Origin: Parabacteroides gordonii MS-1 = DSM 23371
Lineage (GTDB): Bacteria; Bacteroidota; Bacteroidia; Bacteroidales; Tannerellaceae
Direction: 5' to 3'
Length of the DNA: 64,000 nucleotides
NCBI RefSeq assembly: GCF_000969825.1
Contig: NZ_KQ033920.1
Location: 1,415,075 to 1,479,074, forward strand
Shown: positions 1 to 64,000 of the stretch, one piece after another
Layout: each line of letters starts with the position of its first letter
How positions within the stretch are numbered: position 1 is the first letter of the stretch
The notes under the pieces: model-generated
What the model was told of the DNA's origin: nothing
Seen by the model: the letters and a program-made list of their open reading frames with translations, nothing else
The model's database searches: none
Made by a program: the position numbers and the translations under genes

Positions 1-105
1 ATCAAAACCAATATCAATCAAATCTGCTACAGGCATGCTTCTTATCTTCTTCATTTTGTCATGCAAAGAAGATTTATCAGATTGCTTTAAGAAATAAAAT
101 CCCAC
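1..105 (-). CDS. Partial CDS at window edge, unidentified
   Basis: An open frame on the minus strand runs off the left edge of the window. It begins either at a GTG at 105 or at an in-frame ATG at 54 and stays open to base 1. It lies 18 bases downstream of the preceding glycosyltransferase stop, the spacing seen throughout this operon, so it is probably the next polysaccharide gene. Only about 35 residues are visible and I recognise no family. Confidence 0.35.
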   Translation of the reverse strand, partial: MGFYFLKQSDKSSLHDKMKKIRSMPVADLIDIGFD

Positions 106-123
106 TTTCTACTATTCTATTTT

Positions 124-1254
124 TTATTCAAATACAAAATCCGGTTTCTCTGAGTTACCTGTCAACCAACCATACAGTTGTCCCATCTGCTCTGACACTA
201 CGTTTACTGCATATTTTTCAAGGACTAACCTGCGTCCCCGCTCACCCATTTCATATAAAAGTCTTCTATCTAATGACAAAACTTCCCGAAGTACATCCAT
301 TAATGTTTCCAGATCATTATTCACCCACCAGCCACACTGATAGGTATTTAAATCCTCCCACGGTGTTGCTGTCGATCCGATAACGGGTACATTTTGAAGT
401 AATGCTTCTGGAATGATCATTCCGAAGTTCTCAAAATCACTGGGTACAACCAGACAGGTTAACGAAGCCAGTAAACGTTGTTTTTCCATCCCGCTTACCC
501 AACCAGTAAAGCGGACTTTATCCAATCCCGCCTCCTGCACTATCTTCCGTATCCCCGAAACATATCTCGGATCTCCATCACCCATTATCACCAACTCTCC
601 GGGTTCATGCAGTTTTTTCCATATTTCGATCAGACGGTCTACCCGTTTATAAGGTTGAATACGTCCCAAATAGCCGACTCTTTTTATCTTATCTTTAAAA
701 AAAGGATCGACCGGTTCACTGCAATCTATCGGGTTAGGTACTATTGCCACCGGATTAGTAAATCCCAGTGAACGATAATGTTTCATTTCCTCTTTACAAG
801 TAACATGAACACAGGATGCCTTCTGTAGCTGCTTGCGTTGGTAAAGAGAAAAAGCCGTTTTTTTTATTAAAGAAGAATAAGACAATGCTTCCGGATGTAA
901 TGCTCCATGTAATGTTACCACATAAGGAAAGTGATTTTCAATTGCAAACCGGGCAGTAATATAACCTTGATATTGCCATATCCCCTGAATATGATAAATA
1001 TCTGCCCCAGAAGTCTTTTTCAACACTTTACTCCAAGCTGGCGAATAGCCAAAACGACTGTTATAATAGGCTGGAAGTTCCAAATAATGAATAAACGGTT
1101 CTTCCGAAACTGGCATTTCTCCCGGTTGTATCCGGTTCGTTAATATCTTAACTTCCCATCCCAGGTTTTTCATACCCTGTACTGTTAGCAACGTTGTACA
1201 GGCCGGTCCTCCACAAGACTTACTCATGGAGTTTATTACATATACAATATTCAT
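124..1254 (-). CDS. Glycosyltransferase family 4
   Basis: This GT-B fold glycosyltransferase of 376 residues probably adds one sugar to the lipid-linked repeat unit at the cytoplasmic membrane face. The N-terminus (MNIVYVIN, then the glycine-containing SCGGPA loop) is typical of the first Rossmann half. The C-terminal half has the E-x7-E signature (ENFGMIIPE, around residue 280) that contacts the nucleotide-sugar donor in GT4 enzymes. I chose the ATG at 1254 over an upstream one at 1275 because it leaves a 1-base gap to the stop of the acyltransferase gene and starts the canonical first beta strand. Donor and acceptor cannot be read from the sequence. Confidence 0.85.
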   Translation of the reverse strand: MNIVYVINSMSKSCGGPACTTLLTVQGMKNLGWEVKILTNRIQPGEMPVSEEPFIHYLELPAYYNSRFGYSPAWSKVLKKTSGADIYHIQGIWQYQGYITARFAIENHFPYVVTLHGALHPEALSYSSLIKKTAFSLYQRKQLQKASCVHVTCKEEMKHYRSLGFTNPVAIVPNPIDCSEPVDPFFKDKIKRVGYLGRIQPYKRVDRLIEIWKKLHEPGELVIMGDGDPRYVSGIRKIVQEAGLDKVRFTGWVSGMEKQRLLASLTCLVVPSDFENFGMIIPEALLQNVPVIGSTATPWEDLNTYQCGWWVNNDLETLMDVLREVLSLDRRLLYEMGERGRRLVLEKYAVNVVSEQMGQLYGWLTGNSEKPDFVFE

Positions 1255-1255
1255 A

Positions 1256-1897
1256 TCACCATCTCCAATAAACATTCTCTTTCAAAACCCTGGCAGGTAC
1301 ACCACCTACCAGACATTTCGACGGTACGTCCTTGGTAACGACAGCTCCCGCTGCAACAATAGCACCATCACCAATATGTACTCCTCTTTGTATTATTGCA
1401 TAAGAACCGATCCAGACTGAATTGCCGATCACTACCGGTAGACATCTTTCCCTATCGCCCGACGCATCTCCATGATCATGACCGTCCGAATCACGGATGG
1501 TCACATTACGGCCGATTCCTACATCATTTCCGATCGTAATACTCGATTCACATTCTATATAAGTATCATTATTTATAACACAATCATCTATTATTAAATT
1601 AGCACCGGGATGAACCCAAAGTGTTATATTGTCAATCAATAAAAGTTTCTTTTTTATAATCAGATTACCTCCCTCTACCATAATTACACATGGCTTTTTT
1701 AAAACGGGAGTACTATATAATCGTCCCTCAATAGATAGATTTCCATTATTATTGATTCTTAAGTCCGATTTTTTTAATAGTTGTATTTTTCCTCGGGATT
1801 TTAAATAAGTCCATACCTTGTAGGTCAAAATAAAATTCCAATAATAGCCACCTCTTCTCCTGAGAAAAGTTATTTTCGATAATAATTTCTGTGTCAT
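1256..1897 (-). CDS. Hexapeptide-repeat O-acyltransferase
   Basis: This 213-residue protein is a left-handed parallel beta-helix acyltransferase of the WbbJ/maltose acetyltransferase type, expected to O-acetylate a sugar of the surface glycan. The C-terminal two thirds show hexapeptide periodicity ([38 protein letters not shown]), ending in the usual GGVPARV segment. The DGHDH stretch in a loop probably carries the catalytic histidine. The N-terminal 60 residues are basic and form an earlier, less regular part of the helix. It sits between a methyltransferase and a GT4 gene in the same operon, consistent with glycan decoration. The acyl donor and target sugar are unknown. Confidence 0.85.
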
Positions 1898-1922
1898 TTT
1901 TTCATATTCCCTATTTAAGTAT

Positions 1923-2603
1923 TTAATAAGAAGCTTCGACTACCATTGATTCAAGCCTAGTAAGTCCCGGAAAGTTCACTTCATCATGTTTTTCTATGCC
2001 CCGAAGAGTTACATGTTCGCTCTCTCCTACTTCACATCTTTTTATTTTCTTATAGCCGCATTTCCGTAACAGCATTTCCAACGTTTTATAGTCATAAATC
2101 ATCTGATGTCCCCAGTCCCGATAAAAGTTATTGATGACAAATACTTCCGGATATTTCCCTGGAAATAACTCTTCCACTTCCGGTAAAAATTTCTTTGTAC
2201 ACCATTTCAAATATTCCCGGTACTTCTCCGGATGAAAATACATATCCAATAAAAAGCCCATATCGGGTAAGGTTATTCTTAGGACACCGTTTTCCTTCAA
2301 CACCCTTCTACATTCCAACAGCATACCTGTAGCATCTTTCAATGAAAGATGCTCGAACATATGTTCGGAAAAAATATAGTCGAAACTCTTATCTGCAAAA
2401 GGGTAAGGCTTTGTTGCATCCAAATAGATCTTTTCACCTCTTACCGGTACCAGAATATCCGTATTTAACCAACCTGGTATCTGATTTGCGCCACATCCTA
2501 AATGCAAACAATGAAGAACATTTTCACGTGCCATGTAAATCGGAACTTGTTTTCTGACATTACGGGTGATCAAGATTCTTCTCAGTAAATCATATTTCTT
2601 CAT
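1923..2603 (-). CDS. Class I SAM-dependent methyltransferase
   Basis: This protein of about 226 residues belongs to the Methyltransf_11 group. It shows the glycine-rich SAM loop ([12 protein letters not shown]), an acidic residue at the end of beta 2 (LNTDI), and the [14 protein letters not shown] motif that follows in such enzymes. In a polysaccharide operon it would methylate a sugar or a sugar precursor. The ATG at 2603 (MKKYDLL) is preferred because the more upstream in-frame start at 2615 is a TTG. The C-terminal region after residue 150 is aromatic and probably shapes the acceptor site. The exact substrate is not visible. Confidence 0.82.
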
Positions 2604-2639
2604 ATCTATTATCAAATTAAAAGTTACTTGGCATTTGCA

Positions 2640-3545
2640 TTATAATGAGAAAGATTTCCTTATACCTGTCGCTATCTTATGCAATAATATCTTTGCATTT
2701 ATTATAGCCAATGAGTAATAACTCCTGCAATACAACTCAATCGTTCCTGCTATCGGTTCTTTCTTCCATATTGCAGGACATAAATCTCTGGTGTCTCTTT
2801 TCACACCGGAAGGTGCAAACCACGGAGTAGGACAAACGATCTTTTTCTCCGGATTCGGATTAAGCCACGCACCCCACCAGCCAAAGGAAGAATTACTAAT
2901 TATATTGTGTGTACATAAAGATTGAAGATATAAATCTACAATCGGAGGTTCATCGTCTACAAAAAAGAAGTTTTCCCCTCTGAAATGCTTTTTACACCAT
3001 GTAATATCATCACTGATAATAAGGAAAACAGAACCGGAATCAAAAGTTGCCATTGCTTTTTTATAATAGCTCATCTGACAGACCGGATGTTTGAATTGTA
3101 ATTTCAAATAATCACCACGGCGCACTAGTATGGATACCGGAGTCCTCTCAAGTATATGACTATATTTCTTTCTTATATAGGACAGTGTTTCCGTATCTAT
3201 ACGGAACAAATTCCGGACAACATCTTCTTCAAAATATCTTTCCGATTGAAAATACCCGTGCAATACAATATCACTTTCTTCAGGAAGAGGTCGATAGGGA
3301 AAAGTCTGCTCTTGATATACTTTCTGATTTTCTGGATACTCATTCGAAAAATCAATATTACGTAATATTGATTTTCGAAATTGTTCCACATATTCCGAGA
3401 TGGAACAATTATCAGGTTCCCCAAAGATATCCGGAGAACACGTCAATGCTTTAAACGGAACATTCCTTCTTTTAGCCAAGGAGGCACCTGCTGCAATTTC
3501 AAACAGGATATTACCCAGCCTTCCTTTTAAATAGGAATAAATCAT
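2640..3545 (-). CDS. Alpha-1,2-fucosyltransferase-like GT11
   Basis: This 301-residue protein matches glycosyltransferase family 11, whose members usually transfer L-fucose from GDP-fucose in alpha-1,2 linkage. The N-terminus has the GRLGN nucleotide-sugar loop (residues about 8-12). The VRRGDY motif near residue 142 is the family's HxRRxD-type donor motif, and the SNSSFGWWGAW block near residue 215 is the third conserved segment. It is a soluble or peripheral enzyme. Its place between the flippase and methyltransferase genes supports a role in building the repeat unit. Some GT11 members use other sugars, so fucose is likely but not proven; no GDP-fucose synthesis genes are visible here. Confidence 0.88.
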   Translation of the reverse strand: MIYSYLKGRLGNILFEIAAGASLAKRRNVPFKALTCSPDIFGEPDNCSISEYVEQFRKSILRNIDFSNEYPENQKVYQEQTFPYRPLPEESDIVLHGYFQSERYFEEDVVRNLFRIDTETLSYIRKKYSHILERTPVSILVRRGDYLKLQFKHPVCQMSYYKKAMATFDSGSVFLIISDDITWCKKHFRGENFFFVDDEPPIVDLYLQSLCTHNIISNSSFGWWGAWLNPNPEKKIVCPTPWFAPSGVKRDTRDLCPAIWKKEPIAGTIELYCRSYYSLAIINAKILLHKIATGIRKSFSL

Positions 3546-3625
3546 AATTTTATATTTCTAAACCACCAGATCTTTCCTGTTTTGACTCTAAAAACAAACA
3601 ATCAACAGATGGCGGATATACCGTA

Positions 3626-5353
3626 TTATTTATCATTCAAATCATTAATATCTATTATCTTACTACACACTGCCAGTGATTCCGGACGATGTGAAATAAC
3701 CAGCAATGTCATTCCCGGACATTCCTCCAACAAGCGAACAATAGCCTCGTTGATAGATTGTTCGGTAGCTTCATCCAAAGAAGAAGTAGCTTCGTCGAAC
3801 ATCAGGATCTCCGCCTGTTTATATAAAGCACGAGCAATACCCAGACGTTGTCTCTGTCCTCCGGAAAGCAGACAACCAGCCTCACCAACCGGAGTATCTA
3901 CTCCCTGGGGCAATGTTCTGATGAAACTATCCAGACAAGCCTGACGGATTATCCGATCAATCCGTGTTCTGTCGACCTTCTCTTTCTCCGAGCTCATTAT
4001 GATATTATCCAATAAAGTTCCTTCTACCATAAATAACTGTTGTGAGACATACCCGATCTTACTTCGCCAGGCAGACAGCCTGTCCGGCGATAACAATACA
4101 TCATCAATATAAATCCCTCCCGAATCGGGTTGAATAAACCCCAGTAACAAATGAAACAAGGTCGACTTCCCTGATCCCGACTCACCACGGAAACCGATTA
4201 TATCTCCTTTATGAATGTCCAATGAAATATTATTCAGCACCTGGATCTTTTTGTCGTATGAAAAAACAAGGGAACGAATTGAAATAGCTTGTTCAAAGTC
4301 TATCGGTTTCTGCTCCAATTCTTCCGATTCTGTTTGTTCAGCATCCAGATCCAGCAACAATTCGCCGGAATACGAATTCGATTTCATCTGAAAAATAAAA
4401 CTGGTACTACGCACAAGACCAGGAAGAACACGGTAAACGGCAATAGCAAACAAGCCTATTATCAATCCTAAAGAGGGTAACTTAAACAACTGTGTTGCCA
4501 AGATAAGTACAACCAGTGAACAAACGATCGCTATTTCCAGTGCCTTCTGTATCGATCCGCTAAGCAGCAGCGTCCGTACATTGATATGATTCTGCCTTTC
4601 CATCAACTCGTCAAAACCGTTCACACTTTCAGGAAAAGAATTACTCATCTCCATATCGGTATACCCGACAAAAGTTTGTTGCAATATTTTATTCTTCAAA
4701 GGGATCAACTGAAACAACATAGTTCCGTAGCGCATCATGCGGGCACGGGAAAAACGGTAATATATTAATGTGATCGGAACAAAAGTCACCAGTACTAACA
4801 AGAATACATATATATTGAACAGCATCAGACCTATCAGAATGGAAATCATCACTGCACACTCACAAATCAACTGGGTATAAGGTACCAGATATCCCTGGAT
4901 CAAACTCTGGGAAACCCCATTGACCCGGTTAATCAACTGGTGACTGTTATTCTGTTTGATATAAAGAAAACCCTTTGAATAATAATAACGATATAAGCGT
5001 AAGGACAAATAACTGGAAATGGTGAATAACCGCTTATTCTGTTTATATTGAAGCCAGGCACAAATCACAATACGACCGATTGAAAACAACAAAATAACCA
5101 CACAAATAAAGATCATAAAAGAAAAAAAATCCTCGAAGCCACACCAATTAAACAACCCGGACATATACCGGTTCTCTGTTACTGCATCTTCATTCAGAAC
5201 CAGAAGTAATACGGGTACCAACACCCCTATTCCTATCAGATCGAAAACAGACATTATAAAAATAGTCAAACCTGTCATCCAGATACGCAAACGGTACTGG
5301 CGAGGCAATAATAAATACAACCGGGATATGATCGACGGTATTATTGGAATCAT
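3626..5353 (-). CDS. ABC exporter, oligosaccharide flippase-like
   Basis: This 575-residue half-transporter fuses about six membrane helices (residues 1-330) to one nucleotide-binding domain. The ATPase has Walker A (GESGSGKST, near 394), the signature LSGGQRQR near 496 and Walker B (ILMFDEATSSLDE near 517), followed by the switch histidine (ISHRPES). Such MsbA/PglK-type homodimers flip lipid-linked oligosaccharides across the inner membrane. No Wzx gene is visible in this operon, so this protein is the best flippase candidate. It begins 2 bases from the stop of the polymerase-like gene, indicating tight coupling. It could instead export another amphipathic lipid, but its neighbours argue for glycan translocation. 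Confidence 0.87.
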   Translation of the reverse strand: MIPIIPSIISRLYLLLPRQYRLRIWMTGLTIFIMSVFDLIGIGVLVPVLLLVLNEDAVTENRYMSGLFNWCGFEDFFSFMIFICVVILLFSIGRIVICAWLQYKQNKRLFTISSYLSLRLYRYYYSKGFLYIKQNNSHQLINRVNGVSQSLIQGYLVPYTQLICECAVMISILIGLMLFNIYVFLLVLVTFVPITLIYYRFSRARMMRYGTMLFQLIPLKNKILQQTFVGYTDMEMSNSFPESVNGFDELMERQNHINVRTLLLSGSIQKALEIAIVCSLVVLILATQLFKLPSLGLIIGLFAIAVYRVLPGLVRSTSFIFQMKSNSYSGELLLDLDAEQTESEELEQKPIDFEQAISIRSLVFSYDKKIQVLNNISLDIHKGDIIGFRGESGSGKSTLFHLLLGFIQPDSGGIYIDDVLLSPDRLSAWRSKIGYVSQQLFMVEGTLLDNIIMSSEKEKVDRTRIDRIIRQACLDSFIRTLPQGVDTPVGEAGCLLSGGQRQRLGIARALYKQAEILMFDEATSSLDEATEQSINEAIVRLLEECPGMTLLVISHRPESLAVCSKIIDINDLNDK

Positions 5354-5355
5354 AC

Positions 5356-6531
5356 TTATAAAAACTTGTTATTACTATTTTGTAGAATTTGTTCGCCCTC
5401 CGATAAGGAAAGCCATAAAAGAAAACAGAGATAGGATCCGGAAGCTATGACAAATCCTTCAACCAGCATATGAACGCTAAACAGCGTCATGATAGAACCG
5501 ACCAGCCCTCCGTTCAGACCAGTCCCGGAATCCTTATAAAGCATACATATTAAATAGATTATTGGTAATAAAAATGACAAAAAACCGTATAACCCAAGCG
5601 ACGATAGCAGAAAAAGCCAGCTGCTACCTGGTTCTACAGTTCCACTTTGCAGGTTTATGGAATGTTCGCTCTGTATATAATTAAGATTATAACTGGCAAA
5701 CCCTACACCAAAAATCGGAAAAGCTTTAAATTCTTTTATCCGATCCTCCCATAGCCCGTCACGACTAGACGTTAGACTACCGGTATTTTCACTCGAATCC
5801 ATTTTTTCCCTTATTCTTTCGGTATAAGACCACCAGAGTGAGGAAGTCGATAATACCAGTAAAGAGAAAAATAATACTATTTTGGCTAACTGTCCTACGC
5901 GGTATTTATACAGACGCACATAAAAGAAAGCGACACCAGCTAATGTGGCAGCCAAAGCACCACGGGAACCCGCCAGTATCAATACCAGAAAAGAGACACC
6001 GGTATATATCATTTCTTTATACCGTTCTGGCTTTGTTTCCGACAAATAAAACCGGTAAATGCCATAAAGCATACAACCCCCCGCCAAAGGAGATAACAAC
6101 ATCGAATGGTTAGTCAGCCCTGTAAATCCAGATTTTCCCATTACCATATCAGGTGCTATAAATTTCAACAAAAAAGAAAGCAAAACTACCCAACGAAGAA
6201 TAAGTAACGAACGTATAAATAAAAGCCTGCGCAAACGAACCAGATAATCGTTTATAAAAAACGGGCCAATTATAAAAACCAGACTGAAAAAAGCAATCAC
6301 TCGGAACCAGACCCTGAATAAAGCTGGAATATCATTTAACCAGACTGAAAAAAGAACAGCAGAAATAAAAAAAAGATATTTCCAGGATATTCTTATTCCT
6401 CCTCTGAAAATAAACCAGATAAAACTAATTAAAAAACTCCCGTAGTAAATAACTTCCGGAAAAGAAGGAAACAAGGGAATCGCTTTAGATAAAGAAGCTA
6501 TAAAAAGTATCCAAAATAATATTATATCCAT
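5356..6531 (-). CDS. O-antigen polymerase/ligase-like membrane protein
   Basis: This 391-residue protein is very hydrophobic, with about ten predicted membrane helices and one long periplasmic loop, as in the Wzy_C/WaaL (O-antigen ligase) superfamily. The loop around residues 240-300 contains a GVGFASYNLNYIQSEHS stretch resembling the G-x-G-F...H pattern of the family. Polymerases link repeat units on undecaprenyl carriers; ligases move the finished chain to lipid A core. Sequence alone does not separate the two roles. The gene is packed between a GT4 gene (5-base gap) and the ABC exporter (2-base gap), so it belongs to the same glycan pathway. Confidence 0.8.
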   Translation of the reverse strand: MDIILFWILFIASLSKAIPLFPSFPEVIYYGSFLISFIWFIFRGGIRISWKYLFFISAVLFSVWLNDIPALFRVWFRVIAFFSLVFIIGPFFINDYLVRLRRLLFIRSLLILRWVVLLSFLLKFIAPDMVMGKSGFTGLTNHSMLLSPLAGGCMLYGIYRFYLSETKPERYKEMIYTGVSFLVLILAGSRGALAATLAGVAFFYVRLYKYRVGQLAKIVLFFSLLVLSTSSLWWSYTERIREKMDSSENTGSLTSSRDGLWEDRIKEFKAFPIFGVGFASYNLNYIQSEHSINLQSGTVEPGSSWLFLLSSLGLYGFLSFLLPIIYLICMLYKDSGTGLNGGLVGSIMTLFSVHMLVEGFVIASGSYLCFLLWLSLSEGEQILQNSNNKFL

Positions 6532-6536
6532 ACTGA

Positions 6537-7574
6537 TTACAAGACTGTCAACAGGGTTTCAGCCACTCTTTCCGGAGTTATCAGTAAAGATAGCTGCCGG
6601 CTATTCTTACCCATTAACAACCAATCCGATTCCGTACAAGCTATGAATTTTTCTATCGAATGACGAATAGAACAGATATTGGCAGGAATAAACAGATATC
6701 CGTTTTTTCCTTCCTCCACAAACGAGGCTATCGCTCCACAACGGTTGGATGCCAGTATCGGCAAACCGGCACAAGCAGCTTCATGCAAAACCAATGCCCA
6801 TTGTTCAAATATAGAAGGCAAAATAAATGCCCCGGAGTTTTCCATTACTTTCTGTAAATCCTTCTGTTCCATAAAATCCAGGATCTCTACATCCGGATAA
6901 CCGGACAATCGTTCTTTCTCCGAACCATTTCCAACCAATGTCAATCGCCAACCTTTGCGATCCGGGATTGCATTCCAGGCCCTCAACAAATAACGAAGTC
7001 CTTTCTCCGGAGAAAAACGGCCAACGTACAACAACCTTTTAGGATAGTCCTTTTCCCGGCAATCGATATCTATCCGGCTGAATAAATCAATATCTGCTGA
7101 AAGATTATGCATCAATATCCTATCCTGCCTGAAACCCAGTTTCCGTGCATATTCTACCTGCCACTCTCCAGCAACGAACAGATGGCTGAACCAACAGCGT
7201 TGCCGGAAAGGGGATGTCAAAACATTCAACCATTGTTTTCCTCCACGCCATTGTGTGTCGCTACCTGCTACAACAGGGATACGCAATTGCCGACGGATCA
7301 TTCCACATATTTCGTTATACAGTGGATCGATCCACCCGGCTGTCCACACCAGATCCGGTCTCAACGCCTCTACTAACCCGTATAAATGATTCCTATCCTG
7401 AAATGTAGAACGTTTATAGTAAGTTACGCCATCCAATAAAGGGGGGACATAAGGTGTTTCCCTCTCTCTGTCCTGTGATACGATATGCACACGACAGCCC
7501 TTTTCCACCAATACTTTTATAACTGCTATGTTATAAGGCATCAATTCCGTATATAAAATCAATATTGTAATCAC
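6537..7574 (-). CDS. Glycosyltransferase family 4
   Basis: This 345-residue GT-B enzyme has the C-terminal Rossmann half clearly visible: LLYVGRFSPEKGLRYLL, then the donor motif E-x7-E (SIFEQWALVLHEA) around residue 255-265. The only start that keeps the first beta strand (ITILILYTELMPYN) is a GTG at 7574; the next ATG is eleven codons later. It follows the priming-transferase gene by 5 bases, so it may add the second sugar to the lipid carrier. Donor and linkage cannot be told from the sequence. Confidence 0.85.
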   Translation of the reverse strand: MITILILYTELMPYNIAVIKVLVEKGCRVHIVSQDRERETPYVPPLLDGVTYYKRSTFQDRNHLYGLVEALRPDLVWTAGWIDPLYNEICGMIRRQLRIPVVAGSDTQWRGGKQWLNVLTSPFRQRCWFSHLFVAGEWQVEYARKLGFRQDRILMHNLSADIDLFSRIDIDCREKDYPKRLLYVGRFSPEKGLRYLLRAWNAIPDRKGWRLTLVGNGSEKERLSGYPDVEILDFMEQKDLQKVMENSGAFILPSIFEQWALVLHEAACAGLPILASNRCGAIASFVEEGKNGYLFIPANICSIRHSIEKFIACTESDWLLMGKNSRQLSLLITPERVAETLLTVL

Positions 7575-7579
7575 CTTAT

Positions 7580-8776
7580 TTACTCTTTGATTTCGGGAAC
7601 AGAAACACCGCTGAAATCGAAATCATGCACTTTCCTGATATATCGTATCCTGATATCCAGAAGATAATTTATACAAATAGCCACCAGCATATTGAGAATA
7701 AACAATATATTCAGATTAAATATGCGGAACAATCCAATATTTACAATCAGCATAACTATAGCATAACCTATCAACAGACAAGTTGCCTGTAAATGGTTCA
7801 AGCCTGCATCCAAACATTTATGATGAATATGGTTACGATCGGCAAGAAACAACGGATGGCTCTGAAAAGCACGAACCACCATCACCCGCAAGGCATCGAA
7901 AACCGGCACAAATAAAAGGGAGAACGGAATGATCAGGCAATACCCATCCATTCCTTCTCCGGGAATATACATAACATATTTCACGGCAAAAAAAGATAAC
8001 ATATACCCCAGAGACAAAGAACCCGAATCTCCCATAAATAATTTACTGCCGCGAAAGGCCGATCCAAAGACATTGTAATAAAGAAATGGTAACAAGCAGC
8101 CAACGAAGGCAAATGCCAACATAGAATAAATCCATTCTCCTTTTAAAATATACAATATACCGAAAGTGATAAAAGCAACCAAAGCCATACCGCCAGCCAA
8201 TCCGTCTATTCCGTCGATCAGGTTAATGGCATTCGTTACAAATACAACCAATACGATTGTAAAAGGGATTCCTATCAAGACAGGAATTTCATACACGCCA
8301 AATAACCCATATAAATTATTTATATAAAGGCCAGCCATCGGAAACAGAGCTGCGACAAAGAATTGAGCGATGAATTTCTTACGGTAACGAACTCCTATAA
8401 GATCATCCTTTACACCCACCAGATATAGAAACAGACTACCGGTCAGCAAAAACAACAATTCCTGCAGCGCATTGCCCGCTAATGTCGAATTTAAAGGGAA
8501 ACTGATAAAGAAAAAGAATGCCGTAGAAAAAGAAAATGCGATCAGCACTGACGGTATAAACACCAATCCCCCCAAACGGGAGATCGCAGCCGAATGACAT
8601 TTCCGGGCATTCAGATCATCGTATAAACGTTTTCGCTTAGAGATGATCATTATCCTCGGAAGCATAAATACAGAGCAGATAAAAGACATAATAAAACAAA
8701 GTAAAATGACAAATTCTGCTATCGTTGAATCCCGTTGTATAATAGAAAACATCATTGATAATAAACCTGTTACCAT
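7580..8776 (-). CDS. wecA: Polyprenyl-phosphate sugar-1-phosphate transferase (WecA/MraY family)
   Basis: This 398-residue integral membrane enzyme belongs to the PNPT family, which moves a HexNAc-1-phosphate from a UDP-sugar to undecaprenyl phosphate and so primes glycan synthesis. Family motifs are all present: the aspartate pair in VKDDLIG near residue 124, NLIDGIDGLAGG near 189, GDSGSLSLGY near 250, and the DRNHIHHK histidine cluster near 315. About eleven membrane helices are expected. It is the first gene of the operon and lies directly downstream of the invertible promoter region. The start at 8776 is the longest; ATGs at 8755 and 8752 are alternatives. The WecA name reflects family, and the sugar may differ from GlcNAc. 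Confidence 0.88.
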   Translation of the reverse strand: MVTGLLSMMFSIIQRDSTIAEFVILLCFIMSFICSVFMLPRIMIISKRKRLYDDLNARKCHSAAISRLGGLVFIPSVLIAFSFSTAFFFFISFPLNSTLAGNALQELLFLLTGSLFLYLVGVKDDLIGVRYRKKFIAQFFVAALFPMAGLYINNLYGLFGVYEIPVLIGIPFTIVLVVFVTNAINLIDGIDGLAGGMALVAFITFGILYILKGEWIYSMLAFAFVGCLLPFLYYNVFGSAFRGSKLFMGDSGSLSLGYMLSFFAVKYVMYIPGEGMDGYCLIIPFSLLFVPVFDALRVMVVRAFQSHPLFLADRNHIHHKCLDAGLNHLQATCLLIGYAIVMLIVNIGLFRIFNLNILFILNMLVAICINYLLDIRIRYIRKVHDFDFSGVSVPEIKE

Positions 8777-8807
8777 CTTTCCATGATTTAGTTTTTACAT
8801 AACGAAG

Positions 8808-8837
8808 GTGGTCAGTCCCATCCCACCGGGTGACCAC
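8808..8837 (-). promoter_or_regulatory. Leader hairpin of the glycan operon
   Basis: The arms GTGGTCA (8808-8814) and TGACCAC (8831-8837) pair perfectly around a 16-base GC-rich loop. The hairpin lies between the invertible segment and the first operon gene, so every transcript from the switch promoter would carry it in its leader. UpxY/RfaH-type antiterminators act in such leaders, so this could be a pause or recruitment structure. That role is inference. Confidence 0.45.
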
Positions 8838-8846
8838 ACAAATATT

Positions 8847-8877
8847 TTGACCCTTATTTACGGAATAAGGGTCATTG
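8847..8877. repeat. Left inverted repeat of invertible promoter (IR-L)
   Basis: This 31-base element is the inverted partner of 9384-9414, with one mismatch in 31. Its core is itself symmetrical: GACCCTTATT (8849-8858), a 5-base centre TACGG, and AATAAGGGTC (8864-8873). Two facing 10-base recombinase-binding arms around a short crossover region is the layout expected of a tyrosine recombinase site. Confidence 0.9.
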
Positions 8878-9117
8878 ATTTTAAACAACTATATATCAAC
8901 ACTTTATTTAGACATTTCAACCAGATTGCAAATAAAAAGTCACAAATAAGCTCTTTTATGACCACCTTATTCAGCTTTCAAATAAATCATTTGAGGAAAG
9001 AAAAAAGGGGAAGGTATTATGAAGCGAAAATGAAGTGTTTATTTAGTAAAATAATATTACTGAAATCATGATCCTTTAAATAAATGTCAATAGATTTATT
9101 TTGATAATCAAATTGTC

Positions 9118-9148
9118 CTGCTAAGATCGGTTAACCGATTCGTAGCAG
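9118..9148. promoter_or_regulatory. Palindrome inside the invertible segment
   Basis: The element pairs CTGCTA (9118-9123) with TAGCAG (9143-9148) around the central perfect palindrome ATCGGTTAACCGAT (9126-9139). No T-run follows on either strand, so it is not a simple terminator. In either orientation it lies upstream of the TACCTTTG box, where an operator or a recombination accessory-protein site would be placed. Confidence 0.5.
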
Positions 9149-9290
9149 TAGGCATCACAATATACAACACATTAGTATTTAAGTAATTAAACTCTATTTT
9201 TTCGTGAAAAATCTGCTATATTATTTTAATTTTAATCTTTTTTAAAGGACAAGGAGTCCCCTGGCAAAAGTTTTATCAATTTATTTTATT

Positions 9291-9298
9291 TACCTTTG
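9291..9298 (+). promoter_or_regulatory. Promoter -7 box inside the invertible segment
   Basis: TACCTTTG matches the Bacteroidota -7 consensus TAnnTTTG. I see no good TTTG 19-21 bases upstream, so the -33 half is weak or activator-dependent. In the present orientation it would drive transcription rightward, antisense into the 3' end of the recombinase gene. Confidence 0.6.
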
Positions 9299-9383
9299 CA
9301 GTGTATAAAAGTATTAAGACATTTGTTTGAATTGGGATACGAGGGGTGTGGTTTTTATTCTACCTATTTATGGTAATGATTTG

Positions 9384-9414
9384 CAATGACCCTTATTCCG
9401 TAAATAAGCGTCAA
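9384..9414. repeat. Right inverted repeat of invertible promoter (IR-R)
   Basis: This is the inverted copy of IR-L (8847-8877), 30 of 31 bases identical. The core is GACCCTTATT (9388-9397), centre CCGTA, and AATAAGCGTC (9403-9412). The single C-to-G change falls in the outer arm, so only IR-L has perfect dyad symmetry. Confidence 0.9.
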
Positions 9415-9428
9415 TATCTACAGCATTT

Positions 9429-10373
9429 TTAACTTATCCATTGCTCCACAAAGTTTATAATTTTTAGATTTGCCCGATCAATGATCGCTTGGTCTAAGCT
9501 TTCCAAATAAAATTGAGTTGTTTTTTCAGATGTATGCCCTAAGATTTGTCCGATTATTGCCACTGAAACAGAGTTTTCTTTTGCACGCATAGCCCACGAA
9601 TGGCGTGCGACATATGACGTTAATTTTACAGGAACAGACAGCATATTCCCGATAACTGCCAGGCGACGGTTATAAGTACGCAATGCTACCTTATAACTCT
9701 CATAAGATGTATCCGGCGATTTAAGAATAGGAAACAATAACTCCGATTCAGGATCAGCATATTTATCCAACAAACGGCGCATCCCCGAAGTAATTGTTAT
9801 ACGAATCTCCCTTTTTGTCTTCACACGATAGTACACAAGTTGGTTCCCGCGAATATTGGCACGGGTAAGATGGGCCAGATCGACAAAAGCGATTCCGCAA
9901 GCCATAAAGCTGAACAGAAACAAGTCACGTGCAAACCTCAGGTTCTTTTTACTTTTCAAATCCATACGGGTAATCTCTTTAATCACCTTAGCCCCTACCG
10001 AACGCTTATAAGTCTGTATAGGACGCAAATAAACTTTCTGAAACGGATTTTCTTCCGGTGTAACCAACTTTTCCGATACTGCCGCATTATATGCTGCACG
10101 AAAAATACTCGTATAGTTACTAACTGAATTCTGACTTAAGGACAATGATTGCAGATGTCCCACAAACTCCTGTACCAAACGACTGTTTATACGTTTCATA
10201 TTGAAGTCACGTTTATTCAGAAAATGTTCCAGCTGATTACGGGTTGCCTTATACAGACTTGCTGTTCCTTTTTTTCCGGAGTTATATTTCTCCCTTTCAA
10301 GGTAGTCCATATAACTCAAAACATCTCCATAAACATACTTCTTCTTTTTTTCTTTCTCTTGTTGTATTACCAT
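9429..10373 (-). CDS. Tyrosine site-specific recombinase (promoter invertase)
   Basis: This integrase of about 314 residues probably inverts the adjacent promoter segment. Residues 20-105 form the SAM-like core-binding domain (YMDYLEREK onward). The catalytic domain carries the first arginine region (RFARDLFLFSFMACG), the TSYVARHSWA box near residue 256 and the LGHTSEKTTQFYL segment with the H/W position and the nucleophilic tyrosine near 287. This TSYVARHSWA form is common in Bacteroidales Tsr-type recombinases. I chose the ATG at 10373 (MVIQQEKEK) because upstream in-frame ATGs would add an unrelated hydrophobic leader. The stop lies 15 bases from IR-R. Length fits an invertase rather than a longer conjugative-transposon integrase. 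Confidence 0.9.
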   Translation of the reverse strand: MVIQQEKEKKKKYVYGDVLSYMDYLEREKYNSGKKGTASLYKATRNQLEHFLNKRDFNMKRINSRLVQEFVGHLQSLSLSQNSVSNYTSIFRAAYNAAVSEKLVTPEENPFQKVYLRPIQTYKRSVGAKVIKEITRMDLKSKKNLRFARDLFLFSFMACGIAFVDLAHLTRANIRGNQLVYYRVKTKREIRITITSGMRRLLDKYADPESELLFPILKSPDTSYESYKVALRTYNRRLAVIGNMLSVPVKLTSYVARHSWAMRAKENSVSVAIIGQILGHTSEKTTQFYLESLDQAIIDRANLKIINFVEQWIS

Positions 10374-10540
10374 AACTATCATTTTTGATGAAATATAAAC
10401 AACAAATATAAGAGAAATGTTGTTGCCAATCATTAGGTTGGAGAAAAGACTGTGAACCATTTCAATATAAAAATGAGACAGCATAGAAATTGTATGTATC
10501 TCTCCAAATAGCCGGTCTGAGTCCGAACCAGTTATACCTA

Positions 10541-10587
10541 AAAAAGAAGAATGCCCGCAATACCAAATGGTAAAGGGGCATTCTTTA
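10541..10587 (-). terminator. Rho-independent terminator after outer-membrane protein gene
   Basis: AAGAATGCCC (10547-10556) pairs with GGGCATTCTT (10576-10585). On the minus strand the stem is followed by a T-rich run, which fits termination of the gene whose stop is at 10616. Confidence 0.8.
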
Positions 10588-10615
10588 TTTGTTTATAAGA
10601 TAATGTATCCGTCTA

Positions 10616-11098
10616 TCAGAAGTTGTATCCGACACGAACACCTAAGATCGGCTGATCGAAATCCTTAATGATATTGTATTTGAATTCCAGGCCTACAGTG
10701 ATCTGGTCTGTCGCATATACTTCACCACCTAAACCGATATTGGCTCCAAAGCGAGTCATATTATGACTCCAACCACCGGCACCAAATTTCCAGAAGGAAA
10801 GGTCAAGACCTGCCAACGGATAGAAACCGAACATTTCACTCAACTTAAATACATAATGGACATTCATATCGATAGCCCATGCACTCAGTCCATTGTCCTT
10901 GACAAAATACGTCAGAGAAGGAGCGAAACGAACCTCATCGGTAAAATTATAACGATAATCAACTCCCAACAGTGCATTCCCATTATCATTAAACCCATAA
11001 CCGATATTGAAACCGAAAGACGATTGTCCCTGCTGGGTTTGTGCGAATGCACTCATGCTGATAATTGCCAGCATACACATAACAATTAATTTCTTCAT
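10616..11098 (-). CDS. Small outer-membrane beta-barrel protein
   Basis: This 160-residue protein has a clear signal peptide (MKKLIVMCMLAIISMSAFA, cut before QTQQG). The mature part alternates hydrophobic and polar residues with many aromatics and glycines (FGFNIGYGF, LGVDYRYNF, VGLEFKYNI) and ends in VRVGYNF, whose C-terminal phenylalanine is a barrel-assembly signal. This matches the OMP_b-brl/opacity-like family of about eight strands. The biological role is unknown. It is a single-gene unit: a terminator follows it and the dipeptidase gene upstream ends 39 bases away. Expression could also come by read-through from that gene. Confidence 0.78.
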   Translation of the reverse strand: MKKLIVMCMLAIISMSAFAQTQQGQSSFGFNIGYGFNDNGNALLGVDYRYNFTDEVRFAPSLTYFVKDNGLSAWAIDMNVHYVFKLSEMFGFYPLAGLDLSFWKFGAGGWSHNMTRFGANIGLGGEVYATDQITVGLEFKYNIIKDFDQPILGVRVGYNF

Positions 11099-11137
11099 AC
11101 TCTCATTAATTTAGTTCAACATTATGCGCAAATATAA

Positions 11138-12778
11138 TTATTTTACTTTAAGTCTGTCACCTGCGCTTTTTACGATACTACGGTAATAATCCTCGTCATA
11201 GCCAGGGAAATCAGGATATTCGGACAATCCGTAACCGTTCTGCTTAAACTGGCCATTTTCTTCTTTCTTAACATTACCGTCCATATATTTTACTAACAGG
11301 TACTCACCTAATTTCTTCCAACGGGCGGTTGCCTGATCGGCAGTCGTTGTACTGAACCAGGTAAGGAACTTTACAGCCTCTGCCGGGTTCTTGGCATACA
11401 GCTCCGATGCAGCCTTGTCGATAGCCGGAATTGCTTCCTTATAACTGTTTTCCAGCTCCTGCTGAACCGGACGGATATCCTTGATCATAAAGCTGTACTT
11501 TGAATAAGCCTGGTTGGCTACCCAGTTGTGGATCCAGAAAGCGGAAGTCCATGAGAAGTTCATGATGTCTCCGTTTCCTACCCGGTAACACTCCGGCGAC
11601 TCCGTGATAGAACAATACAACGGAGTGAAGACAGCCATATCGGCATCATCCACACCGAACCAAAGAATTCCACCGACAGCATCCGGCAACCAGTTACGCA
11701 TCTGCGGAACGATCACAAAACCGGTCTGCTGTGTTGCAATGGCACGTTCGTTCGTATAGGTTTCCCCATCCACCTTAAACGTCATCGGACGCCAGCGATA
11801 CGGCACCTTGTATGAACCGGCTCCGGCATCATTCGTCATATCCAGATCAGTGCCTTCGTAATGGTCGCGCATGCCGTTCTGCACATCCTGAACGGACAAC
11901 AAACGGTTAGGCTTCACGTACAAAGGCATCGGCTCTTTAGAAGGATCCCCTTTAATAAAGTCGGTATATTTATCCATTGTGTTATCATATTTACGGAAGA
12001 AAGACCATACACGGGCTTCACATCCTCTCAGGCCGCTGAAATCGTAAGGACAATACGCTTTCTGGAAGCTGAAGTCCTTATCTTTTCCTGTGAAGTAACC
12101 TTTCTCACGGGCAAAAGAAACTACGTCCGGCGAATACAGGCAGTTCTCCTTATCGTCGAACGGAATCTGCTGTATGCGCGACTGGTTGGCATGTGCCGAG
12201 ATACAATCGTCGGGAACACGAATGGCTACCCATACCGCTCCTTTATTACCTGTTCCTTTTCCGATCAGTTCCATCACCCAGGCTTCATTCTTATCAGCGA
12301 TAGAGAAAGTTTCGCCACTGCTGTAATAACCGTGATCCTTCACCAGGTCTGTCATCACCTTAATCGCCTCACGGGCAGACTTGGAACGCTGAAGGGCTAT
12401 GTAGATCAGGCTACCGTAATCGATGATACCTGTTGTATCCACCAGCTCGGGACGACCGCCCCACGTGCTTTCCGTGATCGCTACCTGATGTTCGTTCATA
12501 TTACCTACCACCGAATACGTCTGTTCCACCTGCGGGATTTGTCCGAGCGGTTTATTTGTATCCCATTCCCTTACTTCCAGCATAGCCCCTTTCGGCCAGG
12601 TTGCCGCCGGCCAACGGTAAAGCTCCCCATACAAAGTATGCGAGTCTGCTGCATAACTGATCATGACCGATCCGTCGACCGATGCTTTCTTTCCAACCAG
12701 CAAACCTGTACAAGCCATAGCTTCCATTCCGGAAAGCAAAACAGCGCAGGCCGCCGCAATAATCCATTTTCTTTTCAT
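11138..12778 (-). CDS. Secreted C69-family dipeptidase
   Basis: This protein of 546 residues is a peptidase family C69 (PepD-like) N-terminal nucleophile hydrolase that cleaves dipeptides. The signal peptide ends right before the catalytic cysteine: AMACTGLLVGKKASVDGS puts Cys23 at the new N-terminus, the nucleophile of this family. Length matches Bacteroidota C69 enzymes. The start at 12778 (MKRKWII) was preferred to one 19 codons upstream because it gives a proper signal sequence. The gene begins 10 bases after the antiporter stop, so the two are likely cotranscribed. Location is periplasmic or outer-membrane associated. Exact peptide specificity cannot be deduced. Confidence 0.87.
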   Translation of the reverse strand: MKRKWIIAAACAVLLSGMEAMACTGLLVGKKASVDGSVMISYAADSHTLYGELYRWPAATWPKGAMLEVREWDTNKPLGQIPQVEQTYSVVGNMNEHQVAITESTWGGRPELVDTTGIIDYGSLIYIALQRSKSAREAIKVMTDLVKDHGYYSSGETFSIADKNEAWVMELIGKGTGNKGAVWVAIRVPDDCISAHANQSRIQQIPFDDKENCLYSPDVVSFAREKGYFTGKDKDFSFQKAYCPYDFSGLRGCEARVWSFFRKYDNTMDKYTDFIKGDPSKEPMPLYVKPNRLLSVQDVQNGMRDHYEGTDLDMTNDAGAGSYKVPYRWRPMTFKVDGETYTNERAIATQQTGFVIVPQMRNWLPDAVGGILWFGVDDADMAVFTPLYCSITESPECYRVGNGDIMNFSWTSAFWIHNWVANQAYSKYSFMIKDIRPVQQELENSYKEAIPAIDKAASELYAKNPAEAVKFLTWFSTTTADQATARWKKLGEYLLVKYMDGNVKKEENGQFKQNGYGLSEYPDFPGYDEDYYRSIVKSAGDRLKVK

Positions 12779-12788
12779 ATAAATAAGT

Positions 12789-14198
12789 TTAAGCGAATAA
12801 TAGCATATATACTGCCGCACCGCAAATATAACCAATCAATGCCAGAATTGAAAATCGCTTTGTATAGTACATAAAATCTATCTTCTCCAATCCCATCACC
12901 GTTACACCGGTTGCCGACCCGATAATCAGGATGCTACCACCCGTTACGGCACAGTAGGCCAGGAAAGTCCAGAAGCCGCCGTCAGCCACAAAATACTGTG
13001 CATAAGGAGCCAGATCGGCCGCCTGCTGCACAACAGGGTACATACCCATCGTAGCCGCAACCAAAGCCACGTTGTCCACACAAGATGACAGTACACCGAT
13101 AACAAAACTGATCAGATACGGATCATGTACATGCTTATCGAGATAAGCGGACATCAACCCCAGCTGCCCGGATGTTTCCAGAGCTCCGACAGCCATCAGG
13201 ATACCCAGGAAGAAAAAGATAGTGGCTAAGTCTATATTAGGCAATAACCGGGAAATACGCAGTTTCTCCGACTCATGCACATGCAAACGGCTATACATGA
13301 TATCGGTATAGATCCACAGGATAACCAATCCCAGCAATACGCCCAGGAAGGGAGGTAAATCCGTCACCATCTGGAAGACAGGGACTAATGCCAGTGATAG
13401 CACACCGATCACAAAGATAGTACGCCGTGCCCGGTTCGATATTTCGGGAACAAACTCGTCCGCCATTTCCTCTTCACTCATTACACGCAGCTGCGAGTCT
13501 TTCTTGAACAACCAGAAATGAGCGATAGTAAGCGGAACCAGCATATTGACCAGGGCGGAAATGAATACATGCGATATCTGATGCATCGCCGTAATATTCT
13601 TACCTACCCAAAGCAGGATCGTCGTCACATCACCGATAGGCGACCAGGAACCGCCGGCATTGGCCGCAATAATGACCATACAGGCATACTTCAAACGGTC
13701 TGTCCGGTCGGGAACCAGTTTACGGAGTACGGCCATAATCACGATAGCCGCCGCCAGGTTGTCCAGTAAGGCAGAAAAGAAGAAAGTAGCTATACTGATA
13801 TACCATAACAATTTGCGTTTATTGGCAGTCCGGATATATCCCGTAACAGCCCTGAAACCACCATGTTTATCTACAATATCGACGATCAGCATGGAACACA
13901 TCACAAAGAACAATGTTTCAGCAACATTACCCAGATGGTAGACAATAGAACGGTTGGTTATAAAATTAATAAACTGATCTTTCGCCGGCAGGTTAGCCAT
14001 ATCAGGATTCTGCGCCAGAAACTCGGCAAATAAAGGATTAGCACGTTCAACAAAAATATTATAGGCGTCAAACATCAGGATCATCCACAAAGAAATTGCC
14101 ATAAAAAGGGCTGTCGCTGCCTTATTGATCTTGATCTTATCTTCAAGCGCAATAGCCAGGATACCCACAACGAAAATAATTGGCATTAATATAAACAT
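12789..14198 (-). CDS. nhaD: Na+/H+ antiporter NhaD
   Basis: This 469-residue inner-membrane antiporter of the ion transporter superfamily exchanges Na+ (or Li+) for protons. About 12-13 membrane helices are visible. The two inverted repeat halves each carry the unwound-helix motif with a conserved Asp-Asn: LLDNLAAAIVIMAV near residue 145 and SCVDNVALVAATMG near 365. NAGGSWSPIGDVTT near 180 and GSATGVTVMG near the C-terminus are typical of NhaD. The first in-frame ATG starts a hydrophobic helix directly. It precedes the dipeptidase gene by 10 bases. Confusion with arsenite or citrate carriers of the same superfamily is possible, but the paired DN motifs favour NhaD. Confidence 0.88.
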   Translation of the reverse strand: MFILMPIIFVVGILAIALEDKIKINKAATALFMAISLWMILMFDAYNIFVERANPLFAEFLAQNPDMANLPAKDQFINFITNRSIVYHLGNVAETLFFVMCSMLIVDIVDKHGGFRAVTGYIRTANKRKLLWYISIATFFFSALLDNLAAAIVIMAVLRKLVPDRTDRLKYACMVIIAANAGGSWSPIGDVTTILLWVGKNITAMHQISHVFISALVNMLVPLTIAHFWLFKKDSQLRVMSEEEMADEFVPEISNRARRTIFVIGVLSLALVPVFQMVTDLPPFLGVLLGLVILWIYTDIMYSRLHVHESEKLRISRLLPNIDLATIFFFLGILMAVGALETSGQLGLMSAYLDKHVHDPYLISFVIGVLSSCVDNVALVAATMGMYPVVQQAADLAPYAQYFVADGGFWTFLAYCAVTGGSILIIGSATGVTVMGLEKIDFMYYTKRFSILALIGYICGAAVYMLLFA

Positions 14199-14300
14199 AG
14201 CTGTTAATGTATTTATGTCGACCTTCTTACCGAAGGGACTTATTAGTATATGGAAAAAGAGGAGACTTACAAAAGTGCCCCTTCTCCCTGTAATTCTCTT

Positions 14301-15137
14301 CTATAAAGTGTATAAATAACTGATCTCCTCCGCCCAGATCGACTCATCAGGGGTTTCCAGAATCAGTGGTATGTCGTCGAAACGAGGATCTTGCATGAGC
14401 ATTTTAAAGGTTGTGATGCCCATCACTCCTTTCCCTATGCTGTCGTGCCTGTCCACACGAGTCGCCAGGTCTTTCTTCGAGTCGTTGATATGCATTCCGC
14501 GCAGATAAGAGAAACCGATCACCTCGTCGAAATGACGGAAAGTATCTGTAAACCCTTGTTCTGTTTTGATGTCGTATCCCGCAGCCAGCGTATGGGCCGT
14601 ATCGATGCAAACCCCTACCCTCGATTTATCTTCAACCTTGTCGATAATGGCAGCGATCTGTTCAAACGTATATCCCAGGTTCGTACCCTGTCCGGCCGTG
14701 TTCTCTATGACGGCACAAACACCGGCGGTCTGGTCGAGTGTCCAGTTGATCGACTCGGCAATACGTGCCAGACAATCGTCGACAGACAGTTCGTTCAGAT
14801 GGCTTCCCGGATGGAAGTTCAGGCGATCCAGTTCCAACTGTTCGCAACGTTGCATCTCATCCAGAAAAGCATCACGCGACTTTTGCAACCCTTCCGGATC
14901 GGGATGTCCCAGATTGATCAGGTAACTGTCGTGCGGAAGGATATGCTTCGCTTCATAACCGAATTCCGCACAACGTTCCTTAAACAAGGATATACTTTTC
15001 TTTGTCAACGGGGAAGATTTCCATTGACGCTGGTTTCGGGTAAAAAGGGCGAAAGCTTTCGCCCCGATAGCATGCGCGTTCAGCGGTGCATTTTCTATCC
15101 CACCTGACGCACTTACATGAGCTCCTAAAAATTTCAT
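14301..15137 (-). CDS. nfo: Endonuclease IV
   Basis: This 278-residue AP endonuclease cleaves DNA 5' of abasic sites in base-excision repair. It is a TIM barrel with three metal ions. Ligand motifs are visible in order: GAHVSASGG at the N-terminus, NFHPGSH around residue 105, VIENTAGQG near 145, GVCIDTAH near 178, HINDSK near 217 and LILETP near the C-terminus. Length is standard. The gene stands about 100 bases upstream of nhaD and 37 bases downstream of a thioesterase gene, all on the same strand. Nothing suggests divergence from the canonical enzyme. Confidence 0.95.
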
Positions 15138-15174
15138 TTGTTAATCGTTTACTTTATTCTTTTTGTCTACTGAT

Positions 15175-15651
15175 CTATTTTTCATCTTCGGTCTTGCAGC
15201 CTGCAAAATGAAACTTCTCCGTTGCCTGTTCTTTAGTGACAACAAAATATACGATATCCGCACGCGAACAAAGTTCGTTCTGCGAGTTGTATATCTCCGT
15301 TTCAATAAATATAGCATTCCGTTTCTGCTCTTTGATGCGCCCCCGCACCATCAAGCGTGGTTCGCGGGTCGAGATGCTTTTCAGGAAGCGTGCATCCAGG
15401 CGGGATGTTACCCCCGACGTCTGCAATTTCCTCAATACTACCCAACCGGCCAGTTCATCCATCATAGTCGTCTGGATTCCCCCGTGCAATGTATCCAACC
15501 ATCCCTGATAATGACTTTCAGGCTCCCAGAAAGCAACAATGTCATCATCTTCTTCGTAAAACTCCATGTGAAGACCTTGCGGGTTTTCAGGCGCACACCC
15601 GAAACACATATAGCCTTCCAGTCCCTCCCAGGGATTAATAATCTTTTTCAT
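15175..15651 (-). CDS. PaaI-family hotdog thioesterase
   Basis: This 158-residue cytoplasmic protein has the single hotdog fold of PaaI-like acyl-CoA thioesterases. The signature is DTLHGGIQTTMMDELAGW around residues 53-70, where HGG and the following acidic residue form the active-site helix. The N-terminal part includes two cysteines (MCFGCAPENPQGL), seen in many members. The enzyme would hydrolyse a small acyl-CoA, but the acyl group is unknown. It sits just upstream of nfo in the same direction with no clear functional link. Confidence 0.82.
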   Translation of the reverse strand: MKKIINPWEGLEGYMCFGCAPENPQGLHMEFYEEDDDIVAFWEPESHYQGWLDTLHGGIQTTMMDELAGWVVLRKLQTSGVTSRLDARFLKSISTREPRLMVRGRIKEQKRNAIFIETEIYNSQNELCSRADIVYFVVTKEQATEKFHFAGCKTEDEK

Positions 15652-15754
15652 ACAACAACAGCTTTAAACGGATTGTTTCTTAAATAAAGAAAATTTTATA
15701 GCATAAGTCCGATACAAATATAACAAACTTACAGCGAGTTTTCCGGCTGGAAGC

Positions 15755-15792
15755 AAAAAAACAGAGATAAAGACTAAGCCTTACCTCTGTTT
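15755..15792 (-). terminator. Terminator after arginine decarboxylase gene
   Basis: AAACAGAG (15759-15766) pairs with CTCTGTTT (15785-15792), and on the minus strand the stem runs into a T-tract. It lies 33 bases past the decarboxylase stop. Confidence 0.8.
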
Positions 15793-15824
15793 CCCCTACT
15801 AATAATCAGGTATCTCGTTTATCT

Positions 15825-16364
15825 TTATTCTTCGATTACAGGCATTAAGAAGTCTACAAAACACAGGGCAGCCAAAGCTGTACCGTATCTCTTCTCGATG
15901 GTAATACCTTCTGTTATAAAGTTAAGCTCACCCAGATAATACTTACCGTACGTTTTCTGATGAAGATCGTTGATTACACGGATCAAACGTGACTCCAACT
16001 CTTCGATACGATAACGGCCGCTGACCTCACATACCAGGGCTCCTACCTTCTCATCGAAGTTTTCGTCCTTGTACATCCAGGCGTAAACCACACCGGCAGA
16101 TACAAACTCATCCTGATACCCGTGAGACACGGCCATAATGGTCTTCAGTTCCGTACCAAATGGAGGAAGGTCTATTTCATCCATGGTAGCAAGATGTGCA
16201 GTGGCGGGTATAACAGACGAATACGTCATAATGTTAAAGTCTGAAATACCAGCATCATAAAGGGCCATGTGATAAGAACCTGCATGTTTTTCCAGATCCG
16301 AGTCACCACTACCCTTTGTAATAAAAAAGGTGTTTGGAATTAAATTCCCAACTTTCTTTACCAT
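15825..16364 (-). CDS. Pyruvoyl-dependent arginine decarboxylase
   Basis: This 179-residue proenzyme converts arginine to agmatine, the first step of one polyamine route. Family hallmarks are NLIPNTFFITKGSG at the N-terminus and the self-cleavage site MTYSSVIP, where cleavage between Ser49 and Ser50 yields a beta chain and an alpha chain with an N-terminal pyruvoyl group. GVVYAWM and a glutamate-rich middle segment follow. Length matches the archaeal and Bacteroidota enzymes. It is monocistronic, with a terminator behind it and a divergent superoxide dismutase ahead. Agmatine processing genes are not in this window. Confidence 0.9.
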   Translation of the reverse strand: MVKKVGNLIPNTFFITKGSGDSDLEKHAGSYHMALYDAGISDFNIMTYSSVIPATAHLATMDEIDLPPFGTELKTIMAVSHGYQDEFVSAGVVYAWMYKDENFDEKVGALVCEVSGRYRIEELESRLIRVINDLHQKTYGKYYLGELNFITEGITIEKRYGTALAALCFVDFLMPVIEE

Positions 16365-16742
16365 CTACAAATATGTTTTACTTATTAATAATATTGAGGG
16401 CACAAAAATAGAAACTTCTTCGGGATTATTTTCTATACAAATGATAAAAAAACAGCTTTTTACATATTATTATTCATTTTATTACATGCCCGACCGAAAC
16501 AAGCTGATAAATCGCTCTCTTTGAGGGTAAAAGTTAAGCCGGATAAATTTTATCTATCGTTTAATCAAAAAAAGTTATAGCAAATCCCCCCTCCCGGCAT
16601 GAACAAATAACGAACCGCCGATGTTAGATTAGTAGAAACAACATAAAACATATTGGTTATGCTTACATTATGTCTTAGTTTATTATTGTTGATCACAAAT
16701 AACAGTAATTATAGTCAAACAACAAATAAAAAAGAAGAAATT
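16365..16742. other. Divergent intergenic region between decarboxylase and sodB
   Basis: This AT-rich gap holds no convincing gene. On the minus strand TATTTTTG (16403-16410) fits the -7 consensus for the decarboxylase gene. An open frame from 16653 is continuous with sodB and could add a 30-residue hydrophobic leader, but it is better read as an untranslated leader. Confidence 0.5.
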
Positions 16743-17318
16743 ATGAAATTCGAATTAATCCAATTACCCTATGCAGCCAATGCGCTGGAACCGGTTATAA
16801 GTAAAGAAACTATTGAGTTCCATCACGGAAAACACCTTCAGGCTTATGTAAACAACCTGAATAACCTGATCCCGGGAACCAAGTTTGAAAATGCTCCTCT
16901 CGAACAGATCGTAGCTGAATCAGACGGTGCTATCTTTAATAACGCCGGACAGATACTTAATCACAATTTGTATTTCACACAGTTCTCACCCAAGGGAGGC
17001 GGCAAACCATCAGGCAAATTAGCAGAAGCTATCGACAAGACCTGGGGTTCGTTTGAAAACTTCCAAAAGGAATTTAACACAGCAGGTGCAGGTTTGTTCG
17101 GTTCCGGATGGGTATGGCTGGCAAAAGATAAAGACGGCAAACTTTCAATTACCAAAGAAGCTAACGGTAGCAACCCTGTTGCCAAGGGGCTGACTCCAAT
17201 TCTGGGATTCGACGTATGGGAACATGCTTATTACCTGGATTATCAGAATCGCCGTCCCGATCATCTGGCTGCCTTATGGAAGATCGTTGATTGGGATGCC
17301 GTTGGCAAAAGATATTAA
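16743..17318 (+). CDS. sodB: Superoxide dismutase [Fe/Mn]
   Basis: This 191-residue cytoplasmic enzyme dismutes superoxide to oxygen and hydrogen peroxide. The four metal ligands are His27 (FHHGKH), the histidine of ILNHNLYF near 75, and Asp and His of DVWEHAYY near 157-161. The conserved C-terminal WKIVDWD is present. Gut Bacteroidales dismutases of this type often work with iron or manganese. I chose the ATG at 16743, which follows an A/G-rich ribosome-binding stretch and starts the canonical LPYAANALEP region. An in-frame ATG at 16653 would add a hydrophobic 30-residue extension with no family support. A terminator follows. Confidence 0.95.
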   Translation: MKFELIQLPYAANALEPVISKETIEFHHGKHLQAYVNNLNNLIPGTKFENAPLEQIVAESDGAIFNNAGQILNHNLYFTQFSPKGGGKPSGKLAEAIDKTWGSFENFQKEFNTAGAGLFGSGWVWLAKDKDGKLSITKEANGSNPVAKGLTPILGFDVWEHAYYLDYQNRRPDHLAALWKIVDWDAVGKRY

Positions 17319-17348
17319 TATTAATAGTAGTGTAAAGTAAAACCAGAT

Positions 17349-17386
17349 AAGGCCGTCCGGAGCAAGTTTCTCCGAACGGCTTTTTA
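17349..17386 (+). terminator. Terminator after sodB
   Basis: GCCGTCCGGAG pairs with CTCCGAACGGC (17352-17380, one mismatch), followed by TTTTTATTT. It cleanly separates sodB from trxA. Confidence 0.88.
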
Positions 17387-17440
17387 TTTACATCCTGTTA
17401 TCCGAAGTAATAATGTCAATTATTAAGGAAAAACAGCCAA

Positions 17441-17470
17441 TTGTTACAGGAATAAAGGGTTGTAACTTTG
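17441..17470 (+). promoter_or_regulatory. trxA promoter
   Basis: TTG (17441-17443), 19 bases, then TAACTTTG (17463-17470) is a full Bacteroidota promoter. The start codon is 50 bases downstream, preceded by GAGGAG at 17507-17512. Confidence 0.75.
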
Positions 17471-17520
17471 TTATGTAAATAGAAGCAAGAATAATAACTA
17501 AATAACGAGGAGTTATAATT

Positions 17521-17892
17521 ATGAAAATTAATGAGTTAACAAAGCAGGAATTTCTAAGTAAAGTAGCCAACTACGAAGCAAGCCCCGACAAATGGGTGTA
17601 CGAAGGTGATAAACCTTGTATCGTAGACTTCTTCGCTACCTGGTGCGGCCCTTGCAAAATGATCGCCCCTATCCTGGAAGAGCTGGCCGACGAATATGCC
17701 GGAAAGATCGATATCTACAAGGTAGATACGGAGAAGGAAGAAGAACTGGCCGCCTCTTTCGGTATCCGGAGCATACCTTCCCTTCTGTTCTGTCCGATGG
17801 GTGAACAACCGCAGATGGCAAGAGGAGCCATGAGCAAGGCTGATTTCAAAAAGGCCATCGAAGAAGTGCTTTTGAAGAAAGAAGAAAAGTAA
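17521..17892 (+). CDS. trxA: Thioredoxin
   Basis: This 123-residue thioredoxin reduces protein disulfides in the cytoplasm. The redox motif WCGPC occupies residues 41-45, inside FFATWCGPCKMIAPILEEL. The cis-proline loop is SIPSLLF near residue 90. No signal peptide is present, so it is a cytoplasmic form rather than a periplasmic maturation thioredoxin. The N-terminus is about 15 residues longer than E. coli TrxA, which is usual in Bacteroidales. It has its own promoter and a strong terminator, and stands beside sodB, another oxidative-stress gene, although the two are separate transcription units. Confidence 0.93.
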   Translation: MKINELTKQEFLSKVANYEASPDKWVYEGDKPCIVDFFATWCGPCKMIAPILEELADEYAGKIDIYKVDTEKEEELAASFGIRSIPSLLFCPMGEQPQMARGAMSKADFKKAIEEVLLKKEEK

Positions 17893-17909
17893 ACATACGC
17901 GTTCAATGT

Positions 17910-17960
17910 AAACTCCTGAAAGTACAGGCCTGTGTAAGCAGGCTCACTTTCAGGAGTTTT
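17910..17960. terminator. Bidirectional terminator between trxA and GH109-like gene
   Basis: AAACTCCTGAAAGT (17910-17923) pairs with ACTTTCAGGAGTTT (17946-17959), with an inner GCCTG/CAGGC stem. T-runs flank it on both strands, so it can serve both convergent genes. Confidence 0.88.
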
Positions 17961-17976
17961 TATGTTGATGAGTTTG

Positions 17977-19383
17977 TTATCCGTGTAATACACCCTGCAT
18001 ATCGATCACAGGCCAGGGCTTATAGTCGCGCCAGGCACCCCGGGTAAAGTCGGGGATAGCCACCGAACAACTCTTATTCAGCACAGAGCGTTCGCTTAAC
18101 TCCACGATACATGACCAGGCAGCAGCATCGTAAACGCTCTGATCGAGCGGGTAACCGTTTTGAAGGCAATAGATCAGGCGCCAGTCCATGATAAAGTCCA
18201 TACCGCCATGACCGCCTACTTTCTTGGCCCGCTCACCGATATATTTACTTAACGGATGTTCGTACTGCGCCATCACATCCTTATGATCCCCCTCTTTCAG
18301 GTACGAATGTGTATCGGGCTGCACAGCCACTTTTTGGTTAGGGTACTTAACGGCCATCCCTTTCGTGCCCTGCACCAGATGGATACGCGAATAAGGACGC
18401 GGCGAAGTGGTGTCGTGCTGGATCATGATAGACTTGCCGTTCACGGTGTGAATGATCGTCGTATTCATATCCCCCAGCATATAACGTTCCGAATGCGTGA
18501 TACGTTCGTCATTCTCCAGGTTTTCTTTGGCCCAGAGTGACAGGCCGTATTGGTTGGTGGAGACGGAAGAGAGATAATCCATCCGGTCACCCTGGTTGAT
18601 ACCCATTATCTGGGCGACAGGCCCCAGTCCGTGAGTCGGATACGGGTTTCCGGTGTGGTATTTACTGTATTCAAGCCGCCAGTGTTTATAATAGCCTTTA
18701 AACTTCTCGCCTCTCAAGTCGTGTATATAGGCACCTTCGGCATGGATCACGTCGCCCAGCAAGCCCTGACGGGCCATATTCAGGGTAGCCAGTTCAAAGA
18801 AGTCGTAACAGCAGTTTTCGAGCATCATGCAGTGAAGCTGGGTTTCCTCGGCTTTGTCCACCAGCGCCCAACAGTCTTTTACGGTGAGGGCGGCAGGAAC
18901 TTCAATAGCGACATGTTTACCATGATCCATAGCGTAAAGGGCGATAGGGACATGCAGTTCCCAGGGGGTGGCATTGTAGATCAGGTCGATATCATCGCGT
19001 TGGCAGATCTTTTTCCAATCTTCTTCGCCGGTGTAAGCAACGGCTTCTTTCCGGTTACTGTTCTTCAGGGTTTTCTGGCTGTTTTCCACCCGCTTAGGGT
19101 TCAGGTCGCAGATGGCAACAATCTCCGTGCCATCGATTTGCGCCAGACGTTTCACTGCTCCCGCACCACGTCCGAGACCGACAACGCCGATGCGGACAGT
19201 TTTTAAAGGTTTGCATCGCAATCCTAATACAGATTTCCCTTTCGAAGGCGGACTGGCATCTTCCGCCTGAAGCGGCAATGTTCCTACTGCGGCCGGAGTA
19301 GCAGCTCCCAGCTCTTTACCTACAACGACAGCGGCACTTCCGGCCAGCGATCTTCTTAGAAATTGTCTTCTGTTAATACTCAT
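17977..19383 (-). CDS. GH109-like alpha-N-acetylgalactosaminidase (Gfo/Idh/MocA fold)
   Basis: This 468-residue exported protein has a Tat-type leader (NRRQFLRRSLAGSAAVVVG). The Rossmann half begins with VRIGVVGLGRGAGAVKRL, where the glycines bind NAD. The block AIEVPAALTVKDCW, then LENCCYDFFEL and GNPYPTHGLGPVAQ are characteristic of glycoside hydrolase family 109, which uses tightly bound NAD+ in a redox hydrolysis mechanism to remove alpha-GalNAc. The Tat leader fits export of a pre-folded cofactor-loaded enzyme. Ordinary Gfo/Idh/MocA dehydrogenases usually have EKP where this protein has EVP. Substrate could be mucin-type or blood-group A glycans; that is inferred from the family. It is a single gene between a terminator and the tRNA promoter region. 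Confidence 0.82.
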   Translation of the reverse strand: MSINRRQFLRRSLAGSAAVVVGKELGAATPAAVGTLPLQAEDASPPSKGKSVLGLRCKPLKTVRIGVVGLGRGAGAVKRLAQIDGTEIVAICDLNPKRVENSQKTLKNSNRKEAVAYTGEEDWKKICQRDDIDLIYNATPWELHVPIALYAMDHGKHVAIEVPAALTVKDCWALVDKAEETQLHCMMLENCCYDFFELATLNMARQGLLGDVIHAEGAYIHDLRGEKFKGYYKHWRLEYSKYHTGNPYPTHGLGPVAQIMGINQGDRMDYLSSVSTNQYGLSLWAKENLENDERITHSERYMLGDMNTTIIHTVNGKSIMIQHDTTSPRPYSRIHLVQGTKGMAVKYPNQKVAVQPDTHSYLKEGDHKDVMAQYEHPLSKYIGERAKKVGGHGGMDFIMDWRLIYCLQNGYPLDQSVYDAAAWSCIVELSERSVLNKSCSVAIPDFTRGAWRDYKPWPVIDMQGVLHG

Positions 19384-19558
19384 GGAAGTAGATTTATAGA
19401 TTAAGTAAATATGTTTTCAATTGCCAAAATAAGAATTTATTTTCACTCTTACTATTTTAAATAAAAAATTATACATTCTTTATCATTAGCAATCAGAGAC
19501 ATAGCTTGCTATTGAAGAGGAAGCAGAGAAAAAACACAGAAAAAAACACGCTTACCTA

Positions 19559-19588
19559 TTGCATGGTTTAAAATATTCACTACCTTTG
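19559..19588 (+). promoter_or_regulatory. Promoter of the tRNA-Thr/tRNA-Tyr unit
   Basis: TTG (19559-19561), 19 bases, then TACCTTTG (19581-19588) is a consensus match. The tRNA begins 25 bases later. Confidence 0.8.
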
Positions 19589-19613
19589 CACTCGCAAAAC
19601 AGAAATACTGAAT

Positions 19614-19687
19614 GCCTCTTTAGCTCAGTTGGCCAGAGCACGTGATTTGTAATCTCGGGGTCGTTGGTTCGAATCCGACAAGAGGCT
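19614..19687 (+). tRNA. tRNA-Thr (TGT anticodon)
   Basis: The acceptor stem GCCTCTT pairs with AAGAGGC, and the TTCGAATCC T-loop is standard. The anticodon loop TTTGTAA reads TGT at 19648-19650. The CCA end is not encoded. Confidence 0.96.
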
Positions 19688-19733
19688 CAAAGGAAAGATA
19701 GAGATCGATCCTATAAAACGAAAGTTTTGCATT

Positions 19734-19816
19734 GGGCAGTTACCAGAGTGGCCAAATGGGGCTGACTGTAACTCAGCTGTCTTTCGACTTCGGTGGTTCG
19801 AATCCATCACTGCCCA
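19734..19816 (+). tRNA. tRNA-Tyr (GTA anticodon)
   Basis: The acceptor stem GGGCAGT pairs with ACTGCCC. The anticodon GTA is at 19768-19770, and a long variable arm follows, as in class II bacterial tRNA-Tyr. It lies 46 bases after tRNA-Thr in the same transcript. Confidence 0.96.
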
Positions 19817-19821
19817 CAGAG

Positions 19822-19852
19822 AACCTCAGGAATTTATTTTCTGAGGTTTTTT
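19822..19852 (+). terminator. Terminator of the tRNA unit
   Basis: AACCTCAG (19822-19829) pairs with CTGAGGTT (19841-19848), followed by a run of T. Confidence 0.88.
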
Positions 19853-19992
19853 GTTTTAAATATACCGACACTTTTGTCATTCCCCCCTGTTCTTTTTCCC
19901 GAAAGATATAGACTTTTTACACAGATATACTTGCTTCTTATTGTCAGGATACCCGTTTCAGCCCATTTTACACCCCCATCTCAACGATGCGC

Positions 19993-20028
19993 ACACCCGG
20001 GTGTCGGTGGCGTCGAGACCCGGGTGTC
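19993..20028. repeat. Paired CCCGGGTGTC palindromes
   Basis: ACACCCGGGTGT (19993-20004) is a perfect 12-base palindrome, and GACCCGGGTGTC (20017-20028) is a near copy 24 bases later. They are GC-rich islands in an AT-rich, gene-free stretch between the tRNAs and the GH130 gene. Their spacing suggests protein binding, but no function is known to me. Confidence 0.6.
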
Positions 20029-20114
20029 AAGCAACATTTACTACTATCTATTTGATTTTTAGTAGTATACTTATTAAAAAGAAGTAGTGGTCTGAGCAAC
20101 TTTTTAAACAAAGA

Positions 20115-20219
20115 GTGATAGTAGGGTGATAGATCAGTGATAGTTAAAAACAAGAACTGTCACTACCTCAAGGATTGATTTTCAAAGCAAAAATCCAACC
20201 CGTGATAGTAGTGACAGTT
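20115..20219. repeat. GTGATAG iteron cluster with inverted arms
   Basis: GTGATAG occurs at 20115, 20126 and 20137 with an 11-base period, and again at 20202, followed by GTGACAG at 20211. AACTGTCACTAC (about 20156-20167) is a perfect inverted match to GTAGTGACAGTT (about 20208-20219). No gene lies in 19853-20242. The architecture resembles the iteron repeats around the primase-like gene at 56.7-59.1 kb, so this may be a remnant or satellite of such a module. Confidence 0.6.
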
Positions 20220-20242
20220 ATTTTCAAAAACACTAAAGTGAA

Positions 20243-21241
20243 TTACACGATAGAAGTCTTCTTTGTAAATTCAATGATTTCGCTGATACGGCCGAAGGCA
20301 AGGCCGGTAACAGTATCCGCACAACCATAATAGATTGCGATACGGTCTGATTCCGGATCATGCAAAGCGGCACACGGGAATACGACGTTAGGAACATCCC
20401 CCATACATTCGTAATCCTTCTGCGGAGACAACAGGTACGGACCTGAACGGAATTTCACCTTCCAGGGTTCGTCCAAATCCAACAGCGCAGAACCGAAGCT
20501 ATATACATAGCCATTGCAGGAACGCAATACACCATGATAGATCAGCAACCAGCCTTCCGACGTCTCGATAGGGATAGGGCCTGCACCGATCTTCATACAC
20601 TGCCAGGCGCTGTCTTCGAATGCAGCCGGAGACATTACATGGCGATGCTTGCCCCAGAAACACATATCCGGCGATTCGCTGTAGAAGATATCGCCGAACG
20701 GAGTATGACCGTTGTCGCTCGGACGGCTCAACATGGCAAAGTTGCCGTTGATCTTACGAGGGAACATCACACCGTTACGGTTGAAAGGCAGATAAGCATT
20801 TTCCAACTGGTGGAATGTTTCGAAATCGAATGTATAGGCCACTCCGATCGTCGGGCCGTGATAGCCGTTACACCAGGTAACATAATAGCGGTCTTCGATA
20901 AAGCAAACGCGCGGGTCGTAAGCATAAACAAACTCACCGATCTCTTTGTCGTCGCACTCGAATTCGAGCTTCGTTTCCGAGATATTCCAGTGGATGGCAT
21001 CCGCACTAAAACCGACATGCAGACGCATGCGGCGGTTGGTATCGTCGCAACGGAACACACCGGCATAACCACCCTTGAACGGAACGACAGCACTATTAAA
21101 TACACTGTTGGAAGTAGGAAGGATATCGCGGGGAATAACGGGATTCTGCGAAAATCTCCAGATCACATCCTTACAATCAGCCGGGCGATCTTCCCAAGGC
21201 ATATCAGGCAGCGGCTCGCCTATAATTTTCAGTTTATCCAT
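20243..21241 (-). CDS. GH130 family mannoside phosphorylase/glycosidase
   Basis: This 332-residue protein matches glycoside hydrolase family 130, five-bladed beta-propellers that mostly phosphorolyse beta-mannosides. Visible motifs include [23 protein letters not shown] near residue 35-55, [18 protein letters not shown], the [16 protein letters not shown] blade with its conserved aspartate and the WLLIYHGV strand. There is no signal peptide, so it acts in the cytoplasm on imported sugar. It follows the sodium:solute symporter gene by 36 bases on the same strand, so the pair probably imports and cleaves one mannose-containing glycoside. The exact linkage is not deducible. Confidence 0.87.
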
Positions 21242-21277
21242 TTCTTATTGATTTGTTATATAATTGACAATGCAAAA

Positions 21278-22033
21278 TTACTTCTTTTCGTCCAATTTCA
21301 ACTCTTTCATCAACTCATTATACTCCACTTCGTCTTTGCTCATCTTGTCGTACCAGTTCTTTTTCAGAACCAATGTAGTGATGGCAAGGATCAGAATGCT
21401 TGTAACCAGCGGCATACCTTCACGGATAACGATATACATCGGAATAATGGTCAGACACATCTGCCAGATGATACCGACAGCCACGTTGAACATATCGCGT
21501 TTGAAATTCTTATTCGCCTTCACCTGCGGATATTTGGCAACAACCTTGTTGTAAACCGGCTTCCAGAATCCCCACGGACGGACGGTGATGTAGAAACGTT
21601 CCAATGTTTCATCTTCAACAGCCGGAGAAGCATAGGTGCCGACCAGACAACCGATCAGTGAAACAACAAGCAACACCGGGAAGTAGAATAATGGCAGCAT
21701 CGGCGCATTATTGGCAAACTCTCCCACTCTTTCCACAAAGTGACCGTCTACCATCGTATAGTTATCGAAGATGAACGGGCAAACCATAGCCGCCAGAATA
21801 CCGGAAATCATTCCCCAGAAATAACCGTTACCGTTGAAACGCCACCAATGCCATTTCAGCAGGTTGGCCGCGATATAACCACCATACAGGGCAGAAGTGA
21901 TCCATTGCAGCACCGAGTTCACGCTCTCCACAAAGAAACCGATCACGACGCTGACCACCACTACTCCTACGGTCACGATGTAACTGGCACGGATCATGGT
22001 CTTGTTGCTGGCATTCGGATTGATATATTTTTT
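21278..22033 (-). CDS. Sodium:solute symporter, 3' exon
   Basis: These 251 codons are the C-terminal part of the transporter whose 5' exon is 24524-25714. The exon starts in frame at AAA (22033) with KKYINPNASNKTMIRASY, the usual continuation after helix 9 of SSS proteins, and holds about five more membrane helices and a charged tail (KELKLDEKK). The internal ATG at 21997 is probably not the native start. Joining the two exons gives an intact protein of about 648 residues with a phase-0 junction, so function depends on splicing of the intron between them. Confidence 0.88.
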   Translation of the reverse strand, partial: KKYINPNASNKTMIRASYIVTVGVVVVSVVIGFFVESVNSVLQWITSALYGGYIAANLLKWHWWRFNGNGYFWGMISGILAAMVCPFIFDNYTMVDGHFVERVGEFANNAPMLPLFYFPVLLVVSLIGCLVGTYASPAVEDETLERFYITVRPWGFWKPVYNKVVAKYPQVKANKNFKRDMFNVAVGIIWQMCLTIIPMYIVIREGMPLVTSILILAITTLVLKKNWYDKMSKDEVEYNELMKELKLDEKK

Positions 22034-22093
22034 GTAGGCTAAGCACCCAGCGCCTTGTCATATTTCTATGGTAGGTTTCCAAATGCTCGCCCC

Positions 22094-22128
22094 CGAACCG
22101 GACTTACACCTCTCAGCGTATCCGGCTC
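22094..22128 (-). ncRNA. Group II intron domain V
   Basis: On the minus strand AGCCGGA pairs with TCCGGTT around an inner stem and a GAGA-type tetraloop, about 34 bases in total. The AGC at its 5' side matches the catalytic triad of domain V. It lies between the maturase stop and the intron 3' end, where domains V and VI must be. Confidence 0.75.
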
Positions 22129-22138
22129 TCCACTAATT

Positions 22139-23962
22139 TTAGTCTATCTTTCCGTCATGTATCTTTTTGTGACAACTCCTGCACACGGCAATCGTTTTGC
22201 GTTTGCGGGCAATCATGTGTCGTTCCCAGCTTTCCTTACCCTGCAAGTTCTTTAGTTTCCTTACATGGTGCATAACAAGGTCGTCTGTCGCTCCACATAA
22301 TTCACACTCATGGGCTTTCAGCCTTTCAACAAGACTTGTCCGCCCCGCAGTATAAATTGTTCGTGGCATGGTGTCACATTCCGATTTATAGGTGGGCTTC
22401 TTGCGTTTGAAGCCACCGTCGTAAAAGTATCTTTCCTTTACACCTGTTTTAGTCATGTGCTTTATGATAAACCTACCGTTCTTACGATATTTCTTGTTTA
22501 CCTTGCGTGTGCGGCACTTATATTTGCCTGCAAACGTTTTGTACATGCTGTATTCCATGATGTACTTGAAATTATTCAAGGCATGGGCACAGTTGTTGGC
22601 TATGGAGTAGTAATTATAGAAACCCACGATTTCCCGATTATAGCTATCAAGGATTTCAAGGTCGTCATTGAATATCAGTCCCGATTTACATTTCGGTTTC
22701 CATATTTCCTTTCCGTTACGGTTTGTCATTTCCAAGACTCCCCAATCGAACAGTTTTTTACGGACAGTTTCCATACTGACATTCAAGCAGACCCTTTTAC
22801 CATAGGTTCTTCTTAATCTACCCCGTTTATCACGTCTTTGGTCGTTGGACTTTCTTACAGTAATTTCATATCCGAGAAACTTGGCAGGTCTTTCGGTATG
22901 GGTGACAAGTGTCTTTTCATCAGACAGTTCCAATGCCAGTTTATCAGCAAGGAAGTTTTTAATATCTCCCTTTATCTGTTGCGCATCTTGCTTACTTCCG
23001 ATAATTCCCACGAGAAAATCATCTGCATATCTCGCATATTTCATTCTCCTGTAATCGGCATCCATTTCTTCGCCATTGGGATATTTAGCCCGTCCTTGTT
23101 CTATTGCTTTCAGTTCAAGGATTAGCTTTACCCTTTGCCTTTCGTCTTTTACGGACTTCAATCTTCGCACAATACGTTTTCTTGCATTGCCGAAGTCCAA
23201 ACTTTCTCTACTGAATTTTCGTTTCTTCCCTTTATCGAATTTGGCTATGTATTCCTTTATATACTTATCCAGCTTGTCAAGGTATATATTAGCCAATATC
23301 GGGCTGATGATACCCCCTTGCGGTGTGCCACTGTAAGTATTGTGGAATTGCCATTCTTCGATATATCCCGCTTTCAAAAACTTGCGTACTAAGCGTATGA
23401 AGCGTTCGTCCGCAATGCGCTCCTTGAGTATGTTTATTAATACATCATGGCTTATATTATCAAAGAAACCTTTTATATCTCCCTCTACAAACCACTTTGC
23501 ACCGCTAAACTCCTTTTGGATGTGAGTTAATGCAGTATGGCAGCTTCGATTGGGTCGAAACCCATGCGAGGTGTATTCAAAATTTCCCTCGTATATGGCT
23601 TCCAATACCATTCTTACTACTTCTTGTATTAACTTGTCATTGAAAGTCGGTACGCCAAGAGGTCTTTTCTTACCGTTTTTCTTCGGTATGTACACCCTCT
23701 TTGACGGTTGGGGCTGGTACGTTTCATCTTTTAACGTATCAATCAACTTTTCAATTCGTTTCAGGCTCATGTTGTCAATGGTCTGACCGTCCGAACCTTT
23801 AGTCATGTTGCCCTCTTTGGCGTAGATGTGCTGATAGGCAACATAGAACATTTCCTCATTGAACAAAATTCTGTAAAGACGTTCAAACTTGTAGCTTACA
23901 TCCTTACTGTGTTCTGATAGACTGTTTAATACTCTTTCTGGACTTCTCATAATGTCTCTCAC
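22139..23962 (-). CDS. ltrA: Group II intron reverse transcriptase/maturase with HNH domain
   Basis: This 607-residue protein is the intron-encoded enzyme that folds the ribozyme for splicing and reverse-transcribes it at new sites. Reverse transcriptase blocks run from residue 80 to 400: HGFRPNRSCHTAL near 133, GDIKGFFDNISH near 161, TPQGGIISPILANIYL near 213, and the active-site YADD at 312-315. A maturase (X) domain follows to about 530. The C-terminus has an HNH endonuclease: CELCG, then MHHVRK, then CRSCHKKIH. All active residues are present, so both splicing and retrohoming are plausible. It is read from within intron domain IV. Confidence 0.95.
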   Translation of the reverse strand: MRDIMRSPERVLNSLSEHSKDVSYKFERLYRILFNEEMFYVAYQHIYAKEGNMTKGSDGQTIDNMSLKRIEKLIDTLKDETYQPQPSKRVYIPKKNGKKRPLGVPTFNDKLIQEVVRMVLEAIYEGNFEYTSHGFRPNRSCHTALTHIQKEFSGAKWFVEGDIKGFFDNISHDVLINILKERIADERFIRLVRKFLKAGYIEEWQFHNTYSGTPQGGIISPILANIYLDKLDKYIKEYIAKFDKGKKRKFSRESLDFGNARKRIVRRLKSVKDERQRVKLILELKAIEQGRAKYPNGEEMDADYRRMKYARYADDFLVGIIGSKQDAQQIKGDIKNFLADKLALELSDEKTLVTHTERPAKFLGYEITVRKSNDQRRDKRGRLRRTYGKRVCLNVSMETVRKKLFDWGVLEMTNRNGKEIWKPKCKSGLIFNDDLEILDSYNREIVGFYNYYSIANNCAHALNNFKYIMEYSMYKTFAGKYKCRTRKVNKKYRKNGRFIIKHMTKTGVKERYFYDGGFKRKKPTYKSECDTMPRTIYTAGRTSLVERLKAHECELCGATDDLVMHHVRKLKNLQGKESWERHMIARKRKTIAVCRSCHKKIHDGKID

Positions 23963-24523
23963 ATTTTCCGTTAATTGTATTAATAATTAGCTGCTTCCCT
24001 TCGCCATGTACAAGGCGTTACCTTGCTCGGACTACTATGGAAGCTCCGTTACCACTCCGAATTTTCATAGGTCAAACCTAATAGCCTTTCGGCACTTCGG
24101 GATAGGTAATCCCCGTTTATTACATCGTAACTGTTGGCATGATAGATTGTCGGATACGACTTCCGTCCTTCACTCGCTTACTGCGGTTGTGTCGTGATAA
24201 GTTCTTGCTACATTCATACCTATACACTGAAGTAGTATCACGATATGGCGATTGATAGTTACCTTACGCCATAGCCTAAAGGGGAACCACTCGGACTATC
24301 GTTTAATCAATTCGGACTTTATCCTCATATCTATCTTTTCATCTCGCCATTCAGTCGCAGTTTGGTAACTAACTGACTTATGACTTTTCCGACATGCTAC
24401 ACTCCCTGCTCGGTTAAGTTTTCCCGAAAACAGATAAGTCGGCTGATGATAGGTTATTTTCAAAGAACACTTTCCTAATCTCTTGCCAAAGAGATGTTTA
24501 CGATGCAACCTTTACGGGCGCAC

Positions 24524-25714
24524 ATAGATATCATTTACAATATAAGCAGGCGCCGCATTAGCCGTAGAAGCAAAAGTAGACATAAAGGCGGCAAGCAATC
24601 CGGCAAGCAGCAATCCGCATACTCCAACGGGCACGAACTGGTTGATGGCATTCGGCAGGATCAGCTCGAAGTCGATCGCCCCGGTCTTTGTCGTCAAGTC
24701 CAGATCTTTGAAGAAAGCCAGCGCCAGAATCGTAAATCCCATAATCATCAGGTAACGCGGGATAAGCAGGATGACAGGGACAGAACCGCTCATCAAGGCT
24801 GCTTCCTTACCGTTACGGCAGGAAAGGATCTTCTGCATATCGTAGTTGGGGGCAGGCCCCGCCATACTGTTGAACACTCCTTTGAAAAGCATCATCATAA
24901 TAAAGATCCCGAACAGGCCGAACTGGTCGTTCATTATCTTGGTATTTACGTCGCTGAAGATGTCAGTCCATTTCAGATCGAGGTTCCATCCGGGAACCAG
25001 GCTATCCCAACCGGCAGGTACAATGGCTGCGATCGTTTCCGGGCTCACCTTCATCATAGCGATAACGGCAATCGTTACACCGGCCACAGTCATAATGGCA
25101 AACTGAACCACATCCGTCCACACGATACTCAGCATACCACCCAGCATCACATAAATCGTGGCAATAGCCGTAAAGAATATACCATACGCATGCGGCACAT
25201 ATTCGGCCGGAATATTGAACGGTACGTACTGGGAAACAAAATCCCAGGGGAAGAAGATCTCCATGAATTTACCTACGCCGATAAAGCCGTAGCTCAGGAA
25301 ACCCAGCACACCGATCAACGCGTAGATCACTACGATGGTATGGGATAAATTAGCTCCTTTGTTCTTTCCGAAGCGTGTCTGAATCCATTCCGCCCCGGTC
25401 AGTACATTCGACCTCCGCAACCAGACCGACAGGTAAACCATCAGGAAGATCTGGTTGAATACGGGCCACAGCCAGGGAATCCAGGCACTTTTAATTCCAT
25501 AAATAAAGGCTAGCGTAACCATCCACATGGTACCAGAGATATCGAACTGGCCGGATGCGTTAGACAAGCCTAACATATAAAAAGGTAATGTTTTTCCTCC
25601 TAAAAAGTAGGAGTCCATGTTTTTCGACGCCTTTTTCTTCAGCACAAGGCCGATGACGATCATTGCCACCAGATAAAGTGCAATAATGAAAATGTCGATG
25701 GGTTGCAATTTCAT
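24524..25714 (-). CDS. Sodium:solute symporter, 5' exon
   Basis: These 397 codons encode the N-terminal nine or so helices of an SSS-family transporter (MKLQPIDIFIIALYLVAMIVIG). The segment YFLGGKTLPFYMLGLSNASGQFDISGTMW is the typical first broken helix region, and STFASTANAAPAYIVNDIY is the conserved end of helix 8/9. Reading stops three codons into the intron (VRP, then TAA). With exon 21278-22033 it gives a full transporter. The adjacent GH130 gene suggests the solute is a sugar or glycoside. An unspliced transcript would yield a truncated 400-residue protein lacking the C-terminal helices. Confidence 0.9.
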
Positions 25715-25789
25715 GATATTGAATTTTGTTATTAGGTTTAACGTTTGGCAAATATAATATAAAAAACGGAAGGGGGAATGCCAAAAAAC

Positions 25790-25900
25790 AATTAAGGAAC
25801 GCAGATAACGCAGAATACGCAGAGAAACGCAGACTTTTTATTAATTACAATATTGTCTGCGTTCATCTGCGCTCCGTCTGCGTAGTCTGCGTTCCTAATT
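25790..25900. repeat. Helically phased CGCAGA inverted repeat
   Basis: Four CGCAGA copies (25800, 25809, 25819, 25829) at about 10-base steps face four TCTGCG copies (25856, 25866, 25877, 25886). The outer arms are AATTAAGGAACGCAGA and the inverse TCTGCGTTCCTAATT. The element fills the gap between the propeller lipoprotein and symporter genes. RNA from either strand would form a long hairpin, and each arm would present sites on one DNA face. Confidence 0.85.
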
Positions 25901-25906
25901 ATTACT

Positions 25907-26794
25907 TTAATCGATCGGACAAACTGAAGAGATCATACCGAATGTATCGTTGTCATTCAGACTCCAGATAACTTTATTGTTACCGTCTATTTCCATCAAC
26001 TGCGGATTGTTCGATTCCTTTGCACTGGGATCGTGTCCCTGCCAGTTACAGATATACAAGCCATTGTTTGAAGTTGGCAACAACTGGGCAACAAAGAATA
26101 AAGAAACACCTTCGATGTCCTTTTCTCCGATTCTACGGATCACTTCGCCTTTGTCCAGGTTTACTTCCATCAAGGAATGTCCGTCGCCACAAGCAACCAT
26201 GTAGTTGCCGTTGTTCAGCAATACCGTACCGTACGGGGTACCTTCCAACTTAGTTGTCCGAACCAGTTCGCCGGCCGGAGAGATTTCGCGTACTTCAGAA
26301 GTAGCGAAAAGAGGCATCAGGTAGTTGCCAGCCTTGTTCTTGTTCACCTGACGGAACTGAGCGTGCGGGTTCTCGATACCTGTTTCATATTCCGTTTCCG
26401 AAAGGATTTCACCCTTTGGGCTTACTTCCATGATTTTAGCCGGATGTCCGCACCAGGCCAGCAGGTAGTTTCCATCAGGCAATATACGTGCAGTCTGCAT
26501 TTCGCAAGTATCCGGTGCCGGGATATTCCATAATTCCTTTTGATCGCGGGTGATCAGTTTAGCCCCCTTCTTATAGGCAAACAAGATGTTACCGTCCGGG
26601 GTTGCCACAGCCGAGTTACACTCCCAACCTTTCTGTATGGGATGTTCCCATTCGATTTGCTTCGTATCCTTGTCAATAATGACGATCTTATTCCAACCCG
26701 AACCGGCCAGTAATAACTTCTGAGCCTTTTGCTGGCAAGATGTTGCTGCAAAAAGGAAAAGAGCAGAGCACAGTAATGTGAATATTTTTTTCAT
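25907..26794 (-). CDS. Beta-propeller lipoprotein
   Basis: This 295-residue lipoprotein has a lipobox (LFLFAATSC) with Cys20 as the acylation site. The rest is a six- or seven-bladed propeller of PQQ/NHL-like repeats (SAVATPDGNILFAYKKG, ARILPDGNYLLAWCG, TVLLNNGNYMVACGDG). No catalytic residue is recognisable. It lies downstream of lsrF (82-base gap) and could bind the same ligand as the pathway encoded there, or a glycan used by the symporter-GH130 pair. Location is probably the outer face of a membrane. Its function remains unknown. Confidence 0.75.
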   Translation of the reverse strand: MKKIFTLLCSALFLFAATSCQQKAQKLLLAGSGWNKIVIIDKDTKQIEWEHPIQKGWECNSAVATPDGNILFAYKKGAKLITRDQKELWNIPAPDTCEMQTARILPDGNYLLAWCGHPAKIMEVSPKGEILSETEYETGIENPHAQFRQVNKNKAGNYLMPLFATSEVREISPAGELVRTTKLEGTPYGTVLLNNGNYMVACGDGHSLMEVNLDKGEVIRRIGEKDIEGVSLFFVAQLLPTSNNGLYICNWQGHDPSAKESNNPQLMEIDGNNKVIWSLNDNDTFGMISSVCPID

Positions 26795-26876
26795 GGTAAT
26801 TCAATATGTATTATGTTATGTTCAAATACAACGAGGGGCAGAGCAGAGCCCCGCCCCTTCGAAGTGTATCGTTTGA

Positions 26877-27749
26877 TTATTTAGATAAATCCTGGAACAG
26901 TTCAAATCCCTGCTGAGGAGTCAGATTCTGATGAACCACTGCGTGAACAGCCTGGATCATAGCAACCGGATTTTCAGACTGGAATACGTTACGTCCCATA
27001 TCGACACCGGCAGCACCGTCGTTGATCGCTTTGTAACACAGATCCAATGCTTCCAGTTCGGGTAACTTCTTACCGCCTGCAATTACAACAGGAACCGGGC
27101 AGGCAGCAACTACCTTTTCGAAACCGTCGCAATAGTAAGTCTTCACGATGTTTGCACCGTTTTCAGCACAGATACGTGAAGCCAGACCGAAGTAACGGGC
27201 GTCGCGTGCCATCTGTTTGCCGACAGCTGTCACACCCATCACAGGAATACCATAACGTGCACCTTTGTCTACCGCAGCAAACAGGTTGGCGATCGTTTTA
27301 GCTTCGTGCGCTTCGTCACCGATAGCCAACATCACAGCCATAGCTGAAACGTTCATACGGATAGCATCTTCGATATCGATCACTACGTTATCGTTCAGTT
27401 CAGTCAGGATAGATGTACCTGCATCCGAACGCAAACAGATCGGTTTGTTTGTTGTTGTCGGGATTGAAGACTGAAGAATACCGCGTGTACACATGATACA
27501 GTCTGCATATTCGATCAGCGGTACGATATTCAGGTCGATACGTTCCAGACCGGAAGTCGGGCCCATAATGAAACCGTGGTCGAAAGCCAGCATAACCGCT
27601 TTGCCTGTTTTCGGGTTGAAGATACGTGATAAACGATCTTTCATACCCCAGGAAAGGTTTTCAGCACCCTTCACATGGAAGCTTTGCTGCGCGGAGCTAA
27701 CACCTAAACCAAAGTTACTGCCTTCTCTCAAATCATCTAAATCTGCCAT
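26877..27749 (-). CDS. lsrF: LsrF-like thiolase/aldolase
   Basis: This 290-residue TIM-barrel protein is closely similar to E. coli LsrF, the thiolase acting on 3-hydroxy-5-phosphonooxypentane-2,4-dione in autoinducer-2 breakdown. Shared blocks include [10 protein letters not shown] at the start, [42 protein letters not shown] with the Schiff-base lysine near residue 200, [13 protein letters not shown] and [14 protein letters not shown]. It is cytoplasmic. It follows dhaL by 37 bases. No lsr transporter or lsrK is present, so the true substrate may be another phosphorylated hydroxyketone. Related DeoC/FbaB-type aldolases are the alternative. Confidence 0.87.
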
Positions 27750-27786
27750 TTTTTCTATTTTCTATATTAAAAAGTTAATTACTTAA

Positions 27787-28401
27787 TTACAATGCTTCTG
27801 CAAAAGCAGCCAGCATACAGCTCCATGAAGTAGCACCGCTATCGGCATAACCGATCGAGCGTTCGCCGTAGTTACGGGCACGTCCGAAGTTCGCTTTCAT
27901 GTTTACGGTCTGTTCAGCTCCCTGAAGGGCAGCTTCAGCACCTGCTGTCATTACTTCCTTGATATCGTCGGATGTAGAAGCTTCGATTGCTTCGATTGCC
28001 GGGATCAGGGCGTCCATCATGGTTTTATCACCCTTCTTAGCCTGTGTCTGTTTCTGCACGTTTGCAAGACCTCCGGCGAACATCTTCTTAACAGCAGCCG
28101 CATCCAGTTCGGTTCCGGCAGCGTTATCGCTCATACCCAAGAAAAATGCACCTAACAGGGTACTTGTCGATCCGCTTGTTTCCAGCATCACGCCAAATCC
28201 CATATCATTCAGCATAGATTTGAATTCCGTTCCTTTTTCCGAAGCCTTAACAACAACAGAGAAAGCGGTTACGATAGCTTGTCCGTGATCACCGTCACCG
28301 ATTACCGCATCCAGTTTAGAGAATTCGTCTTCACGGGCTTTGATATGCTTTAAGGCGTTAGTCAGCATACCTCTGAAACCCTCAATAGTCAATTGTTTCA
28401 T
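27787..28401 (-). CDS. dhaL: Dihydroxyacetone kinase subunit DhaL
   Basis: This 204-residue protein is the nucleotide-binding subunit of a DhaKL kinase, an all-helical barrel. The Mg-nucleotide motif VIGDGDHGQAI is at residues 29-39, SGSTSTLLGAFFLG lies near 78, and RARNYGERSIGYADSGATS is at the C-terminus. No DhaM-type PTS subunit is present beside it, so ATP is the probable phosphate donor, directly or by exchange. The gene starts 9 bases after dhaK. Confidence 0.9.
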   Translation of the reverse strand: MKQLTIEGFRGMLTNALKHIKAREDEFSKLDAVIGDGDHGQAIVTAFSVVVKASEKGTEFKSMLNDMGFGVMLETSGSTSTLLGAFFLGMSDNAAGTELDAAAVKKMFAGGLANVQKQTQAKKGDKTMMDALIPAIEAIEASTSDDIKEVMTAGAEAALQGAEQTVNMKANFGRARNYGERSIGYADSGATSWSCMLAAFAEAL

Positions 28402-28410
28402 GTTATTTGT

Positions 28411-29427
28411 TTATTTACCAATAGTTGTCCAATATGGTGCGTTTGCACTCTTGTTCTTTAAATAATCGATATGATCTGCGTCCAGAATACCCATGATCAT
28501 CTGGAAACCGGCTTGTTCCTGTACAGTCAGGATTTCCTGGATACGGCCGAATACTACTTCCATGCCACGAGCTTCCAGTTCTTTGTAAGCTTTGCGGAAG
28601 ATAATATTCAATTCCATGTGGGTAGTTGCACCTACGCCGTTGATGATCAACATCATCTTGTCACCGGCTTTCGGCTGTAACTGCTGGCACAACAGGTCGA
28701 CCATTTCAGCAGCAGTAGCATCGGCAGATACCAACGGTTTCTGACCGCCACCACCTTCACCATGCTGTCCCATACCGATTTCCATGATACCGTCAGGAAG
28801 GTCGGTGATCGTAGCATTGTTCTGCGGATGCGTACAAGAACGCATAGCAACAGCCAGAGTTGCAGCTTTTGCATTGTAACGTTCGCCGATCTCGATCAGT
28901 TCGTCGATAGACTTGCCTTCGTCGGCAGCAGCACCCAGGATCTTGAACAAAGGTACGCAACCAGCCAGACCGCGACGGTCGTTAGTCGGAGCACCGATAC
29001 CTGCACTGATGTCATCGTGAGTCAGGATCTGTTTCACCTTGATGCCTACACGTTCTGCCAGCTGGCAAGCCATGTTTGCGCTCATCACGTCACCTGAGTG
29101 GTTCAATACAACCAACAGGATACCGGCTTCACGCTTCATCAACTGCAAAGCCTGGAACAAACGTTGTGCACCCGGAGCAGCAAAGATATCCCCTACTACA
29201 GAGCAATCCAGCATACCGTCGCCAACGAAACCGCTCAATGCAGGTTCGTGACCGGAACCGCCTAATGTTACGATAGCTACTTTGTCTTCGCTTTTCGGAT
29301 TGGCACGAACAACGATGTTTTCAGCAGCCAGCTTTACCTGTTCAGGGTAAGCCAATACATAACCTTCCAGCAACTCCGGAGTTACTTGTTCGGGATCATT
29401 TATAAATTTAGTCTTAATTTCTGCCAT
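28411..29427 (-). CDS. dhaK: Dihydroxyacetone kinase subunit DhaK
   Basis: This 338-residue protein binds the hydroxyketone substrate. The early NPKSEDKVAIVTLGGSGHEPA block and the GMGQHGEGG motif near residue 218, whose histidine forms a hemiaminal with the substrate carbonyl, are diagnostic. It pairs with DhaL to phosphorylate dihydroxyacetone or a related ketose. The LsrF and VOC neighbours make a longer hydroxyketone more likely than plain dihydroxyacetone. It is preceded by an unusually strong Shine-Dalgarno sequence. Confidence 0.92.
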   Translation of the reverse strand: MAEIKTKFINDPEQVTPELLEGYVLAYPEQVKLAAENIVVRANPKSEDKVAIVTLGGSGHEPALSGFVGDGMLDCSVVGDIFAAPGAQRLFQALQLMKREAGILLVVLNHSGDVMSANMACQLAERVGIKVKQILTHDDISAGIGAPTNDRRGLAGCVPLFKILGAAADEGKSIDELIEIGERYNAKAATLAVAMRSCTHPQNNATITDLPDGIMEIGMGQHGEGGGGQKPLVSADATAAEMVDLLCQQLQPKAGDKMMLIINGVGATTHMELNIIFRKAYKELEARGMEVVFGRIQEILTVQEQAGFQMIMGILDADHIDYLKNKSANAPYWTTIGK

Positions 29428-29435
29428 GGTATTTT

Positions 29436-29442
29436 CCTCCTT
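29436..29442 (-). promoter_or_regulatory. Strong Shine-Dalgarno of dhaK
   Basis: AAGGAGG on the minus strand lies 8 bases from the ATG. Most Bacteroidota genes have weak or no such site, so this marks dhaK for efficient initiation or hints at foreign origin. Confidence 0.75.
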
Positions 29443-29463
29443 GTTTTTGTTTAGGTTTATAAA

Positions 29464-29784
29464 TTATTTGATTTCCATTAACTCGATAGCAATGCCTTCT
29501 TCTTCGATGAAAGCAATAGTAAGATGTTCGTCGCAAACAGCCGGGCCAAAGATAACTTTAGCATCCTTCAGCGCCTCGTCCAGTGAAGGAACAGTATAAG
29601 CGATATGACCATTTGATTTAACCAGATCAGGCAAGCAGCTCGCAGCAGGATCGTCAAATTTCAGGAATTCGATCTTGTTAGGGCTTTTGCTGTAATCGGT
29701 TAACCATACGTTCAAACCTTCGTTGAACATAGCACCTTCTTGGTTTTCGTTGGTAATGATACCTACATGATTAAATGTTCTCAT
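29464..29784 (-). CDS. VOC-family (glyoxalase fold) protein
   Basis: This protein of about 106 residues is a single-module vicinal oxygen chelate protein. FNHVGIITN at the start holds the first metal-ligand histidine, GHIAYTVPSLDEAL the second and EEGIAIELME the third, a glutamate. Members are isomerases, epimerases, lyases or dioxygenases acting on hydroxyketones, methylmalonyl-CoA and similar. In this operon it may isomerise the phosphorylated product before LsrF. The ATG at 29784 is preferred over an in-frame GTG two codons upstream. It ends 36 bases before dhaK. Confidence 0.8.
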   Translation of the reverse strand: MRTFNHVGIITNENQEGAMFNEGLNVWLTDYSKSPNKIEFLKFDDPAASCLPDLVKSNGHIAYTVPSLDEALKDAKVIFGPAVCDEHLTIAFIEEEGIAIELMEIK

Positions 29785-29829
29785 GATCACTAAAATTTAA
29801 TGTTTAACTACTATTTAATTAATTCTACT

Positions 29830-32274
29830 TTATTCTTTATCCTTTGTTTTGTTATATCCGATCCTCGACAATATAGCCAAGACGATGACAACAGCACCGG
29901 CCATATACAAATAAGTAAAGATACCGTGTACATTATCGTTCTGTCCGTACGAATGCATACCGCTCAGGAAATAGTTCACTCCGAAGAAGGTCATCAATAC
30001 GGAAGCGAATGCCACTACCGAACAAAGATTGAACAACCAGTCGCTATACCAGCGTTTCACCAGATGAAGGTGTGTTACGACCGCGTAAACAACCATTGTG
30101 ATCAGCGCCCAGGTTTCCTTCGGGTCCCATCCCCAGTAACGTCCCCACGACTCGTTCGCCCAAACGGCACCGAGGAACGTTCCGACCGTCATCAAGGCCA
30201 ATCCGACCAACAGCGACATCTCGTTTACGATAGTCAGCTCTTTTACGCGGGTTTTCAGCAAAGCTGTATTTTTCTTTCCGGCAATACTTGTCATCACCAG
30301 GTTAGTCAAACCGATCAGGCAGCTGATACCAAAGAAACCGTAAGCAGCAACGATCACAGCCACATGGAACATCAGCCACGGAGATTTCAGTACGGGAACC
30401 AGCGGGTTGATTTCCGGATCCATCCAGTTCAACCCCGAAACGAACAGGATAATACCCCCGAACAAAGTGGCCAGAGCGAATGTAACCGTACTGCGTTTCA
30501 CGAATAACAAACCAGCCAGCACGGTTGCCCAGGCAACATACACCATTGTCTCATACGAGTTACTCCACGGTGCATATCCGGCAATATACCAACGCATCCC
30601 CATCCCATACATATGGTAAAAGAACACGGTCAGCACAGCAATACCCAATATCCAGAGACTTGCCGTCATCCATTTCTGCTGTTTGAACAACATGGCAAAC
30701 GAAAGTACCAGCATCAATCCACCCAGGATCAGATAACCGATCTTGCAATAGCGGAAGATATCCATTTTATTATACTTCAGTTCCGCCTGTATCTTCTTCG
30801 GTGAAATATCCAATGTCTTGTTCTTTGCCTGCTGGTAAGTGCCGATCATATCGATCACTTCATCCGATTTCGACCAGTCGCCGTTTTGCAGGGCATCTTG
30901 TACTTCGGCCAGATACCAGTCAAGGATACGGGATACGAACAAAGAGTCTTTGCCGGTGAATGCCGACAAGTCGTCCCCCGGCGCATACCATTTATGATTG
31001 GGATCGTCTTCCTTCGGGAAAAGGTTCAGCATCTGATGGTTGATCAACTGATGGAAGATATTGATTTGTTCGTCCAGTTTGAGCAGGTCTTTATCGAAAC
31101 GACTGCGTTCGGCAGGCATCTTGTTGTAGGCCTCTTCCAATTTCTCCTGCAATTTATAATTTCCGTTGTTGTCGAATACCTGCAGATAAGCACATTCGCC
31201 GTCGGTCAGATCGTAATAATTTGCCAACTCCTGGTTAGATAGAGCGATAAAAGGAACGCGCATCCACATATCCGGCATCGCCAGCATACTCAGCAGGAAC
31301 TGGTCGGAGTTCATCTTGCCGATCTTATCCGCCTTATGCAGTTTACGAAGTATTTCGGAAGAGAAAGTATTGACAGGCATCATACGGCCACTTCGCGACT
31401 GTACGGGTAGAGAACCGAACTTGGCAGCATGTTCCGGAGTAATCATATATTTCTGTACGGCATCCAGCATAGGAGACTTTTCTTCTTTCGCCTGTATCGA
31501 TGTCGATACAACCAGCAACACCAGTACCATTGCCGCAGATTTTGCAGCCGAACGCAGTTCTTTCAGACGACGGCTTAATTTCATAAAGCGGGTGTTCTTC
31601 CCTATCAGGGAAATGATCAATCCGATTACCAACATAAGATAACCGGTATACGTTATATTCCGTCCGGCCACATCACGGTTGACGGAAAGGATGGTTCCGT
31701 GTTCGTCCGGATCATAAGAAGCCTGGAAGAAACGATACCCTTTTACATCTAATACATTATTCATAAATATCCGTTCACGGCGTGTGCTACCGTCTACATG
31801 AACCAGCACTTCGCTTTCATAGGCAGACGGACTTGATGAACCGGGATAACGGGTTAAAGTAAATTTCTCGAGTTCCACAGTAAAAGGTAAGGTATGGAAA
31901 GTGGTCAGATCGCCCGAGCGGACTGCTATCTGATCGGTTGCTTCGCCTTCGCGAAGGTGAAGGATGCCTTCTTCGCCGAACTGGAAGGATGTGAGGGCGC
32001 CCAGAAGGATCACAATAAAGGCAGTATGAACAACCAGCAATCCCCATCTGCGCTGTTTGATATACTGGTATTTGATAAGAACGGCTATAAAATTAACCAC
32101 TAAGAGGAATTGCAACAGGAAGAATAACGGGGAATAATAAATCATTGCTTTGGCAGCTGCTGTTCCATGATACTTTTCTATAAAAGTGGCGACAGCCAGA
32201 CCAAAACCGTAAATGAGTAACAAGACGATTGTCGTTACAAAGGAAGATAGTATTCTTTCGAGAGTTGCTTTCAT
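29830..32274 (-). CDS. ccsA: Cytochrome c maturation protein CcsBA (ResB-ResC fusion)
   Basis: This 814-residue integral membrane protein exports haem and attaches it to CxxCH motifs of apocytochromes c (System II). The N-terminal ResB part spans roughly 1-230 with four helices and a periplasmic segment, a long soluble region follows to about 500, and the C-terminal CcsA part (530-814) has the haem-binding tryptophan-rich motif SWGRYWGWDPKETWALI with flanking histidines (HMYGMG, FHVAV, THLHL). This fused form is typical of Bacteroidota. It stands directly downstream of a protein with two CxxCH sites and one gene group away from another, so it probably matures them. Confidence 0.9.
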   Translation of the reverse strand: MKATLERILSSFVTTIVLLLIYGFGLAVATFIEKYHGTAAAKAMIYYSPLFFLLQFLLVVNFIAVLIKYQYIKQRRWGLLVVHTAFIVILLGALTSFQFGEEGILHLREGEATDQIAVRSGDLTTFHTLPFTVELEKFTLTRYPGSSSPSAYESEVLVHVDGSTRRERIFMNNVLDVKGYRFFQASYDPDEHGTILSVNRDVAGRNITYTGYLMLVIGLIISLIGKNTRFMKLSRRLKELRSAAKSAAMVLVLLVVSTSIQAKEEKSPMLDAVQKYMITPEHAAKFGSLPVQSRSGRMMPVNTFSSEILRKLHKADKIGKMNSDQFLLSMLAMPDMWMRVPFIALSNQELANYYDLTDGECAYLQVFDNNGNYKLQEKLEEAYNKMPAERSRFDKDLLKLDEQINIFHQLINHQMLNLFPKEDDPNHKWYAPGDDLSAFTGKDSLFVSRILDWYLAEVQDALQNGDWSKSDEVIDMIGTYQQAKNKTLDISPKKIQAELKYNKMDIFRYCKIGYLILGGLMLVLSFAMLFKQQKWMTASLWILGIAVLTVFFYHMYGMGMRWYIAGYAPWSNSYETMVYVAWATVLAGLLFVKRSTVTFALATLFGGIILFVSGLNWMDPEINPLVPVLKSPWLMFHVAVIVAAYGFFGISCLIGLTNLVMTSIAGKKNTALLKTRVKELTIVNEMSLLVGLALMTVGTFLGAVWANESWGRYWGWDPKETWALITMVVYAVVTHLHLVKRWYSDWLFNLCSVVAFASVLMTFFGVNYFLSGMHSYGQNDNVHGIFTYLYMAGAVVIVLAILSRIGYNKTKDKE

Positions 32275-32317
32275 TTGTTGTTTTATTAAGTTATGTCGCC
32301 AAAGATAAGAATTTTCA

Positions 32318-32352
32318 ATTAAGTGACCCCGGCCACGCCAGGGCCACTTAAT
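32318..32352 (-). other. Intergenic hairpin before CcsBA gene
   Basis: Arms ATTAAGTG (32318-32325) and CACTTAAT (32345-32352) extend with inner GC pairs into a 12-pair stem on the minus-strand RNA. No U-tract follows, so it may be an mRNA processing or stability element rather than a terminator. A TATCTTTG box (32300-32307) lies just beyond it and could be a weak internal promoter for the CcsBA gene. Confidence 0.5.
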
Positions 32353-32386
32353 AGATTTTATCTATGTCTAGGACATATCTTGCAGA

Positions 32387-35300
32387 TTAGTCTTCGATTA
32401 TAACACGGAAACCAACATTAAATACACGCTGATACGGATAGTACGCTTTACGTGCATAAGAAGTAGAGAACTTCGGACGTTCGATATATGAACCACCACG
32501 AACTACCTTGTGGTCGGAAGTTACTTTAGCCTTTTCATTATAAGGATAAGGAACATAATCTGAACGAGTCCATTCTGAAACATTACCATGCATGTTGTAC
32601 AAACCGAACGGGTTAGCTTCGTAAACCTTTTCGCCTGTCTGGATCAACTGACCATCGTCTACACCTTCTTCTTTCGGCAGATAAGTATAATACTTGTACC
32701 AGTAAGAATTAGGAGACATCGGTTTCGGGTCTACACCACTTACTGCGAACAGCAAAGTAGTCTTGTCAGCCAAGTTTTCGTATTTACCAAAGTCTGTATT
32801 CATATTACCATACCAGAAATCACCATCGCTACCTGCGCGGCAAGCCCATTCCCATTGTGCTTCTGTCGGAAGCGTAATGTTCAAACCTGTCTTTTCGCTC
32901 AGTTGCTTGCAATAATCCATAGCATCGTTATAGTTTACACGGATAACCGGTTGATTCGGTTCATTAGCCGGATAACCCTGTACCACGTGGTCTTTCCACA
33001 ACTGGTCAACGAAACGGCTGTCGTGATCCGGATAGATAACATTGAACTGTTGGTTCGTTACTTCCATTTCACCCATCCAGAATGCTTTACCGATCTTCAC
33101 CTTAGCAGTAGGATAAGCATCCGATTCGCCCTGGTAGCTACCCATTACGAATTCACCTGCAGGGATACGAACGAAGTTGATCTTCACACCCGGAGCGATC
33201 TCAACCTCTTTGCGGTTGCTCTGTTCCTTAGCAAGCATCTCTTTGATAGCAGCCTTATCGAACGGCCAGCCTTTAGCCTTCACAGTCTTTTCCTTTACAG
33301 GAGCAGCTTTTTCAGGCATTACCGGAGTGATCGGGCCTTGAGCTTTCAGATAAGAAGCATAGTCTGCGATTTCTTTCTTCCAGTCTACACCCATGCCGTT
33401 AGCATATTTGTCAGTCAGTTCTTTACGACGCTGGATCTGGTCGAATCCCTGATACGGGATGATTTCCTTACCCAAAACGTTTGCATCGAAGTAACCTTTA
33501 TCAGGAGCGTTATAGTCGATCCAGTTGTATAGTTTCAACCATTCTGCGTCAGTCAGCTTCACATTGTGGTGACCCTTCTTCAGGATACGAACCAGTTCGC
33601 TGGTGTTCGGATGATATTCATACGGCTGAAGAACAACCATATCACCTTCACCACCCTGACGGTGTACGTACGGATGAATGTTCAGATAAGAGGTACCATA
33701 ACCCAGTTTGTCTTTCTTACCGCCACGCAGGTCGAATGCTTTGCCTTCGCCATTGTGACAAGCGATACAAGCACGATCCAGGATCGGCTGAACTTCCAGG
33801 TCGAAAGTGAATGAACGAACACCACCTTCAGGAGCCTTCAACGGAGTAGCCGCTTTCTGTGAAGCGATCACACGCTTAGGAATAGGTATCTGGTTCTGGT
33901 CTTCATGACAACCGATACAAGATACAACTTCACCCGGCTGACCTGTAAACCAGCTACGCATCCACTGAACAGCTACGCCATCTTTGTCGATCGGCTGGAT
34001 AGAGATCGGAGTATTAGCCGGAACTTTGAAGATAACCGAACCGTCTTCTTCAACAGGAACAGTACCCAACAAACGTTTGATATCCCAACCACTCTGGATA
34101 CCATGCCAGTTGTGGTCTGAACGAGTCTTCACATAAGCATATTCGTAAGCATGCAGACGAAGTTCTTTCACTGTTCCGCGAGGAATACCACGCAGGCCTT
34201 CGCCTTCATAGATATCCTGAATAAATACAGTAGCTTCCTTCTGGTCTAACTTAACACGATCAGGAATTGACGGTGGGGTTTTTGCTTCCTTCACCAGGAT
34301 CGGGCTGATATAACCTTCACCTTCTGCCTGCATCAAACAAGTAACGTTATCATAAACGTCCACCAGATAAAGTCCCCACAATGACTGCGGATCCAATTTA
34401 GCTGCAACCAGGAAGTATTTATCACTCAAAGCTGTCGGTTTAACGAACTGCGGCCATACACCGTTCACCAATTCGTCTTTGATCAGCTCCTGGATAGGAC
34501 GGTTACGGTGAGGAATTTCCTGTACCATACCGGCTACACTCTTACGTCCCTTAGACGGATCGAAAACGATCAGACGTCCTGAACGGGCTACACCGTGGTG
34601 ACCGGAGATAACGCCTACGAAAGCAGACCCCTGTCCGGGCAACGGCTGAATATCGAATGTACTGTTCGGGAACATAGCACCGCTACCATAAAGGGCTTTG
34701 TTTTCTGTTCCGTCCGGGTTCATATGCATTACGATACGAGAATAGTAGTGAGTCAGGTCGGTATATTCCCAACGAGTGTACATTACACGTCCGTTGTTCA
34801 TTACAACCGGGTTCCAGTTGGCATCCTGGTCGAATGTCAAACGGCGCAGATTTTTATTCTCGGGAGTATAAAGAACCATGTTTCCTACAGGGTCATCACC
34901 ACTAACGCAAGGTACACCCTGGTAACCGATGTTAGAGTTGGCAATAACGCGTCCGTCAGGAAGGTAAGTACCATCATAGAATTCCAGATCCGGCTCTTCG
35001 TTTTCAACGAGCGGTTTGTAACCTGTTCCATCCAATTTCACTTCGTATACATTCCAACGTCTGTCTTTCTCTCCCATCAGGGTAGTAAACATCACGCGGT
35101 CTGCATCCCAGTGCATTCTCAGGTCGGCGATAGAAGCATCCTCTACCTTAGGACGGAAGATACTCTTCATCTGCATGTCACCACGCAGGTCGCTCAGTTC
35201 GACGATCTCAGCATTAAATCCGCTACGACGAGCCGATTCCTGGTTACTCCAGTTATTAGCCTGCGTACCCAGATCCGGAGCCATAGCCTGACGAGCTCTT

Positions 35301-36397
35301 GAACCTAATTTATAACGAACAGCAACGATCTTGTCTGCATCCAACAGCGGGTTACCCAACAGGATAGCCTTTTTGTTATCCAAAGCCTTACGGGCATTAG
35401 CTAAAGCCTGCTCGTCTCCTTTATAAATACCGCTGAAACCTTTCTGTTCAAGTTGTACCAACTCGTTCAGTAGTGTTTCATATTTAGCTGCATCGAAACC
35501 TTTCTGCTTTTTCATGTCTGCAAAAGCCAACTTAACAGCTTCCACATTCAACCATTCAAGGTCGTTCTGAACAGCATAAACATCCTGAATCTTTTCAAAC
35601 AGTTCCAGATATTTACGGATCTGTGTATTCACATCCTTTTCAGAAGCGATCTGCTGGATAATGCTCTTATAATAAGAACCGTCTTTCAGCTTGGTGATCA
35701 AAGACTCTACTGCTTGTTTCTCAACAGAAGCATCAGGAGTGATCAACCAGGTATCCAGGCCGTCCATCATAGCACCCAACATACCGATCTGTCCCGGATA
35801 TTTAGCGATCAACTCGTCACCTACAAATTTAGGAACGACATTCAAAGCCTGGAAATATACGCTACCACCGGAAGAAGTATCATCGATACCTACTTCAGCT
35901 TCAAAGCGAACATATTTACCTTTTACCGGATAAACCAATGTTCCGTTTGCATGACAGAATACACCATGTTTGTATTCTTTTCCTGCAATAAAGATCTCAT
36001 GGTCATAGGCATTCACATTCATTTTCGGTTTAGCCCAGCCGGCCACACCATATTCGAAAGGAACTTCATCCAACCATACGGAAGAACCGTCGGCTGCAAT
36101 CAAACGGGCATTACCCCAAACAGCTTGGTCGTAATCAGAACCATCCGGGCCACCGGCAGTGATAAGCACCAACTTATCCACGCCTTTCAAATCAACCACG
36201 AACGGTTCAGCCTTTTCTTTATGCTTCTTAAAGGTAGAAATGATAGGCATACCTGCCTTCTGAAGCTCATTACGCAGTTCCGTCTTGGCCTTGATGGAGG
36301 CATCAATCCAGGTATCCGCCTTTTTTTGCTTCGGAGCAGCCGAAGCAAAAAGAGAGGAAGATAAGAAGAGTGATACTAATAAAAAATATTTATTCAT
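32387..36397 (-). CDS. Large secreted di-haem protein: NPCBM-like, propeller, cytochrome c and FGE-like domains
   Basis: This 1336-residue exported protein has a signal peptide (MNKYFLLVSLFLSSSLFASAA). Residues about 60-190 resemble an NPCBM carbohydrate-binding domain (GVFCHANGTLVYPVKGKY). Residues 350-780 look like a TolB/hydrazine-synthase-alpha-type propeller (RMHWDADRVMFTTL, LPDGRVIANSNIGY). Two c-haem sites follow: SCIGCHEDQ near 827 and ACIACHNGE near 879. Residues 1070-1336 are an FGE/SUMF1-like domain (GEFVMGSYQGESDAYP, VRGGSY, VGFRVI) that lacks the active-site cysteines of true formylglycine enzymes. The ATG at 36397 gives the signal peptide. It may be a periplasmic redox enzyme on a glycan or small molecule; the reaction is unknown. 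Confidence 0.75.
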   Translation of the reverse strand: MNKYFLLVSLFLSSSLFASAAPKQKKADTWIDASIKAKTELRNELQKAGMPIISTFKKHKEKAEPFVVDLKGVDKLVLITAGGPDGSDYDQAVWGNARLIAADGSSVWLDEVPFEYGVAGWAKPKMNVNAYDHEIFIAGKEYKHGVFCHANGTLVYPVKGKYVRFEAEVGIDDTSSGGSVYFQALNVVPKFVGDELIAKYPGQIGMLGAMMDGLDTWLITPDASVEKQAVESLITKLKDGSYYKSIIQQIASEKDVNTQIRKYLELFEKIQDVYAVQNDLEWLNVEAVKLAFADMKKQKGFDAAKYETLLNELVQLEQKGFSGIYKGDEQALANARKALDNKKAILLGNPLLDADKIVAVRYKLGSRARQAMAPDLGTQANNWSNQESARRSGFNAEIVELSDLRGDMQMKSIFRPKVEDASIADLRMHWDADRVMFTTLMGEKDRRWNVYEVKLDGTGYKPLVENEEPDLEFYDGTYLPDGRVIANSNIGYQGVPCVSGDDPVGNMVLYTPENKNLRRLTFDQDANWNPVVMNNGRVMYTRWEYTDLTHYYSRIVMHMNPDGTENKALYGSGAMFPNSTFDIQPLPGQGSAFVGVISGHHGVARSGRLIVFDPSKGRKSVAGMVQEIPHRNRPIQELIKDELVNGVWPQFVKPTALSDKYFLVAAKLDPQSLWGLYLVDVYDNVTCLMQAEGEGYISPILVKEAKTPPSIPDRVKLDQKEATVFIQDIYEGEGLRGIPRGTVKELRLHAYEYAYVKTRSDHNWHGIQSGWDIKRLLGTVPVEEDGSVIFKVPANTPISIQPIDKDGVAVQWMRSWFTGQPGEVVSCIGCHEDQNQIPIPKRVIASQKAATPLKAPEGGVRSFTFDLEVQPILDRACIACHNGEGKAFDLRGGKKDKLGYGTSYLNIHPYVHRQGGEGDMVVLQPYEYHPNTSELVRILKKGHHNVKLTDAEWLKLYNWIDYNAPDKGYFDANVLGKEIIPYQGFDQIQRRKELTDKYANGMGVDWKKEIADYASYLKAQGPITPVMPEKAAPVKEKTVKAKGWPFDKAAIKEMLAKEQSNRKEVEIAPGVKINFVRIPAGEFVMGSYQGESDAYPTAKVKIGKAFWMGEMEVTNQQFNVIYPDHDSRFVDQLWKDHVVQGYPANEPNQPVIRVNYNDAMDYCKQLSEKTGLNITLPTEAQWEWACRAGSDGDFWYGNMNTDFGKYENLADKTTLLFAVSGVDPKPMSPNSYWYKYYTYLPKEEGVDDGQLIQTGEKVYEANPFGLYNMHGNVSEWTRSDYVPYPYNEKAKVTSDHKVVRGGSYIERPKFSTSYARKAYYPYQRVFNVGFRVIIED

Positions 36398-36435
36398 GTA
36401 TCTATTAATATAAGGTGTTAACAACTACAATTGGA

Positions 36436-37173
36436 TTACAGAGCAGCCTTAGAGTTAGTGAAACGCAGACCGTCATTATCGTGATAGCATGCCCACTCGT
36501 CAACGATAGCACCTTCCGGACCAGCCATAAGGAAATGGAATGATTCGATTTTCTTCAACGGTAATACTTCACCAACCTTCTGAACAGTAAAGTTCTTACT
36601 CTTGATCGGACCGTGAGTAGCAGGAATTGCCGGAGCATTAGGAGTTTCGTCTCCTATTTCAGAGAAGTTGTAAGCCCATCCCTTTTCAACCATCCATGTT
36701 TCATGTTTAGCCGGGAATTTAGTTTTTACGTGAGCATGTTCAGGGATCATCTGTCCCGGAAGCAGATAGATAGCGTGAGCGAAGTAACCGTGTTCTGCAT
36801 CGTTAATCCAGAAGATACCACCCATACCTACATTTTCGAAGTCACCCAAACCGAAGTCGGTAACCCACATTTCTTTGGCCATCATTTCAGTGAATGGAAC
36901 ATCATAGAACTCAAACATGTCTTTCATAGCCTTCATAGCTACTTCCTGATCGAACTTGCCGTCTTTATAGAAATCGGCATTTGTGTACTTTTTTGAATAA
37001 GTCATTTCTTTATTAGTTTTACAATTAGAATTTTTATCGCATTTGCATTGTTCAGTGCATCCGCCCTCTCCGTTGCAACAAGTAGCGTCACTTGTTTTGT
37101 TACCAGTACATGCCACCATCGAGCTTAATAAAAGCCCCACAGCCATTGTTTTAATACTTAATCCTTTTTTCAT
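36436..37173 (-). CDS. Cupin-domain lipoprotein
   Basis: This 245-residue lipoprotein has a lipobox (LLLSSMVAC) with acylation at Cys22, followed by a striking cysteine-rich linker (TCCNGEGGC, QCKCDKNSNC) of unknown role. The C-terminal part is a cupin: QMIPEHAHVKTKFPAKHETWMV offers two histidines, another histidine and a glutamate as metal ligands, and a later ESFHFLM supplies the last. It resembles the D-lyxose isomerase type of cupin, but the match is weak. It lies between the RidA-like gene and the large di-haem gene in the same direction. The cysteines could bind metal or mediate redox contact with the neighbouring cytochromes. Confidence 0.72.
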   Translation of the reverse strand: MKKGLSIKTMAVGLLLSSMVACTGNKTSDATCCNGEGGCTEQCKCDKNSNCKTNKEMTYSKKYTNADFYKDGKFDQEVAMKAMKDMFEFYDVPFTEMMAKEMWVTDFGLGDFENVGMGGIFWINDAEHGYFAHAIYLLPGQMIPEHAHVKTKFPAKHETWMVEKGWAYNFSEIGDETPNAPAIPATHGPIKSKNFTVQKVGEVLPLKKIESFHFLMAGPEGAIVDEWACYHDNDGLRFTNSKAAL

Positions 37174-37244
37174 TTCGCTTTTAATTTATGTTAGTAATAT
37201 TTGCTTTCTTTCGCCAAACGGTCAACATGATCCGGCAGAGGTCA

Positions 37245-38339
37245 TTATAACACTGCAATCCCCTCAATCTCTATCAATAATTCATCCCGACAAACATCCG
37301 CCCACATATAGGAGATGGGGATATTCAACTTATACTCATTCAACAGCCTTTCCGCATCCTTGTAGAATGACTTGTCTTTCAGATACACCCGGAGCATTTT
37401 CAACTTAGCCTCACCGATCAGCTCGGCTATATTCTCCATAGTGATATGAAGCTGACGCTCCAGCCCCACTCCGATCAGGCTCTCTTCGCCACGAATAGCT
37501 GCCGTCCCGGAGATATAGATCAACTCACGGTTGCCGAACGTCATGCTCTTGGCACGCTCGAACTTCGGAGTCGTCTTTTTGCTGTTAGCCGCTTCCAGCA
37601 CCCCTTCCGAATAAGCATGTGCAGCAACCTGCAACTTATTATCGATAGGAGTAGCAAAACAATCCGGGTTTGAGAATACCGCCGCATCCAGATCGACCAG
37701 TACTCCCCCCAGGTTGGCACCGATACCTGTCGCTGCAGGATAACCATTTTCCCAGCTCGTTTTACCATAATACTCGCTACGGGAGTTATTAAATATCTGG
37801 TAATGCTGGTCGTCGCCGTCGAACTTGGTGATCTCTTCAATATAATTCCACTGGCGGATAATACAGTTGATCGGGAAACCTTCCCTTCTCATCAGATCCG
37901 ATACCAGCTGGAACACCTCTTTCGACTGTACTTCAATACCGAAATTTATTACGTCGCCGTGGAAACCACCGGCAAACAGGAAACGGCCGCTGCCATTTTC
38001 CAATACAACATACGGGAATGTCCCGATATGTTTATACGTAATATGATCTCCTTCGTCGGGAGTGTAAGTATGGGCTTCAAGAATCAGTCCTCCGTTTAAT
38101 GGCGGTTGAGACACATAGCTCAATACCGGCTCATGATTGCCGTAATACTTACGCACCTTTTCACGCAGCAAGATGCGGCGCGAAACATACTGTTCATTGC
38201 TACTTGGCATGCCAAAAAAGGCAAGCCTGAATATTTGTTCGTTCTGCGGAAGCTGGGCTAGCAGCTTATCGACCATCTCTCCAAATTCCGCTTTTTCAGT
38301 AGTGTAAATATTGTATTCTATCTTATCGCAATAATTCAT
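37245..38339 (-). CDS. RidA/chorismatase-like protein (FkbO/Hyg5 type)
   Basis: This 364-residue cytoplasmic protein has no signal peptide. The segment VLSYVSQPPLNGGLILEAHTYTP near residue 75 resembles the FkbO/Hyg5 chorismatases, and the C-terminal half (LIYISGTAAIRGEESLIGVG, then QLHITMENIAELIGEA) is a YjgF/RidA-type trimer-forming domain. Such proteins hydrolyse chorismate or act on imines and enamines. Key catalytic residues cannot be confirmed by eye. Its start has a strong Shine-Dalgarno and comes 13 bases after the cytochrome gene, so the two are translated from one message. Function here is unknown. Confidence 0.68.
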   Translation of the reverse strand: MNYCDKIEYNIYTTEKAEFGEMVDKLLAQLPQNEQIFRLAFFGMPSSNEQYVSRRILLREKVRKYYGNHEPVLSYVSQPPLNGGLILEAHTYTPDEGDHITYKHIGTFPYVVLENGSGRFLFAGGFHGDVINFGIEVQSKEVFQLVSDLMRREGFPINCIIRQWNYIEEITKFDGDDQHYQIFNNSRSEYYGKTSWENGYPAATGIGANLGGVLVDLDAAVFSNPDCFATPIDNKLQVAAHAYSEGVLEAANSKKTTPKFERAKSMTFGNRELIYISGTAAIRGEESLIGVGLERQLHITMENIAELIGEAKLKMLRVYLKDKSFYKDAERLLNEYKLNIPISYMWADVCRDELLIEIEGIAVL

Positions 38340-38344
38340 TGGTT

Positions 38345-38351
38345 CCTCCTT
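38345..38351 (-). promoter_or_regulatory. Strong Shine-Dalgarno of the RidA-like gene
   Basis: AAGGAGG lies 5 bases from the ATG at 38339, directly after the stop of the preceding gene. It is the second strong site of this kind in the cluster. Confidence 0.7.
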
Positions 38352-40127
38352 TTAGAGTGAGTTTACATATTCTGTCAAGGCTTCAATATCTTTCTTGGAA
38401 ACTTTCTTATCGATACCATGCTTATGCACTTCAAACACTTCCTGCATTGTTGCGGCACGTCCGTCGAAAAGATAAGGGGCCGTACGCCATACTTCCCTCA
38501 AAGTCGGAGTATCCCATCCCTTTTCAAATTCGATATCCTCGCCGATACGGTGCATCTTCATATCCGTATAATAAGGGCCGCTGTGGCAATCGCCACAACC
38601 CAACTTTTCAAAAACCTTACGTCCTTCTTTCGCTTTGTCCGACAGTTCGCCATTCACCAGATAAGGACTGGGAACGGGACGTAACGACATCAGATAGTCG
38701 TCCACGCATTTAGCATCATGTTCGGAAATATCAAAGAACTGGATGAAGTTATAACCCGCACGTACAGCCACTTCAGCCGATGCACGGATACCGGAAATCA
38801 TATTGGGTGGTGTAACATGGCTAAACAACAAGCTCTTACAGTTCTTCGAGTTACCCACACCATCGTTCATCAAATCCCAGTTCATACCATCCGTACGGGC
38901 TTCTCCCGGGTGGCAACCGTTACAACTCTGCCAGTTCTGGAAACAGTGGGAAGCATCGTTGAAGTATTTTTCTCCTTTATTAATATCAGACTCCGTACGT
39001 CCCGGATTCAACTCGGTAGCCGTTACCTCACGGGTATTGATATCCACCACATTCAGTACGTCTGCGAAATAAGTCGGAAGGATCAGCTTGTCTGCAGTCA
39101 GCACCATCGAACGGGGGCCGTTACCTTGCAGGGGAATACGTTCACGAATCCCATACAGGAAGTTCAGGTCATAGTCCAACATTGACTTATTGGGATAGTT
39201 CTCAAACTTTTCGCGTAATGCCGGATGATCGATCACACTGATCTCATGCGTACCGGAATGCGAGATAAAAATAGCATCATCATTACAGTCGATACTCCAG
39301 ATACCGGCAGCCCCTCTTTCCGGCTCGTCGACAACCACTGCACCGACAAATTCCTGCTTCTCCGTATCGATCACGCTGAATGCGCTGGTGTTCATCCAAC
39401 CCTGTTGCAACTGTGAAGTCGGTACGGCAAAACGTCCGAGGTTATGGGATACATAAATATATTTACCGTCGGGTGTGATACAGATACCGCGCAACGCATT
39501 ACTACCGTTGGCCAGCTTAATATCCTTTACTTTGGTAAAGCCGTCCATTTCGATAACGGAGACACAAGCTGCCACGTAATCCAGATCCGCCCGTTGTGCC
39601 GGAAGGAAATTCGTTACATACAGATATTTGCCGTCTTTGCTGAATACAGCCGACTTCGGTTCGCGAAGCACTTTTACCGTACGCAGTACTCTATGATTGA
39701 CTGGATCGATCTCCGATACGCTATCATCAAACTGGTTGCATACATAAATCGTTTTCTTGTCAGGGCCAAACATCGGATGGCAAGCACCCGAACCGGTTGG
39801 AATGGCAGCCTCTATCCTACCCGACTCCAACAACAGTATCTGTAATTTCCCAGTGTTCTCAAAAGTAGTTACATACGCCTTATCACCGTCAAGAAGAATA
39901 CCGGTAGGCGTTTCATCCATCGGGTAAGAGCGTAAAAGTTGTTTGCCATCAGCAGAGAAAATATCCACCCGCTTCAGACCTTTCTCTGTCAGAAGCATTT
40001 CACCCTTGTCATTCAGCTTGATGTCAGTGGTGAAAAATGGCGGATTGTCAGCAGATGCAAAAGAGATGCAGCAGCTGACAAAGCAAGCCATCAATGAGCT
40101 TTTTAACATGTATTTCCGTGTGTTCAT
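38352..40127 (-). CDS. Di-haem cytochrome c with N-terminal YVTN-type beta-propeller
   Basis: This 591-residue periplasmic protein starts with a signal peptide (MLKSSLMACFVSCCISFASA). Residues about 35-370 are a seven-bladed YncE/YVTN propeller (KTIYVCNQFDDSVSEIDP, KYLYVTNFLP, KYIYVSHNLGRF). The C-terminal 200 residues form a MauG/cytochrome c peroxidase-like part with two haem sites, SCNGCHPGEAR near 399 and CGDCHSGPYYTD near 512, and a closing TPTLREVWRTAPYLFDGRA typical of this family. It probably moves electrons to or from a substrate held by the propeller. It is the second gene of the IclR-headed cluster. The physiological electron partner is unknown. Confidence 0.83.
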   Translation of the reverse strand: MNTRKYMLKSSLMACFVSCCISFASADNPPFFTTDIKLNDKGEMLLTEKGLKRVDIFSADGKQLLRSYPMDETPTGILLDGDKAYVTTFENTGKLQILLLESGRIEAAIPTGSGACHPMFGPDKKTIYVCNQFDDSVSEIDPVNHRVLRTVKVLREPKSAVFSKDGKYLYVTNFLPAQRADLDYVAACVSVIEMDGFTKVKDIKLANGSNALRGICITPDGKYIYVSHNLGRFAVPTSQLQQGWMNTSAFSVIDTEKQEFVGAVVVDEPERGAAGIWSIDCNDDAIFISHSGTHEISVIDHPALREKFENYPNKSMLDYDLNFLYGIRERIPLQGNGPRSMVLTADKLILPTYFADVLNVVDINTREVTATELNPGRTESDINKGEKYFNDASHCFQNWQSCNGCHPGEARTDGMNWDLMNDGVGNSKNCKSLLFSHVTPPNMISGIRASAEVAVRAGYNFIQFFDISEHDAKCVDDYLMSLRPVPSPYLVNGELSDKAKEGRKVFEKLGCGDCHSGPYYTDMKMHRIGEDIEFEKGWDTPTLREVWRTAPYLFDGRAATMQEVFEVHKHGIDKKVSKKDIEALTEYVNSL

Positions 40128-40133
40128 GGTATG

Positions 40134-40943
40134 TTATTTTTTTGTGTTCTTACTATATCCTAATTCAGCGGAGATAGACTGCACTACCTCCTTAATATTA
40201 TCGACCGTCGAACGAAATATTTCTTTTGTCAATCTGTCTTTAGGACCGGATATCCAGATAGCTCCGCAAGGATAACCCGTATAGTTAAAAATAGGAGCAC
40301 CTACACAAATCACTCCATTCAGTTCTTCTTCATTATCCATAGCATAGCCTACTTTACGAACTCTTTCCAGTTCTTCCAGATAAGCCTCACGTGTAGTTAT
40401 TGTCCGGGAATTATACCGTGCGAAAGTCATATACGACAAATAACGGTCGCGAACCGTATTCGGTAGATAAGCCATGATAGCTTTTCCCGGTGCCGAGCAA
40501 TGCAGTTCGAAGGGTTTTCCCGGCGACAAGACAAAGCGGAACGTATGATGTCCCTGCGCCTGTTCTATAAAAATACCCTTCTCATTTCCTAGTACACCAA
40601 AACATGCAGTCTCCCCCACTCTATCGCGCAGATCACGTAAACGGGGTAAAACTGTCTCCAACAAATTGTGTTCATTCAACGATCTGAAGCCCAAAGTTAG
40701 CAATTTGCGCGATAACTTATAGCGTTTCGTATCTTCATTATAGTTAAGATAATCCAAACGAACCAATGTATTCAAAATACGGTAAGCAGTAGTCTGGGAG
40801 ATATCCAGCTTACTCTTAATATCCTGCAGCGTCTCACCCTGTGGGTGGAGCGAAAGATATTCAAGCACCGCAATCCCTTTTTCCAGATTAGGCACCTTAT
40901 AATTCTCTTCTCCTTTTTCCATATTTGGAATAACGCTTTCCAT
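40134..40943 (-). CDS. IclR-family transcriptional regulator
   Basis: This 269-residue regulator has the winged-helix domain at residues 15-80 (NLEKGIAVLEYLSL, LDISQTTAYRILNTLVRLDYL) and the GAF-like effector domain at 95-265 (GETACFGVLGN, FELHCSAPGKAIMAYL, INGVICVGAPIF-like block). IclR proteins sense small carbon compounds, often aromatic or sugar-acid catabolites. It is the first gene of a co-directional run down to lsrF and beyond, only 7 bases from the cytochrome gene, and symmetrical sites lie across its own start region, so autoregulation is likely. The effector should be a substrate or product of the downstream pathway. Confidence 0.9.
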   Translation of the reverse strand: MESVIPNMEKGEENYKVPNLEKGIAVLEYLSLHPQGETLQDIKSKLDISQTTAYRILNTLVRLDYLNYNEDTKRYKLSRKLLTLGFRSLNEHNLLETVLPRLRDLRDRVGETACFGVLGNEKGIFIEQAQGHHTFRFVLSPGKPFELHCSAPGKAIMAYLPNTVRDRYLSYMTFARYNSRTITTREAYLEELERVRKVGYAMDNEEELNGVICVGAPIFNYTGYPCGAIWISGPKDRLTKEIFRSTVDNIKEVVQSISAELGYSKNTKK

Positions 40944-40978
40944 ATTTGAAATATTGTTTCAGATTTGAATCAAATATA
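40942..40978 (-). promoter_or_regulatory. IclR promoter and operator candidates
   Basis: TATATTTG on the minus strand (40971-40978) is a -7 box. It overlaps the perfect palindrome ATTTGAATCAAAT (40963-40975), and ATATTTGA (40942-40949) faces TCAAATAT (40970-40977). Both symmetrical pairs cover the transcription start, as expected for an autoregulated IclR gene. Confidence 0.6.
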
Positions 40979-41123
40979 AAAGAGTAACGTTAATAAAGAG
41001 GAAATTCCATGTAAAAATTAGTTAAGTATGCTGTAGAACATTCCCTTCAGACAACTTCTGTTCTCCCTTCTGAACTTCATCAAGGAGTATTAATGAGTTC
41101 CTGAATCACAAAATATCCAACTT

Positions 41124-42218
41124 TTATTTCTTCCTGTAGCTAACCACCGCCATCACATTAAAGAACAGTGCAAACAGACAAACAATAATAAAGTGTCCGC
41201 TAAAATCAGCAAACGTACTTCCTTTCAGATAGACCATACGCATCACCTCTACAAAATAACGGACAGGATTGAGCAAGGTCATATCCTGCGCCCACTCGGG
41301 CATACTGCTGATCGGGGTAAAAAGACCACTCAGCTGCGCAAAGATGATCAGGAAGAAGAAAGCGGTAAACATAGCCTGCTGCTGCGTAGACGATATGGAA
41401 GAAATAGCCAGCCCAAAGCCCGTAAAAGCAATCAGGTAGACAGCCGCAAACAGATAAATGATCCCCATATTTCCGATCGGGACAAGGCCATACACGATCC
41501 AAGCCACGATAGCGCCGATCGTCAGCAGGATAAAGCCGATAATCCAGAAGGGTATCAGTTTCGATAACAGGAACAAGGTTTTAGGAACCGGTGTTACGTT
41601 GATCTGCTCAATCGTACCCTTTTCCTTTTCACTGACAATATTCAGTGCGGAGAGGAAGCCCCCGATGATGGTCAGCAGAAAGACCATGATACCGGGCACC
41701 ATATAGTTTTTATAATTCAGATGCGGATTGAAGAGGTTCGTATGACGTACCCCGCTAAACACTGAGCCGGAAGTAAAACCCTTCTCCCGGTTAAAGTCCT
41801 GGATGATCTGCGACAGATAAGAGCTGCCCATCCCCCCTTTTGTGCCGTTCACGGCATTGGAAGCGATCAATACATCTGCCTGCCCTTCACGCCCCAGATC
41901 CTTTTCAAAGTTGACGGGTATTTCAAGCAGCAGATCAGACTCGTTACTCTCGATAGAGGTTATAGCCTGGTCGTAACTGGCAGACACGTTCGTCAGACGG
42001 AAATAGCCGGACGAAAGTATTTTCTCCGTCAGCTGGGTGGAAACGACGGAATGGTCGTTATCTATCACCCCCAGGTTGATGTTACGCATCTCGAAGTTCG
42101 CCGCAAAAGGCAGGATGATCAGCTGCATCAACGGAACAAGAAAGATGATCCGGGGCAAGAACCGGTCACGTTTGATCTGTTTGAATTCCTTTTCCAATAA
42201 ATATCGTAATGTTCTCAT
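41124..42218 (-). CDS. ABC-2 type efflux permease
   Basis: This 364-residue inner-membrane protein is an ABC-2 permease of the YbhR/YhhJ type. One helix lies at residues 20-40, then a large periplasmic domain to about 170, and five or six helices follow, including the GFLSALNIVSEKEKGTIEQINVTPV coupling region shared by the family. It is the last gene of the TetR-headed efflux operon, following its paralogue by 10 bases. The two permeases probably form a heterodimer energised by the two upstream ATPases. Confidence 0.9.
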   Translation of the reverse strand: MRTLRYLLEKEFKQIKRDRFLPRIIFLVPLMQLIILPFAANFEMRNINLGVIDNDHSVVSTQLTEKILSSGYFRLTNVSASYDQAITSIESNESDLLLEIPVNFEKDLGREGQADVLIASNAVNGTKGGMGSSYLSQIIQDFNREKGFTSGSVFSGVRHTNLFNPHLNYKNYMVPGIMVFLLTIIGGFLSALNIVSEKEKGTIEQINVTPVPKTLFLLSKLIPFWIIGFILLTIGAIVAWIVYGLVPIGNMGIIYLFAAVYLIAFTGFGLAISSISSTQQQAMFTAFFFLIIFAQLSGLFTPISSMPEWAQDMTLLNPVRYFVEVMRMVYLKGSTFADFSGHFIIVCLFALFFNVMAVVSYRKK

Positions 42219-42228
42219 CGCTTTTCTA

Positions 42229-43338
42229 TCATAAACGGGTTTTAAAACGCTTCACACTCAGTACAACCAGCAAGACGGCCATCAACGACAGGATACCGAT
42301 CTCTTTCAGGATCGAACCGGCGCCAAGTCCTTTTATCATCACATCCTTCACGGCAATAATATACCATTTGGCCGGTACGATATTGGAGAGCCATTGCAGG
42401 ATATCCGGCATATTCTCTATCGGGAACACCATGCCGCTAAGCAGGATCACCGGAAGCATCAGCACCATCGCACTGATCAGCATGGCCGCCTGCTGGGTAT
42501 CAGCTATCGTGGAGATCAGCAGCCCGAGGCAGAGCGACACCAGGGCGTAAAGGATGGAGACCGACACCAGAAGGATCAGACTGCCCGCTATCGGGACTTT
42601 CAGCAAGAAATAGGACAGGCAAAGGATGGTTGCCACATTCACGATACTAAGCAGCAGATAAGGAGCTGCCTTGGCCAGGATGATATAAATAGGTTTCATG
42701 GGCGAAACCAGTAATATTTCCATTGTCCCCATCTCCTTTTCCTTTACGATACCGACGGATGTCATCAGGGCACAGATCAGGATCAGGATCAACCCCATCA
42801 CTCCGGGAACGAAGTTGTAGGCGCCTTTCATGGTCGGATTATACAGGAGGTGAACCACCGGGGTGATACCTGCCTGCCTAAGTTCTGTATTCGCCGACGA
42901 CAGCTGTCCTTGTATCTCCGCCCGGGCAGAAAAGATGATCGAGGTGGCATAGGCCGTAAGCTGCGTCGCTTCGTTCGGGTCGGTGGCGTCGGCCAGCAAC
43001 TGGACGGAAGCATCCGCCGTAGAAGCGTACCGGGGCGGAAAGACAACGACCAGTTTCACTTTTCCCTGTTTGAAAAGCGCCTGTGCTTCTTCGTTGCTGT
43101 CGATCATCTTATACAGCTCGAAGTATTCACTGGAACTCAGATGTTCGATAATCTTGCCCGTTACCTCGTCGCGGCTCTGGTCGAATACGGCGATAGAGAC
43201 GCATTTGATCTCGGTCGTAATGGCGTAACCAAACAGGATGATCAGGACGATCGGCATCACCAGCAGGATCAACATTGTCCGTGTGTCACGGAATATATGG
43301 TAAAACTCTTTGCGTATAAAAGATAGAAACTGTTTCAT
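42229..43338 (-). CDS. ABC-2 type efflux permease (paralogue)
   Basis: This 369-residue permease has the same topology as its downstream neighbour: a first helix at about 20-40, a periplasmic domain, and the MTSVGIVKEKEMGTMEILLVSPM coupling segment before the C-terminal helices. The ATG at 43338 (MKQFLSF) leaves a 1-base gap to the ATPase stop and is preferred over an upstream ATG at 43374 lying inside that gene. The two paralogues are clearly diverged, which supports a heterodimeric channel. Substrate is unknown. Confidence 0.9.
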   Translation of the reverse strand: MKQFLSFIRKEFYHIFRDTRTMLILLVMPIVLIILFGYAITTEIKCVSIAVFDQSRDEVTGKIIEHLSSSEYFELYKMIDSNEEAQALFKQGKVKLVVVFPPRYASTADASVQLLADATDPNEATQLTAYATSIIFSARAEIQGQLSSANTELRQAGITPVVHLLYNPTMKGAYNFVPGVMGLILILICALMTSVGIVKEKEMGTMEILLVSPMKPIYIILAKAAPYLLLSIVNVATILCLSYFLLKVPIAGSLILLVSVSILYALVSLCLGLLISTIADTQQAAMLISAMVLMLPVILLSGMVFPIENMPDILQWLSNIVPAKWYIIAVKDVMIKGLGAGSILKEIGILSLMAVLLVVLSVKRFKTRL

Positions 43339-43339
43339 A

Positions 43340-44074
43340 CTATTCTCCTCGTTGTGCTTTCCTTGCCAGGGCATGAAAGACTTCGTTCATATTATCGGCT
43401 TTGAAAGAGGTTTTCAGGGCGGCCGGGCTGTCGAGAGCTTCGATCTTTCCGTCTACCATGATGGAGACACGGTTGCAATATTCGGCCTCATCCATATAAT
43501 GGGTGGTGACAAAGACGGTGATATTCCGTTCGGCCGCCTTATAGATCAGTTCCCAGAATTGACGGCGGGTAACCGGGTCGACACCCCCGGTCGGTTCATC
43601 CAGGAACACGATACGGGGCTCGTGGATGATGGCGACGGAGAAAGCCAGTTTCTGCTTCCAGCCCAAAGGCAGGGCATCGACAAGGGTATTCCGTTCGGCT
43701 TCCAGGTTCAGGACATCGAGCAGTTCGTCCGTCTTGTCGGCAAGCTTTTTCTCCGGTAGGCCGTAGATACCGCCGTACAAGCGGATATTCTCCCAGACTT
43801 TCAGGTCGCCGTAAAGGGAAAACTTCTGGCTCATATAACCGATATGCCGTTTGATCTGCTCGGTTTCCTTATATACATCAAAACCGGCGACTCGGGCTTC
43901 TCCGGAAGTCGGGTTGGAGAGCCCGCAAAGCATGCGCATGGCTGTCGTCTTTCCGGCACCGTTGGCACCGAGGAAACCAAAGATCTCTCCCTCTCCCACT
44001 TCGAAACTGATATGGTCTACCGCCGTAAAGGTCCCGAAGCGCTTCGTCAGGTTGTTTGTTTCTATTACGTTCAT
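43340..44074 (-). CDS. ABC transporter ATP-binding protein
   Basis: This 244-residue ATPase has Walker A GANGAGKTTAM near 40, a Q-loop (YMSQKFSLYGDL), Walker B IVFLDEPTGGVDP near 155 and the switch histidine in FVTTHYMDEAEYC. The signature region reads LPLGWKQKLA rather than LSGGQ, a form common in this drug-exporter subfamily. I chose the ATG at 44074 (MNVIETNN). It directly precedes the permease genes, with a 105-base hairpin-containing gap from the other ATPase gene. Confidence 0.92.
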   Translation of the reverse strand: MNVIETNNLTKRFGTFTAVDHISFEVGEGEIFGFLGANGAGKTTAMRMLCGLSNPTSGEARVAGFDVYKETEQIKRHIGYMSQKFSLYGDLKVWENIRLYGGIYGLPEKKLADKTDELLDVLNLEAERNTLVDALPLGWKQKLAFSVAIIHEPRIVFLDEPTGGVDPVTRRQFWELIYKAAERNITVFVTTHYMDEAEYCNRVSIMVDGKIEALDSPAALKTSFKADNMNEVFHALARKAQRGE

Positions 44075-44096
44075 TATATATATTGTTGACAAAAAT

Positions 44097-44157
44097 ATCA
44101 TATATTGTGATACTGTATTCTCATATATTATAATACTCTAGTATCACAATATATGAT
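44097..44157. repeat. Long hairpin between the two ATPase genes
   Basis: ATCATATATTGTGATACT (44097-44114) and AGTATCACAATATATGAT (44140-44157) are a perfect 18-base inverted repeat with a 25-base AT-rich loop that itself contains GTATT/AATAC. It fills most of the gap between two genes of one operon. No U-tract makes it a normal terminator. It could be a regulator site, an RNA processing point or a small mobile remnant. Confidence 0.85.
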
Positions 44158-44179
44158 ACAACATTTTACCCTATCGTTT

Positions 44180-45082
44180 TTACAAGGCCATAAAGCAATC
44201 TTCCACACTCGGTTCGGCCGGTTCGATAACAACGTCGGTATAGCCTTTCTCCTTCAGGAATTGCAGCAGGGCATTCATTTCCCGGCCATCTTCCTTCAAT
44301 GTCAGATGATGCGCATCACCGAAGGCATAGCAGGAATGAGTCCCGGGGAAGACACGGAGGTCGACCAGCAGCTTATACATGGATGCCGACCGGACAATCC
44401 ACAGCTGCCTGCCGAAGGAAGAACGGATGCCTACCGGCGTATCGACGGACAGGCACCGGCCGGAACGCATCAAAGCGATGCGGTCGCAACGGGAAGCCTC
44501 ATCCATATAAGGAGTGGAGACAAGGATGGTTATCCCCTGTTTCTTCAGGCGGTCGAGCATATCCCAGAACTCCACGCGCGAAACGGGATCGACACCGGTG
44601 GTCGGTTCATCCAGAAAGAGTACTTCCGGACGATGGATCAGAGCACAGCTTAACGCCAGTTTCTGCTTCATACCTCCCGACAGCTTTCCCGCTTTCCGTT
44701 TCTTGAACGGCTCGATCTGCACATAGATATCCCGTACCAGCTCGTAGTTTTCTTCTACGGTCGTATTGAATACGGTAGCGAAGAAATTCAGGTTTTCCTC
44801 AACGGTCAGATCCTGGTACAACGAGAAGCGGCCCGGCATATACCCGACCATCGTACGGATCTTCTTATAATCGCGTACCACGTCGAGACCGCAAACTGTC
44901 GCTTCCCCCTTGTCGGCCAGCAACAAGGTGGTCAGTATACGGAACAAAGAGGTCTTACCTGCCCCATCCGGCCCGATCAGGCCGAACAGTTCCCCCGAAT
45001 GTATATCCAAAGAAATATCCTGCAAGGCCTCCACCTCACCGTAATTCTTGAATACTCCTTCAACCCGTACTTCGTTATTCAT
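44180..45082 (-). CDS. ABC transporter ATP-binding protein (YbhF-like)
   Basis: This 300-residue ATPase has Walker A GPDGAGKTSLFR near 38, the signature LSGGMKQKLALS near 138, Walker B VLFLDEPTTGVDP near 160 and a switch segment ILVSTPYMDEASRC with proline where histidine is usual. An extra C-terminal domain of about 80 residues follows. The missing histidine suggests it is a degenerate partner in a heterodimer with the other ATPase. The ATG at 45082 is preferred over one two codons upstream. Confidence 0.9.
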   Translation of the reverse strand: MNNEVRVEGVFKNYGEVEALQDISLDIHSGELFGLIGPDGAGKTSLFRILTTLLLADKGEATVCGLDVVRDYKKIRTMVGYMPGRFSLYQDLTVEENLNFFATVFNTTVEENYELVRDIYVQIEPFKKRKAGKLSGGMKQKLALSCALIHRPEVLFLDEPTTGVDPVSRVEFWDMLDRLKKQGITILVSTPYMDEASRCDRIALMRSGRCLSVDTPVGIRSSFGRQLWIVRSASMYKLLVDLRVFPGTHSCYAFGDAHHLTLKEDGREMNALLQFLKEKGYTDVVIEPAEPSVEDCFMAL

Positions 45083-45105
45083 TATCAACTATACATTATT
45101 AATTA

Positions 45106-46020
45106 TCAATTGAACACCGTTTCCCCATATTGCCCGATCTTCAGATAACCGTCATTCTTCACGGCGATCTTGATGGCATATACCAGATTGGCGCGTTCAT
45201 CCTTGGTTTGGATGCCTTTAGGGGTGAACTCGGACTTATCGGAGATCCAGGTGATCGTACCGGGATATTCGCGACGGTCGTCGGTACCGTAGTCGGCAAA
45301 GACACGGACGGACTGCCCCTGCTTCAAGGTCGACAGCTGATCGGCTGTTATGTAGGCACGCAGGTAGAGCAGGTCGGTATCGGCTATTTTATACAGGGGC
45401 TTGCCGGCTGCTGTCACTTCACCCGGTTCGGCATACTTCACCAGGACTGTTCCTGCCTGGGGGTTGACGATCCGGCTTTTCTGCAACTGGTCGTCCAGCT
45501 GCATGATCTGGTATAGTATTCCTTCGGCTTCCGCATCGGCTCCTCCGGTTGTTTTATTGAGGGTGGAGTATTGTGCATCCAGTTGCTTTTGCAGGTATTT
45601 GATATTGTTTACGATATCGTCTACCTGCTTCTGGTTGCCCGCTTTGGCTTTGACGAGGTTCTCCATACGCTGCTGCTCGGTACGGGCGGTGGCGATCTGT
45701 TGTTCGAGGGCGGCGATCTGTTTGCGGATATCCGGTTTACGGACATCTACGGAACGCAGGCCGGCTGCCAGCTGCATCTTTTTCAGGTACAACTGGGTAC
45801 TGTCTACATAGCCCAGCAGGGCACCGGCATCCAGGCGGTCGCCCTCCTCCATGTTCAGTTCCATGATCTTTCCGTTTGCTTCAGACGAAACCAGTATTTC
45901 GGTCGCTTCAAAGGTACCGGTAGCATCAAAATGATCGTCTCCCCTATTGCAAGCGGCCAGGCAGCATAATCCGGTCGTCAGGATGGCTAAAGAAGCTATT
46001 CGTTTCATATTCTCTTTCAT
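45106..46020 (-). CDS. HlyD-family periplasmic adaptor
   Basis: This 304-residue membrane-fusion protein links the inner-membrane ABC complex to TolC. A lipobox (TTGLCCLAAC) suggests lipid anchoring. The biotinyl-lipoyl half-motif lies near 45-75 (ANGKIMELNMEEGDRLDAGALLGYV), a coiled coil spans about 85-165 (IAALEQQIATARTEQQRMENL), and the second lipoyl half is at 170-205 (GTVLVKYAEPGEVTAAGKPLY). Starts at 46020 or 46008 are both possible. Its position between tolC-like and ATPase genes fits a complete tripartite pump. Confidence 0.9.
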   Translation of the reverse strand: MKENMKRIASLAILTTGLCCLAACNRGDDHFDATGTFEATEILVSSEANGKIMELNMEEGDRLDAGALLGYVDSTQLYLKKMQLAAGLRSVDVRKPDIRKQIAALEQQIATARTEQQRMENLVKAKAGNQKQVDDIVNNIKYLQKQLDAQYSTLNKTTGGADAEAEGILYQIMQLDDQLQKSRIVNPQAGTVLVKYAEPGEVTAAGKPLYKIADTDLLYLRAYITADQLSTLKQGQSVRVFADYGTDDRREYPGTITWISDKSEFTPKGIQTKDERANLVYAIKIAVKNDGYLKIGQYGETVFN

Positions 46021-46032
46021 TATTAATTCTGA

Positions 46033-47325
46033 TTATTCGTTGTTTGTCGTATACATATAATTATAAACAGCATTCAGGTGCTGGATGCGATGGGCGGCAG
46101 CCGCCTGTTTGGCCAGGTCTTCCGAGTTGATCTCGCGGATCAGGTCGGTGACGGAGATAACACCGTTTGCCAGCTTCACCTCGGCAGCGTTCTTGATGCT
46201 GGTACGCAGGCGGATTATTTCATCATCCGCTTTCATCAGGTCGGCTATCTTCTGTATCTCCGTATTCTGTTGCATTAGTTGCAATGAGGTGTTAAACAGG
46301 AATGTTTCGCGCTGAACCTCTATCTGCTGCATATTGGTCGATACCTTACGGCGGTCGTTCTTTAAGGTATAGAGCTTGCCCATATTCCAGGAAAGGCGCA
46401 CGCCTGCCACATAATAGGGATTAAAGCTATCTTCCAGCATATTCAGTCCCGGACGGCCATAGCCCCCCTGCACGAACGCACCGATACGCGGCATCAGCCC
46501 GCTGGTGATCTGCTTGTTCTGGATATCCAGCAAATGGCTTTTAGCATCCAACGCCTTCAATTCGGGACGGTTTATCTCTGCCGACAGCGGATTTCCCGGC
46601 ACGGCGGGAATCTCCAGTATGCGGTCTTTATCGTAAGGTTTCCCGATCAACGCGCTCAACATACGGCTGAAAGCGACCCGCGATGCTTTCAGTTCGATCT
46701 CTTTCTGGCGGGCATTCAGCAATTCGACCTCCATACTTTCGCGGTCGGACTGGTTGGCTACGCCGTTTTCCATCATGGCCGTTATACGGTCGATATTGAT
46801 TTGCAGTTCCTTCTGGAGCAGACCGTTTTGACGGATCAGTTCTTCCTGAAGCAGGCAACCGAAATAAAGCTGGTTCACCCGATCGTTCAGGGCATAGAGA
46901 TCGCTTTCCAGTTGTTCCCGGTCTGCTGCGGCCTGTGCCTTGGTCAGCTGACGGGTGGTGTGGATGGTACCGCCATCCCAGATGTTCTGGTTCACTTCGG
47001 CTACCACCTGATACTGGTCTTTGCTCAGTGTAGGAATTTCCAGTCCCGGCAAAACGGCCGACAGCTTTTCCGTATCGAAAGGCAGCTTGGTGACTTCACT
47101 CTGGTAGGTGGCCTTTGCATTCACCGTCAACTGGGGAAGCCAACCTTTCGCGGCGTTCGACAGATTATATTGTTCCGTCTGTCCGATCAAGCCATATTGG
47201 CGTATCTGCGGATAATTGGCATGCGCCCACTCATAGCACTGTGCCAACGTAATAGTCTCCTGCCCTTGTACTATTCCTGACAACAGGGGGAGACATAAGA
47301 ATAAGATTACACAAATCCGTTTCAT
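46033..47325 (-). CDS. TolC-family outer-membrane efflux protein
   Basis: This 430-residue protein has a signal peptide ending near IVQGQ and the repeated helical outer-membrane efflux domains of TolC (TLAQCYEWAHANYPQI at the start; LKALDAKSHLLDIQNKQITSGLMPRIG in the second half). It provides the outer-membrane duct for the HlyD-ABC complex encoded downstream. It comes 8 bases after tetR. Length is typical of Bacteroidales members. Confidence 0.92.
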   Translation of the reverse strand: MKRICVILFLCLPLLSGIVQGQETITLAQCYEWAHANYPQIRQYGLIGQTEQYNLSNAAKGWLPQLTVNAKATYQSEVTKLPFDTEKLSAVLPGLEIPTLSKDQYQVVAEVNQNIWDGGTIHTTRQLTKAQAAADREQLESDLYALNDRVNQLYFGCLLQEELIRQNGLLQKELQINIDRITAMMENGVANQSDRESMEVELLNARQKEIELKASRVAFSRMLSALIGKPYDKDRILEIPAVPGNPLSAEINRPELKALDAKSHLLDIQNKQITSGLMPRIGAFVQGGYGRPGLNMLEDSFNPYYVAGVRLSWNMGKLYTLKNDRRKVSTNMQQIEVQRETFLFNTSLQLMQQNTEIQKIADLMKADDEIIRLRTSIKNAAEVKLANGVISVTDLIREINSEDLAKQAAAAHRIQHLNAVYNYMYTTNNE

Positions 47326-47333
47326 AGGGGTAT

Positions 47334-47975
47334 TTATTTATGCTGTATATGATCGTCCGGTGTCAGCAACCGGATCATGATATCGGTAACGAACGGGATA
47401 CGTTCCTGCAAAAAGTCTTCGTATTTCTCTGCATCCCCACCCATAAAAATTGCAGTGAACGGGTTGCGCACCAACATGGGGAAAACCAGCAGGCTTATCA
47501 AAGTCGTTGCCACATAGTACACCGGAAGTTTCTTTAGCAAACCTTGCTCCATTTCTTTCTCCATCTGCTTGCGCATACGGATAATCGGTTCGATCCGGGA
47601 AGGATTTTTCAGTATGGAATGGTAAATATGTTCGGGTGCTCGCTCTAATTCATTAATAACAAATATGGGAAATAAAGGGTTCCGCTGCAATGTCTTTACA
47701 TATTGATCGATGATCTTCGGCAACTTCTCCAAAAAAGAGGTATTCTCGTCTATAATCGCTCCCAGGTTGGGAAGCAAAGCGCCTATCAGCTGATCGAAGA
47801 TCGCATCGAACAACATTTCTTTCGTACGGTAATAATAATGCAAGGCAGTACGGCCTATGCCCGCTTCGGCTGCTACGTCGCCCATCTTCGTCGCCTCATA
47901 TCCTTTCCTGACAAAGACCTGCTTTGCCGCTTCCAGGATACGGTTCTCCATCGTGATAACGTCTTCTGTACTCAT
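47334..47975 (-). CDS. TetR-family repressor of the efflux operon
   Basis: This 213-residue regulator has the TetR DNA-binding domain at residues 5-60 (ILEAAKQVFVRKGYEATKMGDVAAEAGIGRTALHYYYRTKEMLF). The C-terminal ligand domain is poorly conserved, as is normal. It is the first gene of the efflux operon and lies behind four TGTCAAA/TTTGACA half-sites overlapping the promoter, so it should repress its own operon until a pump substrate binds. I chose the ATG at 47975; an upstream in-frame start at 48005 would place the operator nearly in the coding region. Confidence 0.9.
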   Translation of the reverse strand: MSTEDVITMENRILEAAKQVFVRKGYEATKMGDVAAEAGIGRTALHYYYRTKEMLFDAIFDQLIGALLPNLGAIIDENTSFLEKLPKIIDQYVKTLQRNPLFPIFVINELERAPEHIYHSILKNPSRIEPIIRMRKQMEKEMEQGLLKKLPVYYVATTLISLLVFPMLVRNPFTAIFMGGDAEKYEDFLQERIPFVTDIMIRLLTPDDHIQHK

Positions 47976-48009
47976 TGTATATCTTGTTTTTACTTCATTT
48001 GTCACAACT

Positions 48010-48054
48010 GTCTGTCAAATATGTTTGACATTATTGTTTGACAGACGTGTCAAA
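48010..48054 (-). promoter_or_regulatory. TetR operator of the efflux operon
   Basis: Four 7-base half-sites form two palindromes: TGTCAAA/TTTGACA at 48013-48030 and TTTGACA/TGTCAAA at 48037-48054. GTCTGTCAAA (48010) and TTTGACAGAC (48037) extend the outer symmetry. The second pair overlaps the -7 box. Confidence 0.75.
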
Positions 48055-48080
48055 AGTAGTATAAAAAAAGAAGGGTGCAA
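48051..48080 (-). promoter_or_regulatory. Promoter of the TetR-efflux operon
   Basis: On the minus strand TTG (48080-48078), 19 bases and TACTTTTG (48058-48051) match the consensus. The -7 box overlaps an operator half-site and the -33 lies in the loop of the upstream gene's terminator. Confidence 0.72.
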
Positions 48081-48099
48081 CTACCGCATCCTTCTTTTA
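48061..48099 (-). terminator. Terminator after GH43 gene
   Basis: AAGAAGGGTGC (48068-48078) pairs with GCATCCTTCTT (48086-48096, one wobble); on the minus strand a T-run follows. It shares bases with the efflux promoter. Confidence 0.8.
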
Positions 48100-48124
48100 A
48101 TATCTTTTACACAATAGAGCAGAC

Positions 48125-49111
48125 CTATTTTATCTTTCTTTCCGCTACTCCTTCGAAGGTCATCTTAACCGGATTGATGTATCCATCCTTATCGAAAGTC
48201 ATCCGGTCGATACACGTTGCCCGGTGATCGCGCCCCGTATCGCCCAGCGGACGGCGGTGGTAAACAATATAATAATCTTCCGAGTTGGGTACATGCATAA
48301 TGGAGTGATGGCCGGCACTGGTCGCAACCTCCGGATCCTGTTCGAGGATCGTGGCAATCCGCTCGAATGGCCCGAAAGGCGAGTCGGCAATCGCATAAGC
48401 GACACAATAGTCAGGGCCTCCCCAACCTCCTTCGCTCCACATGAAATAGTATTTACCGTTCTTCTTAAACATGAACGGGCCTTCCACATAGTTCTCCGGC
48501 GTTATTTCCTTATAGATGGTTCCATCTTCAAACGGCACCAGCCCGGTAAAGTCGTCGTTCAGCTGCACGACGTTGCAATGCCCCCAGCCACCATAATACA
48601 TATAGTAGCGGTCGCCATCCTTAAAGACGAACTGGTCGATAGGCTGTGCCCCGTTCACGATCTCGTTGATCAACGGCTTACCCAGCAAATCTTTGTACGG
48701 GCCTTCCGGACGGTCGCCGACAGCGACACCGATACCGCCCACTTCGCCTTCATGCACATCGTTCGCACCGAAGAAGAAATAATACTTGCCATCCTTGCTG
48801 ATCACAGACGGCGCCCACATGGCCCGTTTCGCCCACTTCACTTCGGACGTATCCAGGACAGAAGAATGCTTCGTCCAGTTTACAAGGTCTTTAGAGGAGA
48901 AACAGTCGAAGAAGGTCTGATTCTCGTACAGGTCACTCCAGGTAGGATAGATCCAATACGTATCATCATAGATAATACCTTCGGGATCGGCATACCATCC
49001 TTCAAACACAGGGTTGCCACTTTTCGCCACCTCTGCAGACTGCTGTTTCGGTTGTCCGCAAGCCGACATCAGGGCGGCGGCACAAACAGCTATAACACAA
49101 CTTTTATTCAT
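48125..49111 (-). CDS. GH43-family glycosidase lipoprotein
   Basis: This 328-residue lipoprotein (AAALMSACGQ, acylated cysteine at about 18) is a five-bladed propeller of glycoside hydrolase family 43, usually arabinofuranosidase or xylosidase. The three catalytic acids are visible: Asp in WYADPEGI, Asp in AQPIDQFVF and Glu in NYVEGPFMF. It would act at the cell surface or in the periplasm on plant arabinoxylan-type or similar glycans. It follows the serine dehydratase gene by 26 bases on the same strand, though a metabolic link is not obvious. Confidence 0.88.
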   Translation of the reverse strand: MNKSCVIAVCAAALMSACGQPKQQSAEVAKSGNPVFEGWYADPEGIIYDDTYWIYPTWSDLYENQTFFDCFSSKDLVNWTKHSSVLDTSEVKWAKRAMWAPSVISKDGKYYFFFGANDVHEGEVGGIGVAVGDRPEGPYKDLLGKPLINEIVNGAQPIDQFVFKDGDRYYMYYGGWGHCNVVQLNDDFTGLVPFEDGTIYKEITPENYVEGPFMFKKNGKYYFMWSEGGWGGPDYCVAYAIADSPFGPFERIATILEQDPEVATSAGHHSIMHVPNSEDYYIVYHRRPLGDTGRDHRATCIDRMTFDKDGYINPVKMTFEGVAERKIK

Positions 49112-49137
49112 ATAAATATAGGTTTACTATAATAGTC

Positions 49138-50340
49138 TTAATCTCCGTACTTCTTGGCCAGTCCGCCTTCGGAAGTTTCCTTATACAGGCTGGGCAGGTC
49201 GTTACCCGTCTGGCGCATCACTTCCACTACCTGGTCGAAGCTTACACGGTGTTTGCCATCCGAGAAGTTCGAGAAGGTATTTGCATCCAGTGCACGTGCG
49301 GCGGCAAATGCATTACGTTCGATACAAGGGATCTGAACCAGTCCGCAAACCGGGTCGCAAGTCAGCCCCAGGTGATGCTCCAACCCCATTTCGGCAGCAT
49401 ACTCGATCTGGGCAGGCGTCCCACCAAACAACTGGCTGGCAGCGGCTGCCGCCATCGCACAGGCTACCCCTACTTCACCCTGGCAACCTACCTCCGCTCC
49501 GGAAACAGAAGCGTTGGTACGTACCACATTTCCGAACAACCCGGCAGTAGCCAATGCACGCAGAATGCGTGAATCGCGGAAGTCGCGGGTATCTTTCAGG
49601 TGATACAGAACGGCAGGTAATACACCGCAGGAACCGCAGGTCGGAGCCGTTACGATCTTCCCCCCGCTGGCATTCTCTTCGGATACAGCCAACGCGAAAG
49701 CATATACCATCCCCCGGCTTTTGATGCTGCTGCCGTAACCTTTGGCACGGATCAGGTAATCGGATGCCTTACGACGTATTCCCAGGCCACCCGGCAAGAT
49801 ACCTTCCGCTTCCAGGCCGTTAAGTACAGCCTGTTGCATCACTTCCCATACTTCAGCCAGATAGTCCCATATCTGCGGGCCTTCGCACTGCTCCACATAT
49901 TCCCAGTAAGAGTGGCCGGTCTTTTCGCACCAGGCTTGTATGTCCTTGATGGTGCTCATTTCGTACACTTTGGCCGTCTTCAGCTCATTGAACGTTTCGT
50001 TGGCAAGCGTACCGCCACCGATACTGTAAACCGTCCACGCCTCCAGCTTCTCGCCTTTATCGTTGAATGACTCAAACAGCATCCCGTTCGGATGGAACGG
50101 CAGGAATGTTTTAGGTTCCCAGATTATGTTGGTCGGGGCAACCGGTTGTAATACTTCGAGGACGGCGGCATCCGTCATGTGACCCTTTCCGGTAGCAGCC
50201 AGACTGCCATACAACGTTACATCAAAGCGCACTGCCTGCCGGTTACGTTCCAGGAACATACGTGAAGCACGTATCGGCCCCATCGTGTGGCTACTCGACG
50301 GGCCATGACCGATCCGGTATATCTGTTTGATTGATTCCAT
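49138..50340 (-). CDS. sdaA: L-serine ammonia-lyase (iron-sulfur)
   Basis: This 400-residue enzyme deaminates L-serine to pyruvate with a [4Fe-4S] cluster. The beta domain is at the N-terminus (GPSSSHTMGPIRAS, residues 13-26) and the alpha domain follows, with cluster cysteines in APTCGSCGVLPAV near 235 and LTCDPVCGLVQIPCIERN near 325. Single-chain length matches bacterial type I enzymes. It is cytoplasmic and oxygen-sensitive, fitting an anaerobe. No amino-acid transporter lies next to it. Confidence 0.95.
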   Translation of the reverse strand: MESIKQIYRIGHGPSSSHTMGPIRASRMFLERNRQAVRFDVTLYGSLAATGKGHMTDAAVLEVLQPVAPTNIIWEPKTFLPFHPNGMLFESFNDKGEKLEAWTVYSIGGGTLANETFNELKTAKVYEMSTIKDIQAWCEKTGHSYWEYVEQCEGPQIWDYLAEVWEVMQQAVLNGLEAEGILPGGLGIRRKASDYLIRAKGYGSSIKSRGMVYAFALAVSEENASGGKIVTAPTCGSCGVLPAVLYHLKDTRDFRDSRILRALATAGLFGNVVRTNASVSGAEVGCQGEVGVACAMAAAAASQLFGGTPAQIEYAAEMGLEHHLGLTCDPVCGLVQIPCIERNAFAAARALDANTFSNFSDGKHRVSFDQVVEVMRQTGNDLPSLYKETSEGGLAKKYGD

Positions 50341-50367
50341 TTTCTGTTTTCCTTGTTTTGTGTGTTT

Positions 50368-51501
50368 TTATACTTTAAGAAATATATTACGTTTATAAAG
50401 CCACCACAAAATTACATAAATAACCAATATGTTTGACAAGCTGATCAAAAAGGAATAATAATTCCCCATATATTGCTGAAGCCCATAAAACAAGGACTCG
50501 CCCAAACAGCTGAAATTAATCACATTAGCCAGCATATAGGCCACGATAGAATTCATTCCGTACACTTTCAGCCAGGTGATATTTTTATTATATCCCTTAT
50601 AATCGATCAGATAATAGAACAATCCCATCAACAGGAAACAGTAACCGCTGCTGACCAGTACCATAGAACTTGTCCATATCGTTTTAATGACCGGCATCTG
50701 CAATCCCCACAACCATCCGGCTGCCACCATCGCTGCTCCGGCTCCGAAATACCATTTCAGTTTATATACGTCGTTCGTCTTATCCTTGGCAATATATCCG
50801 GCAAACAGTCCGGTCAGCACCGTAACGCCGAAGTTCAGGCTGCTCAATATCCAGGTGTAATAATATCCGGGAGAGAAAACCACTTCGCCGTCCACCACTT
50901 TCGCTCCATCCCGGAAACGTCCCAGCACGGTACGGTCTATCCATTCCGCCAGGTTTCCTTCAGGCGTATAGTTACCTCCCCCGTAGTTGCCGACGGTAAT
51001 AAACTGCATGACCGCCCAGTAAACAAGCAATAAGATGATGGCTACCCCTATCTGTGTGCGACGACTCGTATAGAGGAAAAGTACGGCAGTGATCAGGTAC
51101 CCCGCCGCAATAGCCTGCAAAGTATTAGAATATAAATAGATACGGTTCGGATCGAGCCCCAGCAGGTTCCCCTGGCACATCATACCGAAAATCCACAACA
51201 ACAGAATACGTTTACCCAACCGGCGGAACAACGCTTTCTTATCCGAAACACCTTTATAGCGGGACAAGGCAAACGGCATAGACGCCCCCGACATAAACAA
51301 GAACAACGGCATGATCAAGTCCCAGGGAGAAAAACCCACCCAGGCTTCATGATTAAACGCCCACATACAACTATGCAACCATTCCACGTCAGCCGCACGG
51401 GCCAGTGAATGTGCCAACGGCCCCAGAGCCACCAGATAAAAAAGATCGAATCCGCGAAGTGCATCAAGCGACTCCAGTCGCTTAAAAGTAGTTTTTTCCA
51501 T
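50368..51501 (-). CDS. DUF5009/HGSNAT-like acyltransferase membrane protein
   Basis: This 377-residue protein has about ten membrane helices and the LESLDALRGFDLFYLVALG start shared by the heparan-alpha-glucosaminide N-acetyltransferase (HGSNAT/NagX) group. A histidine in FNHEAWVGFSPWDLIMPLFLFMSG is the likely acetyl acceptor position. Proteins of this type may acetylate or de-acetylate glycans across the membrane; the substrate is unknown. A diverged paralogue lies immediately upstream in the same direction, 12 bases away, so the two may work as a pair. Confidence 0.8.
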   Translation of the reverse strand: MEKTTFKRLESLDALRGFDLFYLVALGPLAHSLARAADVEWLHSCMWAFNHEAWVGFSPWDLIMPLFLFMSGASMPFALSRYKGVSDKKALFRRLGKRILLLWIFGMMCQGNLLGLDPNRIYLYSNTLQAIAAGYLITAVLFLYTSRRTQIGVAIILLLVYWAVMQFITVGNYGGGNYTPEGNLAEWIDRTVLGRFRDGAKVVDGEVVFSPGYYYTWILSSLNFGVTVLTGLFAGYIAKDKTNDVYKLKWYFGAGAAMVAAGWLWGLQMPVIKTIWTSSMVLVSSGYCFLLMGLFYYLIDYKGYNKNITWLKVYGMNSIVAYMLANVINFSCLGESLFYGLQQYMGNYYSFLISLSNILVIYVILWWLYKRNIFLKV

Positions 51502-51513
51502 TTGATAATTATT

Positions 51514-52632
51514 TTAGACTTTCAAGAAAATACGTTGACGATACAGGAAATAAAGGAAGCCCCAGCAAATGGCGATATAGGCTATCGCTCCGAATAGCGG
51601 TTGGGCTGATTCCGGCATCAGGCTGGTCAGGCCGCCGAAGATCGCATTAGCGGTAAAGGTAAAGTCTACGAATACCTGAGCCAGGTAAATCGTGATCGAG
51701 TTCATTCCGATTACGGTAAAGAAAAGCGTCCAGCGGCGTATCCCCTTCACATCTACTATATAATAGAATAAGGCAAACAACAACATGGAGATACCGCCGA
51801 CAGTACAAACAAAAGAGCTTGTCCACAGATATTTATTGATCGGGAAAAACAATCCCCACAACAGGCCGGTCACCAGCAACGCAGCTCCCCCGCACAGCAG
51901 ATAAAGCACCTTCTTCGTTTCCGTCAGCCCTTCTTTCTGCAATTTGATAAACTCTCCGGTGAACATCCCCAATAAGGCCGTTCCGATAGCCGGCAGGGTA
52001 GACAGCAGGCCTTCGGGATCGTAGTTGCCACCGTGCAAACGCCCCGGCAATAACAAGCGGTCGATGTAGCAGGCAAAGCATCCCTCGCGGGTAAACACCT
52101 CCGCCCCGTTCCCGTCGGGTGCCGGTACAAAGGCCAGCAGCAACCAGTAGCCGACCAAGATAGCAGCTACGATTCCTACCCGCGTGATCGTCCGTGTATT
52201 GACAAAGATCAAAGCCCCGAACATCCAGGCCAAGCCGATACGCGCCAGCACACTGGCATAACGCTGTGTCTCGAAATCAAAATTCAGCAGTCCGTTATAA
52301 ACACAACCCAGGACAACGAGTGTAATTCCCCTGCGGATGATCTTTTTATAGATCGCCGCCTCCGACATCCCATGTTCCCGTTGTTTCGCCAGGGAGAAAG
52401 GCAAGGATATCCCCGCAATGAACAGGAACAGAGGGAAAATAATATCTTCTACCGTAAATCCCGCGCCCCACTGTGCATGGTGCATCTGGGCTGCCACCGA
52501 TTGGAAGAAAGGAGTAGGAATTAAAGTCGCCAGTGCGATAAAGAGGGAACCGCCTCCCATGATAAAGAACATGTCGAATCCCCGCAGTGCATCGAGCGAC
52601 TGAAGCCGTTGAGTTTGTTTTTGTTTTTCCAT
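51514..52632 (-). CDS. DUF5009/HGSNAT-like acyltransferase membrane protein (paralogue)
   Basis: This 372-residue paralogue begins LQSLDALRGFDMFFIMGGG and has the corresponding MHHAQWGAGFTVEDIIFPLFLFIAG segment with two histidines. Ten helices are expected. The ATG at 52632 (MEKQKQTQ) is used because an upstream start at 52866 would lie inside the divergent cobQ gene and lacks family similarity. The gene diverges from cobQ with 88 bases between starts. Confidence 0.82.
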   Translation of the reverse strand: MEKQKQTQRLQSLDALRGFDMFFIMGGGSLFIALATLIPTPFFQSVAAQMHHAQWGAGFTVEDIIFPLFLFIAGISLPFSLAKQREHGMSEAAIYKKIIRRGITLVVLGCVYNGLLNFDFETQRYASVLARIGLAWMFGALIFVNTRTITRVGIVAAILVGYWLLLAFVPAPDGNGAEVFTREGCFACYIDRLLLPGRLHGGNYDPEGLLSTLPAIGTALLGMFTGEFIKLQKEGLTETKKVLYLLCGGAALLVTGLLWGLFFPINKYLWTSSFVCTVGGISMLLFALFYYIVDVKGIRRWTLFFTVIGMNSITIYLAQVFVDFTFTANAIFGGLTSLMPESAQPLFGAIAYIAICWGFLYFLYRQRIFLKV

Positions 52633-52720
52633 TGTATCGAATTTAGAAATTAGAATGTAAGGAATGCAAATATAAGAAATAATGTAATAAAACTCCTGCT
52701 TTTTCATTAGTTTTGCAGCC

Positions 52721-54205
52721 ATGATGAAACAACACCTGAAACCGATTATGTTCGTTGGCACTTGTTCCGATGCAGGAAAAAGTGTGATCAACGCTGCTTT
52801 TTGCCGTATCTTCAAGCAAGACGGATACCGGCCTGCCCCTTTCAAGGCGCAGAATATGTCGCTCAACTCCTACTCCACGCCCGAAGGGGGCGAGATGGGG
52901 CGTGCCCAGGTGGTACAGGCCGAAGCTTGCGGTATTGCACCGCATACGGATATGAATCCCGTTTTACTGAAACCGACCAACGATAAAAGCTCGCAGGTAG
53001 TGCTGAACGGGAAGCCTGTCGGCAACATGTCGGCAAAAGACTATTTCGGTATTCAGAACCAGAAAGAAGAACTGTTCAAAGAGGCGATCGCTTCCTTCCG
53101 CCGGCTCGAATCGCGTTACAACCCGATCGTGCTGGAAGGAGCCGGAAGTATCTCCGAACTCAACCTCCGCGACCGCGACATCACCAACATGCGCATGGCC
53201 ATACAGGCGGATGCATCCACCTTCCTGGTGGCAGACATCGACCGGGGCGGCGTATTCGGTTCCGTCTACGGCACTATCGCTTTGCTCAAACCCGAGGAAC
53301 GGGCACAGATGAAAGGGATCATCATCAATAAATTCCGTGGAGACGCTTCACTGTTTGAAGAAGGACGTACCATCCTGAAAGAGCTGACAGGCATACCCGT
53401 AGTCGGCGTTATCCCCTGGTTCCGCGACATCAAGATAGAAGAAGAAGACTCGGTTGCCCTGGATATGAAAACGAACACCTGGCAAGACGGCAAGATCAAC
53501 GTGGCCATCGTCCTGCTGAAACGCATGTCCAACTTCACCGACTTCGACGTGCTGGATATGGATCCGCGTTTCAACCCGTACTACACAAGCAATACAGACG
53601 AGGTGGAAAAAGCGGACATCATCCTCTTGCCCGGTTCGAAAAACACCCTGTCAGACCTGCAAAGCATCCGTGCCAACGGCATTGCCGATGCGATCGTCCG
53701 GGCGTATAAGAAAGGGAAAAAGGTGATCGGTATCTGCGGCGGTTACCAGATGATGGGCGCCCGCCTGGAAGATCCCGAAGGCATCGAAGGGAACCTGCCG
53801 GCAGTTCCGGGTCTGGGCTTGCTTCCGCAATGCACCGTGATCGAGCAGGAGAAGATTACAAAACAAAGTACTTTCACCTTCCTGCCGGGCAACGGCTCCA
53901 CCTGCCGCGGATATGAAATACACATGGGACGCACCACCCTGCTCGGCAATGCTCCGGAAAGCCCCGTAGCCCGCCTGGAAGACGGACGGATGGATGGATA
54001 TTACCTCGACAACCGTTGCTGGGGCAGCTATATGCACGGTATCCTGGATAACCCGGTCGTGTTGGATAATCTGGCGGAAGGCTTTAACAAAGAGGCCGAT
54101 GCCGCCCCGTTCGACTATGCAGCCTTTAAGGAAGAACAATACGAGAAACTGGCAGATCTGGTACGCCAGCATGTGGACATGGAGTACATTTACAGTACCC
54201 TGTAA
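52721..54205 (+). CDS. cobQ: Cobyric acid synthase
   Basis: This 494-residue enzyme amidates adenosylcobyrinate a,c-diamide four times to give cobyric acid in cobalamin synthesis. The N-terminal ATPase has FVGTCSDAGKSV near residue 15, KAQNMSLNS near 46 and ADIDRGGVFGS near 170. The C-terminal triad glutaminase domain has ICGGYQMMG with the catalytic cysteine near 340 and SYMHGILDN with its histidine near 445. No other cob genes lie beside it, so it is separated from its pathway here. Its stop abuts that of the convergent phosphatase gene. Confidence 0.95.
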   Translation: MMKQHLKPIMFVGTCSDAGKSVINAAFCRIFKQDGYRPAPFKAQNMSLNSYSTPEGGEMGRAQVVQAEACGIAPHTDMNPVLLKPTNDKSSQVVLNGKPVGNMSAKDYFGIQNQKEELFKEAIASFRRLESRYNPIVLEGAGSISELNLRDRDITNMRMAIQADASTFLVADIDRGGVFGSVYGTIALLKPEERAQMKGIIINKFRGDASLFEEGRTILKELTGIPVVGVIPWFRDIKIEEEDSVALDMKTNTWQDGKINVAIVLLKRMSNFTDFDVLDMDPRFNPYYTSNTDEVEKADIILLPGSKNTLSDLQSIRANGIADAIVRAYKKGKKVIGICGGYQMMGARLEDPEGIEGNLPAVPGLGLLPQCTVIEQEKITKQSTFTFLPGNGSTCRGYEIHMGRTTLLGNAPESPVARLEDGRMDGYYLDNRCWGSYMHGILDNPVVLDNLAEGFNKEADAAPFDYAAFKEEQYEKLADLVRQHVDMEYIYSTL

Positions 54206-54931
54206 TCAGCCCCACAGCGTTTCATTCCCCCGCATCAGCCTTTCTACCGCCTCAAACTGGTCTTTTTTCAGTTTGAGGGAGCTGTAGAAGCTACGGTAAT
54301 TGAGTGAATGGATATCGGTTCCGACAAAGTCGTAACAGCCCCTTTTCAGTAAGGTAGCGGCGGTCTTATTAGGCAACGGCCCATAGAAACCGGCCAGGGA
54401 AAATATGTTCAACTGGAACTTGCAGCCATGTTCCTTCAGCTTCATCAACTCGTCCACATTCCAGAAACCGAAACGCTCCGGGTGAGCCATGACAGGGATA
54501 AACCCGTTCAGCTGCATATCATAGAGTTTTTCAAACAGATCGCCGGGCGCTTGCAGGAAAGAGACTTCCACCAATACATGCTGTCCGTCATAGGAAAGCA
54601 ACCCCTCCTTCATGCGGTCGTAAAAGCATTCGTCCAGCATATATTCGGCAGCCAAGCGGAGCTCGACAGGTATGTCCGTGCATTTACTGCGGAAGAGATC
54701 GAACCTTTCCTGAAGGAACTCCCTGCGGTTCTTTGCAAGATCCGCCATGATATGGGGTGTCAGAAAGAGACGTTTCACCCCGCATGTACCCAGGAACGAG
54801 AGCATCCCCAGGCTTTCCTCCTCCAACGAAAACCCATCATCTACCCCCGGCAGCACATGAGAATGGACATCAGTCATGCCTGGCCACAAAGGCTTTTTCC
54901 GGGTAAATAAATCAGAAAGGAATGCGTTCAT
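54206..54931 (-). CDS. CpsB/YwqE-type tyrosine phosphatase (PHP family)
   Basis: This 241-residue protein is a metal-dependent PHP phosphatase of the CpsB/Wzb type that dephosphorylates tyrosine kinases controlling capsule length. The metal-binding DVHSHVLPGVDDG is at residues 21-33, LTPHIM near 58, MAHPERF near 150 and GTDIHSL near 200. No capsule kinase gene is next to it; an UpxY-like gene is 8 kb away. It has its own promoter. Its stop directly adjoins the cobQ stop, with no terminator between. Confidence 0.9.
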   Translation of the reverse strand: MNAFLSDLFTRKKPLWPGMTDVHSHVLPGVDDGFSLEEESLGMLSFLGTCGVKRLFLTPHIMADLAKNRREFLQERFDLFRSKCTDIPVELRLAAEYMLDECFYDRMKEGLLSYDGQHVLVEVSFLQAPGDLFEKLYDMQLNGFIPVMAHPERFGFWNVDELMKLKEHGCKFQLNIFSLAGFYGPLPNKTAATLLKRGCYDFVGTDIHSLNYRSFYSSLKLKKDQFEAVERLMRGNETLWG

Positions 54932-54959
54932 AATATATTTATATTGAAAAATAACCCGC

Positions 54960-54991
54960 CAAAGGTAGCATAAAGTACCACGATTTCCAAA
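54960..54991 (-). promoter_or_regulatory. Promoter of the CpsB-like gene
   Basis: On the minus strand TTTG (54991-54988), 20 bases and TACCTTTG (54967-54960) match the consensus, 29 bases before the ATG. Confidence 0.75.
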
Positions 54992-55020
54992 TCATCCCCC
55001 TTCCCTCCCGCCCTAAACGA

Positions 55021-55073
55021 CAAAACCCGCTGCCCGCAGCCGTCCGTAGGGGGACAGCCGCAAGCAGCGGGAA
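55021..55073 (-). terminator. Terminator of the glucosaminidase/small-peptide unit
   Basis: CCCGCTGC (55026-55033) pairs with GCAGCGGG (55064-55071), with a further inner stem, and TTTTG follows on the minus strand. It lies 25 bases past the small-peptide stop. Confidence 0.85.
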
Positions 55074-55096
55074 TACATCGCTATCTGATACGTATC

Positions 55097-55264
55097 CTAA
55101 GGGATAGTTTCAAACAAAGGATCAGCCCTCGCCGAAGCAGGTGGCACAGGACGCGGATAAGACTCGGCAATGTCGGGTGTTTCATCATCGGGTACAGGTT
55201 TAAAGTGAAACAAAAAGTTAAGCAAAGCAAGAATGAACTGAAGGATTTTTTTGAGTTTTGTCAT
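55097..55264 (-). CDS. Small membrane peptide next to lysin (smalltalk/holin-like)
   Basis: This 55-residue peptide has a basic start (MTKLKKI), one hydrophobic helix (LQFILALLNFLFHF) and an acidic proline-rich tail. It begins 22 bases after the glucosaminidase gene. Bacteroidales amidase-like genes are often followed by tiny proteins, some annotated as smalltalk proteins, and phage lysins are paired with holins. Whether it is either is not proven. The position before a strong terminator supports a real gene. Confidence 0.6.
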   Translation of the reverse strand: MTKLKKILQFILALLNFLFHFKPVPDDETPDIAESYPRPVPPASARADPLFETIP

Positions 55265-55286
55265 GGGATATAAAAGTTTAGAGTTC

Positions 55287-55751
55287 CTAAATCATTGCCA
55301 CAATCGCCCGGATCGTCCGTTCGATGCTGACCAGGCTGCGGCGGTAGGTTTCGCGGTCGTCGCCATTGAGTTCGCTGATGTAAGGGCTGTAAGCGATCTC
55401 TTTGGCGTAAGCCGGCATGTCGTTGCTGACCGACCAGGCGGAACGATACCCGTCGCGGATCAGGCGGGCGAAGTCGAGGAAAGAGTTTTCGCGCGTGTCG
55501 TACCGGCGGAAATCCATCGAATAACCGGTCGCCTTCACGGTCGTTTTTCCGCCGTGCCAATACGCATTACCGGCACCATAGGCAGTCAGGCCGAAGAAGT
55601 TGTTATACTTTCTCGACAGGTCGCTGGTACCCCAGCCACTCTCGAAAGCCGCCTGCGAAAGGATAGCCATCGGGTTCATGTTGAAAGCAGCCCCCGCAGA
55701 CACAGCCGCCTGCAGGGAGTCTTTTACAAAAGAAATTTGTTGTGCCGTCAT
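55287..55751 (-). CDS. Glucosaminidase-domain lysin (GH73-like), no signal peptide
   Basis: This 154-residue protein is a single glucosaminidase domain. AILSQAAFESGWGTSDLSRKYNNFFG near residue 30-55 carries the catalytic glutamate, and FRRYDTRENSFLDFARLI and YSPYISELNG follow as in GH73 enzymes. It would cut the peptidoglycan sugar backbone. Lacking a signal peptide, it would need a holin-like partner or an alternative route to reach the wall, as phage endolysins do. It sits between an HU-like gene (22-base gap) and a small membrane peptide gene. Confidence 0.82.
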   Translation of the reverse strand: MTAQQISFVKDSLQAAVSAGAAFNMNPMAILSQAAFESGWGTSDLSRKYNNFFGLTAYGAGNAYWHGGKTTVKATGYSMDFRRYDTRENSFLDFARLIRDGYRSAWSVSNDMPAYAKEIAYSPYISELNGDDRETYRRSLVSIERTIRAIVAMI

Positions 55752-55773
55752 AGCATTCAGTATTAAAAGTTTA

Positions 55774-56229
55774 CTACTCGATTACAGGGCGGTCGTCTTC
55801 ACCTCCGCCACCACCGCCGTCGGCAGAAGGGCCGGCTTCAGTGGCGATGCGCTCGAAGCTCACCTTGTTCAGAATATCCTTCAACTCCACGCTCGGACGA
55901 AACACGATGCGCGGTTTGCGGATCATAGAGGCCTTGAACTCTTCCGCCGTAGCCGCCCCCGAACTACCGACATTCACCTGGAAACGTCCGAAATCCCCCA
56001 TCTGCACGATCTCGCCGCGAAGCAGGGAATCTTTCAGGACAAACAGCAAACCATCTATCACCAGGTGCACATCCCCCGGCGAAGCCGTGGAATAAGCGGC
56101 GATAGCCTGGCACATCTGCTTGTAGGCCAACGTCCCGTTGTTATTGACTGATGCATAAATCTTCTGTGCCCCCTCGGGAGCATCTTTCGACAGGTCTTTA
56201 CGCTTGACCAGTTTGTACCTTACTGACAT
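55774..56229 (-). CDS. HU-like DNA-binding protein with glycine-rich tail
   Basis: This 151-residue protein belongs to the Bacteroidales HU-like family longer than classical HU. The N-terminal helices (TLAYKQMCQAIAAYSTASPGDV), the GEIVQMGDFGRFQV saddle and the KPRIVFRPSVELKDIL arm correspond to the HU fold. It ends in a run of glycines and an acidic tail. It heads a minus-strand unit with the lysin and small peptide, diverging from DUF4248 and the primase-like gene, so it may bind the iterons in that gene or regulate the module. Confidence 0.8.
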   Translation of the reverse strand: MSVRYKLVKRKDLSKDAPEGAQKIYASVNNNGTLAYKQMCQAIAAYSTASPGDVHLVIDGLLFVLKDSLLRGEIVQMGDFGRFQVNVGSSGAATAEEFKASMIRKPRIVFRPSVELKDILNKVSFERIATEAGPSADGGGGGGEDDRPVIE

Positions 56230-56304
56230 AATTTTAAATTTAAGGGTTAGTGTTTCGTATAACGTAATCCGGTTAAAGAAGAGGCCTCGTTCTTGATTAC
56301 ATTA

Positions 56305-56312
56305 CAAATATA
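56305..56312 (-). promoter_or_regulatory. Promoter -7 box of the HU-lysin unit
   Basis: TATATTTG on the minus strand matches TAnnTTTG about 75 bases before the HU-like start. No -33 match is visible. Confidence 0.5.
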
Positions 56313-56416
56313 CGACACGCCAAGCCCCCGCAGCGGACATAATCCGGTGAAGTCCGGCAGCGTCCGGCATTCACGGGTAAAAAGATCTATAAAACCTGAT
56401 TTTCAAGGCATAAATA

Positions 56417-56448
56417 TTTGTTTATCTCATTCTTTTTCCTTACCTTAC
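56417..56448 (+). promoter_or_regulatory. Promoter of DUF4248/primase-like unit
   Basis: TTTG (56417-56420), 20 bases and TACCTTAC (56441-56448) resemble the consensus with one change in the -7 box, 28 bases before the DUF4248 start. Confidence 0.5.
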
Positions 56449-56475
56449 GAGTACTAAATCAATACAAAAACGATC

Positions 56476-56700
56476 ATGGAAGAAAAGACGAATTACTCCC
56501 GTGTATGGGCTTTTTACGAACTGGCCCTCTGTTATTTCCCCGAATCGACCCCCAAGGTGGCGAGCGAACGGCTTACAAGATGGATCAGGCTCTCGGGGAA
56601 CCTGAAAGAGAAACTGATCGCCCTGGACTGGAAACCGGGACAAAAACTACTCACCCCCCGGCAGGCCATGTGCATCGTCGGCCACCTGGGAGAACCCTGA
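56476..56700 (+). CDS. DUF4248 domain protein
   Basis: This 74-residue protein matches the DUF4248 family (RVWAFYELALCYFPES, then ARLTRWIRLSG-like and LTPRQAMCIVGHLGEP). It has no membrane segment. The family is found almost only in Bacteroidales, upstream of BT4734/DUF3987 genes, as here with 35 bases between. The tryptophan- and proline-rich small fold suggests a DNA-binding or adaptor role, which is not established. Confidence 0.82.
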   Translation: MEEKTNYSRVWAFYELALCYFPESTPKVASERLTRWIRLSGNLKEKLIALDWKPGQKLLTPRQAMCIVGHLGEP

Positions 56701-56735
56701 CAACAAACAAGGTGTAACCTACAATTTACAACAGT

Positions 56736-59057
56736 ATGGAAAATAAAGAACAACATTTCTCATGGTACAGCAACGTTTACAGTATCAGGGAAGAAAAGAG
56801 AATGACACTTACACAGATTTACGGGCTGATCCAAAGCGATAAGCTCAGGTTCATCACCAAAGAGATCAGACGGCTCACGGCCGAAGGACGGCATAAGGAA
56901 GCCCGCCGGATGAAGATGCAGCTCCCCGCCTTCGTGGTCGCCGCCCTTTTCCCGGAAGAACGGAAAACGGAACAGGCCGGCCCCTACACCGGCTATGTGC
57001 TGGTGGACGTGGACGGGATGAAGGCGCCGGCTACCGACTATCTGGAACGGTGCAAGGCGTTCCCCTGGCTCGCACTGGCGTATGTCAGTACACGGGGATG
57101 CGGCGTGCACCTGATTTTCCGGGTGACGAACGGGGCGGAACAACATGCCGCTGTCTGCCGCGCACTACAGGATATGGTGGAGACAACGCTGGGAGAAGAG
57201 GTAGACCGGGGATGTACGGATCTGGTGCGGACAAGCCTGGTTTGCTGGGATGCGGAATGTTATTTCAATCCCGGCGCAGAAGGGTTTACTTTGGAGAGGA
57301 AAAGTGATTGTTGTCCAACTACTAATCAGACAACGGAAGCGGAACGGCTCGATAGGTATCTCGACCGGGTGGATATGGGGAACAGTTGGGTGAAAGGGCA
57401 ACGCCACGGGTTATTGGTTAGCCTTGCATTTTGCCTGAACCGTGCCGGGTTCGACCAACGGATCGTGGAAAGCGAATGCCTGCGCCGCTATGCGGAGCCC
57501 GATTTCGATGCAAAGGAAATTACAAAAACTATCGCCTCCGTCTACACCCGTGCACAGGCCGAACACGGAGCGAACCGGCACGAAAAACCGTTCGTCTTCC
57601 CCGAAAAGTATGCCACTTCTGCCAACTCTGCCAATAGATACGCAAAAAACGATACGCTCCCGGCCGAAGAAACGGATAACATTATTAATGAAGACTTTAC
57701 CAGCCACCTACCCCGCTTCGACAAGGTAGTCTTCGAGTTCCTCCCCGCCCTTCTGCGCGACATGATACGTCCCGGCATCACAGGCGAGGAATTCGACATG
57801 GCACTGGTCGGCGCACTGACCATGTTATCTACAGTAACCCCCAACGTGTACGGGCAATATCACGGACGTTACACGGCTCCTCCCCTCTATCTCTATGTCG
57901 TGGCACAGGCGGGCTCCGGCAAAGGAATACTCAACACCATGCGCCCCGCCATCAGCGTCTGGCAAAATTATATCTACAACCAATCGAACAAACGGGTGAA
58001 AGAGTACGAAAAAAAGGATCAAAACTACCTCATAGCCGTGGCACAAGCCAAGCGCAAAGGTACTCCCCTCACCATCGATCCTCCCACCGTGGTGCGCCAG
58101 ATAAACCTGAACATCCCCGGCAGCATCACCCAGGCCAAACTGACCGAGGTGCTCGCCGGCAACCTCCATTATCCGGGGCTGATGCACGAGTCGGAGATCG
58201 GTGTCCTGACCGATGCCAACAGCCAGGATTACGGTAAGTACACCAATATGCTCAACAAGATCGCCCACCAGGAAGAGATCGGACGCGACTCGGTGGCCAA
58301 TAAATACCAGTACTGCGAAAAGCCCCTGATGGGGTTGTTACTCTCCGGCACGTTCGGACAGTTCTTCAAATTCATCCCTTCCGCCGACGACGGGTTGTTC
58401 AGCCGCTTCCTGGCCTACACCCTCGACAAGCCGGTGGAATGGAAAAACCTGACCGACGAAGACGATAAGCAGTCCACCGGAAAATACTACCCCGATCTCG
58501 GGCAACGCATACTCCGTGCCGGCCTTTTCCTGGATCAGAACGCTACGTTCGTACATTACACCAAGCAGCAGCGCGACCGCATGAATGCCCGTTTCCGCCG
58601 TCTCACGGAAAAAGCGCAGCTGTATGGCGACAACGAACGCCAGGGTATCGTGAACCGCCTCGGACATGCTCACTTCCGTATCTGTATGACACTCACCGCC
58701 CTACGCAAAGTAGAGCAACAATGCACACAGGAGAATATGCTTATTTCAGACATCGACTTCAACAATGCGATGGAGTTCATACTCGTTTTCCACGAACATA
58801 TCCTAAGCCTGAGTACGCGCTTGAAGAAAGAGGGTGAATGTCCTCCGGCTACGAACCCGAATATCTACGAGCAGATCTTCAACGAGCTGCCCGACGAATT
58901 CCGCACTGCCGATATGACTCTCCGCGCTACGTCGCACGGGATAGCTCCGCGCACGTCGGCACGACGTTTGAAGATCTGGCTCGACAAAGAGCTAATATTC
59001 AAATTATCAGCGGGTAAGTATATCAAAAAGAAGCAGCCGGAAGCGGGTAACCAATAA
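56736..59057 (+). CDS. BT4734/DUF3987 primase-helicase-like protein
   Basis: This 773-residue protein has an N-terminal BT4734-like/VirE_N primase-type domain (residues 1-200, with the acidic GYVLVDVDGM strand and STRGCGVHLIFRV), a linker near 285-300 encoded by 9-base repeats, and a DUF3987 ATPase-like domain (330-773) with Walker A-like AQAGSGKG near 387 and SEIGVLTDA as a possible Walker B region. Such proteins resemble replication initiators of phages and plasmids but occur as chromosomal single copies in Bacteroidales. The second half is bracketed by 36-base inverted repeats. Function is unknown. Confidence 0.82.
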   Translation: MENKEQHFSWYSNVYSIREEKRMTLTQIYGLIQSDKLRFITKEIRRLTAEGRHKEARRMKMQLPAFVVAALFPEERKTEQAGPYTGYVLVDVDGMKAPATDYLERCKAFPWLALAYVSTRGCGVHLIFRVTNGAEQHAAVCRALQDMVETTLGEEVDRGCTDLVRTSLVCWDAECYFNPGAEGFTLERKSDCCPTTNQTTEAERLDRYLDRVDMGNSWVKGQRHGLLVSLAFCLNRAGFDQRIVESECLRRYAEPDFDAKEITKTIASVYTRAQAEHGANRHEKPFVFPEKYATSANSANRYAKNDTLPAEETDNIINEDFTSHLPRFDKVVFEFLPALLRDMIRPGITGEEFDMALVGALTMLSTVTPNVYGQYHGRYTAPPLYLYVVAQAGSGKGILNTMRPAISVWQNYIYNQSNKRVKEYEKKDQNYLIAVAQAKRKGTPLTIDPPTVVRQINLNIPGSITQAKLTEVLAGNLHYPGLMHESEIGVLTDANSQDYGKYTNMLNKIAHQEEIGRDSVANKYQYCEKPLMGLLLSGTFGQFFKFIPSADDGLFSRFLAYTLDKPVEWKNLTDEDDKQSTGKYYPDLGQRILRAGLFLDQNATFVHYTKQQRDRMNARFRRLTEKAQLYGDNERQGIVNRLGHAHFRICMTLTALRKVEQQCTQENMLISDIDFNNAMEFILVFHEHILSLSTRLKKEGECPPATNPNIYEQIFNELPDEFRTADMTLRATSHGIAPRTSARRLKIWLDKELIFKLSAGKYIKKKQPEAGNQ
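57602..57637. repeat. Iteron repeat, left copy (in primase-like gene)
   Basis: This 36-base element contains three 9-base units beginning TGCCA (57611, 57620, 57629). It codes for the Ala-Thr-Ser/Ala-Asn-Ser linker and is matched in inverted orientation at 59066-59101 with 33 of 36 bases identical. Confidence 0.88.
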
Positions 59058-59065
59058 AAATGTAC

Positions 59066-59101
59066 CTACTGGCAGACTTGGCAGAAGTGGCATACTTTTA
59101 G
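59066..59101. repeat. Iteron repeat, right inverted copy
   Basis: This is the inverted counterpart of 57602-57637, beginning 9 bases after the primase-like stop codon. Mismatches are at three positions only. It is outside any gene, so its conservation is not explained by protein sequence. Confidence 0.88.
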
Positions 59102-59248
59102 TAAAAAACGGGGACTTTTCAACGAAAAAAACTTACCTTTTTTTGTGAGAAACCGTAAGTATTTTCAAATAAAGACTTAAGCATTTTAATTATTAACACC
59201 CGGTAAGTTTAAAAATCAAAGCAAACAGACGATTTTTAGCCTCAAAAT

Positions 59249-59461
59249 AAATGACTAATTTAAACGTTCCTTTAAATCGTCCACAAAGTTACGGGTTAAT
59301 TTTTAATAACCAAAGCAATCTTGCATAAACTTTGATTTTCATGTTTTTCTTTATATATCAACACTTTTCACGATTTCCTTCTTCACTTTTTTACACAAAC
59401 AGAATTTCGCACATACCCCCTCAAAAAATGACTAATTTAAAGGAACGTTTTTTCTAGTCAT
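59249..59461. repeat. Repeated sites upstream of HU-adhesin genes
   Basis: AAATGACTAATTTAAA occurs at 59249-59264 and 59426-59441 as direct repeats. AAACGTTCCTTTAAAT (59262-59277) is inverted as ATTTAAAGGAACGTTT (59435-59450). ATGACTA (59428) also faces TAGTCAT (59455-59461), which overlaps the HU start codon. The gap 59058-59459 holds no gene. These look like operator or recombination sites. Confidence 0.75.
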
Positions 59462-59759
59462 GCTTATGAACAAACAACAATTAATCAACGACTTAGCTCT
59501 AAAGACAGGGCAAACGAAGTCAACCTCTCAAAAGATGCTTCAAGCATTAATGGAAATCATCACCGATCAGTTACGCTGTGGTGACGAAATCCACTTATAC
59601 GGTTTTGCCGTCATTTCAAGATGGCATCAATCCAAACGCCCGGCGCGCAACCCCAAAACGGGTGCCCCTCATGTCATTCCCGAACGTTTCTCCGTAAAGT
59701 TGAAACCGGGAAAACAGTTACTCGATGAATTAAATAATCCTCAAACTAAAAATAAATGA
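59460..59759 (+). CDS. HU-family DNA-binding protein
   Basis: This 99-residue protein is a classical-length HU/IHF. QQLINDLALKTGQTKSTSQKMLQALMEII forms the N-terminal helices, GDEIHLYGFAVISRW the saddle, and RPARNPKTG the DNA-bending arm tip with its proline. It can start at 59460 or at an ATG two codons later. Its stop overlaps the start of the following surface protein (ATGA), so the two are translationally coupled, an unusual pairing. Confidence 0.92.
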   Translation: MLMNKQQLINDLALKTGQTKSTSQKMLQALMEIITDQLRCGDEIHLYGFAVISRWHQSKRPARNPKTGAPHVIPERFSVKLKPGKQLLDELNNPQTKNK

Positions 59760-62707
59760 TGATGAAAAAGTCTTTACACCTTATCTCAATTCGCCTGTTA
59801 ATAACGATTATCCTCTGCTCCCTTTCCAAAGGAGTATTGGCACAAGATAGTACAACGGAAACGTGGGAAGACCTGGCTGAAGCACCAAAAGACTGGAATA
59901 CCAATTCCAAAGAAATCAACATATCTTCTGAAAAGGAATTGGCTTGGGTAGCCAAAATGGTTAATAACGATGAAGATACAGGAGATTCCAACAAAAAAGG
60001 ATTTGAAGGGGTAACGATCATTCTTAAGGCTGATCTAAATTTAGCTGGGCATCTCTGGATATCTATCGGTAAAGACAACCTAAATGATGAATTCATAAAG
60101 CTATTCAAAGGAACTTTCGACGGAGGAAATTTCACCATCAGCAATATGACTATTAACACTGTCTATGCAGCAGGTCTGTTTGGTCACATTAAAAATGCAA
60201 CTATAAAGAATGTTACACTGACCGGTTGTTCAATCAAGAAAACAGTAGAGCCGGAGATAAGAGATCTCCGTAATCTTTTTATAGGATGTATAGCAGCCAA
60301 CAGTAAATCATCCACTATCCAATCTTGTCATGTCGAAGGTTTGATAAAGCGAGAAAATTCTGAAGGAGAAACGATTGGAGGTATAATCGGTCTTGGTCAG
60401 GAAAGTATAGTGACAGATTGTACTTTTGAAGGAGCAATCACAGTTCATCAGTCAGAAGATGGACGCAAAGCCCATCAAGGTTCCGGATGGATCGGCGGGA
60501 TAGTTGGAGATCATGTAAATGAAAATAATATAGGAAGTATCACTAACTGTCATGCCACTATTACAATGGATTTAGAAGGAGCAGATGCAGGGGGGATTAC
60601 ATCCATCAACAGAGGTTACATAAAAGATTGTACGGCTAAAGGTAAAATAGATTTAACAGCAGATAATTATTTATATGGCTTAGGTGGAATCGCTGGACAA
60701 AATACAGCACGGACAAACGGTGATTATTCTATTGAAGGATGCAACTCTTCATGTGAGCTCACTCTGATTTATACAGCAAATGAAACAAAACCTTCAGGTT
60801 GGAATAGGGCAATAGCCGGAGGAATTGCGGGAGAACATTGTTCTAGAACATTACCTATTATAGGCTGTACCGCATCCGGAACAATTACCACCCAATTAAT
60901 AACAGATCAACCGGACAGAGTAGATCTGAATTTATTTAAATCTTATGCAGGAGGCATTGTAGGATACAGCGAAAGTGAGATTAGAGATTGTAAATCTTTT
61001 GTAAACATATCTGCATCTACAACCATTCCAGCAACTCCTATTTATGCAGGAGGAATTGTCGGCTATACAAGTAGCAAACCTGTTACTAATTGCATAGCTT
61101 CCGGAAATATGATCTTAGATGGATTTGCAATTTATGGTGGTGGTATTGCAGGGTATAATTACTCTGTTATTACAAATTGTCAAACCAATATATCGGTAAG
61201 TTCGAATAAAAGTAAATCCAGATATTCGGCAACGATAAATGGAATATCAGCTAAAGGAAGAACTTGTTATATAGGAGGTGTAAGTGGTATAAACTATAAA
61301 ACAATAAAGAATAGTTATTCAACGGCTAATCTTACAACCGAAAGCAGTAGTAATAATTATATCGGAAGCCTTGTAGGATATAATTATGGGAAAAATCCCA
61401 TTTGGGGAGAAATTGTAGATTGCTATGCAACCGGAAATATTACATCTACAGGTGTAGGAAATCGCGTCGGGGGGATCGTCGGACAGAATGAGTCTAAAGT
61501 TCAAAATTGTTACACAACCAGCCAACTGGAAGCGATCAGAACAGAACAAAATAAAGGATATGTAGGTGGTATTGTAGGAATAAACACAGCAACCGGCAGT
61601 ATTGAAAACTGTTTAGGACTTAATATTTCCGGCATTACAAATTACACCACCGCAATCGGACGCATTATTGGATATTACTATACAGGTGGCACTGTTACCA
61701 ACAATTATGCCCATACAGAGATACCTGGAAACTGGGATATAAACAAGACAGAGCTAAATGGTTCTGACTGGGATAATGTGCAAACCTATCCTTTTGCTGC
61801 ATCCGATGCCTGGGATTTCACAGACAATACCCAACTCCCTAAGCTAAAAAAGATCAACGACGACGGTAGTTCCTACAGCGAAATGATCGCCAACCAACCG
61901 AGCATTCCTTTACTGAACCTGCAATATTTCACCATCACATTCAATAAGCCCGATAACGGAACACTGACAGTTAATCAGGAAGATGGTACTTCTATATCAT
62001 CAGGAGATAAAGTATTAGGTGGTACAAAATTGATTATTACGACCGAAGCGTCGGAAGGCTATCAGGTAAACGAGTTACTCGTCAACAGTACACCTTTCAC
62101 ATCAGGTGACGTGCTGACAGTTTCATCCAATATAGATATCGCAGTAACCATCACTAAAAAACCGGAACCTACCCCCGACCCTGATCCCGATCCTACTCCA
62201 AAGCCCGATCCCGATCCGACCCCGACAGTATACCATATCGTCACCCTCCCGCAAATAGAAGGTGCAACAACCGACCCTGTCGCCGGAGAATACGAAGTAG
62301 AAGCTTGGAGCAGCTTCCGTTTCTACCTCACACTGGATGAAGCATACAGCCAATCCTCCCCCATCGTCACGACCGACCGGGGCGAAACAATCACCCCACG
62401 TTCAAGCGACGGCGCATACATCATCAAATATGTACGCCAGCCGATCGCCATCAGCATCGACGGCATCATAAAGAACCCCGACCCCGTAGCCAACGAAAAG
62501 ATAGATGCAAACAGCCCAAAGGTTTGGACAAAAGACTCCTACCTCCACCTCCAAACTCCGCAGCCCGAAACGGTCTTCATCTACACCTTCAACGGCACTT
62601 TGCTGAAAAAGCTCACCAACCTATCCGGCAACAAAATACTTTGGCTCCCCCAAGGCAATTACATTGTTCTGATTGGAAAGGAACGGTTTAAGGTACAGGT
62701 GAAATAA
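59756..62707 (+). CDS. Secreted GLUG-repeat surface protein
   Basis: This 983-residue exported protein has a signal peptide (LLITIILCSLSKGVLA, then QDST). Residues about 90-680 hold at least nine GLUG-type repeats (AGGIVGYSES, GGIAGYNYSVITNC, GGIVGQNESKVQNCY, GGIVGINTATG) that form a beta-helix. A disordered proline-aspartate linker (PTPDPDPDPTPKPDPDPT) lies near 800-824, after a GTLTVNQEDG module. The end (IYTFNGTLLKKLTNLSG...GNYIVLIG) resembles a type IX-like sorting or C-terminal adhesion domain. It is probably a surface adhesin. It overlaps the HU gene start-stop and is followed by a bidirectional terminator. Confidence 0.82.
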   Translation: MMMKKSLHLISIRLLITIILCSLSKGVLAQDSTTETWEDLAEAPKDWNTNSKEINISSEKELAWVAKMVNNDEDTGDSNKKGFEGVTIILKADLNLAGHLWISIGKDNLNDEFIKLFKGTFDGGNFTISNMTINTVYAAGLFGHIKNATIKNVTLTGCSIKKTVEPEIRDLRNLFIGCIAANSKSSTIQSCHVEGLIKRENSEGETIGGIIGLGQESIVTDCTFEGAITVHQSEDGRKAHQGSGWIGGIVGDHVNENNIGSITNCHATITMDLEGADAGGITSINRGYIKDCTAKGKIDLTADNYLYGLGGIAGQNTARTNGDYSIEGCNSSCELTLIYTANETKPSGWNRAIAGGIAGEHCSRTLPIIGCTASGTITTQLITDQPDRVDLNLFKSYAGGIVGYSESEIRDCKSFVNISASTTIPATPIYAGGIVGYTSSKPVTNCIASGNMILDGFAIYGGGIAGYNYSVITNCQTNISVSSNKSKSRYSATINGISAKGRTCYIGGVSGINYKTIKNSYSTANLTTESSSNNYIGSLVGYNYGKNPIWGEIVDCYATGNITSTGVGNRVGGIVGQNESKVQNCYTTSQLEAIRTEQNKGYVGGIVGINTATGSIENCLGLNISGITNYTTAIGRIIGYYYTGGTVTNNYAHTEIPGNWDINKTELNGSDWDNVQTYPFAASDAWDFTDNTQLPKLKKINDDGSSYSEMIANQPSIPLLNLQYFTITFNKPDNGTLTVNQEDGTSISSGDKVLGGTKLIITTEASEGYQVNELLVNSTPFTSGDVLTVSSNIDIAVTITKKPEPTPDPDPDPTPKPDPDPTPTVYHIVTLPQIEGATTDPVAGEYEVEAWSSFRFYLTLDEAYSQSSPIVTTDRGETITPRSSDGAYIIKYVRQPIAISIDGIIKNPDPVANEKIDANSPKVWTKDSYLHLQTPQPETVFIYTFNGTLLKKLTNLSGNKILWLPQGNYIVLIGKERFKVQVK

Positions 62708-62716
62708 CCAATAAAC

Positions 62717-62756
62717 AAAAAGCCGCAAAAGAAATTAAATCTTTTGCGGCTTTTAT
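62717..62756. terminator. Bidirectional terminator between surface protein and UpxY-like genes
   Basis: GCCGCAAAAG (62722-62731) pairs with CTTTTGCGGC (62741-62750), flanked by A- and T-runs, so it can terminate both convergent genes. Confidence 0.9.
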
Positions 62757-62784
62757 ATTACTAAATAACTCTTATTTTCATGTC

Positions 62785-63279
62785 TTACTTCAACCTATTC
62801 ACCCTAGCCACATCCGTCAGCTTCACACAAACCGTTGCGCCCAACTGTTCCAGATAAAGCATGAGGTGGTTCTTCTTTATCTTCTTGATCTTTCCTGATA
62901 CATGCCGCATAGCACCGGTAAGGATTTCAACCTCTTCACCTGCACAAAGCTCATGCTCGGCAGCCTGCTCCAAAAACTCTTTGATGGCATCCACCTCCAC
63001 CTGGCGGACAATAGCCGGCTTCTGGTTGTAAAAGACAATCCGGATAACGCCATACACCTTTAGCAAGTCGCGCAAAACGGCATCCGTACACCTGACAAAC
63101 ACATACGAACTGAACAAAGGTATTTCAACGATCTTCACACGGTCTGACCATACACGTGGAGTACGGTGCAAAGGTAGCCAGCATTCTACTCCCAACATAT
63201 CGATTCGCTCTTTTACCTGCTTTTCTGCACGCGGAGCCGTATATAAAACATACCAGTTAGTATCTTGAGTGGTTATCAT
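62785..63279 (-). CDS. UpxY-type NusG-like antiterminator
   Basis: This 164-residue protein is a NusG paralogue of the UpxY/RfaH group that prevents premature termination of polysaccharide operons. NWYVLYTAPRAEKQVKERI at residues 7-25 is the NusG N-terminal start, IPLFSSYVFVRC the RNA-polymerase-facing strand, and GEEVEILTGAMRHVSGKI the KOW domain near 115. I chose the ATG at 63279 because the upstream extension has no NusG similarity. It is an orphan here: no glycan genes follow, only a terminator and the convergent surface protein. It may act in trans on the phase-variable operon at the other end, or be a relic. Confidence 0.88.
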   Translation of the reverse strand: MITTQDTNWYVLYTAPRAEKQVKERIDMLGVECWLPLHRTPRVWSDRVKIVEIPLFSSYVFVRCTDAVLRDLLKVYGVIRIVFYNQKPAIVRQVEVDAIKEFLEQAAEHELCAGEEVEILTGAMRHVSGKIKKIKKNHLMLYLEQLGATVCVKLTDVARVNRLK

Positions 63280-63303
63280 TGGTAATTTTTTTAATTCAGG
63301 GCA

Positions 63304-63336
63304 CAAATATAGAACTATTTTTCGTATTATTGCAAA
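63304..63336 (-). promoter_or_regulatory. Promoter of the UpxY-like gene
   Basis: On the minus strand TTTG (63336-63333), 21 bases and TATATTTG (63311-63304) match the consensus. The perfect palindrome TGTTCGCGAACA (63339-63350) lies just upstream, in the shared gap with the divergent oxidoreductase gene, and could be an operator. Confidence 0.7.
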
Positions 63337-63365
63337 GCTGTTCGCGAACACATAATTTAAATACC

Positions 63366-64000
63366 ATGAATAGAAGAAATTTTTTACAAAAGTCCGCATT
63401 ATCTGCTGCCGGACTTGGTTTATCGCCGTTATTCGGCCATGCTTATGAAACGGTCTACGGACAAACTGCCCCTAGCAACAAAGTAAAAGTAGCCCTGATC
63501 GGATGCCGTTCGATGGGTTTCTCCAACCTGAGTAATTTCCTGAAATACCCGGAAGTGGAATGTGTCGCCCTCTGCGACATAGACGACGAGTGGCTGAACA
63601 AACGGGCTGCCGATGTGGAGAAAAGCACCGGAAAGAAGGTGAAACACCTGTACAAAGACTGGCGCAAAGTAATCGACAACAAAGATATCGACGCCGTGAT
63701 CATCGGTACCCCCGACCACTGGCACTGCCTTCCTACCATATATGCCTGCCAGGCAGGGAAAGATGTATATGTGGAAAAACCGCTTTCCAACACCATCGAA
63801 GAGTGTGACCTGATGGAGAAAGCCGCCCGCAAATACAACCGTATCGTACAGGTAGGCCAATGGCAACGCAGCGACCCGCACTGGGACGAAGCCGCCAACT
63901 ACCTGAAAGCCGGCAATATCGGCCGCATCCGTACAGTAAAAGTCTGGGCTTACCAGGACAGCAAACCTACCCTACCCATCATACCCGACAGCCCGGTTCC
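63366..64000 (+). CDS. Gfo/Idh/MocA family oxidoreductase (truncated by window end)
   Basis: The first 211 codons of an exported NAD(P)-dependent oxidoreductase are visible. A twin-arginine-like leader (MNRRNFLQKSALSAAGLG) is followed by the Rossmann start KVKVALIGCRSMGF, the acidic strand end VALCDIDDEW, GTPDHWHCLPTIYA and the EKPLS motif (VEKPLSNTIEE) with the conserved lysine. This last motif differs from the EVP of the GH109-like protein earlier in the window, so this one is closer to a true dehydrogenase. Substrate is unknown. The gene diverges from the UpxY-like gene and continues past the window. Confidence 0.88.
   Translation, partial: MNRRNFLQKSALSAAGLGLSPLFGHAYETVYGQTAPSNKVKVALIGCRSMGFSNLSNFLKYPEVECVALCDIDDEWLNKRAADVEKSTGKKVKHLYKDWRKVIDNKDIDAVIIGTPDHWHCLPTIYACQAGKDVYVEKPLSNTIEECDLMEKAARKYNRIVQVGQWQRSDPHWDEAANYLKAGNIGRIRTVKVWAYQDSKPTLPIIPDSPV

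Follow-up and report, generated by a model that had tools for sequence, protein, structure and literature searches.

Among described systems, the one closest to the locus reported here is the Tsr19 (BF2766)/IVp-I switch of the extracellular polysaccharide (EPS) operon of B. fragilis, a likeness drawn from its description in excerpts of the source (PMC4747536); the other papers cited below are likewise represented by excerpts. Our locus lies in a stretch of 64,000 nucleotides of Parabacteroides gordonii MS-1 = DSM 23371 (contig NZ_KQ033920.1, positions 1,415,075 to 1,479,074), which was analysed as a whole and is hereafter called the window. Common to both systems are a tyrosine recombinase gene directly upstream of the invertible promoter of a polysaccharide operon, and repeats lying between promoter and operon in the ON state (PMC4747536). 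IVp-I was mostly OFF in culture and in the majority of faeces samples tested (PMC4747536). Tsr19 also inverts a distant promoter (PMC4747536), whereas the repeat described below is found in its own genome beside recombinase copies only.

Gut Bacteroidales carry invertible promoters ahead of wecA/upxY glycan loci, and OFF was the predominant state among invertible promoters of resistance genes, for which 4 of 96 were counted as ON (PMC8748976). CPS loci of Parabacteroides distasonis are preceded by recombinases and invertible promoters (PMC12118408), and the succession of recombinase, invertible promoter and then wecA-type or CPS genes is common to those loci and the window (PMC8748976, PMC12118408). 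In P. distasonis the CPS loci have been described in terms of upxY-like genes (PMC9409006), whereas the window operon begins with a WecA-like gene and has no UpxY-like gene ahead of it. The PSA-PSH loci of B. fragilis, switched by Mpi, resemble the present case in that one genome holds several polysaccharide loci with invertible promoters, but Mpi is one global serine invertase (PMC12632263, PMC4747536), whereas four local tyrosine recombinases are found here. The enzyme adjoining our segment is a tyrosine recombinase and hence no local serine invertase, and the UpxY/UpxZ first genes of Mpi-type loci are absent from the window operon.

In the window the recombinase gene reads into the switch, with the operon on the far side; fimE of E. 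coli also reads towards its switch. The fimE-fimS-fimA arrangement places recombinase genes upstream of the switch and the operon beyond it, as here (PMC9993118, PMC11316696), but E. coli fim has two recombinases and the window one local recombinase. Orientation of fimS changes fimE expression via a Rho-dependent terminator (PMC9993118), and the orientation of the switch alters FimE production (PMC9993118, PMC11316696). Inverton orientation has further been reported to shift with culture and host, in a paper whose excerpts do not mention Parabacteroides (PMC11892184), and inversions have been detected in P. distasonis (PMC5903667). Beyond this, the excerpts of PMC11892184, PMC5903667, PMC10773633, PMC10994844 and PMC8777976 neither support nor contradict what follows. 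Both this kind of switch and a strong OFF bias are thus already known for similar Bacteroidales switches.

Results and Discussion

A probable inverton ahead of a polysaccharide operon

We read a 568-bp segment of the window as an inverton that is flipped by the adjacent tyrosine recombinase, whose promoter, once flipped, drives a polysaccharide operon, and which was sequenced in the OFF state (probability about 0.86). The elements on which this reading draws are as follows.

8847..8877, plus strand: left inverted repeat, on the operon side, an 11-5-11 dyad
9384..9414, minus strand: right inverted repeat, on the recombinase side, with a single mismatch, in the outer arm
8847..9414, strand not assigned: predicted invertible segment, 568 bp, 28.7% G+C
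9429..10382, minus strand: predicted invertase, a tyrosine recombinase of about 317 aa with Phage_integrase and SAM-like domains (Pfam)
9291..9298, plus strand: promoter -7 box of the form TAnnTTTG, TACCTTTG, directed at the recombinase (OFF) and conserved in 7/7 alignable segments
9038..9053, plus strand: block TTTATTTAGTAAAATA, invariant across seven aligned segments
9079..9089, plus strand: AATAAATGTCA, two mismatches from the recombinase half-site AATAAGGGTCA

The initial annotation had described 31-bp inverted repeats, identical at 30 of 31 positions, around a gene-free segment between a tyrosine recombinase gene and an operon. Direct comparison of 8847-8877 with 9384-9414 bears this out (30/31 positions identical), and the segment has the recombinase gene on one side and the first operon gene (398 aa) on the other. 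A repeat search on the window returned inverted arms of 34 nt at 94% identity, and the 25-nt exact core of the repeat is the longest among the four exact inverted pairs in the window (at least 14 nt, 60-2500 bases apart). Within the left repeat, two 11-nt arms match exactly across a 5-nt centre to form a dyad, TGACCCTTATT-TACGG-AATAAGGGTCA; the 5-base centre proposed earlier stands, but the arms had been put at 10 bases. In the recombinase-side repeat, the outer-arm mismatch recurs as the same C-to-G in five of eight close cassettes, with an A in one and none in two. The segment is AT-rich relative to the window (28.7% vs 45.4% G+C) and, as a non-coding promoter segment flanked by inverted repeats, has the form of the Bacteroidales invertible promoters served by tyrosine recombinases. 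We do not ascribe the arrangement to chance, because a cassette with the same repeats recurs four times in the own genome and in relatives. The left repeat has a terminator-like score on either strand and would be transcribed as a leader hairpin in the ON state.

A tyrosine recombinase had also been claimed beside the segment, and the Pfam match and catalytic residues, including the catalytic Tyr, agree. Its longest open reading frame extends to 10484, with homologues beginning near 10382 or 10373, and the gene stops 14 bases from the right repeat, reading towards the segment. Catalytic Lys, Arg, His and Tyr are present in 56/56 cassette recombinases, a set chosen by open frame alone in which three frames fall below 300 residues (171, 232 and 269). 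The column that we take to hold the first catalytic Arg was placed by eye from the XerD and IntDOT motifs; at this XerD-like position 56/56 carry Pro, Ala, Thr, Gly, Ser or Cys, and an Arg stands three columns before it in 4/56. By this alignment the window recombinase and the 55 others seem to be without the first Arg of the tyrosine recombinase catalytic set, yet both orientations are found among cassettes that encode such enzymes. Solved structures offer only distant matches, XerA (E 1.4e-5) being among the nearest. As far as its sequence goes, the recombinase is a plausible enzyme for the flipping.

The promoter box

TAnnTTTG, the box given in the initial annotation, is the promoter box consensus of the Bacteroidota, and one such box lies inside the segment. 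A strict-motif scan confirmed the claim that 9291-9298 is the sole strict TAnnTTTG within the segment, pointing away from the operon, and that none within it faces the operon; the 70-nt leader of the operon likewise contains no operon-facing strict box. When the segment is flipped about the repeat centres, the box moves to 8963-8970, 186 bases from the ATG at 8776, as against the distance of about 190 bases foreseen. The box and its surrounding block are conserved in 7/7 alignable segments, and the -33 element of the window promoter, judged by eye, is weak. A second strict box, at 9465-9472, lies just outside the segment within the recombinase gene, in the same direction as the 9291 box; it has a TTG upstream, points against the recombinase gene and is absent from the seven other close cassettes (present in 1/8).

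The 15-nt core of the TTTATTTAGTAAAATA block was found with zero mismatch in 7/55 cassettes, all of the close subfamily, and the AATAAATGTCA half-site match occupies the same place in 7/7 aligned segments (two mismatches in six, three in one). Accessory recombinase sites within the segment were considered and rejected: half-site matches per segment occur at chance numbers, and only the position of one match, near the invariant block, is conserved. The leader preceding the first gene of the operon also contains an inverted pair GTGGTCA...TGACCAC (8808-8814 and 8831-8837), and a third copy, TGACCAC, lies inside the segment at 8959-8965.

The operon and the rest of the window

The genes beyond the operon-side repeat, read away from the segment, are the following.

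7580..8776, minus strand: first operon gene, WecA/MraY-like glycosyltransferase family 4, 398 aa, below the WecA equivalog cut-off
6537..7574, minus strand: glycosyltransferase group 1
5356..6531, minus strand: Wzy_C/O-antigen ligase-polymerase family
3626..5353, minus strand: MsbA/PglK-like ABC transporter, probable flippase, below curated cut-offs
2640..3545, minus strand: glycosyltransferase family 11 (GT11), fucosyltransferase-like
1923..2615, minus strand: methyltransferase
1256..1897, minus strand: hexapeptide-repeat transferase
124..1275, minus strand: glycosyltransferase (families 4/1)

UpxY and UpxZ, the first genes behind Mpi-type promoters, are replaced in this position by the WecA-like GT4. 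A Poly_export/SLBB (Wza-like) gene lies further left on the same strand, outside the window; the sequence read up to it has a gap, so we do not claim one unbroken operon.

Elsewhere in the window we noted a group II intron (Rfam RF00029, 22034-22130, minus strand) next to a 607-aa reverse transcriptase/maturase with an HNH domain (22139-23962, minus strand). A 204-aa protein of the NusG family (62785-63399, minus strand), similar in size to UpxY, may mark a second polysaccharide locus, of the UpxY kind. An exact 16-nt inverted pair (59262-59277 and 59435-59450, 157 bases apart) surrounds one reverse TAnnTTTG box and sits between a DUF3987/primase-like gene and a gene for a GLUG-motif protein.

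Four copies in one genome

A pattern search of the own genome with the repeat at up to three mismatches returned C2:923541-924093, C2:958269-958821, C2:1423924-1424485 (the window) and C3:239528-240080; one additional repeat site, C3:142716, belongs to a related cassette. At this threshold the repeat occurs only at cassettes having their own recombinase. The four segments align in one orientation, and the recombinase frame of each copy is open over about 317 aa (317-319 aa), with 64-81% identity among the four. The proteins at the heads of the four operons are homologous (45-88% identical): the first gene in own958 is likewise a WecA-like GT4, and those of own923 and own239 are homologous to that of the window. 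A whole-genome search had suggested broken recombinases in the paralogues (stops inside three of four), with the window enzyme serving all four copies; this was rejected in view of the open frames of 317-319 aa, the stops lying upstream of the start. We also observed DnaB-like helicase and DnaG-like primase genes within a polysaccharide locus of the own genome (L124:11758-15284), with similar-looking N-termini at other copies.

The window copy has the repeat centre TACGG; its three paralogues have TATGG. More widely, the centre is identical within the pair in 47/47 pairs with a recognisable CTTATT-n-AATAAG core (of 55), and 14 different centres occur between loci; since the repeat finder favours matching pairs, the within-pair identity is supportive rather than strict. 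Identity within pairs and difference between loci is what would be expected if strand exchange needs an identical overlap, and we infer that the differing centres would prevent the window site from recombining with its three paralogues.

Orientation in relatives

Close relatives do carry the repeat, whose absence there had been named as grounds for refuting the switch. Within three mismatches it occurs in 6/38 genus genomes, the own genome included (6/123 family genomes, all in one genus), and the pairs fetched adjoin a relative of the recombinase. One genus genome (G037) has two cassettes, one of which shares the right-hand neighbour genes of the window by size and order. Carriage by phage was also considered, and viral contigs gave no match to the exact 23-nt form of the repeat.

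In the close subfamily all readable segments have the OFF direction, and seven alignable segments have the box at the same place. The member in Parabacteroides bouchesdurhonensis (G002) has no strict box at the expected place and has boxes elsewhere facing the same way; a truncated cassette at a contig end of G021 reads, by eye, in the same direction as the close subfamily. The opposite orientation was thus not found at the window locus or in the close subfamily (7/7 alignable segments, the G002 member and the G021 end). Three more cassettes of P. bouchesdurhonensis (L084, L085 and L086) share the repeat core and have a 558-base segment, L084 and L085 being identical over the segment interior and the compared flanks.

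Three cassette pairs with collinear flanks and reversed interiors demonstrate inversion in the wider family, as read from alignment. Between L064 (G004) and L065 (G005) identity is 98.7% in the left flank and 94.5% in the right, and the interior is 83.3% identical when reversed (score 289.5 vs 37.0 unreversed). For L068 (G023) and L090 (G004) the flanks are 91.3 and 88.5% and the reversed interior 83.7% identical (154.0 vs 20.0 unreversed), and for L069 and L093, two loci of G018, the figures are 75.7, 80.5 and 81.7% (192.0 vs 32.5). Five control pairs scored higher unreversed. The recombinases of the three reversed pairs are 41-45% identical to that of the window. A fourth reversed pair, L066/L091 (28 nt), lies beside the repeats and was not counted. 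Contig ends near repeats were also rejected as a sign of mixed orientation: besides L050, the loci L095, L097, L101 and L106 carry the core 58-124 nt from an end, and the break positions are unlike those expected. At L065 each side has the repeat site in tandem duplicate, with 53-nt arms, a feature reminiscent of the multiple repeats described in excerpts on the B. fragilis EPS switch (PMC4747536).

A genus-wide survey of box direction

A search of the genus with the recombinase gave 118 matches at E <= 1e-45, of which 84 were examined together with three weaker matches of the own genome (87 loci); the other 34 of the 118, all with open frames of at least 403 codons, were left out of the count. 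We kept 55 cassettes with an inverted pair scoring at least 17, a segment of at least 250 bases and a pair within 100 bases of the recombinase 3' end. Twenty-one of the 87 loci were left out as having no inverted pair in range, several of them at contig ends, and 11 were filtered out (score <17, segment <250 or pair >=100 nt from the gene). Among these 11 the box faces the recombinase in four and the operon in none; one, L018, was filtered out through the choice of another repeat, and its proper pair has a box facing the recombinase.

Within the 55 cassettes, a strict box 25-160 bases from a repeat faces the recombinase in 41, the operon in two (L065 and L068) and both ways in one (L060), and 11 are without a strict box; some of the 41 are near-identical copies (L084, L085 and L086, from one genome). 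The two-sided probability of 41 against 2 would be 2e-10 if the switches were independent and even, a figure that serves as a guide only, the switches being related and partly near-identical. The own genome holds at least 13 cassettes of the wider family, and 13/13 (L014-L026) have a box facing the recombinase and are recorded OFF; L024 has a second box the opposite way, far from the operon repeat. Outside the genus, 14 of 25 loci have an inverted pair beside the gene, and their boxes face the recombinase in ten, away in two, both ways in one and are lacking in one; the 10:2 ratio (p 0.04) is weaker evidence, some of the repeats being short. In 52/55 cassettes the flipped box would read along the strand bearing the longest open frame past the far repeat, a frame rather than a proven gene.

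Since whichever orientation is commoner ends up in an assembly, the states counted are majority states and do not prove silence in every cell. OFF is not peculiar to the window locus and follows a genus-wide pattern. The earlier assignment of an OFF state, which follows from the direction of the box, is consistent with this pattern and is probably correct.

Mechanism and alternative readings

In the proposed mechanism, the adjacent tyrosine recombinase would exchange strands at the centres of the two dyad repeats, flipping the segment between them. The ON state would place a single promoter about 186 bases upstream of the WecA-like gene, to transcribe the operon through the left-repeat hairpin; in the OFF state, as sequenced, the promoter would face the 3' end of the recombinase gene. 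We infer that the copy in the window flips, with the neighbouring recombinase as agent, that the box is the promoter of the operon and that OFF means silent. That an invertible promoter controls a surface glycan operon, as the initial annotation held, is supported at the level of sequence by the adjacent recombinase, the dyad site, the conserved box and the glycan operon.

The repeats and box could derive from a former inverton, with the window copy now locked OFF, and both the single orientation of the close subfamily and the one mismatch between the repeats are in keeping with such a relic. The recombinase frame is nevertheless open, with its catalytic residues retained, the mismatch, confined to the outer arm, falls beyond the region of exchange and is the same in five of eight cassettes, and the 25-nt exact core is intact; we consider a relic improbable. 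Similarly, the repeats may be terminator or attenuator hairpins rather than recombination sites, as the terminator-like scores of the left repeat on both strands would allow, but matched inverted pairs recur beside recombinases and related cassettes have reversed interiors between collinear flanks, which leaves this reading the smallest chance of those weighed here.

A segment that flips may also carry a box that does not serve the operon, its main product being a transcript against the recombinase gene and the operon having another promoter. The box faces the recombinase in 41/55 cassettes, and a second strict box with the same direction stands at 9465 in the recombinase gene, though in only one of eight close cassettes. 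Yet a strict box faces the operon in two relatives with the same geometry, 52/55 cassettes have their longest frame beyond the far repeat on the strand served by the flipped box, and the 70-nt leader holds no other operon-facing strict box, so that we give this account very little credence, less than the relic. The inverton with an operon-serving promoter remains our preferred reading.

A possible link between promoter direction and OFF bias

As sequenced, the box lies about 130 bases from the recombinase stop codon, and a simple scan found no terminator-like site between the two. The gene order may thus act as a bias device, in which the OFF promoter would fire into the 3' end of the recombinase gene and lower the recombinase, through antisense RNA or colliding polymerases, making OFF stable; in ON this brake would be lifted, and cells would return to OFF sooner. 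We offer this feedback tentatively, with the odds well against it. If it operates, it would explain the OFF state of most recorded cassettes in the genus and of 13/13 in the own genome, and it fits the B. fragilis IVp-I switch, whose OFF bias was gone when the recombinase was supplied from a plasmid, according to excerpts of the source (PMC4747536). Against it, the 9465 box lies beyond the segment and is directed into the recombinase gene whether the switch is ON or OFF; the odds given to feedback are unchanged by this, because that box is absent from the seven other close cassettes. In the open-licence literature on Bacteroidales we found no proposal that an OFF-facing promoter acts on the recombinase gene.

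What this analysis adds to the known switches is a family of polysaccharide switches in Parabacteroides, present in four copies, under local control and biased towards OFF, together with a genus-wide count of switch states. The survey of states and the convergent layout of promoter and recombinase gene are what raise the locus above the routine. Without feedback, the switch is an ordinary inverton; if feedback is true, the layout would offer a simple and testable explanation for the silence of many surface loci in gut Bacteroidales.
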